Part shown: piece by piece, positions 1 through 64,000 of the stretch
Position numbering within the stretch: position 1 is the first letter of the stretch
Layout of the letters: each line of letters begins with the position of its first letter
Assembly (NCBI GenBank): GCA_013177855.1
Contig: JABLYA010000001.1
Span: 853,231 to 917,230 of the forward strand
Direction: 5' to 3'
DNA length: 64,000 bases
Source of the DNA: Ignavibacteria bacterium
GTDB taxonomy: Bacteria; Bacteroidota; Ignavibacteria; Ch128b
Notes under the pieces: generated by a model
Database searches by the model: none
Seen by the model: only the letters and a program-made list of their open reading frames with translations
Told to the model about the DNA's origin: nothing
Program-made: the position numbers and the translations under genes

Positions 1-625
1 TTGTTGATTTTCCAGAACCCGTAATACCAGTAATCAATATCAATCCTTCTTTCATATAATTTAAATTCATCAACTGAGCTACATAAGGATGAAAGCCAAG
101 ATCAGAGAAAGGTCTTAACTGGGAGAGAATAGCTCTACAATTTAATGACAACTCATCGAGTTCAAAATAAGCATCTGCTCTATATCGATAAATTCTTAAG
201 TATGGTTTTGTCTCTCTAATTTCAATTGAAAAATCAAGATTTCGTTTAGAAATCAAATACTCAATTTGTTTTTCACTTAAAATATTCAGTATTAGGATAC
301 TTGATTCTGTCGTATTAAACTCTGGTAGTTCATTTAATGGTTTTTTATTCCCATGAATTCTCATCCAGAAGCGATTCAAACTGCCAGGTCCGCCAAAGTC
401 AAGATCAGACGCTTCCACCTTATGCATTTCAAACAATAAGCTTTCGAGAAAAGAACGCAATAATTCTCGTTGTTGATTGTTTAATCCCTCCACAAAACTT
501 TTCAGGTAAAGGACCTTGTCAATTCCTTTGATATATTCCGGGACAAGTTTAAGTCCTTCTCCAATAATTTCTTTTACTTTTTGAGTAAGATTTTTAAAAT
601 CATTCGATTTAATTTCTATGAACAT
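1..625 (-). CDS. pilT: PilT/GspE-type pilus ATPase, N-terminal part (cut by window edge)
   Basis: About 208 residues are visible; the gene runs off the left edge. The start ATG lies at 625-623, two bases after the stop of the upstream assembly ATPase gene. My translation gives an N-terminal region ending in an ASD-like segment (VEASDLDFGG), a PilT-like RPFSDLGF segment before the nucleotide site, and a P-loop (TGITGSGKST) at the very edge. The order and the position directly after a PilB-type gene fit the twitching-motility retraction ATPase PilT. The catalytic Walker B and His boxes lie outside the window. The first 90 residues are not typical PilT, so a divergent second assembly ATPase remains possible. 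Confidence 0.65.
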   Translation of the reverse strand, partial: MFIEIKSNDFKNLTQKVKEIIGEGLKLVPEYIKGIDKVLYLKSFVEGLNNQQRELLRSFLESLLFEMHKVEASDLDFGGPGSLNRFWMRIHGNKKPLNELPEFNTTESSILILNILSEKQIEYLISKRNLDFSIEIRETKPYLRIYRYRADAYFELDELSLNCRAILSQLRPFSDLGFHPYVAQLMNLNYMKEGLILITGITGSGKST

Positions 626-627
626 GA

Positions 628-2415
628 TTAATCTTCCGTTGTTGAAGCTATTACTTCTTCAATTGTTGTAAGTCCTGCTTTTACTCTTAAGAAACCCGAC
701 TCTCTCAAAGTCAACATTCCTTCTTTCTTTGCTTGAGCACGAATTGCTTCTTCATCTATTTCAGTACCAGATTTAACAATTAATCTTCTTATTTCTCGAC
801 TAAAATAGAGTGCTTCGTGTATTGCCATTCTTCCTTTGTAACCAGTGTTAGAACAAGCTGGACACCCAACTGCTTCATAAAAAGTCGTTTCTTTAATATC
901 TTTTTCACTCATTCCAGCTGCAATTGCAATATCCTTATCAAAATTTTTTGCAACACGTTTACACTTATCACAAAGTTTTCGAATTAATCTTTGAGCGACG
1001 ATAATATTAATTGCATATGCAATTAAAAATGGTTCAACGCCCATCTTAAATAATCTGGATATTGCACTAGGTGCATCATTTGTGTGTAATGTTGAAAAAG
1101 TTAAGTGACCAGTATTAGCAAGTTTAATTGCAATTTCGGCTGTCTCCTTATCTCTCATCTCTCCTACTAAAACAATATCAGGATCATGACGCAAAATAGC
1201 TCTCAATGCTTGCTCAAAATCCATCTTTGGTCCAATTTTTAATTGTCTTGCACCTCTTATGACATATTCAACTGGATCTTCAACGGTTAAAACATTTACA
1301 GTTGGATCAATCACCTGATACAACGCAGCGATCAAAGTTGTACTTTTACCAGAACCTGTTGGACCAGTTAATATCACCATTCCTTGAGGTTTACTAATTG
1401 CTTTCATAAAGAAATCAAAAGCAGGTCCATCGAAACCAATCTTTTTAATATCAGTGATAACTTTTCTATCATCAAGAATTCTTATTACGCACGATTCGAA
1501 TTTTGAACTAAGTTCAGTTCCAACCATTGGAAGAATGGAAACACGAAAACGAATAATATGCCCATCGATATTTCTTTGTATAAATCCATCCTGTGCCTTT
1601 TCTCTTTCAAATCTATCAAGTCCCCTTGCCCTGTCCTTAATAACTGATAAAACTGCTTCAGGATAAGTGTTTTCCTGAACATACCATAGAGTTAGATTTC
1701 CATCAATTCGAAAATGTATTTCTGTTTTCATTCCACTTTGAGGAACAAAATGAATATCACTTGCTCCTCTTCTAACTCCTTCCACAAGAGCCCCTTCAAC
1801 TAAATTTATCAAAGCACTTTTTTGAATTTCCGCTTCTAATAAAGATTCGTCTAAACCTTCCTCTTTCTTCGTTTCAACACTTATCTCTTCGGGGACTTCT
1901 TCAAGCATCTTAAGAAAAATATTTTCTGGCGGAAGGATTTTATTTAGCAACTCATCAAAGTCTTTTCTCCTCACAAATATCACTTCATACTTTCTAAAAC
2001 CTAAACTTGCTGGAATTTGATGCGTCAATCGATTTGTTGGATCCGTTGCAGCAATTATTATTTTATCCTTTTGTTGAGAATCAAATTTTATCGGAATTAT
2101 TTTTGCTCCAAGACAAAGATTCCTTAATTCTTCAGAAGCCTTGTTCCATAAGTTTCTGATCTTTTCTATATCATCATCTGTCAAATGGTATTTTTCAGGT
2201 GAGTAAACATCAAATCTGTATACAGCTGCAACTTCTTCAAAAATTAAATCATGATCAAACTTAAAATCCTGAACTAAAATTTGAGCGAGATTTCTTCTTG
2301 CTTTATCTGTCTTTTTAACTTGTAATGCTTTTTCTAAAGTGGTTAAATCAATTAATCCTTTTCGAAGTAACCAGTAACCAACTTTATCTGTTTGTTCTAA
2401 AGATTCAACGGCCAT
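628..2415 (-). CDS. pilB: Type IV pilus assembly / type II secretion ATPase (PilB/GspE family)
   Basis: 595 residues, the usual size for PilB/GspE. An N-terminal GspE-N-like domain (about residues 10-150) precedes the ATPase core: Walker A GPTGSGKST near residue 351, an Asp box, Walker B DPDIVLVGEMRD near 411-422, and the His box STLHTNDA near 441-448. A C-terminal CxxC...CxxC zinc motif sits near residues 482-521, as in PilB and GspE. It powers pilin polymerisation from the cytoplasmic side of the inner membrane. The start ATG (2415-2413) directly abuts the stop of the PilC gene, so translation is probably coupled. Confidence 0.93.
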   Translation of the reverse strand: MAVESLEQTDKVGYWLLRKGLIDLTTLEKALQVKKTDKARRNLAQILVQDFKFDHDLIFEEVAAVYRFDVYSPEKYHLTDDDIEKIRNLWNKASEELRNLCLGAKIIPIKFDSQQKDKIIIAATDPTNRLTHQIPASLGFRKYEVIFVRRKDFDELLNKILPPENIFLKMLEEVPEEISVETKKEEGLDESLLEAEIQKSALINLVEGALVEGVRRGASDIHFVPQSGMKTEIHFRIDGNLTLWYVQENTYPEAVLSVIKDRARGLDRFEREKAQDGFIQRNIDGHIIRFRVSILPMVGTELSSKFESCVIRILDDRKVITDIKKIGFDGPAFDFFMKAISKPQGMVILTGPTGSGKSTTLIAALYQVIDPTVNVLTVEDPVEYVIRGARQLKIGPKMDFEQALRAILRHDPDIVLVGEMRDKETAEIAIKLANTGHLTFSTLHTNDAPSAISRLFKMGVEPFLIAYAINIIVAQRLIRKLCDKCKRVAKNFDKDIAIAAGMSEKDIKETTFYEAVGCPACSNTGYKGRMAIHEALYFSREIRRLIVKSGTEIDEEAIRAQAKKEGMLTLRESGFLRVKAGLTTIEEVIASTTED

Positions 2416-3792
2416 TTAAAGTAACCCCTGAATTAAATTAATTATAAAAGACATACCAGGATATTTTGGACGAATTGTTGCGGTTTCCGCAGAAATTAAT
2501 GTAAGTGCCGTTATGACAATCATAATAAACATAGCAATTGCAAGCTGAATAGCTTCAATTAAGAATTTTAGTTTGTGAGTAGTCTCACTTTCATAATAAT
2601 TTGCAATTTGAAGAGCAACATTTCTAATCGTTCCAGTCTCCTCACCAGCGTGAAACCTTGAAATTGCAGTTTTAGTAAATACCCCAGCTGCTTCGAATGC
2701 TTCAGTTAAACCTTTACCCTCTCTAATCATAATAGGAATGGCAACATTTTTAATTCTATCCTCAAAATATTTATTGCCAGTTGCTTCCGCTGCAATCCTG
2801 ATGGGTTCAATATTTTCTGCTGAACCAGTGTAAAGTGAATAAAATACCCTACAGAAGATTTCAATCATTGATTTATGGACTATATTTCCCAGAACAGGTA
2901 ATTTTAACAACCATTTATGCAGAACAATCTTACCCTTTGTTGTCTGAGAATAATAGAATAAAAATAAGAATGGTGATGCCATTAACAGAATGATGTAAAG
3001 AAAATTATTCTGTAAGAAATGACTTAGTTTTAATGTAGCAGCTGTTAATGGAGGTAATTCGATATCGAATCTTAAAAATAATTCAGCAGTTGCAGGAAAT
3101 ACTTTAGCAACATAATAAATTACAGTTAAAATTAATGCAATGACAGTAATAGTCGGTGTAACTAGCGCACTCCTTAAATTTTTACGGAACTCTTGATTTC
3201 GTTCAAGAAATTTAGCAGTTGCCAAGTAAATTTCTGCCATATTACCGCTTTTACTCGCAAGGCCTAACATATAAGCTGTAAATTTACCAAGCACATGCTC
3301 ATATCTTCTAAAAACTTTTTCACTGTCCTCACCTTTCTTTAAATCATTATTAATATCTTTCAACGCATCGCGTAATGTTTTATTGGTAACATCATTAATC
3401 ATTAATTGTAGAATTTCTCCGTAAGACATCTTTTCTTTTAATAGATCAGCACTAATTCTAACAAAAGATACAATTTCAGATGTGGGTGGTTTTAGTTGAA
3501 AATCAAGTAACTTTTTTCTAACAAAAATAACTTCGTAACCCAGCTTTCGAAGTGCTTGCTCAACTTCTTCAGCGGTATAAGCTTTTTGTTCTCCCAGTAT
3601 TGGTTTAACAGTTCCAGGTTTTTTCGCTTTATAGAGAAATATAGACTTTTTCTCAATAGACCTGATACGTAGCTGGTTTTTCTGCGCAATCTCATTTATT
3701 CTCTGACGAGCACTAAAAATATTGCTGGAATGAATAATTCCAACAACTGTTTTTCCTGAAGATGATATTGCACTAAAACGATATTCGGCCAT
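2416..3792 (-). CDS. pilC: Type IV pilus inner-membrane platform protein (PilC/GspF family)
   Basis: 458 residues. Two T2SSF domains are visible, at about residues 110-240 and 310-440, each ending in hydrophobic membrane segments (about 210-235, 265-285 and 420-445). The second carries the family's GEETG signature. An extra N-terminal region of about 100 residues with a basic, partly repeated layout precedes them. The protein anchors the pilus motor in the inner membrane and partners the adjacent ATPase. It is the first gene of a pilC-pilB-pilT operon; a canonical-looking promoter lies 39 bases upstream of the start. Confidence 0.92.
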   Translation of the reverse strand: MAEYRFSAISSSGKTVVGIIHSSNIFSARQRINEIAQKNQLRIRSIEKKSIFLYKAKKPGTVKPILGEQKAYTAEEVEQALRKLGYEVIFVRKKLLDFQLKPPTSEIVSFVRISADLLKEKMSYGEILQLMINDVTNKTLRDALKDINNDLKKGEDSEKVFRRYEHVLGKFTAYMLGLASKSGNMAEIYLATAKFLERNQEFRKNLRSALVTPTITVIALILTVIYYVAKVFPATAELFLRFDIELPPLTAATLKLSHFLQNNFLYIILLMASPFLFLFYYSQTTKGKIVLHKWLLKLPVLGNIVHKSMIEIFCRVFYSLYTGSAENIEPIRIAAEATGNKYFEDRIKNVAIPIMIREGKGLTEAFEAAGVFTKTAISRFHAGEETGTIRNVALQIANYYESETTHKLKFLIEAIQLAIAMFIMIVITALTLISAETATIRPKYPGMSFIINLIQGLL

Positions 3793-3830
3793 CTTTATCT
3801 GAATTAATTATAAGTCTTTTTTTCAATCTT

Positions 3831-3859
3831 ATTATATGGAATTTTAAAGAGTTATGCAA
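3831..3859 (-). promoter_or_regulatory. Sigma-70-like promoter of the pilC-pilB-pilT operon
   Basis: Read on the minus strand: TTGCAT at 3859-3854, a spacer of exactly 17 bases, then TATAAT at 3836-3831, followed by the pilC start at 3792. The -10 is a perfect consensus and the -35 matches at four of six positions. It lies in the 216-base gap between the pilin terminator and pilC, so the ATPase operon need not depend on pilin transcription. Confidence 0.55.
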
Positions 3860-3962
3860 ATCTTTTAAACCATTTTTCTAAATGCAATTATATAATTTTT
3901 TTGAATAAATAAAACACATTCAACATAAAATTATTTATGAAAAAAGCCCTGAAGTTTAAAAT

Positions 3963-3988
3963 AAAAAAGCCGTCGAAAATCGACGGCT
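3963..3988 (-). terminator. Rho-independent terminator of pilin gene 1
   Basis: Perfect 9-bp stem AGCCGTCGA / TCGACGGCT with a three-base loop (3968-3988), followed on the minus strand by a run of six T. It lies 20 bases past the stop of the pilin gene at 4009. Confidence 0.9.
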
Positions 3989-4008
3989 GTAAATTAATTC
4001 AAAATTTC

Positions 4009-4392
4009 TTAGTTATTAATCGTAACAGTAATATTATCTGGCGTCACTACTGCTGTTGCTTTAACTTTGTTTTTTCCATCATTACCGGTTTCATTACCAG
4101 TACCAACTATAGTTACAACAGTTGCAGCCACTGTGGCGGTGTAAGTACCATTACCGGTCTGTGTCAAAGAAGGTGGAATAGTAAAACCAGTAAATGAATT
4201 CCCGCCACCACCAAGTGCGGTTGGCTTTCTATAATATTGCTGTGCAAATGCACCAATATTATTTAAGTCAGCAATTACCGCGTCTCTATTTGCACTTTGT
4301 GCGCTAGTACTTGCCAGGTTGATGCCTACCACAATGGCGATACCCACAATGATTACTCCAATTACGATTAGAAGAAGTTGTTGTTGACCCAT
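4009..4392 (-). CDS. Small type IV pilin-like protein, copy 1
   Basis: 127 residues. After Met-Gly the protein goes straight into a hydrophobic helix (QQQLLLIVIGVIIVG), then a helical segment rich in Asn/Asp/Gln and a Thr/Gly/Val-rich beta-type C-terminal domain. This is pilin architecture with a two-residue leader; Gly2 would be the residue before the cleavage site, and the canonical Glu at mature position 5 is replaced by Leu. A strong ribosome binding site (AAGGAG, 7-8 bases ahead) and a private terminator point to high expression. The first 58 residues are identical to those of the neighbouring copy at 4617-5000. Probably a major structural pilin; no database match was checked. Confidence 0.7.
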   Translation of the reverse strand: MGQQQLLLIVIGVIIVGIAIVVGINLASTSAQSANRDAVIADLNNIGAFAQQYYRKPTALGGGGNSFTGFTIPPSLTQTGNGTYTATVAATVVTIVGTGNETGNDGKNKVKATAVVTPDNITVTINN

Positions 4393-4449
4393 AGTTTTAC
4401 TCCTTATTTTTTGTTTTCAATTTTTTTGAGAGAATTTTTTCTACTCTCA

Positions 4450-4465
4450 TATGCAAATATGCATA
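4450..4465. promoter_or_regulatory. Inverted repeat upstream of pilin gene 1
   Basis: TATGCA-N4-TGCATA lies about 60 bases ahead of the start of pilin copy 1 and within a TATTTG-containing stretch that may be its -10 region. It could be an operator. No second copy was found before the other pilin gene, so the call is weak. Confidence 0.25.
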
Positions 4466-4546
4466 AATTAAAATAAAATTCAAGTGATTACGAGACTTTC
4501 TGATTTTGTTCATAGAATTGTCGAATTTTTAAGTTAGTTTTTAAAT

Positions 4547-4577
4547 AAAAAAGTGCCGAGATAATTACTCGGCACTT
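4547..4577 (-). terminator. Rho-independent terminator of pilin gene 2
   Basis: Perfect 10-bp stem AAGTGCCGAG / CTCGGCACTT (4551-4560 and 4568-4577) with a seven-base loop, followed on the minus strand by a T run. It sits 40 bases past the pilin stop at 4617 and separates the two pilin genes into distinct transcription units. Confidence 0.88.
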
Positions 4578-4616
4578 AATGAATTCTTAGGTTCTAAATT
4601 TTATTTTCTTTTTGAA

Positions 4617-5000
4617 TTAATTATTAACCGTGACAGTGATTCCTGTCGGAGTAACGACCGCAGTTGCTTTCACTTTGTTTTTACCATCATTGCCTGTTTC
4701 ATTACCAGTTCCAACTAATGTCACAACTGTTGCACCGACCGTAGCAGTATATGTTCCATTAGCTGTTTTGGTTAAATTTGGTGGAATAGTCCAGCCAGTA
4801 AATGAGTTACCACCACCACCCATCGTTGTTGGTTTACGATAGTATTGTTGAGCAAAAGCTCCAATATTATTGAGATCAGCAATAACCGCATCTCTATTTG
4901 CACTTTGTGCACTGGTACTTGCTAAGTTAATACCAACTACTATAGCGATACCAACAATGATTACTCCAATTACAATTAATAAGAGTTGTTGTTGACCCAT
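4617..5000 (-). CDS. Small type IV pilin-like protein, copy 2
   Basis: 127 residues, the same length as copy 1 and about 91% identical by hand alignment (11 differences, all after residue 58). It has the same Met-Gly-Gln start, the same hydrophobic helix and the same Gly-rich hinge (GGGGNSFTG). The DNA of the identical N-terminal part differs at many third codon positions, so the duplication is not recent and the protein is under constraint. A GGAGG ribosome binding site and its own terminator suggest strong independent expression. Probably an alternative or co-assembled major pilin. Confidence 0.7.
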   Translation of the reverse strand: MGQQQLLLIVIGVIIVGIAIVVGINLASTSAQSANRDAVIADLNNIGAFAQQYYRKPTTMGGGGNSFTGWTIPPNLTKTANGTYTATVGATVVTLVGTGNETGNDGKNKVKATAVVTPTGITVTVNN

Positions 5001-5086
5001 AGTTTATTCCTCCATTTTTTGATTTTTATTTAAGTTGTTTTTATTTGGTAGCAATTAAATAAAATTGAGTAAAAGAATCAACATGA

Positions 5087-6214
5087 TTATTCATAATAGT
5101 GAACCATCTTCACCTGAACAATATTATTTCCTGAACCTGTACCCCAAACTGGTTTAGTTAAAACTTCGTTTGCAGGTTTATAATAAATATTTACATTTCC
5201 ATTAAAATTTATCTGTTGACGAGAAACTATATTTCCATAAACTTTAACATTTCCGTTCAGTATTGTATTCTTATTTGAAAAGATTTGAGCATTTAGAGTT
5301 ACATTACCATTCACAATTAAATCTCCACCTGAGTACAACCCTACATTGCTTACATTTGGATCAGGAGAATTTAGCCTTACATTACCATTAATAATTGTTT
5401 GCCCTTTACTGATAAAAATACCATACCCTGTAACAGTTCCATTAATTATTAAATCACCAGTGACAAAAATTATTTTTGGATTTTCTTTTGTCCCTAATGT
5501 AATATTTCCATTAAAAGTTTTATTGCCATAATAAATATCCGTGGCTTTACTTAAATATTGGTCTGGATCAAAGGACGGAATGTTTATTTGTGAAGTTTGA
5601 AAGTGCTTAGGTAAATTTTCAGGATTTGAAATTGGATTGATACGATTATTTAGTGCACTTGATGGATTAGAGGAGGCATATCCTGTATAAGTTAAAAATC
5701 CATCAATTGAGTTGTTACCATTCATTGTGAAGTTCCCGTTAACATGAACATTGGCATTAAGATTATTTCCTGCGTGTGTAATTTCTACCCCACCATTTAA
5801 ATGCATATTATTACCACTGAAAACAGCATACTTCATAAACGGAGGTAGTCCTCCACCACCAACTGACTCAATTGACATAAATGCTTCGGCTGTTTTACTT
5901 GTATTTTCATAATTAGCAACGACACTTATTTTTACTAATCTTGATGATCCAATTAAGGTATCCACAACTCTGTAAAAAACTTTTCCACCCATCAATTTCT
6001 CTTGTTCGAAATTCTGGACTCGATAAGCAGTATCTTGAGTTAACTTTAATTTTAGAATATCTATCATTGAATTTGCGATATTCTTCGCATAAAAATCTCT
6101 ATAATATTTTGATGAACTTTCGCCTGCTTGAGTAGTTGTCCGGTTAACCTGTATAGAATAAATACCAAAAATGATTATTACAATTAACAAGACTATTAAG
6201 ACGGTTCTTCCCAC
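5087..6214 (-). CDS. Pilin-like protein with beta-solenoid-type NGN repeats
   Basis: 375 residues. It starts Met-Gly-Arg followed by a hydrophobic helix (TVLIVLLIVIIIFGIY), like the neighbouring pilin-like proteins. From about residue 135 to 355 there is a ladder of short repeats of the form (I/L/F)NGN(V/I/F), typical of parallel beta-helix or bactofilin-like folds; this suggests a surface-exposed, rod-shaped domain on a pilin stalk. It is the last of four clustered pilin-like genes; the next gene's stop lies 18 bases upstream. It may be a minor pilin/PilX-type tip component or adhesin. Confidence 0.55.
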   Translation of the reverse strand: MGRTVLIVLLIVIIIFGIYSIQVNRTTTQAGESSSKYYRDFYAKNIANSMIDILKLKLTQDTAYRVQNFEQEKLMGGKVFYRVVDTLIGSSRLVKISVVANYENTSKTAEAFMSIESVGGGGLPPFMKYAVFSGNNMHLNGGVEITHAGNNLNANVHVNGNFTMNGNNSIDGFLTYTGYASSNPSSALNNRINPISNPENLPKHFQTSQINIPSFDPDQYLSKATDIYYGNKTFNGNITLGTKENPKIIFVTGDLIINGTVTGYGIFISKGQTIINGNVRLNSPDPNVSNVGLYSGGDLIVNGNVTLNAQIFSNKNTILNGNVKVYGNIVSRQQINFNGNVNIYYKPANEVLTKPVWGTGSGNNIVQVKMVHYYE

Positions 6215-6232
6215 TTTAATTCCTCCAAATAT

Positions 6233-7345
6233 TTATTCAAACAAATAAAGTAATGATAAAGAACGTTTACCTCCACCAATACCAGTCTGTCCACTTACGG
6301 AGTTTGCAAAGAAAGTTGCGTTCTTAATCGCAGCTGAAGAATAGTATATTTTGTGATCATTGTTTCCTTTGCATTCTTTTGTTAATTCTAAATTAGGCGA
6401 AAGCAAAATCAATCCACCTAAAATATCAAGATGAAGATGAAACATATAATCACCAATAATAAGTCCTTTAAAAGGCTTTGATGATTTTAACTGAGTTACT
6501 GTCGTTGAACCTGTAGAATTATGTACAACAAGAATCCCCCAATTATCTGACTTCCCTAAATCAATTTTTACCTCAGCTGGAGATAATTCTAGATAAGTTA
6601 CACCACTGAGTGGATATTTTAGTTGGGAAATATTTGTAACATACTGGCTCCCATTTACTTTACTTTGAGCAATGCTTTTTAATGTTCCTTCTGGATAACC
6701 TAGAATTTGATCAGGACTGGTAGGGAACGATCCACCCCAATTATAATTTTGTTCAATCACACGTGGATCTTCAGGATATTTTGGCGGATAATCAACACCA
6801 TTGACAGTGCCTCCGATCATAGCGCCTTGTAAATTTGAAAAACTCGTTCCAGACGAAACTCCATAAATTCCATTTTTGGGAATTAAATTGCCATTTAAAT
6901 CATGATCTCGGCCATCAATTATCATATCACTAATAGTTTTGTTTAGATTAGCATTTGCTGTAACAACTCCTCGTAAGACGGGCGGAACGAATCCCGACCC
7001 AAATGTTACATAAGCAATAGATTCTTTTTTTATTCCTTCGTATTCTGCTAATACTCTAATTTGAACAACGCTATCACTTCCAAGCACAGTGTCTTTGATA
7101 GTAAAAGTTGCAGTTCCACCAAGAAGACTCTGCTTTTGTTCTTGATTGACTCGATAGTTTGAACTATCAGCTAACTTCGTCATCAAAATATCAATCATAC
7201 TAAGTGATATATTTCTGACATAATTGTTTCTATAGGATTCGAAAGATTTGTTATAGGCTTCTTTTTCTGATTTCATTGATGATATTGTATATAAGCCAAA
7301 AATCACCAAAGCCCCAATTAAAATTATTATTACTGCTCTACCCAT
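6233..7345 (-). CDS. Pilin-like protein, function unknown
   Basis: 370 residues. N-terminus Met-Gly-Arg plus a hydrophobic helix (AVIIILIGALVIFGLY) and a following helix resembling that of the 5087-6214 protein: both have a Y-(R)-N/D-x(Y/F) stretch and S-M-I-D-I-L, so the two are diverged paralogs. The rest is Gly/Ser/Asn-rich with no recognised domain. It sits 8 bases after the stop of the gene at 7354 in the same operon. Likely a minor pilin. Confidence 0.5.
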   Translation of the reverse strand: MGRAVIIILIGALVIFGLYTISSMKSEKEAYNKSFESYRNNYVRNISLSMIDILMTKLADSSNYRVNQEQKQSLLGGTATFTIKDTVLGSDSVVQIRVLAEYEGIKKESIAYVTFGSGFVPPVLRGVVTANANLNKTISDMIIDGRDHDLNGNLIPKNGIYGVSSGTSFSNLQGAMIGGTVNGVDYPPKYPEDPRVIEQNYNWGGSFPTSPDQILGYPEGTLKSIAQSKVNGSQYVTNISQLKYPLSGVTYLELSPAEVKIDLGKSDNWGILVVHNSTGSTTVTQLKSSKPFKGLIIGDYMFHLHLDILGGLILLSPNLELTKECKGNNDHKIYYSSAAIKNATFFANSVSGQTGIGGGKRSLSLLYLFE

Positions 7346-7353
7346 ATTCGCTC

Positions 7354-7926
7354 CTATAAATTTTTGGGACGAACTATTTTTTTAATTTCTGCACCCGGAT
7401 AATAACCTTCAATAGGATATAGGGACTCAACTTTGATATAATACTCAATTGATTTTATTCTATCCCGCTGCGTCTGACTAACCAATGATGAGTAATTAAT
7501 TTTAATATTTGAAGAATCATAATAAGTAAATTTAAAGTCAACAACTCCCAAATTTGAGCCCCGCAATGGCTCATTATTTAGTATTCGATACAAAATTCTA
7601 TCATTTGGATTTGGAGTTGAGGATAGATCAGCAGGGTTTCCTAGTAAATATCTAATTGTATCTACTTTACCATTATTATCAATATCTGAAAGAAAAGTTA
7701 ATCTTGTTGAATCTGCTAAAAGAATTTTGCTTCCCGATACCCGAAATCCAATTTTATATAAATCATAATCGAGTACTTCAGAAATTTCTTTTACATTCAT
7801 TTGAGCGATATTGGCATTATTAACTTCTTGGGCAGAATTCTGGATATAAAAAGAAATTCCAATAATCATCAAAATTAAAATTGCACCAATGAAAGTGGCA
7901 GTTATAATGTCTAATAAGCTCGACAT
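7354..7926 (-). CDS. Pseudopilin-like membrane protein
   Basis: 190 residues: a single N-terminal hydrophobic segment (about residues 8-28) followed by a helix with Asn/Gln and an extracytoplasmic domain. The layout resembles PilW/GspJ-type minor pilins, but there is no clear prepilin cleavage motif. It ends 8 bases before the next gene and starts two bases after the stop of the gene at 7929, so it is operonic. Confidence 0.5.
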   Translation of the reverse strand: MSSLLDIITATFIGAILILMIIGISFYIQNSAQEVNNANIAQMNVKEISEVLDYDLYKIGFRVSGSKILLADSTRLTFLSDIDNNGKVDTIRYLLGNPADLSSTPNPNDRILYRILNNEPLRGSNLGVVDFKFTYYDSSNIKINYSSLVSQTQRDRIKSIEYYIKVESLYPIEGYYPGAEIKKIVRPKNL

Positions 7927-7928
7927 AG

Positions 7929-8414
7929 CTAATAAGAAATTATTCTATATAATTTGATTGTATCTGATATAAAATTATTTGTAACAAAAACATCAACCCT
8001 TTTGTAGAATGTTCTGCTCAGACTTTTCAAATCTGGATTACCTGAACTCACATAATATACACTTACTCGAGTTTTGAAGTTTCCAAGTCGGCTTAAGCTA
8101 TCAGTTTTTTGGAAATTATTATAATCATCAATATCGTCAAATTTAGTGGGATCATTTTCGCCCACATCTGGCCCGAGAGCACTTACAGGCGTTAAAGAAT
8201 CAGGAACAGAAACTACTCCTGAAACAGTTTTTTCGTCAAAAGATTTCTGCGAAATTTCATCAATCATAGATTGAGCGATTGCTGTTCCCGAAATTATTGC
8301 TTCATTGGCAATAGCGAATGCAAATCGGGATGATGTGGTTCGGTAAACTGTTAAAACAAATATTGTGAAAAGTAATAAGCCAACTGTTACTAATAGGGTT
8401 TGTCCAGTATTCAT
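7929..8414 (-). CDS. Pseudopilin-like membrane protein, first gene of the pilin-like operon
   Basis: 161 residues. N-terminus Met-Asn-Thr-Gly followed by QTLLVTVGLLLFTIFVLTVYRT, a pilin-like hydrophobic helix directly after a Gly. The stretch AQSMIDEISQKSFD continues the helix, as in PilV/GspI-type minor pilins. It heads the operon 8414 to 5087. A candidate -10 (TACATTTG, minus strand, 8451-8444) lies in the 78-base divergent gap shared with the Nudix gene. Confidence 0.5.
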   Translation of the reverse strand: MNTGQTLLVTVGLLLFTIFVLTVYRTTSSRFAFAIANEAIISGTAIAQSMIDEISQKSFDEKTVSGVVSVPDSLTPVSALGPDVGENDPTKFDDIDDYNNFQKTDSLSRLGNFKTRVSVYYVSSGNPDLKSLSRTFYKRVDVFVTNNFISDTIKLYRIISY

Positions 8415-8492
8415 ATATCTTTTTAATAATTATCGATAAATTGCAAATGTATTTTAAAAATTAAATTGCTATAAAACAACGAGGTTTTTGAA

Positions 8493-8951
8493 ATGAAACT
8501 TGCAACACTTTGTTATGTTTTTAAAGGCGATAAAGTTTTAATGATTAATCGAAATAAAAGAGAAAACGATATACATCTCGGAAAATGGAACGGACTAGGC
8601 GGTAAATTTAATCCCGGCGAAACTCCTGAAGAATGTGTAATTCGTGAAGTCTATGAGGAAAGCGGCTTGTTAATTAAAAATCCAAAACTAAAAGGTTTTC
8701 TTACATTTCCAGCTTTTGACGAAGAAGAAGATTGGTATGTATTCGTTTTTACTGCAAATGAATTTAGCGGCAAATTAACTGAATCGAATGAAGGTGAACT
8801 TGAGTGGATTGAGTGGGAGAGGATTACCGAACTCCCACTCTGGGAAGGTGATAAATATTTTCTTGAATGGTTAAATCAGGAGCGTTTCTTCTCAGCAAAA
8901 TTCATTTACAAAAACTCGAAGTATATTACTCACTCGGTTATTTTTTATTGA
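8493..8951 (+). CDS. Nudix hydrolase (MutT/8-oxo-dGTP diphosphatase-like)
   Basis: 152 residues. The Nudix box is complete: GGKFNPGETPEECVIREVYEESG (Gly-x5-Glu-x7-Arg-Glu-x2-Glu-Glu-x-Gly, about residues 37-59), which binds the metal and cleaves nucleoside diphosphate-X bonds. The short single-domain form and the E-x-x-W-Y-V-F segment resemble bacterial 8-oxo-dGTP/dCTP diphosphatases, but substrate cannot be assigned. The start has an ACGAGG ribosome binding site. The 3' end overlaps the convergent phosphorylase gene by 7 bases. Confidence 0.85.
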   Translation: MKLATLCYVFKGDKVLMINRNKRENDIHLGKWNGLGGKFNPGETPEECVIREVYEESGLLIKNPKLKGFLTFPAFDEEEDWYVFVFTANEFSGKLTESNEGELEWIEWERITELPLWEGDKYFLEWLNQERFFSAKFIYKNSKYITHSVIFY

Positions 8952-11500
8952 ACCCAATAAATTAAACCCATTTCAAATTTATTTGTGAACATTGAATTTT
9001 TGGGTAAAACTCGAATTGTATATCCTTTCAAACCGGTTATATCGTTTGGAATTTCTCCCTCATACTCATAATAATTATCTGACTTTTTCAGGGCTTTCAT
9101 TTGAGCAATACTTCCTGATTCAAGTGTGTCTGAGCCATTGAGTTTTCCATAAAAAATTTCTACCGAAACATCATCTGGAGATAAATCACCAAGAAAAACA
9201 TTCGCCTTGACTTTAACATTTTGACCAACGTAAACTTCGCTATTACAGGAACATTGCACATTCTCGACTCGAATACTTGTCCAATTCTGCCGAACCTTAT
9301 TTTTCCATTGAACGAATTCTTTAATTTTAACAAAGTCATTTGCACAACAATCGAGTTTATTTTTAGCGCCGGGTAAATAAAATTTTTGTAAATATTCTTT
9401 CATCATTCTGTGAGTATTAAAATATCCCGGTAATTTCTTTAAAGAGTTTTTCATCATCTGAACCCATTCCCGAGGAATATCATCCTGACTTCGTTTATAA
9501 AACATTGGAACAATTTCTTTTTCTAAAATCTGGTAAATCAAATTCGCTTCAACTTCATCCTGATATTTCAAATCTTCATATTCCTCTCCAAGACCAATTG
9601 CCCAACCGAGTTCTGGACTATATCCTTCACACCACCAACCATCAAGGATACTTAAATTCAAACAAGCATTAACAGCAGATTTCATTCCGCTTGTTCCACT
9701 TGCTTCCAGTGGTCGTCTTGGCGTATTTAACCAAATATCACAACCCTGAACAAGATATCGGGCAATATTCATATCATAATTTTCGAGGAATACTATTTTT
9801 CTCCTAAACTCGGGAAGTTTGCTCATTTGGTTGATTTCTTTAATTAGTTTTTTACCTTCTTCATCCTGAGGGTGGGCTTTTCCTGCGAAGATAATTTGAA
9901 CTGGAAACTCTTCATTACTCAAAATCTTTTTTAATCTCTCAATATCTTTAAAGATCAATGTTGCTCTTTTGTAAGTTGCAAATCGTCTTGCAAATCCGAT
10001 TGTAAGTGCTTTTGGATCTAAAACTTCGTTAGCTTTTTCAATTTCGCTGAATGAAGCACCCTGTCTGATAAGTTGTTTTCTAAGATTTTGTCTGGCAAAA
10101 GCAACCAAACGCTCTCTTCTTCTTTCGTGTGTTCGCCATAATTCGATATCGGGAATCTTATCGACTTTTTTCCATAATTCCTGATCATCAATGTTATCAA
10201 TCCATTCTTCACCGAGGTATCGATTAAATAAATTAATCATATCATGAGATAAATGAGACTGTAAATGAACACCATTAGTAATTGCATGAATTGGTATTTC
10301 ATCTTTCGGGACACCTTTCCAGCCAAAAGCCCACATATTTTTTGAAACCTGACTATGGAGTTTACTCACACCATTGATATGTCCGCTCATTCTCATTGCA
10401 AGATGAGCCATATTAAATGAATCTTTTTTCTCATCATCAAGATTTCCAAGCCTCATAAAATCTTCATAGGAAAGATGAAGTTCTTCTCTGATATGCTTGA
10501 AATATTTTTCCATCAATTCACCAGAGAAAATATCAAATCCTGCGGGAACTGGAGTATGTGTGGTAAATACATTTGTCATATAACCGATTTGTTTTGCCTC
10601 TTCAAAGGTAAGATGATTTTCTCTCATTAAAATTCTGATCTTTTCAATAGAAAGAAACGCACTATGACCTTCGTTCATATGACATATTTCAGGACAATAA
10701 CCCATTGCCCTCAACGCACGAATTCCTCCAACACCTAGAATAATTTCCTGTTGAATTCTTGTTTCAATAGTTCCTCTATAAAGACCATTTGTTATTGAAC
10801 GATAATCATCTGGATTCTCCGGAACATTTGCATCGAGTAAATAAAGGGGTACTCTCCCAACTTGAATTTTCCAGATTTGAACTTTCAACTCTCTATTGGG
10901 GAAGTCAATTGAAATTTTAAGCGGCTCACCATTTTCCTCTCTAATAAGCGTCATTGGCAAATTATAAAAATCGTTTATTGGATAGGTCTCCAGTTGCCAG
11001 CCCTCTGAATTCAAATATTGTTGAAAGTAACCTTCTTTATATGCAAGTCCAACTCCTACGAGTGGTAATCCAAGATCACTTGATGATTTTAATGTATCGC
11101 CAGAAAGAACACCGAGACCACCGGAATAAAATTTCAAACAATCAGTCAATCCATATTCCATCGAAAAGTAAGCATAAATATGTTTATTGTTCTTACCGTA
11201 TTTTTTCTGAAACCAGGTTTCCTCGAGCAGATATTCATTCAATTTATTGATAGACCTTGCATAATGAGAGAGGAAACCTGAGTCCTCTGCAAGTTCATTT
11301 AATCTTTGCTGTGAAATTAACCCGAGCATTAAAACAGGATTGTGCTGTGTCGATTCCCATAGATCTTCATCAATTCTTCTAAACAAATCAAAAATATCTG
11401 GATTCCATGTCCAGAATAAATTATAAGCTAATTCTTTTAATCCAGAAATTTTTTCAGGGATAATTGGTGTAACCTGATAACTTCCAATTACTTTTGGCAT
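8945..11500 (-). CDS. glgP: Alpha-glucan (glycogen/maltodextrin) phosphorylase
   Basis: 851 residues. An N-terminal DUF3417-type segment (LAYNLFWTWNPDIFDLFRRID, about 25-45) is followed by the GT35 phosphorylase core. The pyridoxal-phosphate lysine lies in EASGTSGMKSAVN at about residue 600, and the glucan-site segment WWCEGY follows. The enzyme releases glucose-1-phosphate from storage glucan using inorganic phosphate. It belongs to the shorter archaeal/bacterial branch of the family that carries DUF3417. Monocistronic as far as can be seen; the cluster does not include other glg genes. Confidence 0.93.
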   Translation of the reverse strand: MPKVIGSYQVTPIIPEKISGLKELAYNLFWTWNPDIFDLFRRIDEDLWESTQHNPVLMLGLISQQRLNELAEDSGFLSHYARSINKLNEYLLEETWFQKKYGKNNKHIYAYFSMEYGLTDCLKFYSGGLGVLSGDTLKSSSDLGLPLVGVGLAYKEGYFQQYLNSEGWQLETYPINDFYNLPMTLIREENGEPLKISIDFPNRELKVQIWKIQVGRVPLYLLDANVPENPDDYRSITNGLYRGTIETRIQQEIILGVGGIRALRAMGYCPEICHMNEGHSAFLSIEKIRILMRENHLTFEEAKQIGYMTNVFTTHTPVPAGFDIFSGELMEKYFKHIREELHLSYEDFMRLGNLDDEKKDSFNMAHLAMRMSGHINGVSKLHSQVSKNMWAFGWKGVPKDEIPIHAITNGVHLQSHLSHDMINLFNRYLGEEWIDNIDDQELWKKVDKIPDIELWRTHERRRERLVAFARQNLRKQLIRQGASFSEIEKANEVLDPKALTIGFARRFATYKRATLIFKDIERLKKILSNEEFPVQIIFAGKAHPQDEEGKKLIKEINQMSKLPEFRRKIVFLENYDMNIARYLVQGCDIWLNTPRRPLEASGTSGMKSAVNACLNLSILDGWWCEGYSPELGWAIGLGEEYEDLKYQDEVEANLIYQILEKEIVPMFYKRSQDDIPREWVQMMKNSLKKLPGYFNTHRMMKEYLQKFYLPGAKNKLDCCANDFVKIKEFVQWKNKVRQNWTSIRVENVQCSCNSEVYVGQNVKVKANVFLGDLSPDDVSVEIFYGKLNGSDTLESGSIAQMKALKKSDNYYEYEGEIPNDITGLKGYTIRVLPKNSMFTNKFEMGLIYWVQ

Positions 11501-11670
11501 AATGTTCTTTTACCTCTTTCTTTTTTCATATCATCATAATCTCAATATAAAAAATCGGATGGAAAGAATTTTGGTAACATTTACATTAAAATTTGATTTT
11601 GGGTTGAATTTATTTCACTTCCTAAACCTTCTTATTTTATTAAATTCGAAAAATAAAAAATGGAGATTAT

Positions 11671-12726
11671 ATGAAAATATTTTTGATGATTTTGCTTCTT
11701 GCTTTTTCAAATTTGTTTTCACAAACAGAAGACATAAATAAAACCACAAATGATCCATATAGATTCCCTGAAGAAAAGCGTCTCAAAAATATTCAGATGC
11801 TTACAAACGGTGGAGAAAATGCAGAAGCGTATTTATCATTTGATGAGCAGAAGATTGTTTTTCAATCAACCAGAGATAACTTAAAATGTGATCAAATTTT
11901 TATGATGAATATCGATGGGACAGAGCAAAAGTTAATTTCTACTGGAATGGGAAGAACCACCTGTGCTTATTTTCTTCCTGGCGATACTTTAATCCTTTAT
12001 GCATCAACTCATCATTATGATAAAGATTGTCCGGAACCACCAGACAGAAGCAAAGGGTATGTATGGAAATTATATGAAACCTTTGATTTGTTCGTAGCCG
12101 ATCTTAATGGGAATATTGTTCGTCAGTTAACCTGTGATTATGGATATGATGCTGAGGCAACAGTATCACCCAAAGGCGATAAAATTGTTTTCACATCAAC
12201 AAGAACTGGAGATCCAGAACTTTACACTATGAACATTGATGGTTCAGATCTTAAAAGAATTACATTCGAAAAAGGATATGATGGCGGAGCTTTCTTTTCT
12301 TGGGATGGAAGCAAAATTGTTTTTAGAGCAAGCCGTCCAAAAAATGAAAAAGAATTAAAAGATTATGAAGAACTTGTAAAGTATGGTTATGTTCGTCCAA
12401 CCAATCTCGAAATTTTTGTTTGTGATGCGGATGGTAGTAATATAAGACAAGTTACAAATAATGGAGCTGCTAACTTCGCACCATTCTTCCATCCAGACGG
12501 GAAAAGAATTATTTTCTGCTCGAATGTAAATAGTAAAGACAAGAGAAACTTTGATCTTTATATTATTAATATCGATGGAACTGGACTTGAACAGGTAACA
12601 TTCAATGAGACTTTTGATGGTTTCCCAATGTTTACCCGAGATGGTAAAAAATTAATTTTCTGTTCAAATCGATTTAACACAAAACCAGGTGAAACAAATG
12701 TTTTCATCGCTGATTGGGTCGATTAA
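11671..12726 (+). CDS. Secreted TolB-like beta-propeller protein (PD40/WD40-like repeats)
   Basis: 351 residues with an N-terminal signal peptide (MKIFLMILLLAFSNLFSQ, cleavage about residue 18). At least five repeats of the form (F/S)xDGxK(I/L)xFxS, each followed by DLYxxNxDGxxxxxxT, mark a TolB/PD40 propeller. Periplasmic or surface protein. GGAG ribosome binding site upstream. Its end lies 17 bases before the start of the M28 peptidase, so the two are likely co-transcribed, suggesting a peptide-binding or processing pair, but the role is unknown. Confidence 0.8.
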   Translation: MKIFLMILLLAFSNLFSQTEDINKTTNDPYRFPEEKRLKNIQMLTNGGENAEAYLSFDEQKIVFQSTRDNLKCDQIFMMNIDGTEQKLISTGMGRTTCAYFLPGDTLILYASTHHYDKDCPEPPDRSKGYVWKLYETFDLFVADLNGNIVRQLTCDYGYDAEATVSPKGDKIVFTSTRTGDPELYTMNIDGSDLKRITFEKGYDGGAFFSWDGSKIVFRASRPKNEKELKDYEELVKYGYVRPTNLEIFVCDADGSNIRQVTNNGAANFAPFFHPDGKRIIFCSNVNSKDKRNFDLYIINIDGTGLEQVTFNETFDGFPMFTRDGKKLIFCSNRFNTKPGETNVFIADWVD

Positions 12727-12743
12727 AATTTAGGAGTAAAAAA

Positions 12744-14549
12744 ATGAAAAGATATTATCAAATTATTTCTCTTATTTTAGTTTTTATTGTTTCTTGCTCA
12801 ACCTTAAAAATCCCACAAACAAATCCAGATATAGATCAAAAGGACTTATTCAATCACTTAAGTTTTTTAGCATCAGATGAATTGAAAGGAAGAGGTACAG
12901 GAACACCAGAAATCGACAAAGCAAGCGAATATTTAGCTAAATATTTTAAGAATCTTGGATTGAAACCGAAGGGTGAAGATGGATATTTCCAAAAATTTAA
13001 AGTTACTACTGATTTAAAATTAAAAGAGAATAATTCGCTTTTTGTCAAATTAAATTCTCAAGAAATCAATTTTACACTTAAAGTAGATTATCAACCAACT
13101 GGATTTTCCGGTAATGGTTCTGTCGAAGGTGAATTAGTATTTGCTGGTTATGGTATTGAAGCCGAAGACCTCGGTTACAATGACTATTCTGATATCGATT
13201 TGAAGGATAAAATTGCCTTAATAATGAGATATTCCCCAGAAGGCGATAAACCTGATACAAAGTTTGGTTTCAAAGTTCAATCAAATTTCAAAGTATCTGC
13301 TGCAAAAAATAAAGGTGCCAAAGCAGTTATTCTATTTACAGGACCAAATACGGTTGAGAATGACAAGCTCATTTCTCTTGTTCCGGATCCTGCTGCAATG
13401 AATGCTGGTATTCCTGTTGTATCGATAAATACAGAAAAAGCGAAAGAGATTTTCGAAAAAGCTGGATTGGATTTATTGGCAATTCAAAAAGGGATTGATT
13501 CTTTGCAGAGACCAAATTCTTTTAAGCTTCAAAGTTCCTACGCAAAAGTAACTGTTGAACTTGAACCTGTGATTAAAGAAACCAGAAATGTAATTGCATT
13601 TCTTGAAGGGAATGATCCACAATTAAAAAATGAGATAGTTGTTATCGGTGCTCATTATGATCATCTTGGAATGGGTGGACGTGGGTCTCTCGCATCAAGT
13701 AAAGAGCCTCAAGTTCATAATGGAGCCGATGATAACGCATCTGGAACATCAGGAGTCTTAGAACTTGCTGAATATTTTTCAGCAAGAAAGAATCAATTAA
13801 AAAGAAGCCTCTTATTTATTCTTTTCTCTGGAGAAGAACTCGGCTTACTTGGTTCAAAACACTTTGTTGATAATCCAACTGTTCCTATCAACCAAATTGT
13901 TGCAATGATAAATATGGATATGATTGGGCGGTTGAACGAAAATCGGCTCACAGTTTATGGAACTGGAACTTCACCAAAATGGAAACCTCTGCTGAACAAA
14001 TTGAACTCTGATTCATCATTCAAATTTAATTTCATTGACGGCGGATTTGGACCAAGTGATCATTCATCATTTTATTCTAAAAATATTCCTGTTTTGTTCT
14101 TCTTCACCGGAACACATCAAGACTATCACAAACCAAGTGATGATGTCGATAAAATTAATTTTGCTGGAATGGAAAAAGTTCTAAAGTTAGTCTCTGGTGT
14201 TGTAACCGACTTAGTTAGTAATCCAGAAAAAATTGAATTCACTAAAGTTCAAGGTGAGGCGCCCCAACAGGGAAGAAGAATGAATATTCGCGTTTATGTT
14301 GGAACAATCCCCGATTACTCAGAACAGGTTGAAGGTTTTAAAATTGCAGGTGTTAATGATGGAAGCCCGGCAGAAAAAGCAGGTTTGAAAGCTGGTGATA
14401 TCATAATCAAATTTGGAGATAAACCAGTAAAAAATATTTATGATTATATGTATGCAATGCAAGGCTACAAACCTGGCGATAAAGTGGATGTTGTTGTATT
14501 GCGAAATGGTCAGGAAGTAAAAGTTGTCATTGAGCTTGGAAGCAGATAA
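12744..14549 (+). CDS. M28 family zinc aminopeptidase lipoprotein with PA and PDZ domains
   Basis: 601 residues from the chosen start at 12744, which follows TAGGAG and gives a lipoprotein signal (FIVSC-STLK, Cys near residue 19); a longer in-frame start at 12714 would lose this. Domains in order: PA insert (about 130-270), M28 zinc peptidase core (about 290-500) with metal ligands GAHYDHLG, NGADDNASG, SGEELGL, MDMIGR and the late His in the THQDYHKPSD segment, then a C-terminal PDZ domain (about 525-600). Likely outer-membrane or periplasmic aminopeptidase. Followed by a bidirectional terminator. Confidence 0.9.
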   Translation: MKRYYQIISLILVFIVSCSTLKIPQTNPDIDQKDLFNHLSFLASDELKGRGTGTPEIDKASEYLAKYFKNLGLKPKGEDGYFQKFKVTTDLKLKENNSLFVKLNSQEINFTLKVDYQPTGFSGNGSVEGELVFAGYGIEAEDLGYNDYSDIDLKDKIALIMRYSPEGDKPDTKFGFKVQSNFKVSAAKNKGAKAVILFTGPNTVENDKLISLVPDPAAMNAGIPVVSINTEKAKEIFEKAGLDLLAIQKGIDSLQRPNSFKLQSSYAKVTVELEPVIKETRNVIAFLEGNDPQLKNEIVVIGAHYDHLGMGGRGSLASSKEPQVHNGADDNASGTSGVLELAEYFSARKNQLKRSLLFILFSGEELGLLGSKHFVDNPTVPINQIVAMINMDMIGRLNENRLTVYGTGTSPKWKPLLNKLNSDSSFKFNFIDGGFGPSDHSSFYSKNIPVLFFFTGTHQDYHKPSDDVDKINFAGMEKVLKLVSGVVTDLVSNPEKIEFTKVQGEAPQQGRRMNIRVYVGTIPDYSEQVEGFKIAGVNDGSPAEKAGLKAGDIIIKFGDKPVKNIYDYMYAMQGYKPGDKVDVVVLRNGQEVKVVIELGSR

Positions 14550-14586
14550 TTAAATTAATCAGCTATAAGTTTTAATTATTTCAAAA

Positions 14587-14614
14587 TAAAAAACCCCGGA
14601 ACTTCCGGGGTTTT
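14587..14614. terminator. Bidirectional terminator between M28 peptidase and nuoF
   Basis: 11-bp perfect inverted repeat AAACCCCGGAA / TTCCGGGGTTT (14591-14601 and 14603-14613) flanked by an A run on the left and a T run on the right, so it can end transcription of both convergent genes. Confidence 0.9.
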
Positions 14615-14638
14615 AAGTTTTAAATCGAAAAACAACAC

Positions 14639-15973
14639 TTAATTATCATTAATCTTTATTTCATTGAGTGGAATTACTGTTTTTCTCATTGAGTGAACTT
14701 TATTGGGAATATCAATCTTAATTGACTTATTTACACGAGCTTCAAATTCATCTCTAAATCTTTCAATCATAAATTTAACTGGCCATGCAGCTGCATCGCC
14801 TAAAGCGCAAATTGTATGACCTTCAATATTATTTGCGACATCAATTAATAAATCAAGATCTTTGCTTGTTCCTCTTCCATCAAGAATGCGATTCAAAATT
14901 TTCAACATCCAGCCTGTTCCTTCACGGCAAGGAGTACACTGTCCACAGGATTCATGCCAGTAGAATTTTGTAATCCGCGCCAAAACTTTAACCAGATCTG
15001 TGTCTTCATCCATTACGATAATTCCGCCAGTTCCAATTGCTGAACCAACTTGTTTAAGCGATTCAGCATCCATTTTCAAACCTTCAATTTGATCACCGCG
15101 AATTGGCGGCATTGATGTTCCACCAGGGATAACACACTTAATTTTTTTATTTCCCGGAACACCACCAGCATATTTGTAGATGATATCAGTCAACAAAGTA
15201 CCGGTAGGTAACTCGTAAACTCCAGGTTTATTGACATGACCACTTACACCAAAAAGCAAAGTACCAGGATGTTTGGGTTCTCCAATGCTTGCAAACCATT
15301 CAGCACCATTTTTAATTATCGCCGGGACATTTGCTATTGTCTCAACATTATTAATTGTTGTTGGATATCCCCATAAACCATACTGAGCTGGAAAAGGCGG
15401 TTTTACTCTTGGATATCCTCTCTTACCTTCAATTGAATTCATCAAAGCAGATTCTTCTCCGCAAATGTAAGCGCCAGCACCACGATGAATGTAAATATTT
15501 GTGTAGAAATCAGTATCAAAAGTTTCTCTCATCTTCTCACCAACGAAACCTGCTTCATAAGCATCGTCTAAAGCTTTTTGCATCAAACGAATCCATTTTA
15601 CATACTCACCACGAATGTAAATGTAACAGGTTTGTGCACCAATTGCATAAGCTGAAATTAAAATTCCTTCAATTAATTGATGAGGATTAAATTCAAAAAT
15701 TTGTCTGTCTTTAAATGAACCAGGCTCACTTTCATCTCCATTGATACATAAAAACTTAGGAATGTTTTTATCCTTCGGCATGAAACTCCATTTTAAACCA
15801 GTTGGGAAGCAAGCACCACCACGTCCCCTCAAGCCTGATTTTTTTACTTCTTCTATTATTTCGTCAGGAGATTTTTGAAGTGCTTTTTTAATCGTCTCAT
15901 AACCACCATGCTGACGATAAACTTCAATTTTGTGATAATCTGGTATATCCTTTAATAAAATTTTTATGCTCAT
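14639..15973 (-). CDS. nuoF: NADH-quinone oxidoreductase subunit F (NADH-, FMN- and 4Fe-4S-binding)
   Basis: 444 residues, full length. The NADH/FMN motif [10 protein letters not shown] (about 50-59) is clear, with Cys where most homologs have Gly. The FMN segment ([13 protein letters not shown]) and the N3 cluster ligands SCGQCTPC (about 340-347) plus Cys near 389 (HTICALGD) are present. It takes electrons from NADH in the cytoplasmic arm of complex I. Overlaps nuoE by 4 bases. Last gene of its operon; a terminator follows and nuoG is not next to it. Confidence 0.97.
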
Positions 15974-16473
15974 AATGTCTTATTTCTTAATTCTTGAATA
16001 ATTTGAAGTAATTTTTCTTCATTCAGATTTTCATAATAATCTTCATTGATCTGAACTACAGGAGCAGTTCCACAGCTTCCAAGGCATTCCACTTCTGAAA
16101 TCGTGAAAAGTCCATCTGAAGTTGTTTCGCCCTTTTTAATATTCAATTCATTCTCAAGTTTTTTTAGAAGATCATAAGCACCTTTAAGCATACACGAGAC
16201 ATTAGTACAAACCTGAAGATGATATTTCCCAATTGGTTTTGTATTGAACATTGTATAAAAAGTCACAACACCAAGCACCTGCTCTTCAGTAATTCCAAGC
16301 AATTCAGCGGCGTATTTCATCCCTTCCTGACTTATATAGCCATATTTTTCTTGTAATAAGTAAAGGACTTCTAAAATAACAGAGTCAGGTTTAAGATATC
16401 GTGTCTTTAAATTTTCAATTTTTTGAAGTTCTTGTTCGGTGAATTGAATTTCCACAGTTGTCTCCATTTTCAT
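15970..16473 (-). CDS. nuoE: NADH-quinone oxidoreductase subunit E (2Fe-2S)
   Basis: 167 residues, usual size. The thioredoxin-like 2Fe-2S ligands are CTNVSC and CLGSC (C-x4-C and C-x3-C). Works with NuoF in the NADH-input module. Overlaps nuoD and nuoF by 4 bases each, consistent with translational coupling. Confidence 0.96.
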   Translation of the reverse strand: MKMETTVEIQFTEQELQKIENLKTRYLKPDSVILEVLYLLQEKYGYISQEGMKYAAELLGITEEQVLGVVTFYTMFNTKPIGKYHLQVCTNVSCMLKGAYDLLKKLENELNIKKGETTSDGLFTISEVECLGSCGTAPVVQINEDYYENLNEEKLLQIIQELRNKTL

Positions 16474-17726
16474 TTATCCGCCTCTCCCATCACAGGATCA
16501 ATACTTCCTATGACGGCAACAATATCTGAAACCATATGTCCTTTAATTAAAAGTGGAAGACTTTGAAGATTTACAAATGAGGGAGATCTTATTTTTAATC
16601 TCCACGGGTGTCCTGTTCCATCACTGACAATATAAAAACCTAATTCCCCTTTTGGATTTTCAACACTCGAATAAACTTCACCAACTGGTGGTGTTAATCC
16701 AAAATTTACTAACATAAAATCATGTATGAGTTCTTCCATCTTGGTATAAACATCAAATTTTTTAGGAAGAACATTTTTAGGATCATGTGCAAGAATATCA
16801 CCGGAAGGCATTTTCTCAAGACATTGTCTCAATATTTTGGCGCTTTCTCTCATCTCATCTACTCTAACCCAATATCTTGCAAGCGAATCGCCTTCTTTGT
16901 AAGTAATGACATTGAAATCAATATTATTATAATCAAGATATGGAAAAGCACGACGAACATCGTAATCTACACCTGTTGCTCTTAAATTTGGACCGGTTAA
17001 TCCCATTGCAATTGCTTGCTCAGCTGAAATAACTCCTATTCCTTCAGTTCTTTCAAGAAAGATTCGATTTGTATTTAATAATCTTTCCATCTCATCTAAA
17101 TTTTCATCAAAGTGCTCAAGAAAATCTTCGAGCATTGCAGTGCATTGAGGCGTCCAATCGAGAGCAACTCCTCCAATTCGAGTAAAGCTTGTAGTAAATC
17201 TTGCACCGGTTAACAAATCCATTATATCTTGAAGTTTTTCTCTTTCGCGGAAAGCCCAGAGAAGAACTGTAAGAGCGCCAACATCCATTGCCATTGTTCC
17301 AATAGCAACAAGATGCGAAGCAATTCTCGCCATCTCTGAGATGATCATTCTTATATATTGAGCTCTCTTAGGTGCTTCAACGCCAGCTAATTTTTCAACC
17401 GCTAAAGCAAACGCAGTATTGTTACTTAATGGTGCAAGATAATCCAATCTATCAGTGTGTGGAATAAATTCATGATAAGTTGAATTTTCAGCTATTTTCT
17501 CATAACCACGATGTAAATAACCGAGTTCTGGAACACAACCGATTACTGTTTCACCATCCAGATGAATTAATAATCTCAGAACACCATGAGTAGCTGGATG
17601 CTGAGGACCCATATTGAGAACCATTCCGTTCTCAAGCGTATCCTCAATGACTACATCAGTAGCTTTGGTTAAAAGCGTTTCTAAAATTTTACTTTTGTAA
17701 GATGATTGTTCTTGTGGTGTATTCAT
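16470..17726 (-). CDS. nuoD: NADH-quinone oxidoreductase subunit D (49-kDa, quinone site)
   Basis: 418 residues. The N-terminal NMGPQHPATHGVLR motif and ELGYLHRGYEK segment, which help form the quinone site, are intact, as is the C-terminal DPVMGEADK ending where hydrogenase ligands are lost. Separate from nuoC here (the two are fused in E. coli), with a 2-base gap between them. Confidence 0.97.
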   Translation of the reverse strand: MNTPQEQSSYKSKILETLLTKATDVVIEDTLENGMVLNMGPQHPATHGVLRLLIHLDGETVIGCVPELGYLHRGYEKIAENSTYHEFIPHTDRLDYLAPLSNNTAFALAVEKLAGVEAPKRAQYIRMIISEMARIASHLVAIGTMAMDVGALTVLLWAFREREKLQDIMDLLTGARFTTSFTRIGGVALDWTPQCTAMLEDFLEHFDENLDEMERLLNTNRIFLERTEGIGVISAEQAIAMGLTGPNLRATGVDYDVRRAFPYLDYNNIDFNVITYKEGDSLARYWVRVDEMRESAKILRQCLEKMPSGDILAHDPKNVLPKKFDVYTKMEELIHDFMLVNFGLTPPVGEVYSSVENPKGELGFYIVSDGTGHPWRLKIRSPSFVNLQSLPLLIKGHMVSDIVAVIGSIDPVMGEADK

Positions 17727-17728
17727 AT

Positions 17729-18211
17729 CTATTTCTTTGGTAGTGATAATGATCCTGGAATTCCTAACAGTGGAAAATCTTTTCGAAGTGGATGATATTC
17801 AAATTCTTCAGGCATATACATTCGTCTTAAATCAGGATGATTTCTAAATGTAATGCCAAACATATCGTAAGTTTCTCGCTCATGCCAGTTCGCTGTTGGA
17901 TAAACTGAAGTTACAGAATCAACAACACAGTCTTTTTCATCAACCCTGACTTTCAGTCGAATTCTATATTTGTTTTTCAAACTTGTGATGTGATATACGA
18001 CTTCAAACCTATCTTTTCGTTTTGCACGATCTACGCCGCACAAGTCAACAAGCAAATCAAAAGCAAGCTCATCATCTTCTTTGAGAAATTTGCAGATCTC
18101 GACGATCGAATTTTTATCGACTAAAAAGGTTAAGTCGCCTCTAAAGTCATTAACTTCTAAAATGGCTTGTGGGAATTTTTCGCGAAGTTTTGATTCAATT
18201 TTTTCTTTCAT
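17729..18211 (-). CDS. nuoC: NADH-quinone oxidoreductase subunit C (30-kDa)
   Basis: 160 residues. The conserved signature [17 protein letters not shown] and the C-terminal LRKDFPLLG are present. It is part of the hydrophilic connecting module. Its first 17 bases overlap the 3' end of nuoB, an unusually long overlap. Confidence 0.96.
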
Positions 18212-18719
18212 TGATCACCGGAAGTTCAATCATTGGTTTATCGTCAAATTCAAAAGTGCTGGTTTTACCAACTTTCTTTTGGATTTCAAGAATTGCATTA
18301 AGTAAATTTTCTGGACGTGGGGGACAGCCAGCAACATATACATCAACAGGAACGAATTGATCGATCCCCTGCACAACTGAGTATGATCTAAACATTCCAC
18401 CGCTTGAAGCACAAGCACCCATCGATATGACCCATTTCGGTTCGGGCATCTGGTCATAAATTTTTCTAACAACTTTAGCCATTTTATACGTGACGGTTCC
18501 AGCGACAATTAAAAGATCACATTGACGTGGAGTAAATCTCATAACTTCACTACCGAAACGAGCAATATCAAATCGAGGATCGGCAGCTGCCATCATCTCA
18601 ATTGCACAGCAAGAAATTCCGAGAGGCATAGGCCACAAAGAATTTTTTCTTGCCCACTTGATAACTGCATCTATAGTCGTTGCAATGTATGGAACATTAA
18701 GCTTTGTTTCTAATCCCAT
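18195..18719 (-). CDS. nuoB: NADH-quinone oxidoreductase subunit B (N2 4Fe-4S cluster)
   Basis: 174 residues. The four N2 cluster cysteines are visible in [14 protein letters not shown] and GCPPRPE, with the tandem Cys-Cys typical of the family. It passes electrons to quinone. Overlaps nuoA by 10 bases and nuoC by 17. Confidence 0.97.
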
Positions 18720-19078
18720 TTCAATGCTCCTTTCTTTAGCAGATAGAAATAACCTGCTAAGAGTATTATTATAAATACAAACATCTCAGCAATTATAAAA
18801 AATCCAAATGATTGACTGAGATTTTTCAAATTAACTGCCCATGGATATAAGAAAACCACTTCGATATCAAATACAATAAAAAGCATTGCAACGATATAAA
18901 ACTTAACACTGAATCTTTCGCGGGCAGTTCTTACGGGTTCCATTCCGCTTTCGTATGTTGAAAGCTTTTCTGGATTTGGTCTCTGAGGTCCAAACCATGA
19001 CGATGCTTTGAGCATCACGACTGAAAAAACAAGTGCGATGAATATTGCGAGAATAAGTGGTATATATTGTTCAATCAT
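18710..19078 (-). CDS. nuoA: NADH-quinone oxidoreductase subunit A (membrane)
   Basis: 122 residues from the start chosen at 19078 ([10 protein letters not shown]), the normal NuoA N-terminus; an upstream in-frame start at 19141 would add 21 untypical residues and overlap a candidate -10 element (TATTTTTG, minus strand, 19100-19093). Three membrane segments are visible, and the loop [20 protein letters not shown] and [12 protein letters not shown] are diagnostic. First gene of nuoABCDEF. Confidence 0.95.
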
Positions 19079-19234
19079 ATCAAAATTTTTTTCAAAAATA
19101 GATATTGATTGAAGTAAAATCAATTTACTAAAAATTACCACTTCAAAATTTTTTGATTAAAGATTTGCTTAGCTTAAATCTTCAATAAAATTAATTTGAA
19201 ATTAAATACCTCTTTTATTGAGTGCGAAAGGCAT

Positions 19235-19339
19235 ATGAACGATTTTCAGATTTACATCGGTGAAATTGATAACAAATTCTGGTCAGAGAAAATTCTTCAA
19301 ACACACTTAAATAACAGCAAAAAAAATGTTCACTATTAA
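19235..19339 (+). CDS. Possible 34-residue small protein
   Basis: A short open frame (MNDFQIYIGEIDNKFWSEKI...) follows a GCGAAAGG stretch. Its composition looks protein-like, but it is unsupported by any family and slightly overlaps the 3' end of the convergent lipoprotein gene. It may be a chance frame or a remnant. Confidence 0.15.
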   Translation: MNDFQIYIGEIDNKFWSEKILQTHLNNSKKNVHY

Positions 19340-20253
19340 TTTTCTAAAATAGTCTGAAAGAATTTTTCAATTATTGCAGAATTTAATTTAGGATTATCAT
19401 TCCTTAGAATTTTATAATTCCTATGATTTACCTTTTGCTCTTCAAACCAACGAGACCAATATTTTTTCAAAATATCAAAATCTTTTGGTGATGAAGAGAT
19501 GGGATTAAACTGCGCAGCAATTATATACAAGTTTGAAAGATCAACTCCTGTATTGATCAAACCATAATCTTGTTTATTGAATATATCTTCCCAGTCTGGT
19601 CTATTTCTAAAGATTTGAATATGCGCTGATTTCGGCGCAAGATAACTGAAACGATTTCCAATCTGATATTTTGCATTTTCATGATAGATGTATCCATCTG
19701 TCAATATCAGCAATACATTGAGATAACTTGAATCATCGATAATGCAATCATCAACTAGTCTATGTTTAAAGTAATTGAATAAATCGGAGCCAGGATATTC
19801 AGACATTCTTGATGCCTTATCATAAAGTTTGTTTAAATTTTTATTGAAATTTTGGATGAGAGTATTATAAACATTTTTTCTTTCAACAAAACTCAGTTTA
19901 GCAAAATCGATATTCAAACTATCAATAATTGAATTCATTGTATCTGAATCAACTTCAGGATAATATATCACTTTGATTTTGTCCTCTGAATATACAACCC
20001 CTTTCTCGGCTAAATATTTCTTAAAAATTTCTAACACATTGTTAATTAATTTTATATCGCTATTTGCCTGGCCTGGATTTAATCCCTCAGAAATTCTATC
20101 GGATAAATCTATGAGGATCGTTAGGTTAATATTCTTGTAATTTTTTTGAGAGACTTTTTCATCAGTTTGGTTTTTATCAGAATTTGAGCAACCAATCAAA
20201 GCAAAAAGTAAAGTAATGATTACAAATTGGAATAAAATTTTATGCTCTTTCAT
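19336..20253 (-). CDS. Lipoprotein with von Willebrand A-like domain, function unknown
   Basis: 305 residues. A lipoprotein signal ends in ALIGC (Cys near residue 22). The following domain begins with a hydrophobic strand and a MIDAS-like DLSDRIS (about 51-57) and has a second strand LLILTDG (about 182-188), which suggests a von Willebrand A-type fold, although the canonical DxSxS is altered to DLSDR. Overlaps the upstream membrane coiled-coil gene by 14 bases, so the two form one translational unit. No known function recognised. Confidence 0.55.
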   Translation of the reverse strand: MKEHKILFQFVIITLLFALIGCSNSDKNQTDEKVSQKNYKNINLTILIDLSDRISEGLNPGQANSDIKLINNVLEIFKKYLAEKGVVYSEDKIKVIYYPEVDSDTMNSIIDSLNIDFAKLSFVERKNVYNTLIQNFNKNLNKLYDKASRMSEYPGSDLFNYFKHRLVDDCIIDDSSYLNVLLILTDGYIYHENAKYQIGNRFSYLAPKSAHIQIFRNRPDWEDIFNKQDYGLINTGVDLSNLYIIAAQFNPISSSPKDFDILKKYWSRWFEEQKVNHRNYKILRNDNPKLNSAIIEKFFQTILEN

Positions 20254-21448
20254 TGCTCAAAACTCCTTTTGTTTCATAAAATGCTTTTAATTCATTTTCA
20301 ATCTGTTTAACATCATCTTCAGTGCAGCCTGAATTTGTTAGAAAAGATATCCAGCCAATAGTATATTCAGATAAAATATTCTTAAGCTCGTGTAAATTAT
20401 AAGAAATAACTTCAGGTTTTTTTCTAAGATCTGTTATCTCGCTTTCGTAAGCTTGAATTTCTGATTTTATATCTTCAACTTTTTTGCGTAATTCATTTAA
20501 CTTCGTTTCTGTAATCATAATTTTTGATTTTAAAGCGTTTTCGACTTTATCAAATTCATTTTTAAAAGTTCGCTGCTCGTTGAATAAGGAGAAAATCTTT
20601 CCAAACAAGATGTAGACACAAAAACCTAATCCAATTATTATCCAGAAATCTAAATTTTGTAAAGCCAATCCTAAATTGAAAGGTTCAACATTTCCATAAA
20701 CATTAATTGCTTTTGATTCATAAATTCTCTCTGAAATGTGATAAGCAAAAAGTGCATCGAGTAAGAATGTAAAAACTAAACCGGCGATGTATCCCCATTT
20801 TATTTTTCTTTTTGATCTATGCTTTATTGTATCTAATAAAATACCTAATGCTAGAAAAACAATTGAGCTTAAAATTACGATCATCCCTGAAGTAAAACCT
20901 AATTTAAAGGCCTCTTCAATTGCTCTTGGATAAAAAATAGAATTGTACCAGGTCATTTTATCGAGTTTGATCTCTCTAAAAAATGCTGAAAAGATAACAG
21001 ATGAGTAATAAAAGAATAAGAAAATGCTTATGAGAATCGATAAACCACCGTAAAGCCATAACATAAATTTATCTTTCTGAATATTTACAAACTTTGATGG
21101 ATTTTGTTTGAAATCTTGGTAATCGTCATTCGCTTTTTGAAATTCTTTCTGTGCCTCTGGAATTATATTACTCTCTAATTCTTTTAGTTCTTTATTTTTT
21201 ATATTAATTTTTTCCACAAGTCTCGAAATTTCATCTTCAACTTGCTGGTTGTGTTTTTTTATTTCATCCTCTTCGGAAGTTCTATCAAGCAAAAGAGATG
21301 AATAAAATTTCTCGAGGCAAAGGTTATATGCAACCAATGAGCCTCTTACTTTTGCAGCATCGGAGAAACCGATTAATGAATAGTCTGGCTTTCCATTTTT
21401 TGGTTCTATCATTTTAGTAATTCCGTTTATTAGTGTTTTTTCTAACAT
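20240..21448 (-). CDS. Membrane protein with two coiled coils, function unknown
   Basis: 402 residues from the start chosen at 21448, which has an AGGAAG ribosome binding site; an in-frame start at 21523 is less likely. Layout: an N-terminal soluble segment (about 1-50), a coiled coil rich in Lys/Glu (about 60-125), four membrane segments (about 140-165, 185-215, 225-250 and 260-285), a second coiled coil (about 300-355), and a C-terminal tail with LSEYTIGWISFLTNSGC. No family recognised. Coupled to the downstream vWA-like lipoprotein, so the pair may span the envelope. Confidence 0.6.
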   Translation of the reverse strand: MLEKTLINGITKMIEPKNGKPDYSLIGFSDAAKVRGSLVAYNLCLEKFYSSLLLDRTSEEDEIKKHNQQVEDEISRLVEKINIKNKELKELESNIIPEAQKEFQKANDDYQDFKQNPSKFVNIQKDKFMLWLYGGLSILISIFLFFYYSSVIFSAFFREIKLDKMTWYNSIFYPRAIEEAFKLGFTSGMIVILSSIVFLALGILLDTIKHRSKRKIKWGYIAGLVFTFLLDALFAYHISERIYESKAINVYGNVEPFNLGLALQNLDFWIIIGLGFCVYILFGKIFSLFNEQRTFKNEFDKVENALKSKIMITETKLNELRKKVEDIKSEIQAYESEITDLRKKPEVISYNLHELKNILSEYTIGWISFLTNSGCTEDDVKQIENELKAFYETKGVLSNERA

Positions 21449-21765
21449 AGTTACGCTTCCTTTAATTTTTTTTATTACTTGCGTTCTAAAATAAATTGAG
21501 TATGAGTGACTGAAATTTTCCAAAAATTTCTCACAAAGGAAGGATAAAAAATTTACTAATCACTGTAATGCAAATTCAGGATATGAGATATTAGATAATA
21601 AAGATGAAAGAGTATTTAATTTTTTTCTAATTATAGGTCCATTCTAATTTAGAAATACATTGGAAAATAAATCTGTAACTAATACTCTTTCAGAGAATTT
21701 GTATCTAATTCACTGAGAGAAATTCAGAAATTAATTTTCTTTCGAAATGAGACCTTAAACCAAAT
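21449..21765. other. Intergenic stretch with no recognised gene
   Basis: 317 bases of AT-rich sequence between the start of the coiled-coil membrane gene and the end of the metallophosphoesterase gene. No coding frame, RNA gene or convincing terminator was seen. A 12-bp inverted repeat with a 64-base loop is within chance expectation. Confidence 0.6.
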
Positions 21766-22671
21766 CTATTTGGTTACCTCCCAGCCATAGTCAATATATT
21801 CAGCAGAGATTTGATTGCCTTTAATTCTTAACAAAACAAAACCTTCTTCGAGTCCTTCATTAGGACCAGTCCACCATCTTGATGAAACTGCTCCGCCTGT
21901 TATAAATCTTATCCTATTTTGAATGTTTATGTCTTCATAAAAATGTAGATGACCCTGTAAAACTAATCTTAAATTATGCCGCTTAAATAGATCTAAAACT
22001 TCTTTTGAATTTTCAACAACAAGGCCTCTATCATTGGCTGCCATTGAACCATTTCGTATTTGACTAAATGAAGTTAAAAGCGGAATGTGTGAAACAACAA
22101 TCAGAAAAGTAGATGTGTCAGTTTTGCTTAATTCATTTTTTAACCAATTTAGTTGATCTTCATTTACATATCCGTAATATCTCCCCTTCTCAGGAAGTTC
22201 TTCTATTGAGTCAAGAACAAATAATTTGACATGCTTAAGATCGGCCGCATAGTAAGTCTTTCCAACTTTAGCTTCGAATAATTTTTTTCCGAAATATTTA
22301 TGCTCTCTCGGTACCCCACTTTTTTCATACCAGCCGAAGATTTCGTGATTGCCCATCGTATTGTAAACAGGTGCTTTGATTAATTTTACCAATTCATTGT
22401 AAATATTGAACAAACTATCAGCTCTCTCAAAATTTACAGCCAGTGCATCAAAAATCAGATCACCGCCAGTTATTACATAATCTGGATTGATTTCATTTAC
22501 TTTCTGAATTGCTTTCTTAAAGCCCTCAATTGCATTCCGTTCAGGTTGTACATGAATATCTGTAAGAAACGCGATAACAATTTCATCATTGGATTTATTT
22601 TGAGCTAATAGAACATTTAACTGTATAAAAACTAAACTCAAAATAAACAGAGTGGAAATTCTTCTTAACAT
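21766..22671 (-). CDS. Secreted calcineurin-like metallophosphoesterase
   Basis: 301 residues with a signal peptide (cleavage after VLLAQ, about residue 24). The metallophosphoesterase metal-binding blocks are in order: TDIHV (about 37-41), GGDLIFD (about 68), GNHE (about 107), SHIPLL (about 196) and GHLHFYED (about 246). Likely releases phosphate from an organic substrate in the periplasm or outside the cell. Its promoter region closely matches that of pstS (see 22692-22725), so it is probably phosphate-starvation induced; this supports a phosphatase role rather than a housekeeping one. Confidence 0.85.
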   Translation of the reverse strand: MLRRISTLFILSLVFIQLNVLLAQNKSNDEIVIAFLTDIHVQPERNAIEGFKKAIQKVNEINPDYVITGGDLIFDALAVNFERADSLFNIYNELVKLIKAPVYNTMGNHEIFGWYEKSGVPREHKYFGKKLFEAKVGKTYYAADLKHVKLFVLDSIEELPEKGRYYGYVNEDQLNWLKNELSKTDTSTFLIVVSHIPLLTSFSQIRNGSMAANDRGLVVENSKEVLDLFKRHNLRLVLQGHLHFYEDINIQNRIRFITGGAVSSRWWTGPNEGLEEGFVLLRIKGNQISAEYIDYGWEVTK

Positions 22672-22691
22672 TTTATCCTCCTTTAGTTTTT

Positions 22692-22725
22692 CAAATATAA
22701 AAGTTTAATGTTAAGAATTCTTTAA
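22692..22725 (-). promoter_or_regulatory. Pho-box-like promoter of the metallophosphoesterase gene
   Basis: On the minus strand: TTAAAG-N5-TTAACA (two half-sites with an 11-base repeat period, 22725-22709), nine bases, then the -10-like TATATTTG (22699-22692). The last half-site, the spacing and the -10 are the same as before pstS. In known PhoB/PhoP promoters, direct repeats with 11-base period replace the -35 element; the upstream half-site matches only 4 of 6 bases. Confidence 0.55.
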
Positions 22726-22790
22726 GAATATTTATTTAATACATCTGAACAAAGTTTTAGATTAACTTAAGTTTCTTAATCAGGAAATTT

Positions 22791-22871
22791 ATGAGTGATG
22801 TAAATCAAAACACGGTAGATGATTTTATTAAATCAAATCCTGCAGAAGAAAAACTTCTAATTGTTAATTAA
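22791..22871 (+). CDS. Possible 26-residue microprotein
   Basis: Open frame with a plausible AGGAAA ribosome binding site, encoding an acidic peptide (MSDVNQNTVDDFIKSNPAEE...). It lies just ahead of the small HTH gene in the same direction. It could be a genuine small gene, a leader peptide or a fragment; nothing else supports it. Confidence 0.25.
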   Translation: MSDVNQNTVDDFIKSNPAEEKLLIVN

Positions 22872-22910
22872 ATCACTTGATTTTATCTTAGACTAAAAAT
22901 GAGGACAAAA

Positions 22911-23096
22911 ATGAAAAATCAGAAAGAAGAACTTTTAACGGTTGGAAAAATAGCAGAACAACTTTCAGTTCCTGCGGCAAAAGTTAAAAAAGCAATTCAA
23001 GAGTTGGGTATTCAGCCGACAGCTAAGAAAGGTGCATGCAGTTATTTTTCAAAAAGTGATGTGCCCAAAATTAAAAAGGCATTAACTGCCAAATAG
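22911..23096 (+). CDS. Small helix-turn-helix (MerR/excisionase-like) protein
   Basis: 61 residues from the ATG at 22911, which follows GAGGA; a start at 22899 is possible. The segment LTVGKIAEQLSVPAAKVKKAIQELGIQP is a winged-helix/MerR-type DNA-binding helix pair, followed by a short wing with Ser-Tyr-Phe and KSDVPKIKKAL. Very basic and single-domain. Role unknown; it stands alone, convergent to phoU. Confidence 0.55.
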   Translation: MKNQKEELLTVGKIAEQLSVPAAKVKKAIQELGIQPTAKKGACSYFSKSDVPKIKKALTAK

Positions 23097-23179
23097 AAAT
23101 GTATTGCATATTCGTTAGTGCTTAAAAACTAGATGAAATAAAATTAAAAGAGCTTGGTTAAAAACTTGAATTAAAATCC

Positions 23180-23848
23180 TTACTGATGTCCTAATTTGTG
23201 CTTATGTGAGACTATTTCTGCATTGACCATAAAAATTACATCTTCAGCAATATTGGTCGAGTGATCAGCGAGTCTTTCAATGTGACGGGATAAAATCATC
23301 AGATGAGATGCGGGTTCGATCAATTCATTGTTAGTTTTCATTTTATCAACTAAAAAACGAAAGATATTTTTGTTATAACTATCAACAATATTGTCCTTAT
23401 CACCTATTTGTTCAGCGAGTTTTGAATCACGATTAATAAAAGAGTCGATTGCATCTTTAAACATTTGTTTTGCAATTTCTCCCATTTCAAAAACTTTTGA
23501 TTCCTCGAGAAGAAATTTATAATCCATCAAAGGTTTAACTCTTTGAGTGATGTTAACTGCAATATCACCACATCTTTCAAGTTGATTATTGACCATTAAA
23601 GCAGTTAAGATAAATCTCAAATCGATAGCAAATGGTTGGAACAGAGCAAGAATATTTTCACATTGCGTTTTAATTAAATTATCGTATGCATCAATTTCAC
23701 GGTCACGAGCCTTTATCTTTTTACACAATTCAATATTGCTTTCTTTGAGTGCAATAAATGCTTCCTCAACCATTTCATCGACCAGACTTGCCATTTTAGT
23801 GATGTTGGTCTTGAGAGATTCTAATTCGGTTTCAAAATGTTTATGCAT
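23180..23848 (-). CDS. phoU: Phosphate transport regulator PhoU
   Basis: 222 residues, usual length, with two tandem PhoU helical repeats (about 10-100 and 115-205) carrying the conserved E/D-x3-D metal-binding patterns (REIDAYDNLI and DKDNIVDSYNK). It links the Pst transporter to the PhoR sensor and limits phosphate uptake. Last gene of the pst operon, 9 bases after pstB. No phoR or phoB is in the window. Confidence 0.95.
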   Translation of the reverse strand: MHKHFETELESLKTNITKMASLVDEMVEEAFIALKESNIELCKKIKARDREIDAYDNLIKTQCENILALFQPFAIDLRFILTALMVNNQLERCGDIAVNITQRVKPLMDYKFLLEESKVFEMGEIAKQMFKDAIDSFINRDSKLAEQIGDKDNIVDSYNKNIFRFLVDKMKTNNELIEPASHLMILSRHIERLADHSTNIAEDVIFMVNAEIVSHKHKLGHQ

Positions 23849-23857
23849 TTTTGTCTC

Positions 23858-24625
23858 CTATCCAAATCTTCCAGTGATGTAATCTTCAGTTTGTTTTTTC
23901 TTTGGTGCTGTAAACATAACCTTTGTATCATCGAATTCAACGAGATGACCCATATAGAAGAACGCTGTGTAATCACTTACTCTTGCAGCCTGCTGCATAT
24001 TATGTGTGACAATGACAATTGTATAATTCTGTTTAAGTTCAAAAATTAAATCTTCAATTTTAATTGTTGATATCGGATCCAGTGCACTTGCTGGTTCATC
24101 CATTAATAAAATTTCTGGATTTACTGCCAGAGCTCGTGCAATGCAAAGTCTCTGCTGCTGACCACCAGAAAGGGATAACGCACTTTTATTTAGTTCGTCT
24201 TTAACTTCATCCCAGAGAGCTGCTCGCTTAAGACTTGTTTCAACTATTTCATCTAAAATTTTTCTATCTCTGATTCCCTGAATTCTCGGTCCATAAGCTA
24301 CATTGTCATAGATAGACTTAGGAAATGGATTTGATTTTTGAAAAATCATACCAACTTTTTTTCTTAATGCGACAACATCAATATTATTTTTATAAATATC
24401 AATTCCATCAATCAATACTTCACCTTCAACTCGCACATCATCAATTAATTCATTCATTCGATTTAATGTGCGTAGGTAAGTTGATTTTCCACAACCTGAT
24501 GGTCCAATCAATGCAGTTACTTTTCTTTCAGGAATTTCCAAGGAGATATCAAACAAAACTTGTTTCTTCCCATAAAAGAAATTCAAATTACGAGTGATAA
24601 TTTTTGTGTTTTCCATACTCCTCAT
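23858..24625 (-). CDS. pstB: Phosphate ABC transporter ATP-binding protein
   Basis: About 255 residues. Walker [11 protein letters not shown]-loop, signature LSGGQQQR and Walker [13 protein letters not shown] are intact, and the spacing and YGPRIQG segment are specific to PstB. The start is uncertain: ATG at 24625 is used here, while 24616 (just after GAGGAG) and a TTG at 24631 are also in frame. Energises phosphate import through PstCA. Confidence 0.95.
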
Positions 24626-24636
24626 TAGCAAATCTA

Positions 24637-25545
24637 TTAACTAAATTTCGCTTTTGTTTTTCTCAATCTATATCTTAAAAAGATTGCAGAAAAGTTCAGA
24701 GCAAAGGTTAGAATAAGCAAGACCAACGTAGTTGCATATTGAATTGGTCGAGTTGCTTCAACATCTGGTGACTGGGTGCTCATAATGTATATATGATAAC
24801 CAAGTTCCATAAATTGATCTGAAAGTGAAGTCGGTAGATAAGGTAAAAAATATGCAGCTCCAGTAAAAAGAATTGGAGCAACCTCACCTGCACCACGACT
24901 TACTGCTAAAATTCCTCCAGTTAATATTCCAGTAATTGAATTTGGTATAATAACTTTTCTAATTGTTTGCCATTTGGTTGCCCCGAGTGCAAAACTTGCC
25001 TCCCTTAATTCCCTTGGAACCGCTCTAATGGCTTCTTCGACAGAAACAATAACAACTGGTAAGGTTAGTAAAGCCATCGTAAGACTTGCCCAGAGAATAT
25101 TGGGTTGTCCCCATCGTAACATTTCACCACCATACAAAACATTATCCAAACCTCTTCCAACAAATTGAACAAAAAATCCGAGTCCAAATAAACCAAATAC
25201 GATTGCAGGAATTCCAGCAAGAGTATTCACAGAGAACCTTATCACTTTATAAGTAAATGATTCTTGCTTAGCATACTCGGTAAGATAAATTGCAGAGATA
25301 GTTCCAATTGGAATTCCAAAGATTGACATTATAATAACGAGCAAGAATGTTCCAAAAATTGCTGGGAAAATTCCTCCTTTAGTCATTCCCTCCTCTGGTG
25401 CGGTTGTCAAAAATTCCCAGGTAATGTGAGACCAACCGCCCAGAATAATATTTCCCATAATAACAATAACCATCAATAAAATAAGAAAAGCGGCAAGAGC
25501 TGTAATTGATTTTACGGAAAGATCATAAATCTTTTTCGTTTTCAT
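24637..25545 (-). CDS. pstA: Phosphate ABC transporter permease PstA
   Basis: 302 residues with six predicted membrane segments and the permease EAA-like loop ([20 protein letters not shown]). The start overlaps the pstC stop by 4 bases. Pairs with PstC to form the channel. Confidence 0.95.
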
Positions 25546-26615
25546 TTAGAGCCACCAATTCTTCTCAATAATCTGTTTCGAATGTAAAATTCAGCGATTG
25601 CATTGAGAGAGAAACTAAAAAGAAAAAGGATTGAACCTAACAAGAACAAAACATTGTAATGCAGTTCGCCAAAAATTACTTCAGCCATTTCAGCACCAAT
25701 AGTAGCGGACATTGTTCTGACAGGTTCAAAAATTGACGCAGAGATAATTGGAGCATTTCCCGTAGCCATCATTACAATCATTGTTTCCCCGAAAGCTCTT
25801 CCAATTCCAAGAAGGACGGCAGCAAAAATTCCAGGTGCAGCAGCCGGTAAAACGACATAAATTGCTGTCTGCCATTTCTCAGCACCGAGTGCAATACTTG
25901 CCTCAATATAAGATTTAGGTATAGCCGAAAGTGCATCTTCAGTAACCGTGTAAATAATAGGAATGACTGCAAGAGATAATGCAAGACCACCGACAAAAGC
26001 ATTTAACCTGTATTGATATCCAAAAAGATTCTGAAGAAAAGTGGCTAACACAACAAGAGCAAAAAATCCAATCACTACCGAAGGAAATCCAGCTAAAATT
26101 TCAATTGCCGGTTTCAAGATTTCTTTAGCCCATTTAGGTGCAAAAGTAGAGGTGAATAATGCCGCAAGAATTGCAATTGGCGCAGCAATCAGTATAGCAA
26201 TTAAAGTGACTTTTAAACTCCCCACAATTAATGGAATTATTCCATACCTTGGATTTTTTGAAATTGGATCCCAGACTGTTGAAAAAACACTTTCCCAGAC
26301 TGATTGTAGTTTTATTTGGTCATCATTTCTGGGTGTAATTTCAATTTGCTCTTTCGTGTTTGATAATTTTTCTTCTTTCTTTTCAATTTGATTATTTAAA
26401 TCATTATAAACTTGCATCTGCAATTCTTCATCAGTGTAAGTTTCAACTTCAGGTGTGTAATTAAGAATTGGTAAAGCTTCACGAAATACAAATACAAAAA
26501 TCAATGCGATTGAAATAAAGGAAACTATTGAAACCAATGTTATTACAATTCTTGCAAGCCAATCAGAGAAATAAAATCTTTTTTTCAGCAATTCGTTTTT
26601 GAATTGTTCGTCCAT
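25542..26615 (-). CDS. pstC: Phosphate ABC transporter permease PstC
   Basis: 357 residues, somewhat longer than typical. The permease core has the EAA-like loop (EASIALGAEKWQTAIYVVLP). Between the first and second membrane segments (about residues 50-115) is a charged, partly coiled-coil insertion on the outer face. Lies 20 bases after pstS. Confidence 0.94.
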   Translation of the reverse strand: MDEQFKNELLKKRFYFSDWLARIVITLVSIVSFISIALIFVFVFREALPILNYTPEVETYTDEELQMQVYNDLNNQIEKKEEKLSNTKEQIEITPRNDDQIKLQSVWESVFSTVWDPISKNPRYGIIPLIVGSLKVTLIAILIAAPIAILAALFTSTFAPKWAKEILKPAIEILAGFPSVVIGFFALVVLATFLQNLFGYQYRLNAFVGGLALSLAVIPIIYTVTEDALSAIPKSYIEASIALGAEKWQTAIYVVLPAAAPGIFAAVLLGIGRAFGETMIVMMATGNAPIISASIFEPVRTMSATIGAEMAEVIFGELHYNVLFLLGSILFLFSFSLNAIAEFYIRNRLLRRIGGSK

Positions 26616-26635
26616 ATATTCCTAATCTTTAATTT

Positions 26636-27460
26636 TTAATTTAGGGGGAAGTAACCAACTTCAGCAACAATCTTTTGTCCTTCTTCGCTTAAAATCCAAT
26701 CGATAAATTTTTTAATTTCACCTTGAGGCCATTTGCGAAGGTACATATAAAGATATCTTGAAATTGGATACAAACCTTTTTTAATATTTTCTGCAGTCGG
26801 TGCATAAGCTGGAGAGTTAGGATCTTTTTTGACCTTCACATCTTTAATTCCAACTCCATAAGCTGCACCACCATAACCTATTCCATTTGGATCCTTCGCA
26901 ACTGCATTGACAACAGCTGCTGTTCCGGGTAAATATTGAGTTGTTCTATCGAAATCCTGTTTTTTCAAAACTTCATCCTTAAAATAGACATAAGTTCCTG
27001 AGTTATTTTCCCTTGAGTATCGAATGATTTGAGCATCTTTGCCGCCAACTTCTTTCCAATTGTTAATTTTTCCAGTGTAAATTTCTCGAATTTGTTGAAG
27101 GGTTAATTCACTCACAGGATTTTTTTCATTCACATAAATTGCAAGCCCATCAATTGCAACTCTGACTTCAACACCGGTTGTACCGTATTTTTTCTTTAGT
27201 TTTATTTTTTCTTCTTTTTTGATTGGTCTGGAAGAATTACAAATATCAGTTGTTCCATTAATAAGTGCAGAAATTCCCGTCCCGCTTCCTCCGCCAGTAA
27301 CTTGGATTACGACATTTTTATTTTTCTTCATATAAATTTCAGCCCATCGTTGAGCTAAAATGACCATTGTATCTGAGCCTTTGATTGTGATCACATAATT
27401 TGCAAAAACGCTCAAGAAAAGAGTAACTAATAAAATGCTTATCAAAGTAATTTTTTTCAT
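26636..27460 (-). CDS. pstS: Phosphate-binding protein of the Pst transporter
   Basis: 274 residues. A signal peptide (cleavage about residue 20) precedes the binding fold. Phosphate-contacting motifs GSDTM (about 29), GGGSGTG (about 57), SSRP and SRENNSGTYVYF (about 149) are intact. Soluble periplasmic type (no lipobox). First gene of pstSCAB-phoU, directly behind a Pho-box-like promoter. Confidence 0.95.
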   Translation of the reverse strand: MKKITLISILLVTLFLSVFANYVITIKGSDTMVILAQRWAEIYMKKNKNVVIQVTGGGSGTGISALINGTTDICNSSRPIKKEEKIKLKKKYGTTGVEVRVAIDGLAIYVNEKNPVSELTLQQIREIYTGKINNWKEVGGKDAQIIRYSRENNSGTYVYFKDEVLKKQDFDRTTQYLPGTAAVVNAVAKDPNGIGYGGAAYGVGIKDVKVKKDPNSPAYAPTAENIKKGLYPISRYLYMYLRKWPQGEIKKFIDWILSEEGQKIVAEVGYFPLN

Positions 27461-27490
27461 TTAGGCTTAATGATTTTTATACATCCATTG

Positions 27491-27524
27491 CAAATATAAA
27501 AATGCAATGTTAAGAAATTGTTAA
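27491..27524 (-). promoter_or_regulatory. Pho-box-like promoter of pstSCAB-phoU
   Basis: On the minus strand: TTAACA at 27524-27519 and TTAACA at 27513-27508 (exact direct repeats, 11-base period), nine bases, then TATATTTG at 27498-27491, matching the Bacteroidota -10 pattern TAnnTTTG. A box ending about ten bases before the -10 is the known layout of PhoB-activated promoters. The pstS start follows 31 bases later. Confidence 0.7.
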
Positions 27525-27615
27525 GAGCTTTTTGATTAAGATGTTTTAATTTCTCAAATAAAAAATTTAAGTCAAATTTTGAAAAAGTTTATTTTAGTAA
27601 AAATCAGGTAACAAA

Positions 27616-28611
27616 ATGAGAATCACTTTAGTTGTATTAAGCTCTTTGCTTTTATTCACATTAATTTATTGTAAAAAGAAAGACGAACCAATAAAAACAA
27701 CAGAAGTCGTCTGGATGCTTGAATACAACCGAACAATTCCAAATTTTGATGAAAATCTTACCTATGAATATATATTAAAACAACTATCATTCGGACCAAG
27801 AAATCCAAATTCATCAGGTCATAAACTTGCAAAAGAATTTTTATTCAATGAACTGAAAAAATTTGCTGATACTGTTTATTTTCAGAATTTCAGTTATCCA
27901 GGTTATGATGGCGAGATTTTAAATTGTTCAAATATCATTGCTTCGTTTAGACCTGAGAGTAAAATACGAATTTTACTTTGCGCTCATTGGGATACGAGAC
28001 CAAGATCTGATGAAGACAAAAACCCTGAAAACCAAAACAAACCAATTTTAGGTGCAAATGATGGAGCAAGCGGAGTTGCTGTACTTTTAAGTCTTGCCAA
28101 AATTTTAAGTGAACACAAACCTGAATTTGGAATTGACATAGTCCTTTTTGACGCCGAAGATTATGGAAGAAAAAACGATTTAATGAATTATTCTCTCGGT
28201 TCTAAATACTTTATACAGAATAAGCCAACTTACATTAATCCGCAATTTGGAATTCTCCTGGATATGGTTGGAGATAAAGAAGCGGTTTTCAAAAAGGAAC
28301 CTAACTCATACCAGTTTGCACCAGATGTTGTCGATAAAGTCTGGCGACTTGCATCTGAACTAAATTTAAAATCTTTCTCCAACGAATTTTCAAATCCAAT
28401 TTATGATGACCACATTCCACTCGGAGAAATGGGAATGAAAATTATTGATATTATCGATGCCGATTTGATCGGAGCGGATTCACCAAACCCACGAAGAAAT
28501 TACTGGCATACACAAAACGATACAATTGAAAACATAAGCAAAGAAACATTAAAAGAAGTTGGGAAATTAATTACTACTTTAATTTATTCAATTAAATTTA
28601 CAGAAAGATGA
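27616..28611 (+). CDS. M28 family peptidase / glutaminyl-peptide cyclotransferase-like lipoprotein
   Basis: 331 residues. N-terminal lipoprotein-type signal ending LIYCKKK (Cys near residue 19). The zinc-dependent core has AHWDTRPRSD, LGANDGASGVA, DAEDYG, LLDMVGD and a late His in NYWHTQNDT, in the order found in bacterial and animal glutaminyl cyclases. The EE of aminopeptidases is replaced by ED, which favours a cyclase-type activity (pyroglutamate formation at N-termini) over aminopeptidase. Translationally coupled to prmA (4-base overlap). Confidence 0.8.
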   Translation: MRITLVVLSSLLLFTLIYCKKKDEPIKTTEVVWMLEYNRTIPNFDENLTYEYILKQLSFGPRNPNSSGHKLAKEFLFNELKKFADTVYFQNFSYPGYDGEILNCSNIIASFRPESKIRILLCAHWDTRPRSDEDKNPENQNKPILGANDGASGVAVLLSLAKILSEHKPEFGIDIVLFDAEDYGRKNDLMNYSLGSKYFIQNKPTYINPQFGILLDMVGDKEAVFKKEPNSYQFAPDVVDKVWRLASELNLKSFSNEFSNPIYDDHIPLGEMGMKIIDIIDADLIGADSPNPRRNYWHTQNDTIENISKETLKEVGKLITTLIYSIKFTER

Positions 28612-29462
28612 ATCAGAAAATTTATTACGAAGTAACGATCAAAACTTTTCCATTCGTACCAGAATTGATTACTGGTATTGTAATGCTTCTTGACTTAATA
28701 GGAATTGAAGAAAATGACAACGAATTAGTCTGTTATTTCGAAAAGTTCAATGAAGAAGATTACAATTTCTTGACGAACGCTCTGAACAATCTCAAAAAAG
28801 AATCAATAATCGAAAGATTTGAAATTTATCAATCAACCCTCGAGCAAAAAAACTGGAACGAAGAATGGGAAAAAACTATTCAACCAATTAAAGTCAGTGA
28901 TAAAATTGTTATAAAACCTTCATTTCGAGATTATCAAAAACAAAACGACGAGATTGTAATTACAATTGACCCCAAAATGTCATTTGGAACCGGTTATCAT
29001 CAATCTACTCGTCTAATGCTCAGGTTAATGGAGAAGTATGTAAAACCAGGAACAAAGATTCTTGATATTGGAACAGGAACAGGCATTTTAGCCATTGCCG
29101 CAATAAAACTTGGTGCAGATTTCGCTGTCACCTGCGACAACGATGAGAATGTGAAAGATAATGTGATTGAAAAGTTCGAAAAAAATGATGTAAAAGATAA
29201 ATGTTCTTTCATTGTTGGAACTATCAATGAAATTACTGAAACAGGATTTGATTTAATTTTAGCAAATATCCAGAAAAACATTTTGATGGACATTGCTGAA
29301 GAAATTCAAAAAAGAATTAAGAAAGGCGGATTTATAATTTTATCGGGATTATTGATAGAAGATCAGAAAGAAATAATTGAAAAGTATGAATCACTCGGCT
29401 GTAAGCTAATTGAAATTTTAATCGAAGATGAATGGATTGGAGTCGTTCTGGTAAAGAATTGA
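28608..29462 (+). CDS. prmA: Ribosomal protein L11 methyltransferase
   Basis: 284 residues. The N-terminal substrate-recognition domain ends in the conserved WNEEWEKTIQP, and the SAM-binding domain has the motif LDIGTGTGILAIAAIKLGA (about 150-168) and the NIQ-type catalytic loop LILANIQKN. Methylates ribosomal protein L11 in the cytoplasm. Followed by a bidirectional terminator. Confidence 0.93.
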   Translation: MNQKIYYEVTIKTFPFVPELITGIVMLLDLIGIEENDNELVCYFEKFNEEDYNFLTNALNNLKKESIIERFEIYQSTLEQKNWNEEWEKTIQPIKVSDKIVIKPSFRDYQKQNDEIVITIDPKMSFGTGYHQSTRLMLRLMEKYVKPGTKILDIGTGTGILAIAAIKLGADFAVTCDNDENVKDNVIEKFEKNDVKDKCSFIVGTINEITETGFDLILANIQKNILMDIAEEIQKRIKKGGFIILSGLLIEDQKEIIEKYESLGCKLIEILIEDEWIGVVLVKN

Positions 29463-29502
29463 AGAATTGGTTGAAATAAACTTATTTATTTTTAACTCTA
29501 AC

Positions 29503-29545
29503 AAAAAAAGCCTTCAAACTATCTTCAGTTTGAAGGCTTTCGTTA
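29503..29545. terminator. Bidirectional terminator between prmA and the T9SS metalloprotease
   Basis: Perfect 14-bp stem AAAGCCTTCAAACT / AGTTTGAAGGCTTT (29507-29520 and 29527-29540) with a six-base loop. The A run on the left gives T on the minus strand; the plus side has a weaker T-rich tail. Confidence 0.88.
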
Positions 29546-29561
29546 TTTTTTAATGATGAGC

Positions 29562-32117
29562 TTACTTCAACAAAGTCATTTTTTTAGTCTGAACAAAATC
29601 ATTAACTCTGAGTGAATAAACATAAACTCCGCTCGGCAGTTTACTTGCATTAAAATTAATCTCATATCTTCCAGCTTGTTGCTTTTCATTTACAAGAGTT
29701 GTGATCTCCTGCCCAATTAAATTATAGATTTTTAATTGTACCAAACCATCTTCTTTCAATTGATACGAAATTAAAGTAGAAGGATTGAATGGATTTGGAA
29801 AGTTTTGATAAAGCTCGTAAGTGGCAGGAAGATTTTCAAGTTCAATTCGAAGCTTCGAGTAGTTATCTTTAATTACAATTTCATTCCCTTTTGATTTTCC
29901 AACTAAATCTCCTGTAACTGGATCGTAAATTTTAAGAGCTCCATCCAAATTTTCTGATTTAATTTTAAGGATTGAATTAATTCCCTGCAATGAAACCAGA
30001 TAACTTTTTTGGTCTAATGCCTCAACAAAAGAATTACTCTCAAATCGAACATCAAAAATTTGAGATGGAGGTATTGGCGGTAATTCAAAATAGCGTTGAT
30101 AAGATTTTTCAGTCAAATATAAAATACTTTCATTACCTGCATCATCAGAAAAGATTATTCTTGGAGAAGAATTTAATTCATTCAAAAGTTGAATTAAATC
30201 AATTTGGCTACTTGAATAATTCTCTTTCGAAAAAGTTGATGGAATAGACATCGTTCCATTTGCAGAGACTTTTACCCAGTAACCTTTTCCTTTTTCAAGA
30301 GTTGTGGCTGTTTGGTAACCATTGTTATATCCATAGAATAAAGATGAAATTATATTTGGCGGATTCGTTGTAATGTTTCCAATTGGAATATTATTATGCA
30401 ATGGACCAATTATATTCCATCCATTTTTTACATTAATTTGAATTGAGCTTTGCGGAGTTCCTGTCAAATTTTTATTCAATGGTTGATTGAATTTCAACCA
30501 ATAACCTTTTCCAAGCTCAGCAGTAACAGCTATCTGATATCCATTATCATAATAATATGCATTAGAAGTCGCTTCTGGAAAGATTGATGAAAAGTTCATA
30601 TTAGAAAGAGTAATCGGCACGCTCAATAAATTCCACCCTGCATTTAAACTCACAGATGTTGAAAATGAAGTTTGCTCAGTGATCGAGTAAGTAAAAGTTG
30701 GTCCTGTATTTCCTGATACAACTGCAACACAAAGTCCCGCATATGAAAGTTGATTATTCGGAATTGGAATCAAGTAGCTACCATCGTTATTTGCATCAAG
30801 AGGAATCTCAAAAGATTGGACAAGTCCTGATGTATTGCGAGTTACCACTGTTACTTTAAAAATGTGCGGAGAATTAGCACCATTAAAGTTAATCATTAAA
30901 TTATTTGAATTTGAAGGTGGATTAACTCTAATGAAATTGGCAGAATATTTTGTGATTGAACAGTTGCTTCCATTGTAAGGATAAGAAGTTACAGTTGCGC
31001 AGAGTGCGGCGAGTGGATACTGTGCTGCTTCACCATATCCGGGATGTGTAGTAGTTGCTCTCGAGTTAGTTAAAAAATTCCAGACAACATATTCTCTAAA
31101 TGCATTTTGAAAATTTGATGAATAAAAAGTTGAAAGAACATAATTGAAAGTTGAAAACATATTCTCAGATGGATTGGATTGCCTTCGCTGCCATATTCTT
31201 TTATTTATATTGACTTCAAATTTTTCACTCAAGAAATGCATCCAGTTACAATCTTCGTAACCACTTCCCGCATCAAGTGATTGACCTGGCGAAGTAAAAG
31301 GCGAGCCAGATGAAGTAATGTAATTGTAATAATCATTTACATAATCATAAGCAATATCTTCCATCCAGGTTGCATCGAGCTCGATATACCAGGAAGGTTC
31401 ATTCCAGTAATTATACATAATCTGAGTTGCATGTTTGAATTCATGAGCAGCTGTTACTTTTGCTGCACCTTTCACATTCCCTTCAGGATCTTGATTAGGC
31501 GGAAAACCAACAAAATTTCTGTGCATTACAATTCTCGTTAACTGTCCGCTTACAACTGTTGTATAACCATAAGCGCTCATCTCTTCAAATCCGATTTGAT
31601 ATTTGCCTGTTCCGATTGGAGGAGGTAAAAATCCAAGCGTATCCATTTCAAATGCCCAGCTATAATCGAAATAACTTGCGACCCACTCGACGTAATCTGG
31701 AACTCCGTTGCCATTGTTATCAGCAGTGGGAACTGCATTTGGACCTGTTGTCTCGTAAGTTAAGCGAAATTTTCCTCCTGGTGAATCGTAAGTGAATGCA
31801 GTTGGTGAATTTAGTTTTTCTGGATTTATAAAAGATTCAATTTCATCAATTGCGGATTGATCAAGCAGGTGTTTATTTCTTTGATACTCAATTATCAATG
31901 ATGTTGCGCATTTGACTGGATAATCGTTTTCAAATCTAAATCGTTTATCCAGCTTCTGTTTATTGAATATGAAATAAAATTTATTTAGGAGATTTTCCTG
32001 GTAAGAAATTTTTCCTTCTTCATAAAATTTCTGAATCAAATTGAAACCTTTTGACTCAAAGTTATCGGCAAAAAGGAGTGTAGAAATTGAGAGTAATATA
32101 ATTAAAAAGAATTTCAT
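29562..32117 (-). CDS. Secreted putative zinc metalloprotease with T9SS sorting domain
   Basis: 851 residues. Signal peptide (about 1-18), a propeptide-like stretch, then a domain with AAHEFKHATQ (about residue 225), an HExxH-like zinc site (HEFKH), and WMEDIAYDY downstream as a possible third ligand. Two repeated GWNLLSVP/GWNIIGP modules with YxNGYQ(I/T)A...GKGYW follow (about 490-625). The C-terminus is a type A T9SS sorting domain (YQNFPNPFNPSTLISY, about 770, ending KKMTLLK). Expected to be exported across the outer membrane and surface-anchored or released. Substrate unknown. Confidence 0.82.
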   Translation of the reverse strand: MKFFLIILLSISTLLFADNFESKGFNLIQKFYEEGKISYQENLLNKFYFIFNKQKLDKRFRFENDYPVKCATSLIIEYQRNKHLLDQSAIDEIESFINPEKLNSPTAFTYDSPGGKFRLTYETTGPNAVPTADNNGNGVPDYVEWVASYFDYSWAFEMDTLGFLPPPIGTGKYQIGFEEMSAYGYTTVVSGQLTRIVMHRNFVGFPPNQDPEGNVKGAAKVTAAHEFKHATQIMYNYWNEPSWYIELDATWMEDIAYDYVNDYYNYITSSGSPFTSPGQSLDAGSGYEDCNWMHFLSEKFEVNINKRIWQRRQSNPSENMFSTFNYVLSTFYSSNFQNAFREYVVWNFLTNSRATTTHPGYGEAAQYPLAALCATVTSYPYNGSNCSITKYSANFIRVNPPSNSNNLMINFNGANSPHIFKVTVVTRNTSGLVQSFEIPLDANNDGSYLIPIPNNQLSYAGLCVAVVSGNTGPTFTYSITEQTSFSTSVSLNAGWNLLSVPITLSNMNFSSIFPEATSNAYYYDNGYQIAVTAELGKGYWLKFNQPLNKNLTGTPQSSIQINVKNGWNIIGPLHNNIPIGNITTNPPNIISSLFYGYNNGYQTATTLEKGKGYWVKVSANGTMSIPSTFSKENYSSSQIDLIQLLNELNSSPRIIFSDDAGNESILYLTEKSYQRYFELPPIPPSQIFDVRFESNSFVEALDQKSYLVSLQGINSILKIKSENLDGALKIYDPVTGDLVGKSKGNEIVIKDNYSKLRIELENLPATYELYQNFPNPFNPSTLISYQLKEDGLVQLKIYNLIGQEITTLVNEKQQAGRYEINFNASKLPSGVYVYSLRVNDFVQTKKMTLLK

Positions 32118-32250
32118 AAATCCTCCTGGTTTTGATTTCTTTAATTTTGAACATCACCAATAAATTCAGACGATGCCCAACAAATTTATTAATCAATCTC
32201 AAAAGTCTCAAAAGTAAAAATTATCAACCCAATAAAATTTTTGACATAAT

Positions 32251-32287
32251 AAAAAACGGAGCCCGAGTAAAACTTAAGGCTCCGTTT
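32251..32287 (-). terminator. Terminator of the DUF6600-like gene
   Basis: Perfect 10-bp stem AAACGGAGCC / GGCTCCGTTT (32254-32263 and 32278-32287) with a 14-base loop, followed on the minus strand by a T run, 31 bases past the stop at 32318. Confidence 0.88.
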
Positions 32288-32317
32288 GATTTTGAGAGAG
32301 AGAATTTGAAAAAGTTT

Positions 32318-33604
32318 TTACCGTCGCTCTTCTCTGGAACGAGTATTTTCTAAAACCCTCTTACGATTATCTTCTCGATTTGGTTCAATCCTTTGATTTC
32401 TTTGTTCAGGTAAATTTCTTATTTGCTCTCTTCTAAATTCTGGAGTTGATCTTTCAATTCGTCTCTCCTGTATCTCATTTCTCGAGTCTACTTCTTCCTT
32501 TCTTCTTTGAAATTCATATTGGTCAATTTTCGGTTCATAAGTTCGTTTATCAACTTCAATTTTTCTTTCTCTGGGTTGCAAATCAGGCTTTCTCTCAATT
32601 TCTAATCTTCCGCGAATATTTTCTTCTCTACTTCTTTGATAATTCTGATCCCTTGAATTCCTCTCATCTCTCTCTATACTTCGATCAAAATCATTTATTC
32701 TTTCATTTCTCTCATACCTTTGAGAAGACTCTAAATTTCTGTCTCTTGATTTGAAATCGATATTTGTTCTCTGAGTTTGAATTTTATCAACTTCGAGAGA
32801 AATATTTCTCTCAGCTTTTCTGAATTTATATTCCACATCTCGATTTATTTCTCTATCATCTGGCTTGTAAATTATAACTCGATTATCTCTCTCATTAAAC
32901 TTTCTTTCAGAAAAATCACGAAGTCGAGTTGTCTCTTCAATTCTAGCTTCAATAATTCTCCCGCCTTTTCTTTCCACGAAATCTCTTTCGATGCCTGAAT
33001 TAATAATTCTATCTCCTTCGTAACGATATCTTACTGAATGTCGAGAGTCTGAATAAATTCTATACTTATACTTCGGTCCGACTACATACTTATGAACTTC
33101 ATATCCAGAGAAATATCTAATTGGAACAAAATTCCAATAATAGTATGGTGAATACCATCTTACTGAATAATGAATTCCAATAGTTATCGATACTCTTGCA
33201 TAAGGCGGAAGCGGTGCCCATCCAATGTAAGCATCAGAATATCGCCATTCTACCCAAGCAGGTGCCCATTCATAATCTGGAATCCAGATCCAGCCATAAT
33301 AATCATCATAATACCATCTTCCATAATGATAAACCGCCCACCCGAACGGTTCAAATGAGTCCCAATACCAGCCATAAGGAGTCCAGACCCATCTTCCAAT
33401 CAAGTATGGAGACCATCCAGCTCTTACATATAAGGGCCTCCACGCGTAAACTCCATAATCAATCTCAATCCATTCGCCATAAGGTTGAAGTGAAGTGTAA
33501 AAAATTGTGAATGTAACTCTTGCATAAGGTGCTGGATTTTTAGCTTCTGAAATCGAAAAGCTTAATCCAAGAATTAATGTTATTAGAAGAATTAGTTTTT
33601 TCAT
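32318..33604 (-). CDS. Secreted Tyr/Trp-rich (DUF6600-like) protein with Arg/Glu-rich tail
   Basis: 428 residues from the ATG at 33604 (GAGG ribosome binding site); a start at 33616 is possible. Signal peptide to about residue 22. Residues about 30-180 are full of repeated YGxW(Y/V)W and WAPAW-type motifs (for example GWAVYHYGRWYYDD), matching the repeats seen in DUF6600-type proteins. The remaining 230 residues are almost only Arg, Glu, Asp, Asn, Ile and Ser, predicted disordered or helical. Likely a periplasmic or surface structural protein; function unknown. Confidence 0.7.
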   Translation of the reverse strand: MKKLILLITLILGLSFSISEAKNPAPYARVTFTIFYTSLQPYGEWIEIDYGVYAWRPLYVRAGWSPYLIGRWVWTPYGWYWDSFEPFGWAVYHYGRWYYDDYYGWIWIPDYEWAPAWVEWRYSDAYIGWAPLPPYARVSITIGIHYSVRWYSPYYYWNFVPIRYFSGYEVHKYVVGPKYKYRIYSDSRHSVRYRYEGDRIINSGIERDFVERKGGRIIEARIEETTRLRDFSERKFNERDNRVIIYKPDDREINRDVEYKFRKAERNISLEVDKIQTQRTNIDFKSRDRNLESSQRYERNERINDFDRSIERDERNSRDQNYQRSREENIRGRLEIERKPDLQPRERKIEVDKRTYEPKIDQYEFQRRKEEVDSRNEIQERRIERSTPEFRREQIRNLPEQRNQRIEPNREDNRKRVLENTRSREERR

Positions 33605-33850
33605 TTTAAGCCTCATTGATTTTCATAACATAACTCAACAGCTGTGCCTGAATAACTTTATCAAATAAATCTAAAAAATTCATAATTCCCCCTGTTTGAT
33701 AAGAATAAGTTGTACATTCAAATAAACAGTAAGATGAATTTTAAGAACAAAATCAAAAACGAGTACGAAAATTTGGAAGATGAGACATAAAAAAATTCAG
33801 AATGTTTATAAAAGGAAAAGCCCAGTTCTAATTTTCTTTTAAGTGGGTGA

Positions 33851-34654
33851 TTAAATATTTAATTCAAACACTTGATCAAAATAGTTTTCATGATTGTAAT
33901 TCCTTTCAATAAATTTAATGTTGTTATTGTAATCAACTAGAATTATTGTTGTTGATCTCGTTCCATATATTTCGCTTTTTATAAAAATTGAAGAAAGTAA
34001 CCTCTCTCTTTCAATTCCAACTCCCGTATCTGGAAGCAACTCGTCATCAAATTGAGAATTATCAGTAAATAATTCGAATAAATCATCGATAAGATTATTT
34101 GAATTCTGGATAATATCAGAAAATCTGAGTTTTGCCCAGTGCACCTTGGGCCAGGGAATATCTAAAAAATTATTGCTTAAACCGTGTATTCCATTTGAAA
34201 TCAATTCAAACCTATTATCCACATTTGTGAAGTAATACAGTTCATCGAAGTTGCCAAAAATTAAATTGAAAGGATTAAAATTCTTTGAATTAGAAAATAG
34301 AAAATCAATAAAATCTCTAAAACGAGTTTCTGTTTTAGCAAAGGGAAAATTTGACTGAAGAAAATCAGCAACAAGTTTACCACGAGACCAGAGTTCTGGA
34401 TTTTCTTTGAAATGATAAAAGTCTCTAAAATTTGTTATCACCGCAAAATCTCCAGCAGGAATTGAATCACTCCTTTCAATTGTAACTCCAAGCCAGGTTC
34501 CATTTGATTTCAGATCAATTCCAGATAAAATTTTTACATCATCACCCCAGATCGATGCTGGTTTAGTTGGTCTTGAGTAAAATTCGTCTCGATTCCCAGC
34601 AAATATGAATTTATATTCTGGATGGGATTTCAAAGCAAAAACCAGAACACACAT
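33851..34654 (-). CDS. NRDE family protein (TANGO2-like)
   Basis: 267 residues from the ATG at 34654, so that Met-Cys begins the protein; the family has a conserved N-terminal Cys (MCVLVFA) and the name-giving GNRDEFYSRPT (about 20-30). GTRSTTIILVDY and the TWLGV block are also conserved. The Cys suggests an Ntn-hydrolase-like enzyme, but the substrate is unknown. Starts two bases after the stop of the upstream short-chain dehydrogenase. Confidence 0.85.
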   Translation of the reverse strand: MCVLVFALKSHPEYKFIFAGNRDEFYSRPTKPASIWGDDVKILSGIDLKSNGTWLGVTIERSDSIPAGDFAVITNFRDFYHFKENPELWSRGKLVADFLQSNFPFAKTETRFRDFIDFLFSNSKNFNPFNLIFGNFDELYYFTNVDNRFELISNGIHGLSNNFLDIPWPKVHWAKLRFSDIIQNSNNLIDDLFELFTDNSQFDDELLPDTGVGIERERLLSSIFIKSEIYGTRSTTIILVDYNNNIKFIERNYNHENYFDQVFELNI

Positions 34655-34656
34655 AA

Positions 34657-35439
34657 TCAATCTTTCGAGTTGAACTTATGTAGAATTGAAAGTATGAAAG
34701 ACTCAGGAGCAAACCTTACAATTTTAGTCCCAACTTTATTCATAAATCCTGGAATTACAACTTTCTTACCTTTCATTAAACCTTTATAACCAACTCTGGC
34801 AACTCTTTCCGCTGACATATAAGGAATTAATTTTGAACGCTCAAGATTAATATTTTCCATTCGAGCTCGTTTCTGAAATTCTGTTTTTGTTGGTCCCGGA
34901 CACAATGCAGTTACCGTTATACCTTTATCTTTCAATTCTTTATAAAGTGCTTTTGAAAATGATAGAACAAATGCTTTTGTTGCATAATAAACCGCCATAT
35001 TTGGACCGGGCTGAAATGCTGCTGTGGAAGCAACATTCAAAATTTTACCACTGCCTCGTTTAATCATTGATGGAAGAATTAAACCTGTTAAATGAACAAG
35101 TGAAGTAATATTTACCTGAATCATATCAAGTTGATCTTTTAAGTCTAATTCAGCAAAAGGACCTAACAAACCAAATCCAGCATTGTTTACAAGAACATCA
35201 ATTTCAATTTTATCATACACTAACTCATCAAAGATTTCTTTAGGAGCTTCTGGATTTGATAAATCTTTTACTAATGTTTTTATTCTGATATTATTTTCAC
35301 GTTTTAGTTCCGATTCAATTTCGTTGAGTCTTTCTCTGTTTCGTGCAACAAGCACAAGGTTATATTTTTCATTTGCAAAAATTTTTGACAGCTCATAGCC
35401 GATCCCAAATGAGGCTCCAGTAATAAGTGCTGTTTTCAT
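34657..35439 (-). CDS. Short-chain dehydrogenase/reductase
   Basis: 260 residues. Cofactor motif TGASFGIG (about 7-14), the NNAG block (about 85) and the catalytic Ser plus YYATK (Tyr-x3-Lys, about 155-160) are intact. The C-terminus is basic, and the protein resembles the DltE-like group of short-chain dehydrogenases. Substrate not predictable. Co-transcribed with the NRDE gene. Confidence 0.88.
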   Translation of the reverse strand: MKTALITGASFGIGYELSKIFANEKYNLVLVARNRERLNEIESELKRENNIRIKTLVKDLSNPEAPKEIFDELVYDKIEIDVLVNNAGFGLLGPFAELDLKDQLDMIQVNITSLVHLTGLILPSMIKRGSGKILNVASTAAFQPGPNMAVYYATKAFVLSFSKALYKELKDKGITVTALCPGPTKTEFQKRARMENINLERSKLIPYMSAERVARVGYKGLMKGKKVVIPGFMNKVGTKIVRFAPESFILSILHKFNSKD

Positions 35440-35515
35440 AAATCCTTTCCAGATTTTGTTTGTAATAATTACTTTTGTGTAAGTTTATTAAAAAGCATTT
35501 TCATTTAAAAGCAAT

Positions 35516-36706
35516 ATGCATATAAAAAAGTTCAGAAATGAATATCTGGCTCTGATAATTTCATCTATTATAACCTTAATACTCTTTTTGAAAATTGATA
35601 CATTGGATTATAATCACCCGCATTTTAAACTTTACTGGGATCATCACAAATATTTATGGATGGCTCTTCACAATCTGGATTTTCATATCGCTCCATTTTG
35701 TTGGAGAATATTTGTTCCTTTCATTGCATCAATTCTACCTTTTGAAATCTCGATTAATTTCAAAATCATTTCTCTTCTGTCAGTCGCATTAACGGGATTT
35801 TTCGTTTTTAAGATTGGACAGAAATTATTCAATGAGACCCTATCATCATTTGCGTTAATGTTCGCTTATTTTTCTATAAGTTATGTTAGCAAATTTGTAA
35901 TTTATGACTACTGGCTGCCCGATGCTTTTGCTTATCTATTGATCACATTAAGTATTTATCTAATTCTTATTAAAAATGATTTTTTATTTTTAGTTGTAAT
36001 AATTCTTGGTGCTTTAACAAAGGAAACGGTTCTATTTGTTCTGCCTCTTTATTATACATTCAATGCAACCAGATTTTTTGATATAAAAATATTGAAAAAG
36101 ACAATTATCATCTCAATCTTACCTCTAATAATTTTTATAGCTGTAAGAATTCTAATTCCGCCATTAAATGATGATCTCAACTATCTTAACTCAATTGCAC
36201 CTCAACTTAGAATTGTCCAATTTGATGAAAGTACATATAATTTGAAATATTTAATTCATAAAATTGGATTAAAGCGATTAAACGAGTTTTCACTTTCCTT
36301 CCTTTACAGAATTACCATTTATTCATTTCTTATACATTTCATATTTGCCTTTATTGGTTTGTTTAATGCTGGAATGATGTTTTTAAAATTTCTTCCCTTT
36401 ATAATTCTATCCTATCTACAAATATTCTTTGCAATAAATGAAGAACGATTGGTAGTCGCAGCATTTATTCCAATAATAGTTCTTTCCATAATTGGACAAC
36501 AGAAAATTTTCTCAAGACTCGGAAGTTTTAAAATTCCAATTCTAACTTTAAATCTTATTTTACTTCTAACTATAATTCCATCCGGTCTATTTTATGGAAG
36601 TTGGTTAATTATACGACAAATCTTTTTAAGTTTAGTGATTTACATCATTACCTTAGTTACGATTAAAATTAAACTTAAATATTTTTCTACTCGCAACAAC
36701 TATTAA
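35516..36706 (+). CDS. Polytopic membrane protein, function unknown
   Basis: 396 residues with about ten hydrophobic segments and short loops; an early loop holds WDHHKYLWMALHN and FCWRIFVPF. The layout resembles GT-C-type integral membrane glycosyltransferases and related lipid-carrier enzymes, but no catalytic motif can be confirmed. Divergent from the short-chain dehydrogenase gene. Confidence 0.55.
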   Translation: MHIKKFRNEYLALIISSIITLILFLKIDTLDYNHPHFKLYWDHHKYLWMALHNLDFHIAPFCWRIFVPFIASILPFEISINFKIISLLSVALTGFFVFKIGQKLFNETLSSFALMFAYFSISYVSKFVIYDYWLPDAFAYLLITLSIYLILIKNDFLFLVVIILGALTKETVLFVLPLYYTFNATRFFDIKILKKTIIISILPLIIFIAVRILIPPLNDDLNYLNSIAPQLRIVQFDESTYNLKYLIHKIGLKRLNEFSLSFLYRITIYSFLIHFIFAFIGLFNAGMMFLKFLPFIILSYLQIFFAINEERLVVAAFIPIIVLSIIGQQKIFSRLGSFKIPILTLNLILLLTIIPSGLFYGSWLIIRQIFLSLVIYIITLVTIKIKLKYFSTRNNY

Positions 36707-36721
36707 TACCTTCCAATAATT

Positions 36722-36743
36722 CTTGATATTTATAAATATCAAG
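36722..36743. promoter_or_regulatory. Palindromic operator 1 of sulfur operon 1
   Basis: Perfect 22-bp palindrome with the 20-bp core TTGATATTTATAAATATCAA flanked by C and G. It lies about 150 bases ahead of the first MerR-type gene. The same sequence recurs three more times in the window, only before the two MerR-type genes, so it is the likely binding site of those regulators. Confidence 0.75.
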
Positions 36744-36843
36744 TTTGAGAAACCAATCAATTAATTTTCACAATATTGAAAAGATAATACCATACAATTA
36801 ACAATTTTTGGTGTTTTTGTTCTTTTTTTCACTGGCAAGGATG

Positions 36844-36863
36844 TTGAGATTTATAAATATCAA
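36844..36863. promoter_or_regulatory. Palindromic operator 2 of sulfur operon 1
   Basis: TTGAGATTTATAAATATCAA, one mismatch from the 20-bp core. It ends 20 bases before the MerR start at 36884, so a bound regulator would overlap the promoter or leader, as expected for MerR autoregulation. Confidence 0.65.
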
Positions 36864-36883
36864 TTTTTTGGAAAGTATTGAAA

Positions 36884-37309
36884 ATGGAACAGTCATATAA
36901 AATAAGCGAAGTTGCAGAAATACTGGGAATTTCAATTCATACTTTAAGAATGTACGAAAAAGAAGGTTTAATAATACCCGAAAAAGGAGAAAATAACCAG
37001 CGTAGATATACAGAAAATGATATTAATCGATTAAGGTGTATTAGAAGATCAATAAATGAACATAAAATCAGCATCCGAGGCTTAAAAGTAATTTATTCAC
37101 TCATCCCCTGCTGGGAAATCATTAAGTGTTCGGAAGAAGATAGAAAAAATTGTCCCGCCTATGTTTCAACTACAAAACCTTGCTGGATGACAAAAGGGAA
37201 GGAAACAGTATGCGGAAATTTGAGCTGCCGTGAATGTGAAGTCTATAAAACACTGAGTGACTGCACTAAAGTTAAAGACATAATTAAGAAAACTCGGAGT
37301 GTCAGATGA
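36884..37309 (+). CDS. MerR-family regulator with eight-cysteine C-terminal domain (copy 1)
   Basis: 141 residues from the ATG at 36884 (GGAAAG ribosome binding site; the upstream in-frame TTG is unlikely). Residues about 5-75 are a MerR DNA-binding domain (YKISEVAEILGISIHTLRMYEKEGLI...RRYTENDINRLRCI). The C-terminal part, about 80-140, has eight Cys with spacing C-x5-C-x7-C-x9-C-x9-C-x4-C-x2-C-x8-C and two CW pairs, identical to the second copy at 46575. Likely senses a sulfur species, metal or redox state. Overlaps the oxidoreductase gene by 4 bases, so it is the first gene of the operon it probably controls. Confidence 0.82.
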   Translation: MEQSYKISEVAEILGISIHTLRMYEKEGLIIPEKGENNQRRYTENDINRLRCIRRSINEHKISIRGLKVIYSLIPCWEIIKCSEEDRKNCPAYVSTTKPCWMTKGKETVCGNLSCRECEVYKTLSDCTKVKDIIKKTRSVR

Positions 37310-39510
37310 ACACAATTTCAAGAAGAAAATTTTTAAAAATAACGAGTGCAACAATTGCAACCGCCGCAATTTTATCCGGTGGAGGTAAACATATCATAAA
37401 GGGTGCAGAAACAATAAATTCAAAAGTGATTAAAGGCGTTCAGAAAATACCAACCTACTGTGATTTATGCTTCTGGAAATGCGGTGTGATTGCTTATGTA
37501 AAAGATGGAAAACTCTGGAAACTTGAAGGTAATCCTTTAGATCCTCTTAGTAAAGGCAGATTGTGCCCAAGAGGAACCGGAGGTGTTGTTGCACATTACG
37601 ATCCTGAAAGATTAAAATCACCTCTAATTAGAAAAAATCTTCGAGGTGAAGAAAAGTGGGTTGAGGTCACCTGGGACGAAGCTTTGAATTACATCGCTGA
37701 TAAAATGATTAAGATAAAGAATGAATATGGGCCTGAATCAATCGCATTGTTCTCTCATGGAATTGGTGGAACATTCATTAAACATCTTTTAAGAGCTTAT
37801 GGCAGTCCAAATGAAACTGCACCTTCATTTGCACAATGTCGTGGTCCACGCGAAGTTGGTTTTGAATTAACATTTGGTGATGTAGTTGGTTCGCCAGAAA
37901 GAACTGATATAGAAAACGCAAAATGTCTTGTCTTAATTGGTTCTCATCTCGGTGAAAATATGCACAATACTCAAGTGCAGGAATTTTCAAAAGCAGTTGA
38001 ACGAGGTGCATCAATTATAGTTGTTGACCCACGATTTAGTGTTGCTGCAAGCAAGGCAAAATATTATCTGCCAATTAAACCTGGAACCGATCTCGCTCTA
38101 CTTCTTGCATGGATGGGAGTAATTGTTCGAGAAAAATTATATGATGAAGAGTATGTAAAAAAATATGGTTACGGATTTGAAAAATTTGCTCAGGAAGTTT
38201 CTCAATACACTCCCGAGTGGGCTTATATCGAAACAGGAATTAAACCAGAATTGATTGTTGAAACCGCTCGTGAAATGTCAAGATACAAACCAGCAACATT
38301 AATTCACCCGGGAAGGCATACAACCTGGTATGGTGATGATACTCAAAGAAGTCGAGCAATTGCATTATTAAATGCTTTAATGGGAAGTTGGGGAAGAAAA
38401 GGCGGTTTCTATGTTCCTTATTCAATGAGCATCCCCAAATACCCATATCCACCTTATCCAGAATTAAAGAAAGAACCAGTTGATAATCCAAATGGAAGAT
38501 TTCCATTTGCAACTGGTGAACAAATTTCAACTGGAATAAGAGAAGCTACAATTACAAGTAAACCATATCCAATTAAAGGCTGGTTTATTTACGGTACAAA
38601 TCTTCTTCAAGCTCTGCCAAATAGGGAAGAAACGATAAAAGCGATCCAAAATCTTGATTTAATGGTTGTAATAGATGTTATTCCAAGTGAAATTGCCGGC
38701 TGGGCTGATGTTGTGCTTCCTGAGTCAGTTTATCTTGAAAGATATGATGAATTAAATAACTCACCTTTTAGAGAAGGTTTTGTGGGAATTCGTCAACCTG
38801 TTGTAGAAGAACCAGCCAATCAAAAACCAAATTGGTGGATTGCCAAAAAATTAGCTGAGAAACTTGGGCTCCAACAATATTTCCCTTGGAAAGATATCGA
38901 AGAATATCTTCAAACAAGATTAAGTCTTGCTGGACTTTCTTTTGAAGAATTAAAAGAAAAAGGAATTATAAAAGCTCCATCACAACCAATTTATTTTGAA
39001 GATGGCGTTGAACCAGTGTTTGAAACTCCATCCGGTAAAATTGAATTTTATTCAGATCAACTTGCTTCAGCGGGCTTTGATCCTGTTCCAAGATATACAA
39101 AACATCCAGATCCACCAGCTGGTTATTTCAGACTTCTCTTTGGAAGAGCTCCTGTGCATACATTTAGTAAAACTCAATCGAATCCACTGCTTCGAGATAT
39201 GATGAGCGAAAATGAAGTCTGGGTAAATGCTGATGTCGCTGAAAGGTGGGGCTTGAAAAATGGTCAGAAAATTAAACTGAAAAATCAGGATGGTGTTTTG
39301 AGTGATCCAGTTAAAGTTAAAGTGACTGAAAGAATAAGAAAAGATTGCGTTTATATTGTTCATGGATTTGGTCAAAAATCACGAGCATTGCGTTCCATTT
39401 ACCGAAAGGGCGCAAGTGATGCAGAACTTATAACAAAATATACAACTGACCCCTTAATGGGTGGAACAGCAATGAATGTAAACTTTGTAACTTTTGAATT
39501 GGAGGTTTAA
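37306..39510 (+). CDS. Tat-exported molybdopterin oxidoreductase, polysulfide/thiosulfate reductase type, catalytic subunit
   Basis: 734 residues, the usual size for PsrA/PhsA. A Tat signal (SRRKFLK) is followed by a 4Fe-4S site (CDLCFWKC...CPRG, about 50-86), the molybdenum-bis-MGD domains and a C-terminal cofactor domain. Cys near residue 177 (FAQCRGPRE) is at the expected Mo-ligand position, as in PsrA/PhsA. The enzyme would act in the periplasm on polysulfide, thiosulfate, tetrathionate or a related sulfur compound, in either direction; sequence alone does not decide. Sits with FeS and NrfD subunits in one operon. Confidence 0.85.
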   Translation: MNTISRRKFLKITSATIATAAILSGGGKHIIKGAETINSKVIKGVQKIPTYCDLCFWKCGVIAYVKDGKLWKLEGNPLDPLSKGRLCPRGTGGVVAHYDPERLKSPLIRKNLRGEEKWVEVTWDEALNYIADKMIKIKNEYGPESIALFSHGIGGTFIKHLLRAYGSPNETAPSFAQCRGPREVGFELTFGDVVGSPERTDIENAKCLVLIGSHLGENMHNTQVQEFSKAVERGASIIVVDPRFSVAASKAKYYLPIKPGTDLALLLAWMGVIVREKLYDEEYVKKYGYGFEKFAQEVSQYTPEWAYIETGIKPELIVETAREMSRYKPATLIHPGRHTTWYGDDTQRSRAIALLNALMGSWGRKGGFYVPYSMSIPKYPYPPYPELKKEPVDNPNGRFPFATGEQISTGIREATITSKPYPIKGWFIYGTNLLQALPNREETIKAIQNLDLMVVIDVIPSEIAGWADVVLPESVYLERYDELNNSPFREGFVGIRQPVVEEPANQKPNWWIAKKLAEKLGLQQYFPWKDIEEYLQTRLSLAGLSFEELKEKGIIKAPSQPIYFEDGVEPVFETPSGKIEFYSDQLASAGFDPVPRYTKHPDPPAGYFRLLFGRAPVHTFSKTQSNPLLRDMMSENEVWVNADVAERWGLKNGQKIKLKNQDGVLSDPVKVKVTERIRKDCVYIVHGFGQKSRALRSIYRKGASDAELITKYTTDPLMGGTAMNVNFVTFELEV

Positions 39511-39511
39511 A

Positions 39512-40051
39512 ATGCCAAGATATGGAATGGTCATCGATACCAAAAAATGTGTTGGCTGTCAGGATTGTGTACTCGCCTGTAAAACTGAAAACAACATCCC
39601 TGAAGGTTACAACCGAGATTGGATTGTAACTGAAGTACACGGCAAGTTTCCTGACTTACATATGGAAATTAGAACTGAAAGATGCAATCATTGCACGAAT
39701 ACACCCTGTGTTTCTGTTTGCCCAACAGGCGCAAGTCATATTCACGAATGGGGTGGAATTGTCTTAGTAGATAAGGATTTGTGCATTGGTTGCAAAGCTT
39801 GTGTAGAAGCTTGTCCATACGACGCAAGATATATTCATCCCGATGGTTATGCTGATAAATGCACTTTTTGTATTCACAGAGTTGAAAAAGGATTACAACC
39901 AGCTTGTGTTGAAGTTTGTCCAACTCATTGCATTTATTTCGGAGATTTAGATGATCCAAATAGTGAAGTAAGTCAATTGCTTAAATCTCGTAAATGGCAT
40001 GTAAATCTCCCAGAAGCTGGCACTGAACCAAATATCTTTTATTTAATTTGA
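39512..40051 (+). CDS. 4Fe-4S ferredoxin-type electron-transfer subunit (PsrB-like)
   Basis: 179 residues from the ATG at 39512 (GGAGG ribosome binding site); an upstream in-frame start would overlap the preceding gene. Four 4Fe-4S clusters are predicted from CVGCQDCVLAC, CNHCTNTPCVSVC, CIGCKACVEAC and CTFCIHRVEKGLQPACVEVC. No signal peptide, so it is probably exported in a complex with the Tat-tagged catalytic subunit. Carries electrons between that subunit and the NrfD protein. Confidence 0.93.
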   Translation: MPRYGMVIDTKKCVGCQDCVLACKTENNIPEGYNRDWIVTEVHGKFPDLHMEIRTERCNHCTNTPCVSVCPTGASHIHEWGGIVLVDKDLCIGCKACVEACPYDARYIHPDGYADKCTFCIHRVEKGLQPACVEVCPTHCIYFGDLDDPNSEVSQLLKSRKWHVNLPEAGTEPNIFYLI

Positions 40052-40066
40052 AAGAGGTAGATAGAT

Positions 40067-41023
40067 ATGCAAGATTTACTTGAACTTACAACCACTCGCC
40101 ATAATCCTCACATAGATCCGTATATGTCAATGTGGGAGTGGCAGATTCCTCTTTATCTTTTCCTGGGCGGAATTGTCGCTGGAATGATGATCATAAGTGG
40201 ATTCTTTATTTTCAGTAAGAGATATAAAGAGACAGATTGTGCGTGTTTCTCAACTCCGTTAATTAGTTTGATATTAATCAGTCTTGGTATGTTCTTCCTC
40301 TTCCTTGATTTGTCTCACAAACTTTATGTTTGGCGCCTCTATACTACTTTTAAAATTAATTCACCAATGTCTTGGGGCGCCTGGATTCTTCTACTTGTCT
40401 ATCCAGCATTGATACTGAATTTACTTTTAAAGCCACCATTGTTCATTCAGGAAAAAATTAAATCAATTGCCAATATCAGTTTAAAAATTTCATCGCATCC
40501 ATTTTTAGTTAAGATTACTGGTATTGCTAATATGCTAATTGGCTTGATGCTTAGTGCATACACTGGTGTTTTATTAAGCGTAATGGGTTCAAGACCTCTC
40601 TGGAATTCTTCATTGCTCTGGTTTTTATTTTTAGTTTCAGGACTTTCAACAGCAGCAGCATTTGTTCACTTATTTGCAAAGAATAAATACGAAAGCGAAT
40701 TACTTGCAAAAGCAGATAATGGCTTTTTAACTCTTGAACTCTTTGTCATTTTTATGTACATAATTGGATTGCTTTCTTCCGCAAAACCGCATAAAGAAGC
40801 TGCAACTTTGTTAATTAATGGTCCTTTTGCTCCAGCATTTTGGGTCTTAGTTATTTTGATGGGGATTTTAATCCCACTTTTTATTCAATTACTTGCAGTC
40901 AATCATAAAATAAAACATACACCTGTCGCGCCAATTTTTGTCATCTTAGGTGGAATTATTTTGAGATTTATCATAGTCGAAGCTGGACAATACAGTCATT
41001 GGTTTAATGCACATTTTAAGTAA
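40067..41023 (+). CDS. NrfD/PsrC-type quinone-interacting membrane subunit
   Basis: 318 residues with eight or nine membrane segments and the NrfD-type opening WEWQIPLYLFLGGIVAG. It anchors the oxidoreductase and exchanges electrons with (mena)quinone. No haem ligands are expected in this family. Follows the FeS subunit by 15 bases. Confidence 0.9.
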   Translation: MQDLLELTTTRHNPHIDPYMSMWEWQIPLYLFLGGIVAGMMIISGFFIFSKRYKETDCACFSTPLISLILISLGMFFLFLDLSHKLYVWRLYTTFKINSPMSWGAWILLLVYPALILNLLLKPPLFIQEKIKSIANISLKISSHPFLVKITGIANMLIGLMLSAYTGVLLSVMGSRPLWNSSLLWFLFLVSGLSTAAAFVHLFAKNKYESELLAKADNGFLTLELFVIFMYIIGLLSSAKPHKEAATLLINGPFAPAFWVLVILMGILIPLFIQLLAVNHKIKHTPVAPIFVILGGIILRFIIVEAGQYSHWFNAHFK

Positions 41024-41035
41024 AAGGAGTAAAAA

Positions 41036-41611
41036 ATGACAACACTTGCAAAAAAGATTTCTGAACTTTTTACTAAAGACATTGAACTTGTTGAGGCAAA
41101 ACCCAAACCTTATTCAAATCCTTACTTGACTGGAATTGGTTTGGGAATTGTTCTTCTTCTCTCATTCGTCATAATGGGTCGAGGCCTTGGTGCCTCTGGT
41201 GCAATGTCTTCACTCATCGCATACGGAGTTTATAATATCTCTCCAGAACATGCTTCATCAAATGAATTTTACAAAGAATACATTGGTGATGGGACTACCA
41301 ATCCATTAAAAGACTGGCTTGTTTTTGAAGTTCTTGGTGTCCTTGTTGGTGGATTTATCTCAGGCACTTTAGCTGGTAGAGTCAGAAAAAGAGTAGAGAA
41401 AGGACCAAATATTTCAAAGGGTAAAAGATTATTCTTTGCCTTTATTGGTGGTGCTTTGATGGGTTTTGGAGCTAAACTTGCTCGTGGCTGCACAAGTGGT
41501 CAGGCACTTACCGGCGGTGCTTTACTCAATCTTGGCAGTTGGATATTTATGGTGATGGTTTTTGCCGGTGGTTATGCTTTTGCATACTTTCTAAGGAGGC
41601 AATGGTTATGA
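41036..41611 (+). CDS. YeeE/YedE-type sulfur transporter, first half
   Basis: 191 residues with about five membrane segments. The diagnostic GRGLGASGAMSS and LARGCTSGQALTGGA motifs contain the single Cys; YeeE-type importers pass thiosulfate along conserved cysteines. Together with the next gene it would make a full-length transporter split over two genes, like PmpA/PmpB. Overlaps the second half by ATGA. Confidence 0.85.
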   Translation: MTTLAKKISELFTKDIELVEAKPKPYSNPYLTGIGLGIVLLLSFVIMGRGLGASGAMSSLIAYGVYNISPEHASSNEFYKEYIGDGTTNPLKDWLVFEVLGVLVGGFISGTLAGRVRKRVEKGPNISKGKRLFFAFIGGALMGFGAKLARGCTSGQALTGGALLNLGSWIFMVMVFAGGYAFAYFLRRQWL

Positions 41612-42213
41612 ACGCACCATTTTTCAAATTCGGATATTTCAACACTGAAATAAGTCTTGTGATTGCATTTTTAATTGGAATTGGTTTCGGTTTCGCTTTA
41701 GAAAGAGGTGGATTTGGAAGTGCAAGAATCCTAGCTGCTCAATTTTATCTTTCTAATATGCGAGTTCTTAAAGTAATGTTTAGCGCAATAGTAACAGCAA
41801 TGCTGGGAGTGTATTACTTAGGAGTAATTGGATTTCTTGATTTGAAATTAATCTATATGACTGAAACTTACATTCTCCCTCAAGCTATCGGTGGACTTAT
41901 TTTAGGAATTGGTTTTATAATTGGCGGCTATTGTCCGGGAACATCTGTCGTTTCATTTGCCACTGGTAGTATTGATGGATTAATGTTCATTCTTGGAGCC
42001 TTATTTGGAATATTTACATTTGGTGAAATTTATCCACTCATTTCTGATTTCTATAATTCAACAAATTTAGGAGTTGTCCGTTTACCTGAAGCTCTCCATC
42101 TACCTTATGGGCTTGTTGTTTTTTTAGTTGTTGTTATGGCAATTGGTGCTTTCGCTTTGGCAGAATGGGCAGAAAAGAAATATGCTTTCAGAAATCCGGA
42201 GAATGAAAAATGA
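41608..42213 (+). CDS. YeeE/YedE-type sulfur transporter, second half
   Basis: 201 residues from the ATG at 41608, which has an AGGAGG ribosome binding site eight bases ahead and overlaps the previous stop as ATGA. Membrane segments with FALERGGFGSAR and GGYCPGTSVVSFATG; its only Cys is in that second motif. Pairs with the preceding protein; likely imports a sulfur compound made or used by the molybdoenzyme in the periplasm. Confidence 0.85.
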   Translation: MNAPFFKFGYFNTEISLVIAFLIGIGFGFALERGGFGSARILAAQFYLSNMRVLKVMFSAIVTAMLGVYYLGVIGFLDLKLIYMTETYILPQAIGGLILGIGFIIGGYCPGTSVVSFATGSIDGLMFILGALFGIFTFGEIYPLISDFYNSTNLGVVRLPEALHLPYGLVVFLVVVMAIGAFALAEWAEKKYAFRNPENEK

Positions 42214-42863
42214 AAAAGTTATTCTCTAAATTATCATTAAATCAAAAGCTGGCTTTGGTTGCTATTCTTCTCGGAGTAATTGCGCTTCTCGCAGGAAATC
42301 CTTTCGATAATGATATAGTTGAAGTTAACGTTAAAGATTTAGCTTTATCTACGGTAAAAGATTCGGATAAAATTAAACCAGAAGTTATTGCTGATTGGTT
42401 AATTCAAGGAAAAGCAGATTTTGTTTTAATTGACTTAAGAAATCCTGAAGAATTTGAAAAATATTCACTGCCAGAAGCTGAAAATATTCCACTTGTTTCA
42501 TTACCTGAAGCAGAATTGTACAGAAATCAAAAATTAATTCTTTACGCTGAAGATAATTTAAGAGCTGCTCAAGGATGGTTTATTTTAAAATCTAAAGGTT
42601 TCAAAAATGTTTACATACTTGACGGCGGATTAGAAAGCTGGAAAAACGAAGTGTTATTTCCAAAACTCAGCTCAAATCCGTCCAAAGAAGAATTAAGCCT
42701 TTTTGAAAAAAAGAAAGCAATTGCAAAATATTTTGGTGGTCAGGCAATTACTGGTAATGCTTCAGTTGAAGAAAAAACTGAAATATCTTTACCTTCACCA
42801 ACATCGACACAAAAAGCAACTGGCAGTATACAACCAAAGAAAAAGAAACGAGAAGGTTGTTAA
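42210..42863 (+). CDS. Membrane-anchored rhodanese-fold protein without active-site Cys, ending in a single Cys
   Basis: 217 residues. One N-terminal membrane segment (about 13-30) with positive residues before it places the rest in the periplasm. The rhodanese fold (about 45-145) is recognisable (LIDLRNPEEFEKYSLPEAENIP and GFKNVYILDGGLESWK), but the catalytic loop reads LYAEDNLRAAQ, with Ala where the persulfide-forming Cys should be. A 60-residue Pro/Ser/Thr/Lys-rich tail follows and ends KKKKREGC. That terminal Cys is the only one in the protein. Overlaps the transporter gene by 4 bases. Confidence 0.85.
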   Translation: MKKLFSKLSLNQKLALVAILLGVIALLAGNPFDNDIVEVNVKDLALSTVKDSDKIKPEVIADWLIQGKADFVLIDLRNPEEFEKYSLPEAENIPLVSLPEAELYRNQKLILYAEDNLRAAQGWFILKSKGFKNVYILDGGLESWKNEVLFPKLSSNPSKEELSLFEKKKAIAKYFGGQAITGNASVEEKTEISLPSPTSTQKATGSIQPKKKKREGC

Positions 42864-42874
42864 TGTCTCTCCTA

Positions 42875-42933
42875 AAGCTGTCTCATTCTTTAAGTGTATG
42901 CAGATTTAGTTGGGAGGTGGAATGAGACAGCTT
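42875..42933. other. Long stem-loop between the rhodanese gene and the decarboxylase pseudogene
   Basis: Perfect 14-bp inverted repeat AAGCTGTCTCATTC / GAATGAGACAGCTT with a 31-base loop. It lies in the gap between convergent genes, where a terminator is expected, but neither side has a T run. It could be a non-canonical terminator or an RNA stability element. Confidence 0.5.
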
Positions 42934-42941
42934 CATAATAT

Positions 42942-43257
42942 TTATTTCGATTCAATTACATCTTCAACCCAGCTTAGAGCTGCCATCGCTCCTGGAAAAC
43001 CAATTGTTGGAATTGCCAGAAAAACAACCTGTAAAATTTCATCTTTAGAACAACCACATTCTAAGGCTTTTCGAGTATGGGAGTGGACAGCACCTTCAAG
43101 TCCTGCTTCAGCTGAAATTGCAAGCTTAATTAACGCTCTTGTTTTTTTCATCAATTGGTCCTGAGCTGTGAACAGCTTTCCCGAGCTGTTCATAAGCTTG
43201 ATAAATTTCTGGATATTTTTCTTTGAAATTTTTAAAGTGCTCTGGTAAGTTCGTCAT
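42942..43257 (-). pseudogene. Carboxymuconolactone decarboxylase (AhpD-like) gene broken by a frameshift
   Basis: The start ATG at 43257 has a GGAG ribosome binding site and begins a typical N-terminus (MTNLPEHFKNFKEKYPEIY...KAVHSSGPIDEK). In that frame a stop follows soon after. The expected continuation (KTRALIKLAISAEAGLEGAVHSHTRKALECG...) is in another frame from a run of seven A (plus-strand T at 43142-43148). Removing one A joins the halves into a full-length protein of about 104 residues. Either a real mutation, transcriptional slippage at the A7 tract, or a sequencing error. Family members act as peroxidase-like or decarboxylase-like small proteins. Confidence 0.85.
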
Positions 43258-43294
43258 AGTTTAATCTCCATAAATTTATTTTACATATAAAATT

Positions 43295-43687
43295 ATGGAA
43301 ATAAATCGAAGAAAGTTTTTGAAACAAATAAGCAATTTAATCTGGATTGGATTTGGTTTTCTCATCTTCAAATCGTCAGAAAAAAATTTGCTTAATTCAA
43401 AAAAAGGAAAAATCAAAACCTATGAAAATAACTTCCCTGAAGGAATAACTGTTTTAGATGGACTGATTATTTCAAAAAGTGGAAATGAATTAAAAATCTT
43501 TAAATCAACCTGCACACATCTTGGGTGTAATGTGAATTTATCATTTGATCAAAATTTAGTTTGTCCCTGTCATGGTTCTAAATTTAAATCTAATGGTAAA
43601 GTAATAAGCGGTCCAGCCACAAAAAACCTTGAAGAAGTTCAGTTCGAACTTGACAGGCTAAAAAATCAAATTATAGTTTATGTCTGA
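43295..43687 (+). CDS. Rieske 2Fe-2S protein
   Basis: 130 residues. N-terminus NRRKFLK plus a hydrophobic helix is a Tat-type signal anchor. The 2Fe-2S ligands are CTHLGC (about 74-79) and CPCHGS (about 95-100), complete. It overlaps the cytochrome b/c fusion gene by 8 bases, so both form a Rieske/cytochrome b-type quinol-oxidising unit. Confidence 0.92.
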   Translation: MEINRRKFLKQISNLIWIGFGFLIFKSSEKNLLNSKKGKIKTYENNFPEGITVLDGLIISKSGNELKIFKSTCTHLGCNVNLSFDQNLVCPCHGSKFKSNGKVISGPATKNLEEVQFELDRLKNQIIVYV

Positions 43688-46382
43688 TGCTTTTGACAAT
43701 AAAAATTCTTTTTTATTCAAATTACTCAAATTCCCTTATGGCGAGATAGCAACTTCCCTTTTTTACATTTCAATAATTGGCGGAATTGGAATTTCTCTTT
43801 CTTTTGATGCAGAAAAACCTCTTCAGTCAATTTCTGAAATTTTAATTTTAGACTATTTTGGATCTTTCTTAAGAAATATCCATTACTGGTCATCTCATTT
43901 ATTTTTAATCTTTTCAATTCTGCACATAATCGAACATTTAATAAAGAAATCTGAGCAGAAAGTAAAAAATGTCATCTGGCTTCATCTTACTTTTTCTATT
44001 TTTTTAATTTTTTATGTGATGCTAAGTGGTTTTTTATTGAAAGGCGATTATGACTCTTTACATGCTTTTAAAATTTTTTCAACTATAGCCCGAAGTATTC
44101 CATTTGTCGGAGATGAGATTTCTTTTTTCCTTCTCGGAAATGAGAATAATTTCAAAATAATTTTCTTTCAACACATTGGAACATCGACAATAATTTTACT
44201 CTTTATTATTCTTGAGCATTCAAGAATTTTTCTTCCAAGAAATGATAGATTTTTAATTGCTGCCTTATCTGTTCTTATTCTAAGTTTTCTTTTAACGCCG
44301 CTTCCAAATGATTCTTTTTCAATGATTATAAAAGGACCCTGGTATTTAGCAGGACTTCAAGAATTTTTGCATTGGTTTTCAAATCCTGTAATCGTAATCG
44401 TAATCTTAATTTTAATATTGTTCCTCTTTTACTTGATTAAAATCGTTTCAAATATTTACAGAAAAATCTTATTGATAACGCTTTCAATAATAATTTTATC
44501 TCTTACAATTCTAACTGTAACTGGTTTATTCTTCCGTGGTGAAAACTGGCAGCTTACTTCACCTTCTTATAAAAACATTAATGTAAAATTTGAGTTTTTG
44601 AAATTCTTAAATCCCTCAACGAAAGAGGTTGTGAATGACTCTTTAAAAGTAATTGAGGGAAGATTTGAAGGTTGTTTAAGCTGTCATAATATGAAAGGCT
44701 TAACCTCTTCACATAATCCAGAACAAATTGGATGCTTTAGTTGTCATCGTGGTAATGTCTATACTTTAAATAAGAATTCTGCCCATCGCGGTATGATTTT
44801 GATTCCAGGAAATCTTTCAAATGCAAAATTAACTTGCGGTAATTCTAAATGTCATCCAGATTTATTGTATCGTGTTGAAAGATCTATTATGTCTACACTC
44901 AGCGGGATGATAAGCGTCGATAAATTTACTTTTAATGAAATCAAAACTCCAGAAGGAAGTTTTAATGTCAAAGATTTAAAGTATTCGGCTGCAGATACTC
45001 ATTTAAGAAATCTCTGCGTCTCCTGTCATTTAGGAAACGAGAAAAATGAATTTGGCAAAATTGATGAACTTTCAAGAGGAGGAGGCTGTCTTGCATGCCA
45101 TTTAAATTACAACAATGAAACTGAAGAACAATTAAATCATTACAAAAAATCAAAAGAGCAACTTCCAGTTCTGCATCCATCAATTGATTTGAAGATATCA
45201 AATGATCATTGCTTTGGTTGTCATAGCCGATCAGGAAGAATATCCACAAATTATGAAGGTTGGTCAGAAATACTTCCAGATGAAGTAAACTTTAAAAACA
45301 TAGAACATCGAAGCCTCAAAGATGGAAGGATCTTCATAAAACAAATACCTGATATTCATTTCGAAAAAGGAATGGATTGCATCGATTGTCACATTTCACT
45401 AGAGTTAATGGGAGATGGAAATGTCTATGAACATAAAGAGCAACAAATTAAAATTAGCTGCGAAGATTGTCATACAGAAAAACTCAATCTTATCCCTTTA
45501 AACGAAATAGATTATGAAACTAAAAAAATTTTAACTCTTAGAGACACCGCTTATTTTAATCAAGATAATAAATTAATTGCGCTTAAAGGAACTAAAATAC
45601 CGTTTACCAACAAAATTGAAATTTCAAATGGTAAAACTTTTTTCTTCACTAAAAATTCCAACAGAAAACTTGAACTAAAGAAACCAGCTCCTGAATGCAC
45701 AGCTAATTCACACAAAAATCTGAGTTGTGAAAGTTGTCATACAAATTGGGTAACGAGATGTAATGGTTGTCATACTAAATTTGATCCAAACGAAATTGGT
45801 TTTGATCACCTGACAAATCAAGCAATAAAAGGAAGCTGGATTGAAGAAGCTCATAACTTTGAAGTTGGACAACCCACTCTGGGCATAATCAAAATAAAAG
45901 ACAAAGAAAAAATTTCGAGCTTTATACCAGGAATGATTATCAAAATCTCCGATCAAAAATCAAAAATGATAAAGTTTAATAGATTATTTGCCCCAACTTT
46001 TCCTCACACAATCCGGAAAGAAGTGAGAAGTTGTAAAAGTTGTCATCAATCATCAACTGCTTTGGGATATGGCAAAGGCAAAATTGGTTTCAGTGAAGTA
46101 CTTAATAAATTTAAAATTGACTTTACACTGGAAGATCAAATTAATCCTATCGATTTACTTCCAAACGATGCATGGATAAAATTTTTAGATGAAGGAACAA
46201 ACCCCAACTCGACTCGAACCTATGCAAAAAACCTCCCTCTTGAAAAGCAGAAAAAAGTTTTATCGGTTGGAGCTTGTTTGAACTGTCATAAGGAAAATTC
46301 AAAAGTTATTAATGAATCCCTAATTAATTTTGAAAATACACTAAAGAATCGCTCACCTAAATGCATCCTGCCTAAATTTTAA
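43680..46382 (+). CDS. Cytochrome b fused to a twelve-haem c-type cytochrome
   Basis: 900 residues. Residues about 1-300 are a cytochrome b with seven or eight membrane segments: the haem pair H-x13-H in NIHYWSSHL...ILH (helix B) and H-x14-H in FQHIG...LEH (helix D), and GPWY at about residue 218 in place of the quinol-site PEWY. Residues about 325-880 hold eleven CxxCH motifs and one CxxxxCH (about 331, 351, 386 as CxxxxCH, 446, 470, 511, 567, 594, 683, 694, 785 and 866). The periplasmic part would carry electrons on from the Rieske/cytochrome b unit. No stop or frameshift between the halves. Confidence 0.9.
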   Translation: MSDAFDNKNSFLFKLLKFPYGEIATSLFYISIIGGIGISLSFDAEKPLQSISEILILDYFGSFLRNIHYWSSHLFLIFSILHIIEHLIKKSEQKVKNVIWLHLTFSIFLIFYVMLSGFLLKGDYDSLHAFKIFSTIARSIPFVGDEISFFLLGNENNFKIIFFQHIGTSTIILLFIILEHSRIFLPRNDRFLIAALSVLILSFLLTPLPNDSFSMIIKGPWYLAGLQEFLHWFSNPVIVIVILILILFLFYLIKIVSNIYRKILLITLSIIILSLTILTVTGLFFRGENWQLTSPSYKNINVKFEFLKFLNPSTKEVVNDSLKVIEGRFEGCLSCHNMKGLTSSHNPEQIGCFSCHRGNVYTLNKNSAHRGMILIPGNLSNAKLTCGNSKCHPDLLYRVERSIMSTLSGMISVDKFTFNEIKTPEGSFNVKDLKYSAADTHLRNLCVSCHLGNEKNEFGKIDELSRGGGCLACHLNYNNETEEQLNHYKKSKEQLPVLHPSIDLKISNDHCFGCHSRSGRISTNYEGWSEILPDEVNFKNIEHRSLKDGRIFIKQIPDIHFEKGMDCIDCHISLELMGDGNVYEHKEQQIKISCEDCHTEKLNLIPLNEIDYETKKILTLRDTAYFNQDNKLIALKGTKIPFTNKIEISNGKTFFFTKNSNRKLELKKPAPECTANSHKNLSCESCHTNWVTRCNGCHTKFDPNEIGFDHLTNQAIKGSWIEEAHNFEVGQPTLGIIKIKDKEKISSFIPGMIIKISDQKSKMIKFNRLFAPTFPHTIRKEVRSCKSCHQSSTALGYGKGKIGFSEVLNKFKIDFTLEDQINPIDLLPNDAWIKFLDEGTNPNSTRTYAKNLPLEKQKKVLSVGACLNCHKENSKVINESLINFENTLKNRSPKCILPKF

Positions 46383-46412
46383 TGCTCTTAATTTTTTGCA
46401 ACTGAAATAATT

Positions 46413-46434
46413 GTTTATATTTATAAGTATCAAG
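46413..46434. promoter_or_regulatory. Palindromic operator 1 of sulfur operon 2
   Basis: Partly degenerate copy of the operator before 36884: it shares ATATTTATAA(A/G)TATCAAG and the following TTTGA with the site at 36722. Lies 160 bases ahead of the second MerR gene. Confidence 0.55.
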
Positions 46435-46474
46435 TTTGAAATAAAACACCAACATGTTTTTCATTTTTGATAAA

Positions 46475-46494
46475 CTTGATATTTATAAATCAAG
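46475..46494. promoter_or_regulatory. Palindromic operator 2 of sulfur operon 2
   Basis: CTTGATATTTATAAATCAAG, a copy of the same palindrome with a two-base-shorter right arm, 80 bases before the MerR start. An additional ATATCAAT...ATTGATAT pair spans 46541-46575 close to the start codon. Confidence 0.55.
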
Positions 46495-46574
46495 AAATTA
46501 TTTAAAAAATCGATTTTTTTATTTGGCCTATTAGTTGCTAAATATCAATAGTAATTATGATAACTATAATTGAT

Positions 46575-47045
46575 ATGAGCCAATCAAAACCAAAATATAA
46601 AATTAGTGAAGCTGCAAAGATACTTGGGATTTCAGTACATACTTTAAGAATGTACGAAAGAGAAGGACTAATTATTCCATATAAAAAGTCTACAAATCAA
46701 AGATTATATTCTGAAGAAGATATTCATCGTCTACGATGCATTAGGAATGCAATCAAAGAAGATAAAATCAGCATTGAAGGCATTAAAAGAATTTTTTCAC
46801 TAATACCATGTTGGGCAATTGTTAATTGTTCGTTGCAGAACATTGATTTTTGCAAAGCTTTGAAATCTTCAAATAGGCCTTGCTGGACATTCAAACATGA
46901 AAACAATTTTTGTTCAGATAAAGACTGCAGAGAGTGCGAAGTTTACAAGATTTTTAATAACTGCGAATCAATTAAATCAAAATTAATTGAACTAACTTTT
47001 AATGGGATTTATCAAAAAGAAGAATTAAAAGAGGAACGAATATGA
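46575..47045 (+). CDS. MerR-family regulator with eight-cysteine C-terminal domain (copy 2)
   Basis: 156 residues from the ATG at 46575, chosen because it aligns with the start of copy 1; an in-frame start at 46557 is possible. The DNA-binding helices are nearly the same as in copy 1 (YKISEAAKILGISVHTLRMYE), which explains the shared operators. All eight Cys of the C-terminal domain have exactly the same spacing as in copy 1. A longer charged tail follows. Overlaps the flavoprotein gene by 4 bases. Confidence 0.82.
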   Translation: MSQSKPKYKISEAAKILGISVHTLRMYEREGLIIPYKKSTNQRLYSEEDIHRLRCIRNAIKEDKISIEGIKRIFSLIPCWAIVNCSLQNIDFCKALKSSNRPCWTFKHENNFCSDKDCRECEVYKIFNNCESIKSKLIELTFNGIYQKEELKEERI

Positions 47046-48271
47046 GAAAACTCGTAATCTTAGGTGCTGGTACTGCCGGCACAATGATGTTAAACAAATT
47101 ATATAATGCACTTGATTTAAAAGATTGGAGCATTACAATTGTCGATAAAGAAGAAACACATTATTATCAACCTGGATTTTTGTTCATTCCATTTGAGATT
47201 TACACAAGGCGGGATGTTATAAAACCAAAGCGAGATTTCTTTCCTTCTGGTGTTGAAGTCATTATGAGCGAGATCGAAAGAATTGAACCAGATAAAAATA
47301 GAGTGATACTTGCAAACAACAGAGTATTGCCCTATGATTATTTAATAATTGCAACAGGTTCAAGAGTTGATCCAAATGAAGTTGAAGGGATGAAAGATAA
47401 ACTTTGGTACAAAAATGTTTTCGACTTTTACACAATTGAAGGTGCCTGTGCGTTAGGAAACCTCTTTAAACATTGGGATGGTGGAAGGCTTGTTATTCAC
47501 ATAACTGAGATGCCAATCAAATGTCCGGTTGCTCCACTTGAATTTGCATTCTTAGCAGATTGGTATTTTACTGAAAGAGGAATTAGAGATAAAGTTGATA
47601 TTCATTTTGTTACTCCTCTGCCCGGTGCATTTACAAAACCAAGAGCTTCAGCCATTCTTGGTGATTTCCTTGAGAAGAAAAACATTAAACTTGTCACTGA
47701 CTTTAATATCGCAAGAGTAGATAACGACGAGAAAAAAATTGTCAGCTGGGATGAAATCGAAGTTCCTTTCGATGTGCTGGTAACAATCCCAACAAATAAA
47801 GGTGACGAAGCAATTGCTCGAAGCGGTATGGGTGATGTATTGAATTTCATTCCTACTGATAAACACACTCTTCTTGCTGAAGGTTTTGATAATATCTTCG
47901 TTATTGGCGATGCAACAAATCTTCCAAGTTCAAAAGCTGGTTCGGTAGCCCATTTCCAATCAGAAATTTTGTTTGAAAACTTTTTGGATGTAATCGATGG
48001 CAGAAAACCAACAGCAAAATTTGATGGTCATGCTAATTGTTTCATTGAAAGCGGGTTTGGCAAAGGTATATTAATTGATTTCAATTATGATACAGAACCA
48101 CTTCCTGGAAAATTCCCATTACCTGGAATTGGACCATTTTCATTATTAGAAGAGACAAAGATGAATCACTATGGCAAAGTAATGTTCAGATGGATGTACT
48201 GGAATTTCTTACTCAAAGGAATTGAACTCCCAATTGAATCCCATATGACAATGGCTGGAAAGAGGTTGTAA
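47042..48271 (+). CDS. Sulfide:quinone oxidoreductase-like FAD protein
   Basis: 409 residues. FAD-binding GAGTAG (about 8-13), ATGSRVDP (about 104) and the second FAD motif FVIGDATNLPSSKAG (about 290) mark the SQR/flavocytochrome c family. Cys161 in MPIKCPVAP matches the conserved redox Cys of SQR; further Cys are at about 136 and 333. The short hydrophobic C-terminus fits monotopic membrane binding. It would oxidise sulfide or a carrier persulfide and reduce quinone, or run in reverse. Co-transcribed with DUF1641, TusE and DsrE2-like genes. Confidence 0.82.
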   Translation: MRKLVILGAGTAGTMMLNKLYNALDLKDWSITIVDKEETHYYQPGFLFIPFEIYTRRDVIKPKRDFFPSGVEVIMSEIERIEPDKNRVILANNRVLPYDYLIIATGSRVDPNEVEGMKDKLWYKNVFDFYTIEGACALGNLFKHWDGGRLVIHITEMPIKCPVAPLEFAFLADWYFTERGIRDKVDIHFVTPLPGAFTKPRASAILGDFLEKKNIKLVTDFNIARVDNDEKKIVSWDEIEVPFDVLVTIPTNKGDEAIARSGMGDVLNFIPTDKHTLLAEGFDNIFVIGDATNLPSSKAGSVAHFQSEILFENFLDVIDGRKPTAKFDGHANCFIESGFGKGILIDFNYDTEPLPGKFPLPGIGPFSLLEETKMNHYGKVMFRWMYWNFLLKGIELPIESHMTMAGKRL

Positions 48272-48272
48272 A

Positions 48273-48995
48273 ATGGAGAACAAAGAACTTCAACTTCAAC
48301 TCGAAGAAATAAACAAGAAGCTCAATGTAATAATGGAAGAAATTGAGCTTCAGCGAAAACATCGCCAGGAGATGCAGGATTTGAAAGATGACCTAATGCG
48401 TGTTGCTAAAGATGTATATCTCACATCATTAGATGAGCTCGAACAGGTTCACGATTATCTTAAAACTGGCGATATAATGCATCTTTTCAAAAAACTTTTA
48501 AGAAATGTAAATAACCTGACAAAATTATTTGAGCAGCTTGAAAATCTGCGAGACTTTGCAAAAGATTTTGGATTGATTTCTAAAGGAATGTCAATTGATT
48601 TAATGAACAAATTAGATGAGCTTGACCGCAAAGGATATTTTGCATTTCTAAAAGAAACTCAAAAAATATTTGATAACATTGTAACTTCTTTCACGGTTGA
48701 TGATGTCAAAGCTCTGGGTGATAACATTGTTACAATCCTAAATACAATTAAAAATCTCACTCAACCCGATATGCTTCACGCAGTAAATAATGCTCTAAAT
48801 GTTTATAAAAAACTTGACATTGAAGTGAAAGAAGATATTTCAATATTAAAACTCGTCAAAGAATTAAATCACCCTGAAACTAAAAAAGCACTTTACTTTG
48901 CACTACAATTTTTGAAGAGTTTATCTGCAATTAATTCAAATGGAAACTCAGTCAATAAACAAGAGAAAATAATTTCAACAAACACAAACAAATAA
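48273..48995 (+). CDS. DUF1641 family protein
   Basis: 240 residues, mostly helical, with an N-terminal coiled coil (about 5-50) and a C-terminal segment (LVKELNHPETKKALYFALQFLKSL, about 190-215) typical of DUF1641. No Cys. Members of this family are often found beside SQR-like genes and sulfur carriers, and the 1-base gap to the flavoprotein gene here fits a partner of it. Biochemical role unknown. Confidence 0.75.
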   Translation: MENKELQLQLEEINKKLNVIMEEIELQRKHRQEMQDLKDDLMRVAKDVYLTSLDELEQVHDYLKTGDIMHLFKKLLRNVNNLTKLFEQLENLRDFAKDFGLISKGMSIDLMNKLDELDRKGYFAFLKETQKIFDNIVTSFTVDDVKALGDNIVTILNTIKNLTQPDMLHAVNNALNVYKKLDIEVKEDISILKLVKELNHPETKKALYFALQFLKSLSAINSNGNSVNKQEKIISTNTNK

Positions 48996-49011
48996 ATAAG
49001 GAGAGACAATT

Positions 49012-49329
49012 ATGCCAACAAGAGAAATCTTAGGAAAAATGATCGAATTTGATGATGATGGACATCTCAAAAATCTTTCTGACTGGAACGAAGATATCGC
49101 CCGTGAACTCGCTAAAGAAGAAGGAATTCCAGAATTAACAGAAAGACACTGGCTTGTGATCAATTATATGAGACAGGAATTTCAGAAAGTTGGTGATGCG
49201 CCTTCAATTAGAAAATTAACAAAGGAAAGCGGTGTAGATACAAAAGAATTGTATCAACTCTTTCCGAAAGGTCCAGCAAAGAAAGCTGCTAAAATAGCTG
49301 GATTACCAAAACCAAAAGGATGCATTTAA
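49012..49329 (+). CDS. DsrC/TusE-family sulfur carrier with a single C-terminal Cys
   Basis: 105 residues, family length. The fold and C-terminal arm AGLPKPKGCI are diagnostic. The penultimate Cys (CysA) is present; the second Cys of full DsrC, ten residues earlier, is replaced by Ala (KKAAKIAG), and no other Cys exists. Such one-Cys forms act as sulfur-transfer proteins (TusE type) and not as DsrAB substrates. Cytoplasmic. Strong GGAGAG ribosome binding site. Confidence 0.92.
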   Translation: MPTREILGKMIEFDDDGHLKNLSDWNEDIARELAKEEGIPELTERHWLVINYMRQEFQKVGDAPSIRKLTKESGVDTKELYQLFPKGPAKKAAKIAGLPKPKGCI

Positions 49330-49349
49330 AAAATATAGGAGAGAGTCAT

Positions 49350-49844
49350 ATGTCAAATCAAAATGAAGAAATCAAAAAAGTATCCATAATCGTTTCTCGA
49401 GGTTCACTCGATGGTGTCTATCCCGGTTTAATCCTTGCTAATGGAGCAAGAATGGAAGGGATTGATGCAAATCTTTTCTTTACATTTTTCGGTATGGATG
49501 CAATAGTTGACAAACGAATGGATAAACTTTCAATTGCAACTGTTGGAAATGCTGCAATGCGACTCCCATGGGGACAAAAGATGCCAACCTGGCTCGGAAT
49601 GATTCCCGGAATGGCTTCGTTTGCAACATGGATGATGAAAAAGGAAATGGAAAAACTTGATGTCCCGCCAGTTCGTGAATTCTTACAAATGATTAAAGAT
49701 TCTGGCGGAAACATATATGCCTGTAAACTTGCGATGGATATGTTCCACTTAAAGAAAGAAGATCTATGGGAAGGTGTAGATGATATTTTAACCGTTGGTG
49801 ATTTTTATCAGAAAGCTGCAGGCGGAATTGTATTGTTCACTTAA
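49350..49844 (+). CDS. DsrE2-like (DsrE/F family) sulfur-transfer protein
   Basis: 164 residues from the ATG at 49350 (GGAGAG ribosome binding site); an upstream frame would overlap tusE. The fold motif (FFGMDAIV) and the conserved Cys in IYACKLAMD (about residue 127) match the DsrE2 group; this Cys is the only one in the protein. A Met/Pro-rich hydrophobic stretch (about 75-100) is also typical of DsrE2. Would exchange sulfane sulfur with the TusE-like protein. Confidence 0.85.
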   Translation: MSNQNEEIKKVSIIVSRGSLDGVYPGLILANGARMEGIDANLFFTFFGMDAIVDKRMDKLSIATVGNAAMRLPWGQKMPTWLGMIPGMASFATWMMKKEMEKLDVPPVREFLQMIKDSGGNIYACKLAMDMFHLKKEDLWEGVDDILTVGDFYQKAAGGIVLFT

Positions 49845-50303
49845 TTGACTTGAAGATTAATAAATTCAAAAAAGAATTCTTAACTGAATAAAAATTATAA
49901 CTGAACTTTAGACAAAAAGATTGCCGGTCAAAGTTTATCGAAGACTGGCAATCTTTTTTATCTTCAACATTAAAACAAATCTCTATCTAATATTTTAAGT
50001 CTAAAGCATTCCTTTGGTTAATCTTCATTTTCGTTTTCATCTCAATAGTTAATCTAAATTCATCACTTATTACACAAATCCTCTATTGATGATGAAAATA
50101 AAAGTCCGTCAACAACAAAAATTAAACTCAGTCCTGAATAAAAAAGCAAAACTATTTTTGAATAAGAACTAGTAATTACAATTTGTGATGCATTATGATT
50201 AAATCTTTAATTTACTTTTATTAACAATCATCTCAACTTACTGAACTCAACCAATACTTTATCAGTCAAATCTCTTAATTTTGTAAAAAACTTGTGAGGA
50301 AAA
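49845..50303. other. 459-base intergenic stretch
   Basis: Holds the terminator of sulfur operon 2 at its left end and the start region of the aminotransferase operon at the right. The middle has no frame I can support; a short minus-strand frame around 50090-50210 reads like a protein C-terminus but has no start or recognisable family. Confidence 0.55.
49916..49959 (+). terminator. Terminator of sulfur operon 2
   Basis: 14-bp stem AAAGATTGCCGGTC / GACTGGCAATCTTT (49916-49929 and 49943-49956, one G-T pair) with a 13-base loop, followed by a T run on the plus strand. It closes the merR2-SQR-DUF1641-tusE-dsrE2 operon. Confidence 0.9.
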
Positions 50304-51446
50304 ATGTTTAAACGAAGATTGTTCACTCCCGGACCGACACCAGTTCCAGAAAAAATAATGCTCAAAATGTCTGAGCCAATAATTCACCATCGTAATCCGG
50401 AATTCAAAGAAATATTTGCTGAATTAAATTCAAACATTAAATACTTATTTCAGACCAAACAAAATGTTTATACTTTAACCTCAAGCGGAACTGGTGCAAT
50501 GGAAGCTGCAGTCGGGAATGTAATTTCAGATGGTGATAAAGCCATTTTTGTTAACGGTGGAAAATTCGGCGAACGATGGGGACAAATGATTAAAACTTTT
50601 GGTGGAATTCCAATTGAAGTAAAAAAAGAGTGGGGCAAACCTCCATCGGTAGACGAGATTATTGATTTAGTCAAAAAAGATCCTGATGTAAAAGCTATCT
50701 ACCTAACTCACAGCGAAACCTCCTCTGGCACTGTTACCAATGTCCGGGAAATTGCAAAAGCTGTTCACGAAATTTCTGATGCCTTGATTGTTGTTGATGG
50801 AATAACTTCCGTTGGCGCAATTGAACTTAAAATGGATGAATGGGATCTGGATATTGTTTTAACCGGTTCACAAAAAGGATTAATGATTCCTCCGGGACTT
50901 TCGTTCATTGCTGTTAGCGAAAGAGCCTGGCGAAAAATTAATGAAACCGAAAATCGAGTTTTTTACTTTTCACTAAAAAAAGCACAAAAAGCTCTTGAAA
51001 GTGGAGACACTCCCTGGACACCAGCAATTACACTTGTCATTGGAGCTAACGAAGCATTAAAACTTATAAAAGAAGAAGGTCTGGAGAATATCTGGAAAAG
51101 ACATCACAGGCTTGCTGAAGGAATTAGAATTGGTGTGAAAGCACTTGGATTAAAATTAATGAGCAAAAATCCTTCTAATGCAATTACCGCTGTCTTCATT
51201 CCTGAAGGGATCGAATTCAAAAAATTTAACGATGCCCTTAAGTATGAATTTGGAATTACCGTTGCCGGCGGTCAAGAGCAATATAAAGGGAAACTTTTCA
51301 GGATTTCTCACCTCGGTTATTACGACGAACTTGATATGATTACGATGATCTCCGCCCTCGAGTTTGCACTTAAAAAAGCTGGGTATAATTTCCAAGCTGC
51401 TTCGGGCGTAAATGCAATTCAGAATTATTTCTTGATGAACTTATGA
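50304..51446 (+). CDS. Class V aminotransferase (alanine/serine-glyoxylate type)
   Basis: 380 residues. The start FTPGPTPVP and the pyridoxal-phosphate lysine in TGSQKGLMIPPG (about residue 192) are typical of class V enzymes of the serine/alanine-glyoxylate and phosphoserine-like group. VVDGITSVG and the C-terminal RISHLGY support this. Likely moves an amino group between serine or alanine and glyoxylate; the exact substrate is uncertain. Overlaps the next gene by ATGA. Confidence 0.88.
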   Translation: MFKRRLFTPGPTPVPEKIMLKMSEPIIHHRNPEFKEIFAELNSNIKYLFQTKQNVYTLTSSGTGAMEAAVGNVISDGDKAIFVNGGKFGERWGQMIKTFGGIPIEVKKEWGKPPSVDEIIDLVKKDPDVKAIYLTHSETSSGTVTNVREIAKAVHEISDALIVVDGITSVGAIELKMDEWDLDIVLTGSQKGLMIPPGLSFIAVSERAWRKINETENRVFYFSLKKAQKALESGDTPWTPAITLVIGANEALKLIKEEGLENIWKRHHRLAEGIRIGVKALGLKLMSKNPSNAITAVFIPEGIEFKKFNDALKYEFGITVAGGQEQYKGKLFRISHLGYYDELDMITMISALEFALKKAGYNFQAASGVNAIQNYFLMNL

Positions 51447-51694
51447 ATAACGAAATAATCCTCTATACCACCGAGAATTGTGGAAATTGTAAAATCGCAA
51501 AAATGATTTTAGAACAATACAATCTTCCATACATCGAAAAAAGAGTTGATGAAAATAATGATGTAACACTTGAATTCGAACAAATCACCAATGGACAAAA
51601 GTTTGTTCCAACAATTGTGGTAAACAATAATGTTTATGTAAATATCAAACCACACGAATTACTCGAGCTTGTAAAAATTTTAAACTCAAAATGA
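51443..51694 (+). CDS. Glutaredoxin-like protein
   Basis: 83 residues with the thioredoxin fold in short form: the active-site CGNC at the start of helix 1 (about 13-16), the conserved cis-Pro in FVPTIVV (about 56-57) and a C-terminal amphipathic helix. A dithiol oxidoreductase. Overlaps its neighbours by 4 bases on both sides. Confidence 0.85.
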   Translation: MNNEIILYTTENCGNCKIAKMILEQYNLPYIEKRVDENNDVTLEFEQITNGQKFVPTIVVNNNVYVNIKPHELLELVKILNSK

Positions 51695-52197
51695 CAGATC
51701 AGGAAAGAGTAAACAATCTAAGTCTATTTTTTGCACGAGCACTTGCGTTTGCAGTTGATAATTTAATTATTCTTTTATTTCTAATTTACGTTTACCACAT
51801 AACCAACATAACAATTAATGAAAATGTATTTTTTATTTTTTTACTCCTTATTTTTTACGAATTATATTTCGCAGTCTTTGAATGTATTTTTCATCGAACA
51901 CCTGGTAAATTAATTTTGGGGCTTAAAGTTGTAATTAATCGCAATCACGCCTCAGAACAAAATTCCATAAAATCTTTTCTCTCAAATTTTTTTGAAGTAC
52001 TAATTCGAAATCTAACCAGAGTTTTAACCTTTATTCCACCGCTCTTCTTTTGGAACGAAATTTTATTCATTCTTTTCTCAAAAGGGAAAAATGTCAGAGA
52101 TTTATTTACATCAACTTCAGTAGACTTTTCAAAAAAAATGGTCACTGAAATCTACAAGGGAAACTCACTTATCACCCAAAATTCAATTGAGGGTTAA
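51691..52197 (+). CDS. RDD family membrane protein
   Basis: 168 residues with the family's arginine and Asp signatures (FFARALAFAVDNLII), three or four membrane segments and the conserved RTPGKLILGLKVV loop. RDD proteins are often membrane transporters or anchors; function here unknown. Confidence 0.8.
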   Translation: MTDQERVNNLSLFFARALAFAVDNLIILLFLIYVYHITNITINENVFFIFLLLIFYELYFAVFECIFHRTPGKLILGLKVVINRNHASEQNSIKSFLSNFFEVLIRNLTRVLTFIPPLFFWNEILFILFSKGKNVRDLFTSTSVDFSKKMVTEIYKGNSLITQNSIEG

Positions 52198-52200
52198 TTT

Positions 52201-53283
52201 ATGAAAAAGAAATACATAATTTTTTTGATCGCAATTTTAATTTTTACAATTGCAGGCTGCTTCACCAAAAAAATTGTCTATAACGTTTATTATGTTAAAC
52301 CTTTTGACTGGCATCCGAAAGAAAAGCAAGACTCAACTATCAATTTTTACTCTCCCTACTTCAAAGGATTAAAAATTTTTCTTGATCCAGGTCATGGCGG
52401 AACTGATAGAAAAAACAAAGGTCCAGCTGGTCTTGCAGTCGAAGCTGATCTAAATTTGAAAGTCGCATTGTATCTAAGAGATTACCTTCAGAGAGCTGGT
52501 GCGATTGTAAATATGTCGAGAGACAGAGATACATTTATTTCTTTGGACGATCGTTCAAGACTTGCAAATGAATGGGGAGCCGATATTTTCATTTCCATTC
52601 ATCACAATGCACCGGGAAGACCTGGCGATATTTATACCAATTACACATCGACTTATTATCATGCAACTCCAAAAGATTACGAATATGACCACTCAAGTCA
52701 CGATATTGCCAGATATGTTCAACGAGATTTAGCCTATGCAATGGGTAACAGCGGCGGACTTGGTTCATTTGATGGAACTTACTCAGACTATTGGATTTAT
52801 CCGAAAGCTGGATTCTCTGTTCTCAGAAAGACAAACGCACCAAGAATTTTAATTGAATGCGCTTTTCACACTTCAGCTTATGAAGAGCAAAGATTAATCA
52901 TCGATGAATTTAATCAAATTCAAGCCTGGGGAATTTTCAAAGGTCTTGGACGCTACCTTCGACAGGGAATAGTTACATTACAACTTGAAAGAGATACAAT
53001 CAATTTAAGAAATGACAAAATTTTAAGCGTCACAATAAATGACAATAACATTGGGATAGATACAACTTTTTACATCGCACAAATTGATTCACAAGATGTT
53101 GAAGCAAAATTTGCGATTAATAAGATTTCCAAAAAAATTCTCATCCCATTGAATCAAAATTTAGAAGCTGGAGATCATGAGTTAAAGGTTGTAGTAAAAA
53201 ACATAAATGGCAATCACTCATTTCCTTTTAGACCCAAATTCTATGTAATAAATTCACAGAATAAAACCCCCATTAAAAAGTGA
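52201..53283 (+). CDS. N-acetylmuramoyl-L-alanine amidase (amidase_3) lipoprotein
   Basis: 360 residues. Lipoprotein signal ending IAGCF (Cys near 20). The amidase_3 domain has the zinc ligands in DPGHGG (about 62), EADLNLK (about 81) and SIHHNA (about 139), and the catalytic Glu in ILIECAFH (about 220). Extra C-terminal region of about 100 residues rich in beta strands. Cleaves peptide stems from peptidoglycan in the periplasm. Confidence 0.92.
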   Translation: MKKKYIIFLIAILIFTIAGCFTKKIVYNVYYVKPFDWHPKEKQDSTINFYSPYFKGLKIFLDPGHGGTDRKNKGPAGLAVEADLNLKVALYLRDYLQRAGAIVNMSRDRDTFISLDDRSRLANEWGADIFISIHHNAPGRPGDIYTNYTSTYYHATPKDYEYDHSSHDIARYVQRDLAYAMGNSGGLGSFDGTYSDYWIYPKAGFSVLRKTNAPRILIECAFHTSAYEEQRLIIDEFNQIQAWGIFKGLGRYLRQGIVTLQLERDTINLRNDKILSVTINDNNIGIDTTFYIAQIDSQDVEAKFAINKISKKILIPLNQNLEAGDHELKVVVKNINGNHSFPFRPKFYVINSQNKTPIKK

Positions 53284-53291
53284 GGTCTTAA

Positions 53292-54908
53292 ATGCTAAAC
53301 TATGTCTGGATTGCCCTCATAATCCTTGGAATTGGAACAGCCCTTTATTTTGATATCAAAGATACATCAGAAAATAAATTTCGAAACAAAGAATGGATTG
53401 AATTCAGCTTCCAATCGAAAACGAAAAATTTTTATAAAGAAGCCGAAGGATTAATTTACATTAATCGAGAAAACTTCAATCAATTCTATAATTCACAAAT
53501 TCAGTCTGATGTAAATCTTCCAGCAAAAGTAATTTTGACAGGTGAAAACAAAGGGCGAATTATTATTAAAATTAATGATGCATCTCCGGAAATCTGGAAA
53601 ATAATGGCAAAAGCTTCCGGAGAAAAAGATGATCTGATTGGTGATTTCATCATAGAAAATAGCGGTGAGTCAGAGTTAATGATAAAAGTAAAATTCGAGG
53701 AAGTAAATTTTGTAAAAATGAGAAATGTAACAAATGGTTTACTCGATATTGTAAATACTGCAGTTCAAATAGCTTTAGGACTAATTGGAATTATGGCGCT
53801 ATGGCTTGGAGTTATGAAAGTTGCCGAAGAAGCAGGTTTGATTAAACTAATTGCAAAATCTGTTAAACCAATTACAAAATTTCTATTTCCCGATGTTCCG
53901 CAGGATCATCCTGCAATGGGTTCAATGATTATGAATATTTCAGCCAATATGCTCGGGCTAAGCAATGCTGCAACTCCATTTGGTTTAAAGGCAATGGAAG
54001 ATCTTCAAACACTTAACCAACAAAAAGACACCGCAACAGATGCAATGTGTATGTTCCTTGCTGTTAATACTGCTGGACTAACTTTAATTCCAGCAACTGC
54101 TATTGCAATTCGAGCAGCGTCAGGTTCCTCTGATCCTGCTATTATAATTGGGACTTCAGTCTTTGGTGCAGGTTGTGCAACATTAACTGGTATAACAGCA
54201 GCGAAAATTTTCGCCAATTATCCCAAAATGAAAGAAGATTTTTCCGGCTGGATAAAGTCAAGAAAGAAAAGTCTCAGCATAATTTTCTCGCTGATTTTGC
54301 TAGTTATACTTTCATTTACTACTGGACTCGGAAAAATTTTTGGACATATTTTTAGTTTTATTAATCCTGAATCATTTAAACTCGTTATTGGTTACATTTC
54401 AATTCTTGCAATTCCCCTGCTGATTTTTTCATTTTTAACATACGGATTAATAAAAAAAGTCAAAGTGTATGAAAAGTTCGTCGAAGGAGCTAAAGAAGGA
54501 TTCAATGTTGCTGTAAGGATAATTCCTTATCTAGTTGCAATGCTTGCTGCAATTGGAATATTCCGATACGGAGGTGCAATGGATTTACTCATATATGTTC
54601 TTACACCTGTGACGAATTTAATTGGAATGCCGGCTGAAGCATTGCCAATGGCTTTGATGAGACCACTTTCTGGTTCTGGTTCACTTGGAATTATGACAGA
54701 AATTATAAAAACCCACGGTCCCGATTCGTTAATTGGGATTTTAGTTTCGACTTACTACGGAAGCACCGAGACAACATTTTATGTTTTAGCTGTTTACTTT
54801 GGTTCAGTAAATATTCAAAAAACAAGATATGCTCTGCCAGTTGGATTAATGGCTGATGTCGCTGGAATCTTAGGTGCAACGTTTATTGTCAATATGTTAT
54901 TTAGATAA
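53292..54908 (+). CDS. SpmA-SpmB fused nucleoside-recognition membrane protein
   Basis: 538 residues. After an N-terminal membrane segment and a soluble domain (about 25-145), the SpmA half (about 155-320; GSMIMNISANMLGLSNAATPFGLKAM) and the SpmB half (about 360-538; RPLSGSGSLGIM...STYYGSTETTFYVLAVYFG) occur in one chain. In Bacillus these are separate spore maturation proteins with the Gate domain. No sporulation is expected here, so a different transport role is likely. Confidence 0.88.
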   Translation: MLNYVWIALIILGIGTALYFDIKDTSENKFRNKEWIEFSFQSKTKNFYKEAEGLIYINRENFNQFYNSQIQSDVNLPAKVILTGENKGRIIIKINDASPEIWKIMAKASGEKDDLIGDFIIENSGESELMIKVKFEEVNFVKMRNVTNGLLDIVNTAVQIALGLIGIMALWLGVMKVAEEAGLIKLIAKSVKPITKFLFPDVPQDHPAMGSMIMNISANMLGLSNAATPFGLKAMEDLQTLNQQKDTATDAMCMFLAVNTAGLTLIPATAIAIRAASGSSDPAIIIGTSVFGAGCATLTGITAAKIFANYPKMKEDFSGWIKSRKKSLSIIFSLILLVILSFTTGLGKIFGHIFSFINPESFKLVIGYISILAIPLLIFSFLTYGLIKKVKVYEKFVEGAKEGFNVAVRIIPYLVAMLAAIGIFRYGGAMDLLIYVLTPVTNLIGMPAEALPMALMRPLSGSGSLGIMTEIIKTHGPDSLIGILVSTYYGSTETTFYVLAVYFGSVNIQKTRYALPVGLMADVAGILGATFIVNMLFR

Positions 54909-54992
54909 TTTTTTGATGACTAAAATTTTAAAAGAATAAACCCTAGAATATTTAAAGAGGTTTTCATTAAAGAAAAAAAGAGGGAGAGAAAT

Positions 54993-55952
54993 ATGAAGGT
55001 TTTCGTTACTGCCATTGTCCCGGAAATCGCTATTAATATCTTAAGAGAAAATGGAATTACAGTAATTGAGAATAAAAGCTATTTACCACTTGAACCAAAA
55101 ACTTTGATCAAAAAAGCAAAAGAATGTGATGGACTTTTGTGTCTGCTTGCTAATAAGATAAATAAAGAAATTATAGATGGTCTTCCAAAACTAAAAGTCA
55201 TTGCAAACTATGCAGTTGGTTTTAATAACATCGATGTGGAATATGCAACTCAGAAAAAAATTTGGGTAACCAATACTCCAGATGTTTTAACGAATGCGAC
55301 AGCAGATTTAGCATTTGCATTATTACTTGCCTGTGCTAGAAGAATTGTGGAAGCCGATGAATTCACAAGAAAAGGTAAATTCAAAATTTGGCAGTCCGAT
55401 TTAATGTTAGGGAAAGAATTAAATGGACACACAGTCGGAATTATTGGCGCTGGTAGAATTGGTCAGGCATTTGGCAGAAGAGCTAAAGGTTTCGGGTTGA
55501 AAATTCTTTATCATGACAAAAAAAGAATTCCAGATTTTGAGAAAGAAACTGGAGCTAAATTTTCTTCACTAAACCAATTGCTTAAAAAATCAGACTTCAT
55601 TTCCCTCCATACACCTCTTACAAAAGAGACTTATCACCTTATTGACAAAGAAGAATTCGAATTAATGAAAGATGGTGCAATTCTAATAAATACAGCAAGA
55701 GGTGAAGTTATCAACGAAAAAGAATTAGTGAATGCTTTAAAATCCAATAAACTCTTTGCAGCTGGGCTTGATGTTTATGAGTTTGAACCAAAAATCACAA
55801 AAGATTTATTAAAGATGAAAAATGTTGTTCTCCTGCCCCACATCGGAAGTGCGACTTATGAGACACGGAATAAAATGGCTGAACTTGCGGCAAAAAATAT
55901 CGTGAATGTTTTGAAAGGAAAGAAACCCATTACTCCTGTGAATAAAATTTAA
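54993..55952 (+). CDS. D-2-hydroxyacid dehydrogenase (glyoxylate/hydroxypyruvate reductase type)
   Basis: 319 residues. NAD-binding GIIGAGRIGQAFGRRAKGFG (about 150), catalytic Arg in NTARGEVINE (about 232), Glu in YEFEP (about 261) and His in LLPHIGSAT (about 283) are all present. The group fits GyaR-type glyoxylate/hydroxypyruvate reductases; together with the class V aminotransferase upstream it suggests glyoxylate/serine interconversion. Confidence 0.9.
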   Translation: MKVFVTAIVPEIAINILRENGITVIENKSYLPLEPKTLIKKAKECDGLLCLLANKINKEIIDGLPKLKVIANYAVGFNNIDVEYATQKKIWVTNTPDVLTNATADLAFALLLACARRIVEADEFTRKGKFKIWQSDLMLGKELNGHTVGIIGAGRIGQAFGRRAKGFGLKILYHDKKRIPDFEKETGAKFSSLNQLLKKSDFISLHTPLTKETYHLIDKEEFELMKDGAILINTARGEVINEKELVNALKSNKLFAAGLDVYEFEPKITKDLLKMKNVVLLPHIGSATYETRNKMAELAAKNIVNVLKGKKPITPVNKI

Positions 55953-56063
55953 TTAACAAAAAAATTTTTGACTAAATTTCAAACTGAAAAACAATTTCTG
56001 CGAATCTTAGTTTTCTTCCAGCCGATTTATTGTAATAAAATTCATTTATATTAATTTTGAGAT

Positions 56064-58211
56064 ATGAAATCGAAAAAGAAAAAAATCAACTACAATAAAT
56101 TAATTCGTCTGGGTGTTGTTTTTATTACCATTCTCATTATTTCTTTCATTTTTCCTAAAAGCGAGTCAATTGAGCGGGAAGTAAAAGTTGGCGATATCTG
56201 GACATCAAAAGATTTAATTGCTCAATTTTCATTTCCTGTCTTAAAATATCCGGAAGAATATGAAAGAGACTTGATTGAAGCGGAAAACTCAGTCCTTCCC
56301 ATATTTGAATACAACGATACAATTCAATCATTCTGTTATTCATCATTAAAAATTTTTACAGAAAATTTGAAACGAGACTTTAAACTTTTGGCGACCAATC
56401 CTTTAATCAGCGATTCTATATTAAATTTATATTCGATTGAAATTGATACTATAAAACTTCAAAAAATTTTAAAACAAATTACGCCAGAATATTTCAACTC
56501 TTTCGAACTAATCACAAAAAATTTAATTGAATACATTTACAGCATTGGTTACATAAATATCCCTAAACAAGAGATTCAAAAAGATTCAATCTTTGTAAGA
56601 AGAAAAAACGAAGAAAAAAAATTTGAGAAAAATAATTTTCTTGATCAAAAAGATGTTGAACAAATAATTCTTCAAAGTCTTGAACAATTTAATGATCTTA
56701 GAGAGCTGTCTATTCCACTGCTTCGAAATTTTGCCAATGAATACATTAAGCCAAATATTATCTTTAATGATGAAGAAACTCAACTAGCCATTGAACAAGC
56801 CAGATATAAAGTTTCTAAAAATGTTGGGATAGTCCTTGAGAACGAAAGAATTGTTGCAAAGCACCAGAAAATAACAGAAGATATCAAGCGAAAAATAGAT
56901 TCGTACAGAAGGATAAAATTTGAAAAAGGTGAAAAATTTGATTTTATCCTTCAGTACATCGGGAAATTTTTACATATCACAGTTATTATTCTTTTGCTTG
57001 GGATATACATTTATCTCTTCAGAAAAAAGATTTACAATGATACCAGTAAAATTTTAATTCTTTCTATCATCTTTATTTTAATTTCATTTTTTGCTTTTGT
57101 TACTTCAAGAATTGAAACTGATTTGCCTCTCGAGTATCTGATCTTAATTCCCACTAGCTCAATGCTGGTTACAATTATTTTTGATTCGAGACTTGGATTT
57201 TATGTAACCGTTGTGATTTCATTAATCATTGGAGGAATTCGCGGGAATGATTACACAATTACAACTGCAAACATCGTAGCTGGAGCACTTGCAGTTTATT
57301 CTGTTAGAGACATAAAGAACAGAGCACAAATTTTTCGATCTTTAGTTTTTATCTTCTGCGGCTACTTTGCAGCAATAATTGCTTTTGGTTTTGAAAGGTA
57401 TTCTCCAATAATTGAGATGGGAAATGAAACAATCTTTGCACTGATCAACTCAATCATTTCACCTATCTTAACTTATGGCTTGTTAATATTCTTTGAGAGA
57501 ATTTTCAAAGTCACAACTGATTTAACGCTAATCGAGCTTGCCGATTTTAATCATCCTCTTTTGCAAGAATTGAAATCAAAAGCGCCAGGAACATTCCATC
57601 ATTCTGTTAACATTAGTGTTTTATCAGAAAGTGCAGCAAAAGCAATTGGTGCAAATACAATTCTCACAAAAGTTGGCGCGCTTTATCATGATATAGGTAA
57701 AATCGTTGAACCAAATTATTTCATTGAAAACCTGCGTGATGAAAAAAGTGAACATGAAGATCTTAATCCCGAACAAAGTGCTCAAATAATCTTAAACCAT
57801 GTTGAAGAAGGAATTGAGCTGGCAAGAAAATATAATTTGCCAGAAGAAGTAATTGATTTTATACCAATGCATCACGGAACAACTCATGTTCAATATTTTT
57901 TAAAAATTGCCAAACAACTCGGTAAAAAAATTGACGAAGATAAATTTCGTTATCCTGGTCCAAAACCGCAATCAAAAGAAACTGGAATAGTAATGTTAGC
58001 CGACGCAGTTGAATCTATGAGCCGTAATCTCGAAGTAGTAAATGAAAATATTCTGAACCAATTAATTGATGAAATAATTCGTAAACGATTTCTCGAGGGC
58101 CAGCTTGATGAATCAAATCTAACACTTCGAGACCTTAATTTGATTAAACAAAGTTTTGTTGAGACTTTGCTAGGTGTATATCATCAACGAATTAAGTATC
58201 CTGAAAACTGA
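56064..58211 (+). CDS. 7TM-HD family phosphohydrolase (PgpH-like)
   Basis: 715 residues. One N-terminal membrane segment, a long extracytoplasmic domain (about 30-290), a block of seven membrane segments (about 300-480) and a cytoplasmic HD domain with HHSVN, ALYHDIGKI, ILNHVEEG and MHHGTTH (about 512-620). PgpH homologs degrade cyclic di-AMP, so this is the likely activity. Ends two bases before xerD. Confidence 0.9.
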   Translation: MKSKKKKINYNKLIRLGVVFITILIISFIFPKSESIEREVKVGDIWTSKDLIAQFSFPVLKYPEEYERDLIEAENSVLPIFEYNDTIQSFCYSSLKIFTENLKRDFKLLATNPLISDSILNLYSIEIDTIKLQKILKQITPEYFNSFELITKNLIEYIYSIGYINIPKQEIQKDSIFVRRKNEEKKFEKNNFLDQKDVEQIILQSLEQFNDLRELSIPLLRNFANEYIKPNIIFNDEETQLAIEQARYKVSKNVGIVLENERIVAKHQKITEDIKRKIDSYRRIKFEKGEKFDFILQYIGKFLHITVIILLLGIYIYLFRKKIYNDTSKILILSIIFILISFFAFVTSRIETDLPLEYLILIPTSSMLVTIIFDSRLGFYVTVVISLIIGGIRGNDYTITTANIVAGALAVYSVRDIKNRAQIFRSLVFIFCGYFAAIIAFGFERYSPIIEMGNETIFALINSIISPILTYGLLIFFERIFKVTTDLTLIELADFNHPLLQELKSKAPGTFHHSVNISVLSESAAKAIGANTILTKVGALYHDIGKIVEPNYFIENLRDEKSEHEDLNPEQSAQIILNHVEEGIELARKYNLPEEVIDFIPMHHGTTHVQYFLKIAKQLGKKIDEDKFRYPGPKPQSKETGIVMLADAVESMSRNLEVVNENILNQLIDEIIRKRFLEGQLDESNLTLRDLNLIKQSFVETLLGVYHQRIKYPEN

Positions 58212-58213
58212 TT

Positions 58214-59128
58214 ATGGCAATTCATTTATTTGATAGTCTTCTTAAAGAATTTCTAACATACTTAAAACTAATGAGAGGCTACTCAGAAAATACAATTGAT
58301 TCTTATAAAAGAGATATTCAACGGCTTTTCGATTTTTTAGAAAGCAAAGGAATTGATGATTTAAATGATGTAAATAAAAATATTTTAAGCAGCTTTTTCT
58401 CAACCCTAGATACGCTTGGACTTTCAACAAAATCTATCGCACGAAATTACTCATCAATTAAAAGTTTTTTTAGATATCTTCTGTCAAATGATTTTATACA
58501 AAAAAATCCTGCATCGAAATTTAAAGGACCAAAAGTTTCTGTTCATCCTCCTGAAATTTTATCACTATCAGAAATCAATAAAATTTTAGATCAGCCGAAT
58601 CCAAAGACTTTACTTGGAATAAGAGATAAAGCAATGCTCGAATTTGCGTATGCAACTGGAGTAAGAGTATCCGAATTAATTAATCTTAAAATGAACGATT
58701 TATTTCTGAAAGATGAAGTTGTCAGGATTTTCGGGAAAGGTTCTAAGGAAAGATTTGTTCCAATAGGTTCACACGCAATTTATTGGCTAAATCAATACCT
58801 TACAAAAGTTCGTCCAGCTCTTGCAAAAAAGCTTGAATCAGGTAATTATGTTTTTCTTAACAGCCGCGGGAAAAAATTAAGTCGAATGGGCTTCTTTAAA
58901 ATTTTACGCGAATATGTAAGACAAGCAGGAATTGACAAAAATGTTCATCCTCATACAATCAGACATTCATTTGCAACTCACTTGCTTGAAAGAGGTGCTG
59001 ATATAAGAGTTGTGCAGGAATTACTTGGTCATTCTAAAATTTCAACTACACAAATTTACACTCACATTGATCGAACAAGATTAAGGGATGTTCTCATAAA
59101 ATATCATCCAAGAGGACAGCTAAAATAA
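58214..59128 (+). CDS. xerD: Tyrosine recombinase XerD-like
   Basis: 304 residues, the length of XerC/XerD. N-terminal SAM-like domain (TYLKLMRGYSENTIDSYKRDIQRL) and catalytic domain with Arg (GVRVSEL), Lys (GKGSKERF), HTIRH, GHSKI and the nucleophile Tyr in STTQIYTH. Closest in motif to XerD; resolves chromosome dimers at dif. Housekeeping context; no mobile element around it. XerC cannot be excluded. Confidence 0.9.
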   Translation: MAIHLFDSLLKEFLTYLKLMRGYSENTIDSYKRDIQRLFDFLESKGIDDLNDVNKNILSSFFSTLDTLGLSTKSIARNYSSIKSFFRYLLSNDFIQKNPASKFKGPKVSVHPPEILSLSEINKILDQPNPKTLLGIRDKAMLEFAYATGVRVSELINLKMNDLFLKDEVVRIFGKGSKERFVPIGSHAIYWLNQYLTKVRPALAKKLESGNYVFLNSRGKKLSRMGFFKILREYVRQAGIDKNVHPHTIRHSFATHLLERGADIRVVQELLGHSKISTTQIYTHIDRTRLRDVLIKYHPRGQLK

Positions 59129-59146
59129 ATTTATTTCGAGAAAAGA

Positions 59147-59806
59147 ATGGAAAACATAACTGTAAATTACAAGCTGATTTTATTTTTACTTTTTATACCT
59201 ATATTTTTAATTTCAATTGCAATTCATGAATTCTCTCATGCTTTCTTCGCATACAGGATGGGTGATCCAACAGCTAAAAATGCTGGTCGACTAACACTAA
59301 ATCCAATAAAACACATTGATTTGATCGGAACAATCATAATTCCAATTGCTGCATTTTCATCAGGAATTGCATTAATCGGCTGGGCTAAACCTGTCCCAAT
59401 CAATCCGAACAACTTTAATAATAAAAGAGTTGGAGATGCGATAGTTTCTTTTGTTGGACCTTTTTCAAATTTTTTATTTGCTTTTGTTCTGCTGATACTG
59501 ATTCTAATTCTTCCCGAAGTGATAATCTTTGAAACAAATCAAAGGGAAATTCTTCTTTCTACAATTCTGAAGTATGGAATTTACATAAATCTGTTTCTTT
59601 TTCTTTTCAACCTACTTCCAATTCCTCCACTCGATGGAATGCATATAGTTCACTCCATTTTCAATTCAAGGTTTACTGAAAGATTATTGAGTTATAGTTA
59701 CCTTGGACCAATTATTCTTTTAATATTTATTTACAGCCCATTATGGAAATATTTTAATCAGGTGCTTCAATTTTTAATAAAAATTTTTCTTACACCTGTT
59801 TCATAA
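59147..59806 (+). CDS. Site-2 protease family membrane metalloprotease
   Basis: 219 residues with five or six membrane segments. The zinc motif HEFSHAFFA (HExxH, about 27-31) and the second-site NLLPIPPLDG (about 165) are clear. Family M50, cleaves within membranes; substrate unknown. Converges on mgsA. Confidence 0.9.
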   Translation: MENITVNYKLILFLLFIPIFLISIAIHEFSHAFFAYRMGDPTAKNAGRLTLNPIKHIDLIGTIIIPIAAFSSGIALIGWAKPVPINPNNFNNKRVGDAIVSFVGPFSNFLFAFVLLILILILPEVIIFETNQREILLSTILKYGIYINLFLFLFNLLPIPPLDGMHIVHSIFNSRFTERLLSYSYLGPIILLIFIYSPLWKYFNQVLQFLIKIFLTPVS

Positions 59807-59877
59807 ACGAATTGATATTCTGACGGGAAGAGATACTAAAAGAATTTTTTGGATTTTTAAAAAATTTTGGACTTCAC

Positions 59878-60360
59878 TCAATCCATATCAATCGTTCTTT
59901 GAAGATAATCACTGTAATCATTCATAATTGGTTTGTAATCTTCGTTCATTAGTGGTGATGAAATAATAAAATCTGCTGTTGAGCGATTACACGCTGTCGG
60001 AATATTATAAAGCACAGCAATTCTAAGTAGAGCTTTCACATCTACTTCATGTGGATGCGGCTGCATTGGGTCCCAGAAAAAAATCAAAATATCAATTTTA
60101 CCATCTGCAATCATTGCGCCTAATTGTTGATCTCCGCCAAGAGGGCCTGACTTCAATTTTTTTATTTCGATTTTCTTTTGAGTTTTCTTGAATTCTGATT
60201 CTAATTTTTTCTGCAAAGTTTCTTCAATAAGTTTTCCAGTGGTTCCAGTACATACAAGATTATGTTCGATCAAAATTTGCCAGTTCCATTCAGCCCATTC
60301 AATTAAATCTTTTTTACAGTTGTCGTGAGCAACAAGACCAATTGTCTTCTTAAGCTTCAT
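59878..60360 (-). CDS. mgsA: Methylglyoxal synthase
   Basis: 160 residues from the ATG at 60360, which has a GGAGG ribosome binding site; an upstream in-frame start at 60372 is unlikely. Motifs TGTTGK (about 42), GPLGGDQQLGAMIADGKID (about 75) and the WDPMQPHPHEVDVKAL block with the catalytic Asp are intact. It converts dihydroxyacetone phosphate to methylglyoxal and free phosphate; known enzymes are inhibited by phosphate. A Pho-box-like repeat lies upstream (60436-60452). Confidence 0.94.
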   Translation of the reverse strand: MKLKKTIGLVAHDNCKKDLIEWAEWNWQILIEHNLVCTGTTGKLIEETLQKKLESEFKKTQKKIEIKKLKSGPLGGDQQLGAMIADGKIDILIFFWDPMQPHPHEVDVKALLRIAVLYNIPTACNRSTADFIISSPLMNEDYKPIMNDYSDYLQRTIDMD

Positions 60361-60406
60361 TATTGCCTCCAATTTTAGTTAAAGATTAAATTCTAGTTGA
60401 TTTGTT

Positions 60407-60452
60407 CAAAGATATGGAAACTTAAAAAAGTTAATTATTAAAGAATTGTTAA
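60407..60452 (-). promoter_or_regulatory. Possible Pho-box-like promoter of mgsA
   Basis: On the minus strand: TTAACA (60452-60447) and TTAATA (60441-60436) with an 11-base period, then a -10-like TATCTTTG at 60414-60407. The gap from the box to the -10 is 21 bases, one helical turn more than at pstS (9), so the assignment is weaker than at pstS. Confidence 0.35.
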
Positions 60453-60570
60453 GTCTTTGAGTTTTGCATTTAATAAATTTTTTAAGGAAAGAAAAAATCT
60501 AAAAATTTGAGGAAAAAGTAATCTAATCAAGAACTTAAGTATAAATGTCAATCAATGTAGAAGCAAAGAA

Positions 60571-61410
60571 TTAAGAAGAAAACTTATTCTCAACCTCTTC
60601 TTTATTCAACCCAAGTAATTCAATTGAAATATTCCACAACTCTTCCTGAAGCTTCTCATCATAAGAAATTTTTGATGATTTAACTGGCTTTTTCTTAATA
60701 AAATATTTACCACTTTCATTTTTTACTTCTTCAGATGTTGCAAGAAAAACAGGCGTTTCAGCTCCAACTGAAAGCGGACTTCCAGAAATTCTAAATCCTT
60801 CATAAAGTAACTTTGTTGAAATAACCCCAGGATGAAGAGCAAAAACTTTTAATCCTAAATCCTTAACTCTTCGATGAAGTGCATAAGTGAAAAGCAAATT
60901 ATGAAGTTTTGAATTTGCATATGCTCTGTAACCTGAATAATTTTTCTCAAGCATCAAATCTGATAAATCATTATCAGCATTTTCGTGAGCTATTGAGCTG
61001 ACATTGATAATTCTACCATCATCAGACTTTTTCAATAAATCAATTAAAAGATAGGTTAGATAAAAATGACTCAAGTGATTAATCTTAAATGTCAGTTCAA
61101 TTCCTTTTTCATCAACTATTCTTTTCTTCAAGTAAACACCAGCATTGTTAATTAAAACATCTAACCGATCATATTTTGATTTAATTTCTTCAGACATTTT
61201 TTTGACTTCATCTAAATTTGAAAAATCAGCAACAACAAAATCTATTTTTTGATTTCCTGTTTTTGATTGAATTTCCTGATAAGTTTTGAAACACCTTTCT
61301 TTATCCCTTCCATGAATAATAACTTGATGATTTAGCGAAGCAAGTTCTAATGCAGTTTGTTTCCCAATTCCATCTGTTGAACCAGTTATTAAAATAATTT
61401 TTTCTTGCAT
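60571..61410 (-). CDS. Short-chain dehydrogenase (retinol-dehydrogenase-like)
   Basis: 279 residues. Cofactor motif TGSTDGIG (about 8-15), NNAG (about 88) and the Tyr-x3-Lys in YANSK are intact. The segment after it (LHNLLFTYALHRR...LGLKVFALHPGVI) fits the retinol dehydrogenase-like class of short-chain dehydrogenases. Substrate unknown. Confidence 0.87.
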   Translation of the reverse strand: MQEKIILITGSTDGIGKQTALELASLNHQVIIHGRDKERCFKTYQEIQSKTGNQKIDFVVADFSNLDEVKKMSEEIKSKYDRLDVLINNAGVYLKKRIVDEKGIELTFKINHLSHFYLTYLLIDLLKKSDDGRIINVSSIAHENADNDLSDLMLEKNYSGYRAYANSKLHNLLFTYALHRRVKDLGLKVFALHPGVISTKLLYEGFRISGSPLSVGAETPVFLATSEEVKNESGKYFIKKKPVKSSKISYDEKLQEELWNISIELLGLNKEEVENKFSS

Positions 61411-61499
61411 GTATAATAACCAATTATTTTAGTTCTTACTGATAAAAACTTTAAAATTTTGATGATTAGATTTTATCACAAGTCAGACCTTTATCCAGA

Positions 61500-63092
61500 T
61501 CACTTAAGTAAAATCATTTTCTTGGTACTTGAAAATTTTGGGGTGACCATTTGATAGAAATAAATTCCCGATGGTAAATTACTCGCCTCAAATTTTATCT
61601 GGTAGGACCCAATTTTAAGATAATCATTGATTAATGTTGTAACTTCTCTGCCATGCAGATCATAAATTTTCAAGTTGACAAATTGATTTTCAGGTAGATC
61701 AAATCGAATTATTGTTTCTGGATTAAATGGGTTTGGATAATTCTGATATAATTCAAATTTTTCAGGCACAATCGAATAGTCTTCAACTGAAGTTGGTTGT
61801 GATTGAGTTTTAAATCTTAAGATAAATGGGTCTCCAGGAATTCCATCTCCATTACCGTCTAACTGTATTCCGCCGACTGATTTTGCTGAAGAATCTATTT
61901 TGACCGTGTACCATGTATCATAAAAAAGTGGCTGTGATGGAAAAACAAAAAGAAGAGTTCCACTCGAAAGCCATGCGAATGAGTAAGAGGTTGCCGGTGT
62001 AATTGAAAATGCTTTTCTCACCGAAGCAGTATCCATTGATCTTGAAAACCGTATACCAATGTAATTTGTAACCCTAAAAGTTGTATCATTATTAACTGGT
62101 TGAGTTGCTGTAATTACTGGTGGAACGTTTACAATTAAATTTTTATCAACAAAATGAAGACCATTTACAGAAACATTCAGGTTCGTTGAATCAGGAACAT
62201 AATTAGGTGTTTCAAATTTTATAGTGTGTGATGTTGGCGGGACAAAATCAAACATGTAAAATCCATTATTATAATAATCACCATAATAAACCCGATTCGC
62301 TGGAAGTAGTCTAACTATTGTTCCATTTTTTGGTTTTAATGAATCTGCATCCGTTTGAATTCCAGCTATGATTGCAAAAGTATCGGAGACTACATTATAG
62401 AATTGCATAAAAGCTTTCATTATTGCAAACGCTTCCATTTTACGATAAGCCTGATTCATCAATCTTCTTGTCTCTGGGAAATAATCATGAAACGAGCCCT
62501 CAGAAAGTTGGCCAGGCATTTGAAGCGGCCTCAACACACCAAGCCCAGCAGTTCCCCAATCAGGATAAAATGACCAATCACCTCGAACATAATAAGTAGA
62601 AGTTCTTAAATGATTTTTTATCTGTGGTGCAATGTATGAACTCATAGTTTTTGCGTCGGGAAATACAGGTTGATTATCGTAACCTCTAAAAAGAATTAGT
62701 GTGTAGTTAGTCCCGCTATTTGTTCCACCCGTTGCATTGCTGTGAATTGAGTGAAAGAAATGAACATTGTTAGCATTTGCAATTGCAGCGCGAGCTGAAA
62801 GGCTTGGTTCCTGACTGTCGTCTGGATAATCATTGGTGTATCTTGTCAGAATCACCCAAGCATTTTTTTGCTTAAGAAGAGTATCAAGAAGAAGAGCCTT
62901 TTGAAAATTACTTTCCGATTCCCAGAAATCTATTCCAGGATCAGGGACAACATGACGATCATTTGCTGGATTATGTCCACCATGGCCTGGATCAATGCAA
63001 AATTTTAATCCTGAAAAATCGGTCCTCTGTTGAGAAAATAAAACTAAAGGGAAAAAGAGTAATGCGATTAAAAAATTATTCTTGACTTTCAT
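61500..63092 (-). CDS. T9SS-exported N-acetylmuramoyl-L-alanine amidase
   Basis: 530 residues. Signal peptide (to about residue 20), an amidase_3 domain with the zinc site DPGHGG (about 34), a Glu in ESESN and HSIHSNATGG (about 115), followed by a bacterial Ig-like domain (about 330-410, PVNNDTTFRVTNYIGIRFS) and a C-terminal T9SS sorting domain (YQNYPNPFNPETIIRF, ending KKMILLK). A cell-wall hydrolase secreted through the outer membrane is unusual; it may act on other bacteria. Overlaps the upstream TolB-like gene by 17 bases. Confidence 0.85.
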   Translation of the reverse strand: MKVKNNFLIALLFFPLVLFSQQRTDFSGLKFCIDPGHGGHNPANDRHVVPDPGIDFWESESNFQKALLLDTLLKQKNAWVILTRYTNDYPDDSQEPSLSARAAIANANNVHFFHSIHSNATGGTNSGTNYTLILFRGYDNQPVFPDAKTMSSYIAPQIKNHLRTSTYYVRGDWSFYPDWGTAGLGVLRPLQMPGQLSEGSFHDYFPETRRLMNQAYRKMEAFAIMKAFMQFYNVVSDTFAIIAGIQTDADSLKPKNGTIVRLLPANRVYYGDYYNNGFYMFDFVPPTSHTIKFETPNYVPDSTNLNVSVNGLHFVDKNLIVNVPPVITATQPVNNDTTFRVTNYIGIRFSRSMDTASVRKAFSITPATSYSFAWLSSGTLLFVFPSQPLFYDTWYTVKIDSSAKSVGGIQLDGNGDGIPGDPFILRFKTQSQPTSVEDYSIVPEKFELYQNYPNPFNPETIIRFDLPENQFVNLKIYDLHGREVTTLINDYLKIGSYQIKFEASNLPSGIYFYQMVTPKFSSTKKMILLK

Positions 63093-64000
63093 CTATTTTT
63101 CTCTCACCATAGTTATAGTTAATAATAAAGATTTCACCACCAATAGATGAACAAACAATTTTGTTTTCTGTTGGTGAAGTATGGGGATACATTTCAATTA
63201 CATTTGGTGTTGAAGTTAACTGAAATTTTTCTTTTCCATCTGGTGTAATTGCCATAATCTCTGATGATAGAATGAAATGTCCATCGTCTCGATCATCCAT
63301 ATAAATAATGTACTTGCCATCCCTTGTCCAGACTGGTGCATCAATTCTTCCGAGCCTTGCAATGATATTTCCATCAAGATCACAAACAAATGCACCACGA
63401 TCAGCTTCATAAGCAACCAGTTTTGTTTTATCGGGCGAAAGTGAGGGCCATATGTAACTGCCATTTCCAAATGGATCTAAGACTTTTCTTTCTCCGTTAT
63501 GAAGAATGACAATTTTTGTGTTTTCGATACCTATTATTTTTGTCTCACCTGATAACTTTGCTTTTTCTGAAATTACTGTTTCAAAGCCAGAAGTATACAC
63601 AACACTCGATTTCACAAAAGTTGGATTAGAAATATCCGAACCTGAAGCAATTTTTTTCTCAGATAAGGTTTTGAGATTTATTTGATAAAGTTCTTGAGTT
63701 CTTTCTCTTGTTTTTTCATCGTAAGTAGTTTTTCTATAAACAAGTTGACTCCCATCATCCGATATTATAAAACCGTAACCAGAACCAGGCGCATCTGTAA
63801 TTTGTCTTAATTTATTTGAAGATAAAGTGTATTCCCAAATTCCATTAAAAGTTGAATTGGTGAAATAAATCTTTTTTCCATCTGGTGAAAAAACAGGATT
63901 CGACCATTCCTGATTCGTTGGCAGCGGGAGTTTCTCAATTTTTTCAGTGAATATTTGAGCTATTCCAACCGAATAAATTAAAAGTATAATTAAAATTGGT
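63076..64000 (-). CDS. TolB-like propeller protein (start cut by window edge)
   Basis: At least 308 residues. An open frame continues in phase to the window edge: the last bases read PILIILLIYSVGIAQIFTE, a signal peptide missing only a few residues, followed by EWSNPVFSPDGKKIYFTNS and further PD40-type repeats (WPSLSPDKTKLVAYEAD, VWTRDGKYIIYMDD, MYPHTSPTENKIV). A GTG at 63615 is not the real start. Exported beta-propeller; overlaps the amidase gene by 17 bases, so the two are coupled. Confidence 0.82.
   Translation of the reverse strand, partial: PILIILLIYSVGIAQIFTEKIEKLPLPTNQEWSNPVFSPDGKKIYFTNSTFNGIWEYTLSSNKLRQITDAPGSGYGFIISDDGSQLVYRKTTYDEKTRERTQELYQINLKTLSEKKIASGSDISNPTFVKSSVVYTSGFETVISEKAKLSGETKIIGIENTKIVILHNGERKVLDPFGNGSYIWPSLSPDKTKLVAYEADRGAFVCDLDGNIIARLGRIDAPVWTRDGKYIIYMDDRDDGHFILSSEIMAITPDGKEKFQLTSTPNVIEMYPHTSPTENKIVCSSIGGEIFIINYNYGERKIDESQE

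Follow-up and report, generated by a model that had tools for sequence, protein, structure and literature searches.

Whether one polypeptide can combine a quinol-oxidizing cytochrome b with a multihaem cytochrome c, and what such a protein would do, is the question raised by a locus in a 64,000-nucleotide stretch of DNA from an Ignavibacteria bacterium, the whole of which is called the window here. The first-pass annotation described a single reading frame joining a full cytochrome b, with intact haem-ligand pairs and GPWY at the place of PEWY, to eleven CxxCH motifs and one CxxxxCH motif, with an overlapping Rieske gene in front. These elements were all confirmed, and only the word "full" needs correction: both haem-b ligand pairs are present, but the cytochrome b is of the b6 plus subunit IV type with seven helices and not an eight-helix bc1 protein. 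The features of the locus are as follows.

36878–37309, plus strand: MerR-type regulator (conserved in the linked operon)
37306–39510, plus strand: PsrA/PhsA-type molybdopterin oxidoreductase with the twin-arginine start SRRKFLK (profiles; 2vpw match)
39494–40051, plus strand: PsrB-type ferredoxin subunit (profile match)
40067–41023, plus strand: PsrC/NrfD-type quinone membrane subunit (profile match)
41036–42213, plus strand: two YeeE/YedE half-transporters of a sulfur/selenium transport family (profile match)
42210–42863, plus strand: membrane-anchored rhodanese (profile match)
43295–43687, plus strand: ExtO-like Rieske [2Fe-2S] protein, CTHLGC...CPCHGSKF (Pfam, PDB search, alignment)
43680–46382, plus strand: fused cytochrome b6/IV–dodecahaem cytochrome c (open reading frame, motifs, profile matches, fused homologues)
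43680–44234, plus strand: ExtP-like b6 part, helices A–D, with H68/H82 and H165/H180 (profile matches, alignment)
44235–44579, plus strand: ExtQ-like subunit IV part, helices E–G, ending in FFRGENWQLTSP, compared with FFRGQNWAFFAP in ExtQ (ExtQ profile, alignment)
44334–44345, plus strand: GPWY replacing the PEWY Qo motif (alignment of fused homologues)
44655–46340, plus strand: ExtM-like 12-haem c domain, residues 326–887, predicted periplasmic (NF040943 match)
44835–44855, plus strand: CxxxxCH, the third haem motif, residue 386 (conserved in the class)
45933–45935, plus strand: Met752 of IPGM (Met in 31/31 own-phylum homologues)
46557–48271, plus strand: second MerR regulator and type III sulfide:quinone reductase, SQR (profile match)

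The frame at 43680–46382 runs through 900 codons, and no stop codon separates the membrane part from the haem part. The corresponding parts are separate genes in Geobacter-type clusters, which would fit two genes wrongly joined by an assembly or frameshift error; however, searches with the ExtM model in 395 genomes of the phylum and in 391 of the class gave 15 genomes (including that of the window) with an intact fused gene of 900–942 residues. These genes belong to five families of the class (f1, f6, f10, f18 and f19), share the layout, GPWY and CxxxxCH, and in two cases lie on single-contig genomes; the b–c junction is also open in G001, a genome of the same genus. Since the fused frame recurs in related genomes, the fusion is not an assembly error, and an artefact is extremely improbable. 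Homologues are accordingly not always encoded as separate genes; the annotation had named the opposite finding as fatal to its claim. An AlphaFold2 model of the full chain, aligned with four relatives only, reached a mean pLDDT of 38 and a pTM of 0.26, too low for the model to be used.

Residues 1–300 are membrane-embedded, with seven predicted helices in total, and the predicted topology places the N-terminus inside and the haem domain outside, in rough agreement with the loop charges by a modest margin. Pfam covered the b6 half only (Cytochrome_B PF00033, residues 18–155, E = 5e-10, above the gathering score), and the subunit IV half was recognized through the ExtQ model and the alignment. 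Among NCBIfam models, ExtP (NF040969, E = 7.5e-17) matched the b6 part, ExtQ (NF040970, E = 0.0035) the subunit IV part, and ExtM (NF040943, E = 3.7e-70) was matched nearly end to end by the haem part; all three bit scores fall below the curated equivalog cut-offs (237 bits against 800 for ExtM), so by that standard the proteins are relatives and not orthologues. FFRGENW (FFRGQNW in ExtQ) closes the last helix and is followed directly by the haem part, which indicates that in the fusion ExtM continues from the C-terminal end of ExtQ.

The membrane alignment comprised the window protein, the 14 other intact fused proteins, the degenerate copy of G599, the same-genus copy, and Myxococcales ExtP plus ExtQ. 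The haem-b ligands show b6-like spacing (H68/H82 14 apart, H165/H180 15 apart) and do not vary among the 15 intact fused proteins, in the copy from the same genus or in ExtP; G599 is the exception. No cysteine that could anchor haem ci occurs before residue 332 of the window protein, so the covalent haem ci of b6f complexes proper is absent. The PEWY motif varies among bc-complex members and is characteristic rather than strictly defining. GPWY, at residues 219–222, lacks the Qo glutamate; it is found in 15/15 intact fused genes, where KGPWYxxGxQE is invariant, and also in G001, while the Myxococcales ExtQ equivalent is TAAWFLLWTQE. Its conservation means that GPWY is not a sequence error, and the further form in ExtQ indicates that this position is loose in the lineage. 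GPWY did not occur in the open papers found on Qo-motif variants, and it may, as the annotation suggested, signal altered quinol chemistry.

The Rieske gene overlaps the fusion by 8 nt and encodes a protein with an N-terminal RRKF Tat-type signal-anchor, a PF00355 match (E = 3e-12), and both cluster sites expected of bc complexes, CxHxGC (CTHLGC at residue 73) and CxCH (CPCH at residue 90); its closest PDB sequence is 9rk4, anammox Kuste4569. A Rieske gene lies directly upstream in 15/15 intact fused genes, and none was found upstream of ExtM-only genes within the sequence examined. In the genome of the window, no other Rieske-type cytochrome b scored above threshold.

The haem part contains CxxCH at residues 332, 352, 446, 470, 511, 567, 594, 683, 694, 785 and 866 besides the CxxxxCH motif. 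None of the twelve proximal histidines varies across 35 homologues, which excludes chance occurrence. The annotation suspected an unusual haem at CxxxxCH; the same alignment position is CxxCH in G174 and G331, which belong to other families, and in Geobacter-type ExtM. A c-haem whose motif has a longer loop is the likelier reading, and an exotic haem the less likely one. Own-phylum homologues share eight further invariant histidines (345, 369, 441, 499, 560, 585, 678 and 776) and three invariant methionines (404, 577 and 752), so that among twelve haems not every one has an obvious conserved His as sixth ligand. A PDB sequence search with the c domain returned only weak NrfA-like matches.

The equivalent of Met752 in Desulfobacterota-side relatives is Cys or an in-frame TGA. 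The TGA occurs at PG[U]QDF in nine ExtM-like genes (L129–L136 and L149), and Cys stands there in 17 other relatives. The codon probably specifies selenocysteine: tRNA-Sec was above the Rfam cut-off in 9/9 TGA-carrying genomes, and none was found over it in the window's genome (46.2 versus 47 bits). The search for SECIS elements after the TGA codons gave single-fold hairpins with z-scores of −0.3 to −1.3 and no consensus structure. Selenocysteine in these cytochromes could possibly act as a haem ligand or in an active site.

The window parts are homologous to ExtO, ExtP, ExtQ and the 12-haem ExtM of the Geobacter sulfurreducens ExtMNOPQS (GSU2935–2930) bc complex (PMC5877670, PMC2825233). The ext operon of Geobacter is a selenite/tellurite operon with ExtM as its 12-haem cytochrome, and a rhodanese lies nearby in both systems; its parts are separate genes in the order M-N-O-P-Q-S, whereas those of the window are fused. 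The 10-haem ExtN, the Sec-containing ExtKL, the porin ExtI and ExtS were not recognized beside the window genes or the fused homologues examined. The Myxococcales Ext locus also differs, with TAAWF in ExtQ and twelve CxxCH in ExtM instead of GPWY and a CxxxxCH.

Further likenesses are partial. In the accessible part of its description (PMC9129911), CbcL of Geobacter resembles the window protein as a single chain in which a multihaem c part in the periplasm comes after a membrane domain with two b haems, and it oxidizes menaquinol at the inner membrane, as proposed here for the window protein; it differs in its six-helix b domain, nine c-haems and, in that part, no Rieske partner noted. The window protein stands apart from CbcL in its PF00033 match, seven predicted helices, twelve haems and Rieske partner. 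Anammox Rieske/b complexes likewise combine b6-like cytochrome b and SUIV-like proteins with cytochromes carrying six or eight haems, but these multihaem partners are separate subunits, NAD(P) oxidoreductase subunits are present, and no ExtM-type 12-haem domain is reported (PMC12954380). The same source describes a dihaem c fused to cytochrome b in anammox Kuste3096–3097, and cytochrome b fused to small c domains in many Gram-positive complexes (PMC12954380). Campylobacter jejuni QcrABC is a menaquinol Rieske/b complex feeding periplasmic molybdoenzymes, as proposed below, but with a separate dihaem c subunit and different reductases (PMC6195509). The Nap cluster of Caldithrix abyssi also places Rieske and cytochrome b genes with multihaem partners in a molybdoenzyme operon, there with separate tetrahaem and octahaem proteins and a nitrate reductase (PMC5317091).

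The annotation had called a twelve-haem fusion unfamiliar. Considering the single-chain fusions in CbcL, anammox bacteria and Gram-positives, b–c fusion itself is not new; the unusual point is that a Rieske-type b6/IV domain is joined to a 12-haem ExtM-type cytochrome, of which no description was found in the open literature, itself weak evidence of absence. While bc complexes are usually thought to pass electrons to small c-type cytochromes, the acceptor in this complex would be a covalently attached 12-haem cytochrome.

The gene order in the window is MerR, PsrABC, two YeeE/YedE halves and rhodanese, then the fusion, then MerR, SQR, DsrC- and DsrE-like genes. The three subunits are homologous to PsrA, PsrB and PsrC as in Psr/Phs molybdoenzymes, and PsrA is closest to the Thermus thermophilus enzyme 2vpw (E = 2.5e-221). 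The MerR–PsrABC–YedE–rhodanese set adjoins fused genes in seven genomes, the degenerate one in G599, and unfused genes in six; a similar set without MerR adjoins the gene in three more (G588, G174 and G331), and psr does not adjoin the locus in another three. Molybdenum-cofactor genes lie near the locus in several genomes. Among genomes in which the linkage had not previously been established, a close PsrA was present in 12/14 with ExtM versus 3/24 without it (p = 1.2e-5, kinship ignored). This association with a molybdenum enzyme of the sulfur type suggests that quinone electrons are fed towards that enzyme.

Several observations stand beside this pattern. In G657 (L100 1–7636), the fused gene is preceded by further multihaem cytochrome genes (8, 6 and 8 motifs), and the neighbourhood differs from the usual psr operon. 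The SQR at 47042–48271 scored 665 bits with NF049943 (cut-off 525), an NCBIfam model of a selenoprotein subtype, yet its frame is open throughout. Elsewhere in the window, two nearly identical 127-residue pilin-like proteins are encoded side by side on the minus strand (4009–4392 and 4617–5000), with type IV pilus assembly-type genes nearby, and window proteins contain NPFNP(S/E)T sorting motifs, which would fit an Ignavibacteria-like class.

On balance, the locus probably encodes a menaquinol-oxidizing Rieske/cytochrome b complex in which a tethered 12-haem ExtM-type wire replaces cytochrome c1 or f and which serves a Psr-type periplasmic molybdoenzyme. Menaquinol would be oxidized at Qo, with one electron passing to the Rieske cluster and the tethered haem wire and the other returning via haems bL/bH to the menaquinone pool; such a Q cycle would make electron delivery to the periplasm energy-conserving. 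The likeliest partner of the wire would be the co-encoded, Tat-exported PsrA-type enzyme, acting on a chalcogen oxyanion of fairly high potential, such as tetrathionate or selenite, and not on polysulfide, the potential of which is too low for a Rieske chain. Garg et al. described an electrogenic supply of electrons from Qcr to the periplasmic enzymes Nap and Tor in Campylobacter and noted that the potential of tetrathionate (+198 mV) is high enough for such coupling (PMC6195509), and the Geobacter cluster was proposed as that organism's quinol oxidation site (PMC2825233). An NrfD gene at 80 kb near a haem-copper oxidase gene at 86 kb (80–87 kb region) suggests that oxygen is served by a distinct alternative complex III, so the Rieske–b–c12 complex is probably not the oxygen pathway of this genome.

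The electron acceptor and the direction of flow, which we infer, are the weak steps of this model. Thiosulfate and polysulfide couples have potentials far more negative than those of Rieske proteins, and should PsrA reduce either compound, electrons could not run forward from Rieske to PsrA. PsrABC also has its own quinone subunit, PsrC, so feeding by another complex is not required. Nor does the partnership depend on b, since the link to psr persists in ExtM-only relatives, which have neither b nor Rieske. The missing Qo glutamate and the loci not next to psr were also counted against the model.

Two other functions were weighed. The complex might drain the quinone pool during sulfur oxidation, SQR or a reversed PsrABC reducing menaquinone with sulfide or polysulfide and the electrons leaving for a general periplasmic or extracellular acceptor instead of PsrA. 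Electron transfer from sulfide to menaquinone is thermodynamically favoured, and the SQR, DsrC-like and DsrE-like genes downstream of the fusion fit such a role, as does the adjacency of SQR to the psr cluster in G591 and G620 and to the broken fusion in G001; the Geobacter cluster with ExtM relatives is, moreover, tied to metal and selenite reduction (PMC5877670). However, SQR is not next to most fused genes examined, and no outer-membrane porin–cytochrome or ExtI-like gene was recognized beside the fusion, leaving this function rather unlikely. Still more doubtful is the reading that the c12 domain acts as the terminal reductase itself, on a substrate such as selenite, tellurite or tetrathionate, with one haem that has an exchangeable sixth ligand and the fusion forming a self-contained quinol-dependent reductase. 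The eleven further invariant His and Met residues for twelve haems may leave one haem or more with no fixed ligand, and residues that act in catalysis or as ligands typically show the kind of variation seen at position 752 (Met, Cys or probable Sec). The Met at this position in the window lineage nevertheless points to an electron-transfer haem, and the genes remain linked to psrA.

The distribution of the fusion points to a long history. ExtM-only genes of other genomes encode about 610–665 residues, with a single anchor helix where read; genes at contig ends in two genomes were left out of the fused/unfused judgement. The b and c parts have a common history, their identities rising and falling together (Mantel r = 0.90, p = 1e-4). 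On the c-domain tree, fused and unfused genes are intermingled, which requires five changes, at least three of them forced by well supported branches: unfused G625 is sister to fused G273, and a single group of seven unfused f10 genes stands next to four fused ones. A single clade of fused forms was rejected on this tree. The five changes together with the b/c concordance favour, as the simplest reading, one old fusion with repeated loss of the Rieske–b module over separate fusions. On the Desulfobacterota side, at most one helix precedes the first haem in 11/11 loci read. A scan of genome contigs gave five relatives, the single complete Ext-type locus read being unfused.

Two loci can be read as natural experiments. 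In G599 (L089 6693–9281), the b part of the fused gene is degenerate (H82 to F, H180 to P, GPWY gone) and no Rieske gene lies upstream, although MerR–PsrABC still adjoins it; thus the b part retains its haems only where Rieske is present. In G001 (L031 10860–15300), the fusion has one frameshift, in its c part, the Rieske start contains stops and a frame change, and the gene in front contains stops. The downstream MerR–SQR–DsrC–DsrE genes are intact, with MerR, SQR and DsrE 82–95% identical to those of the window, and no close PsrA occurs anywhere in that genome. The locus is apparently decaying, with assembly error as a less likely alternative.

These results lead to a tentative proposal: a one-chain complex leading from quinol to wire, which cooperates with a PsrA-type enzyme in electrogenic chalcogen-oxyanion reduction, through a Q cycle at a GPWY Qo site, and in which Rieske–b may be an optional power unit that was repeatedly lost. 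Related genomes offer natural versions in which the Rieske–b part is there, degenerate or lacking while the molybdoenzyme operon next to it stays the same. These would make it testable whether a bc complex can drive sulfur or selenium respiration in the periplasm directly and whether the glutamate at Qo is indispensable.
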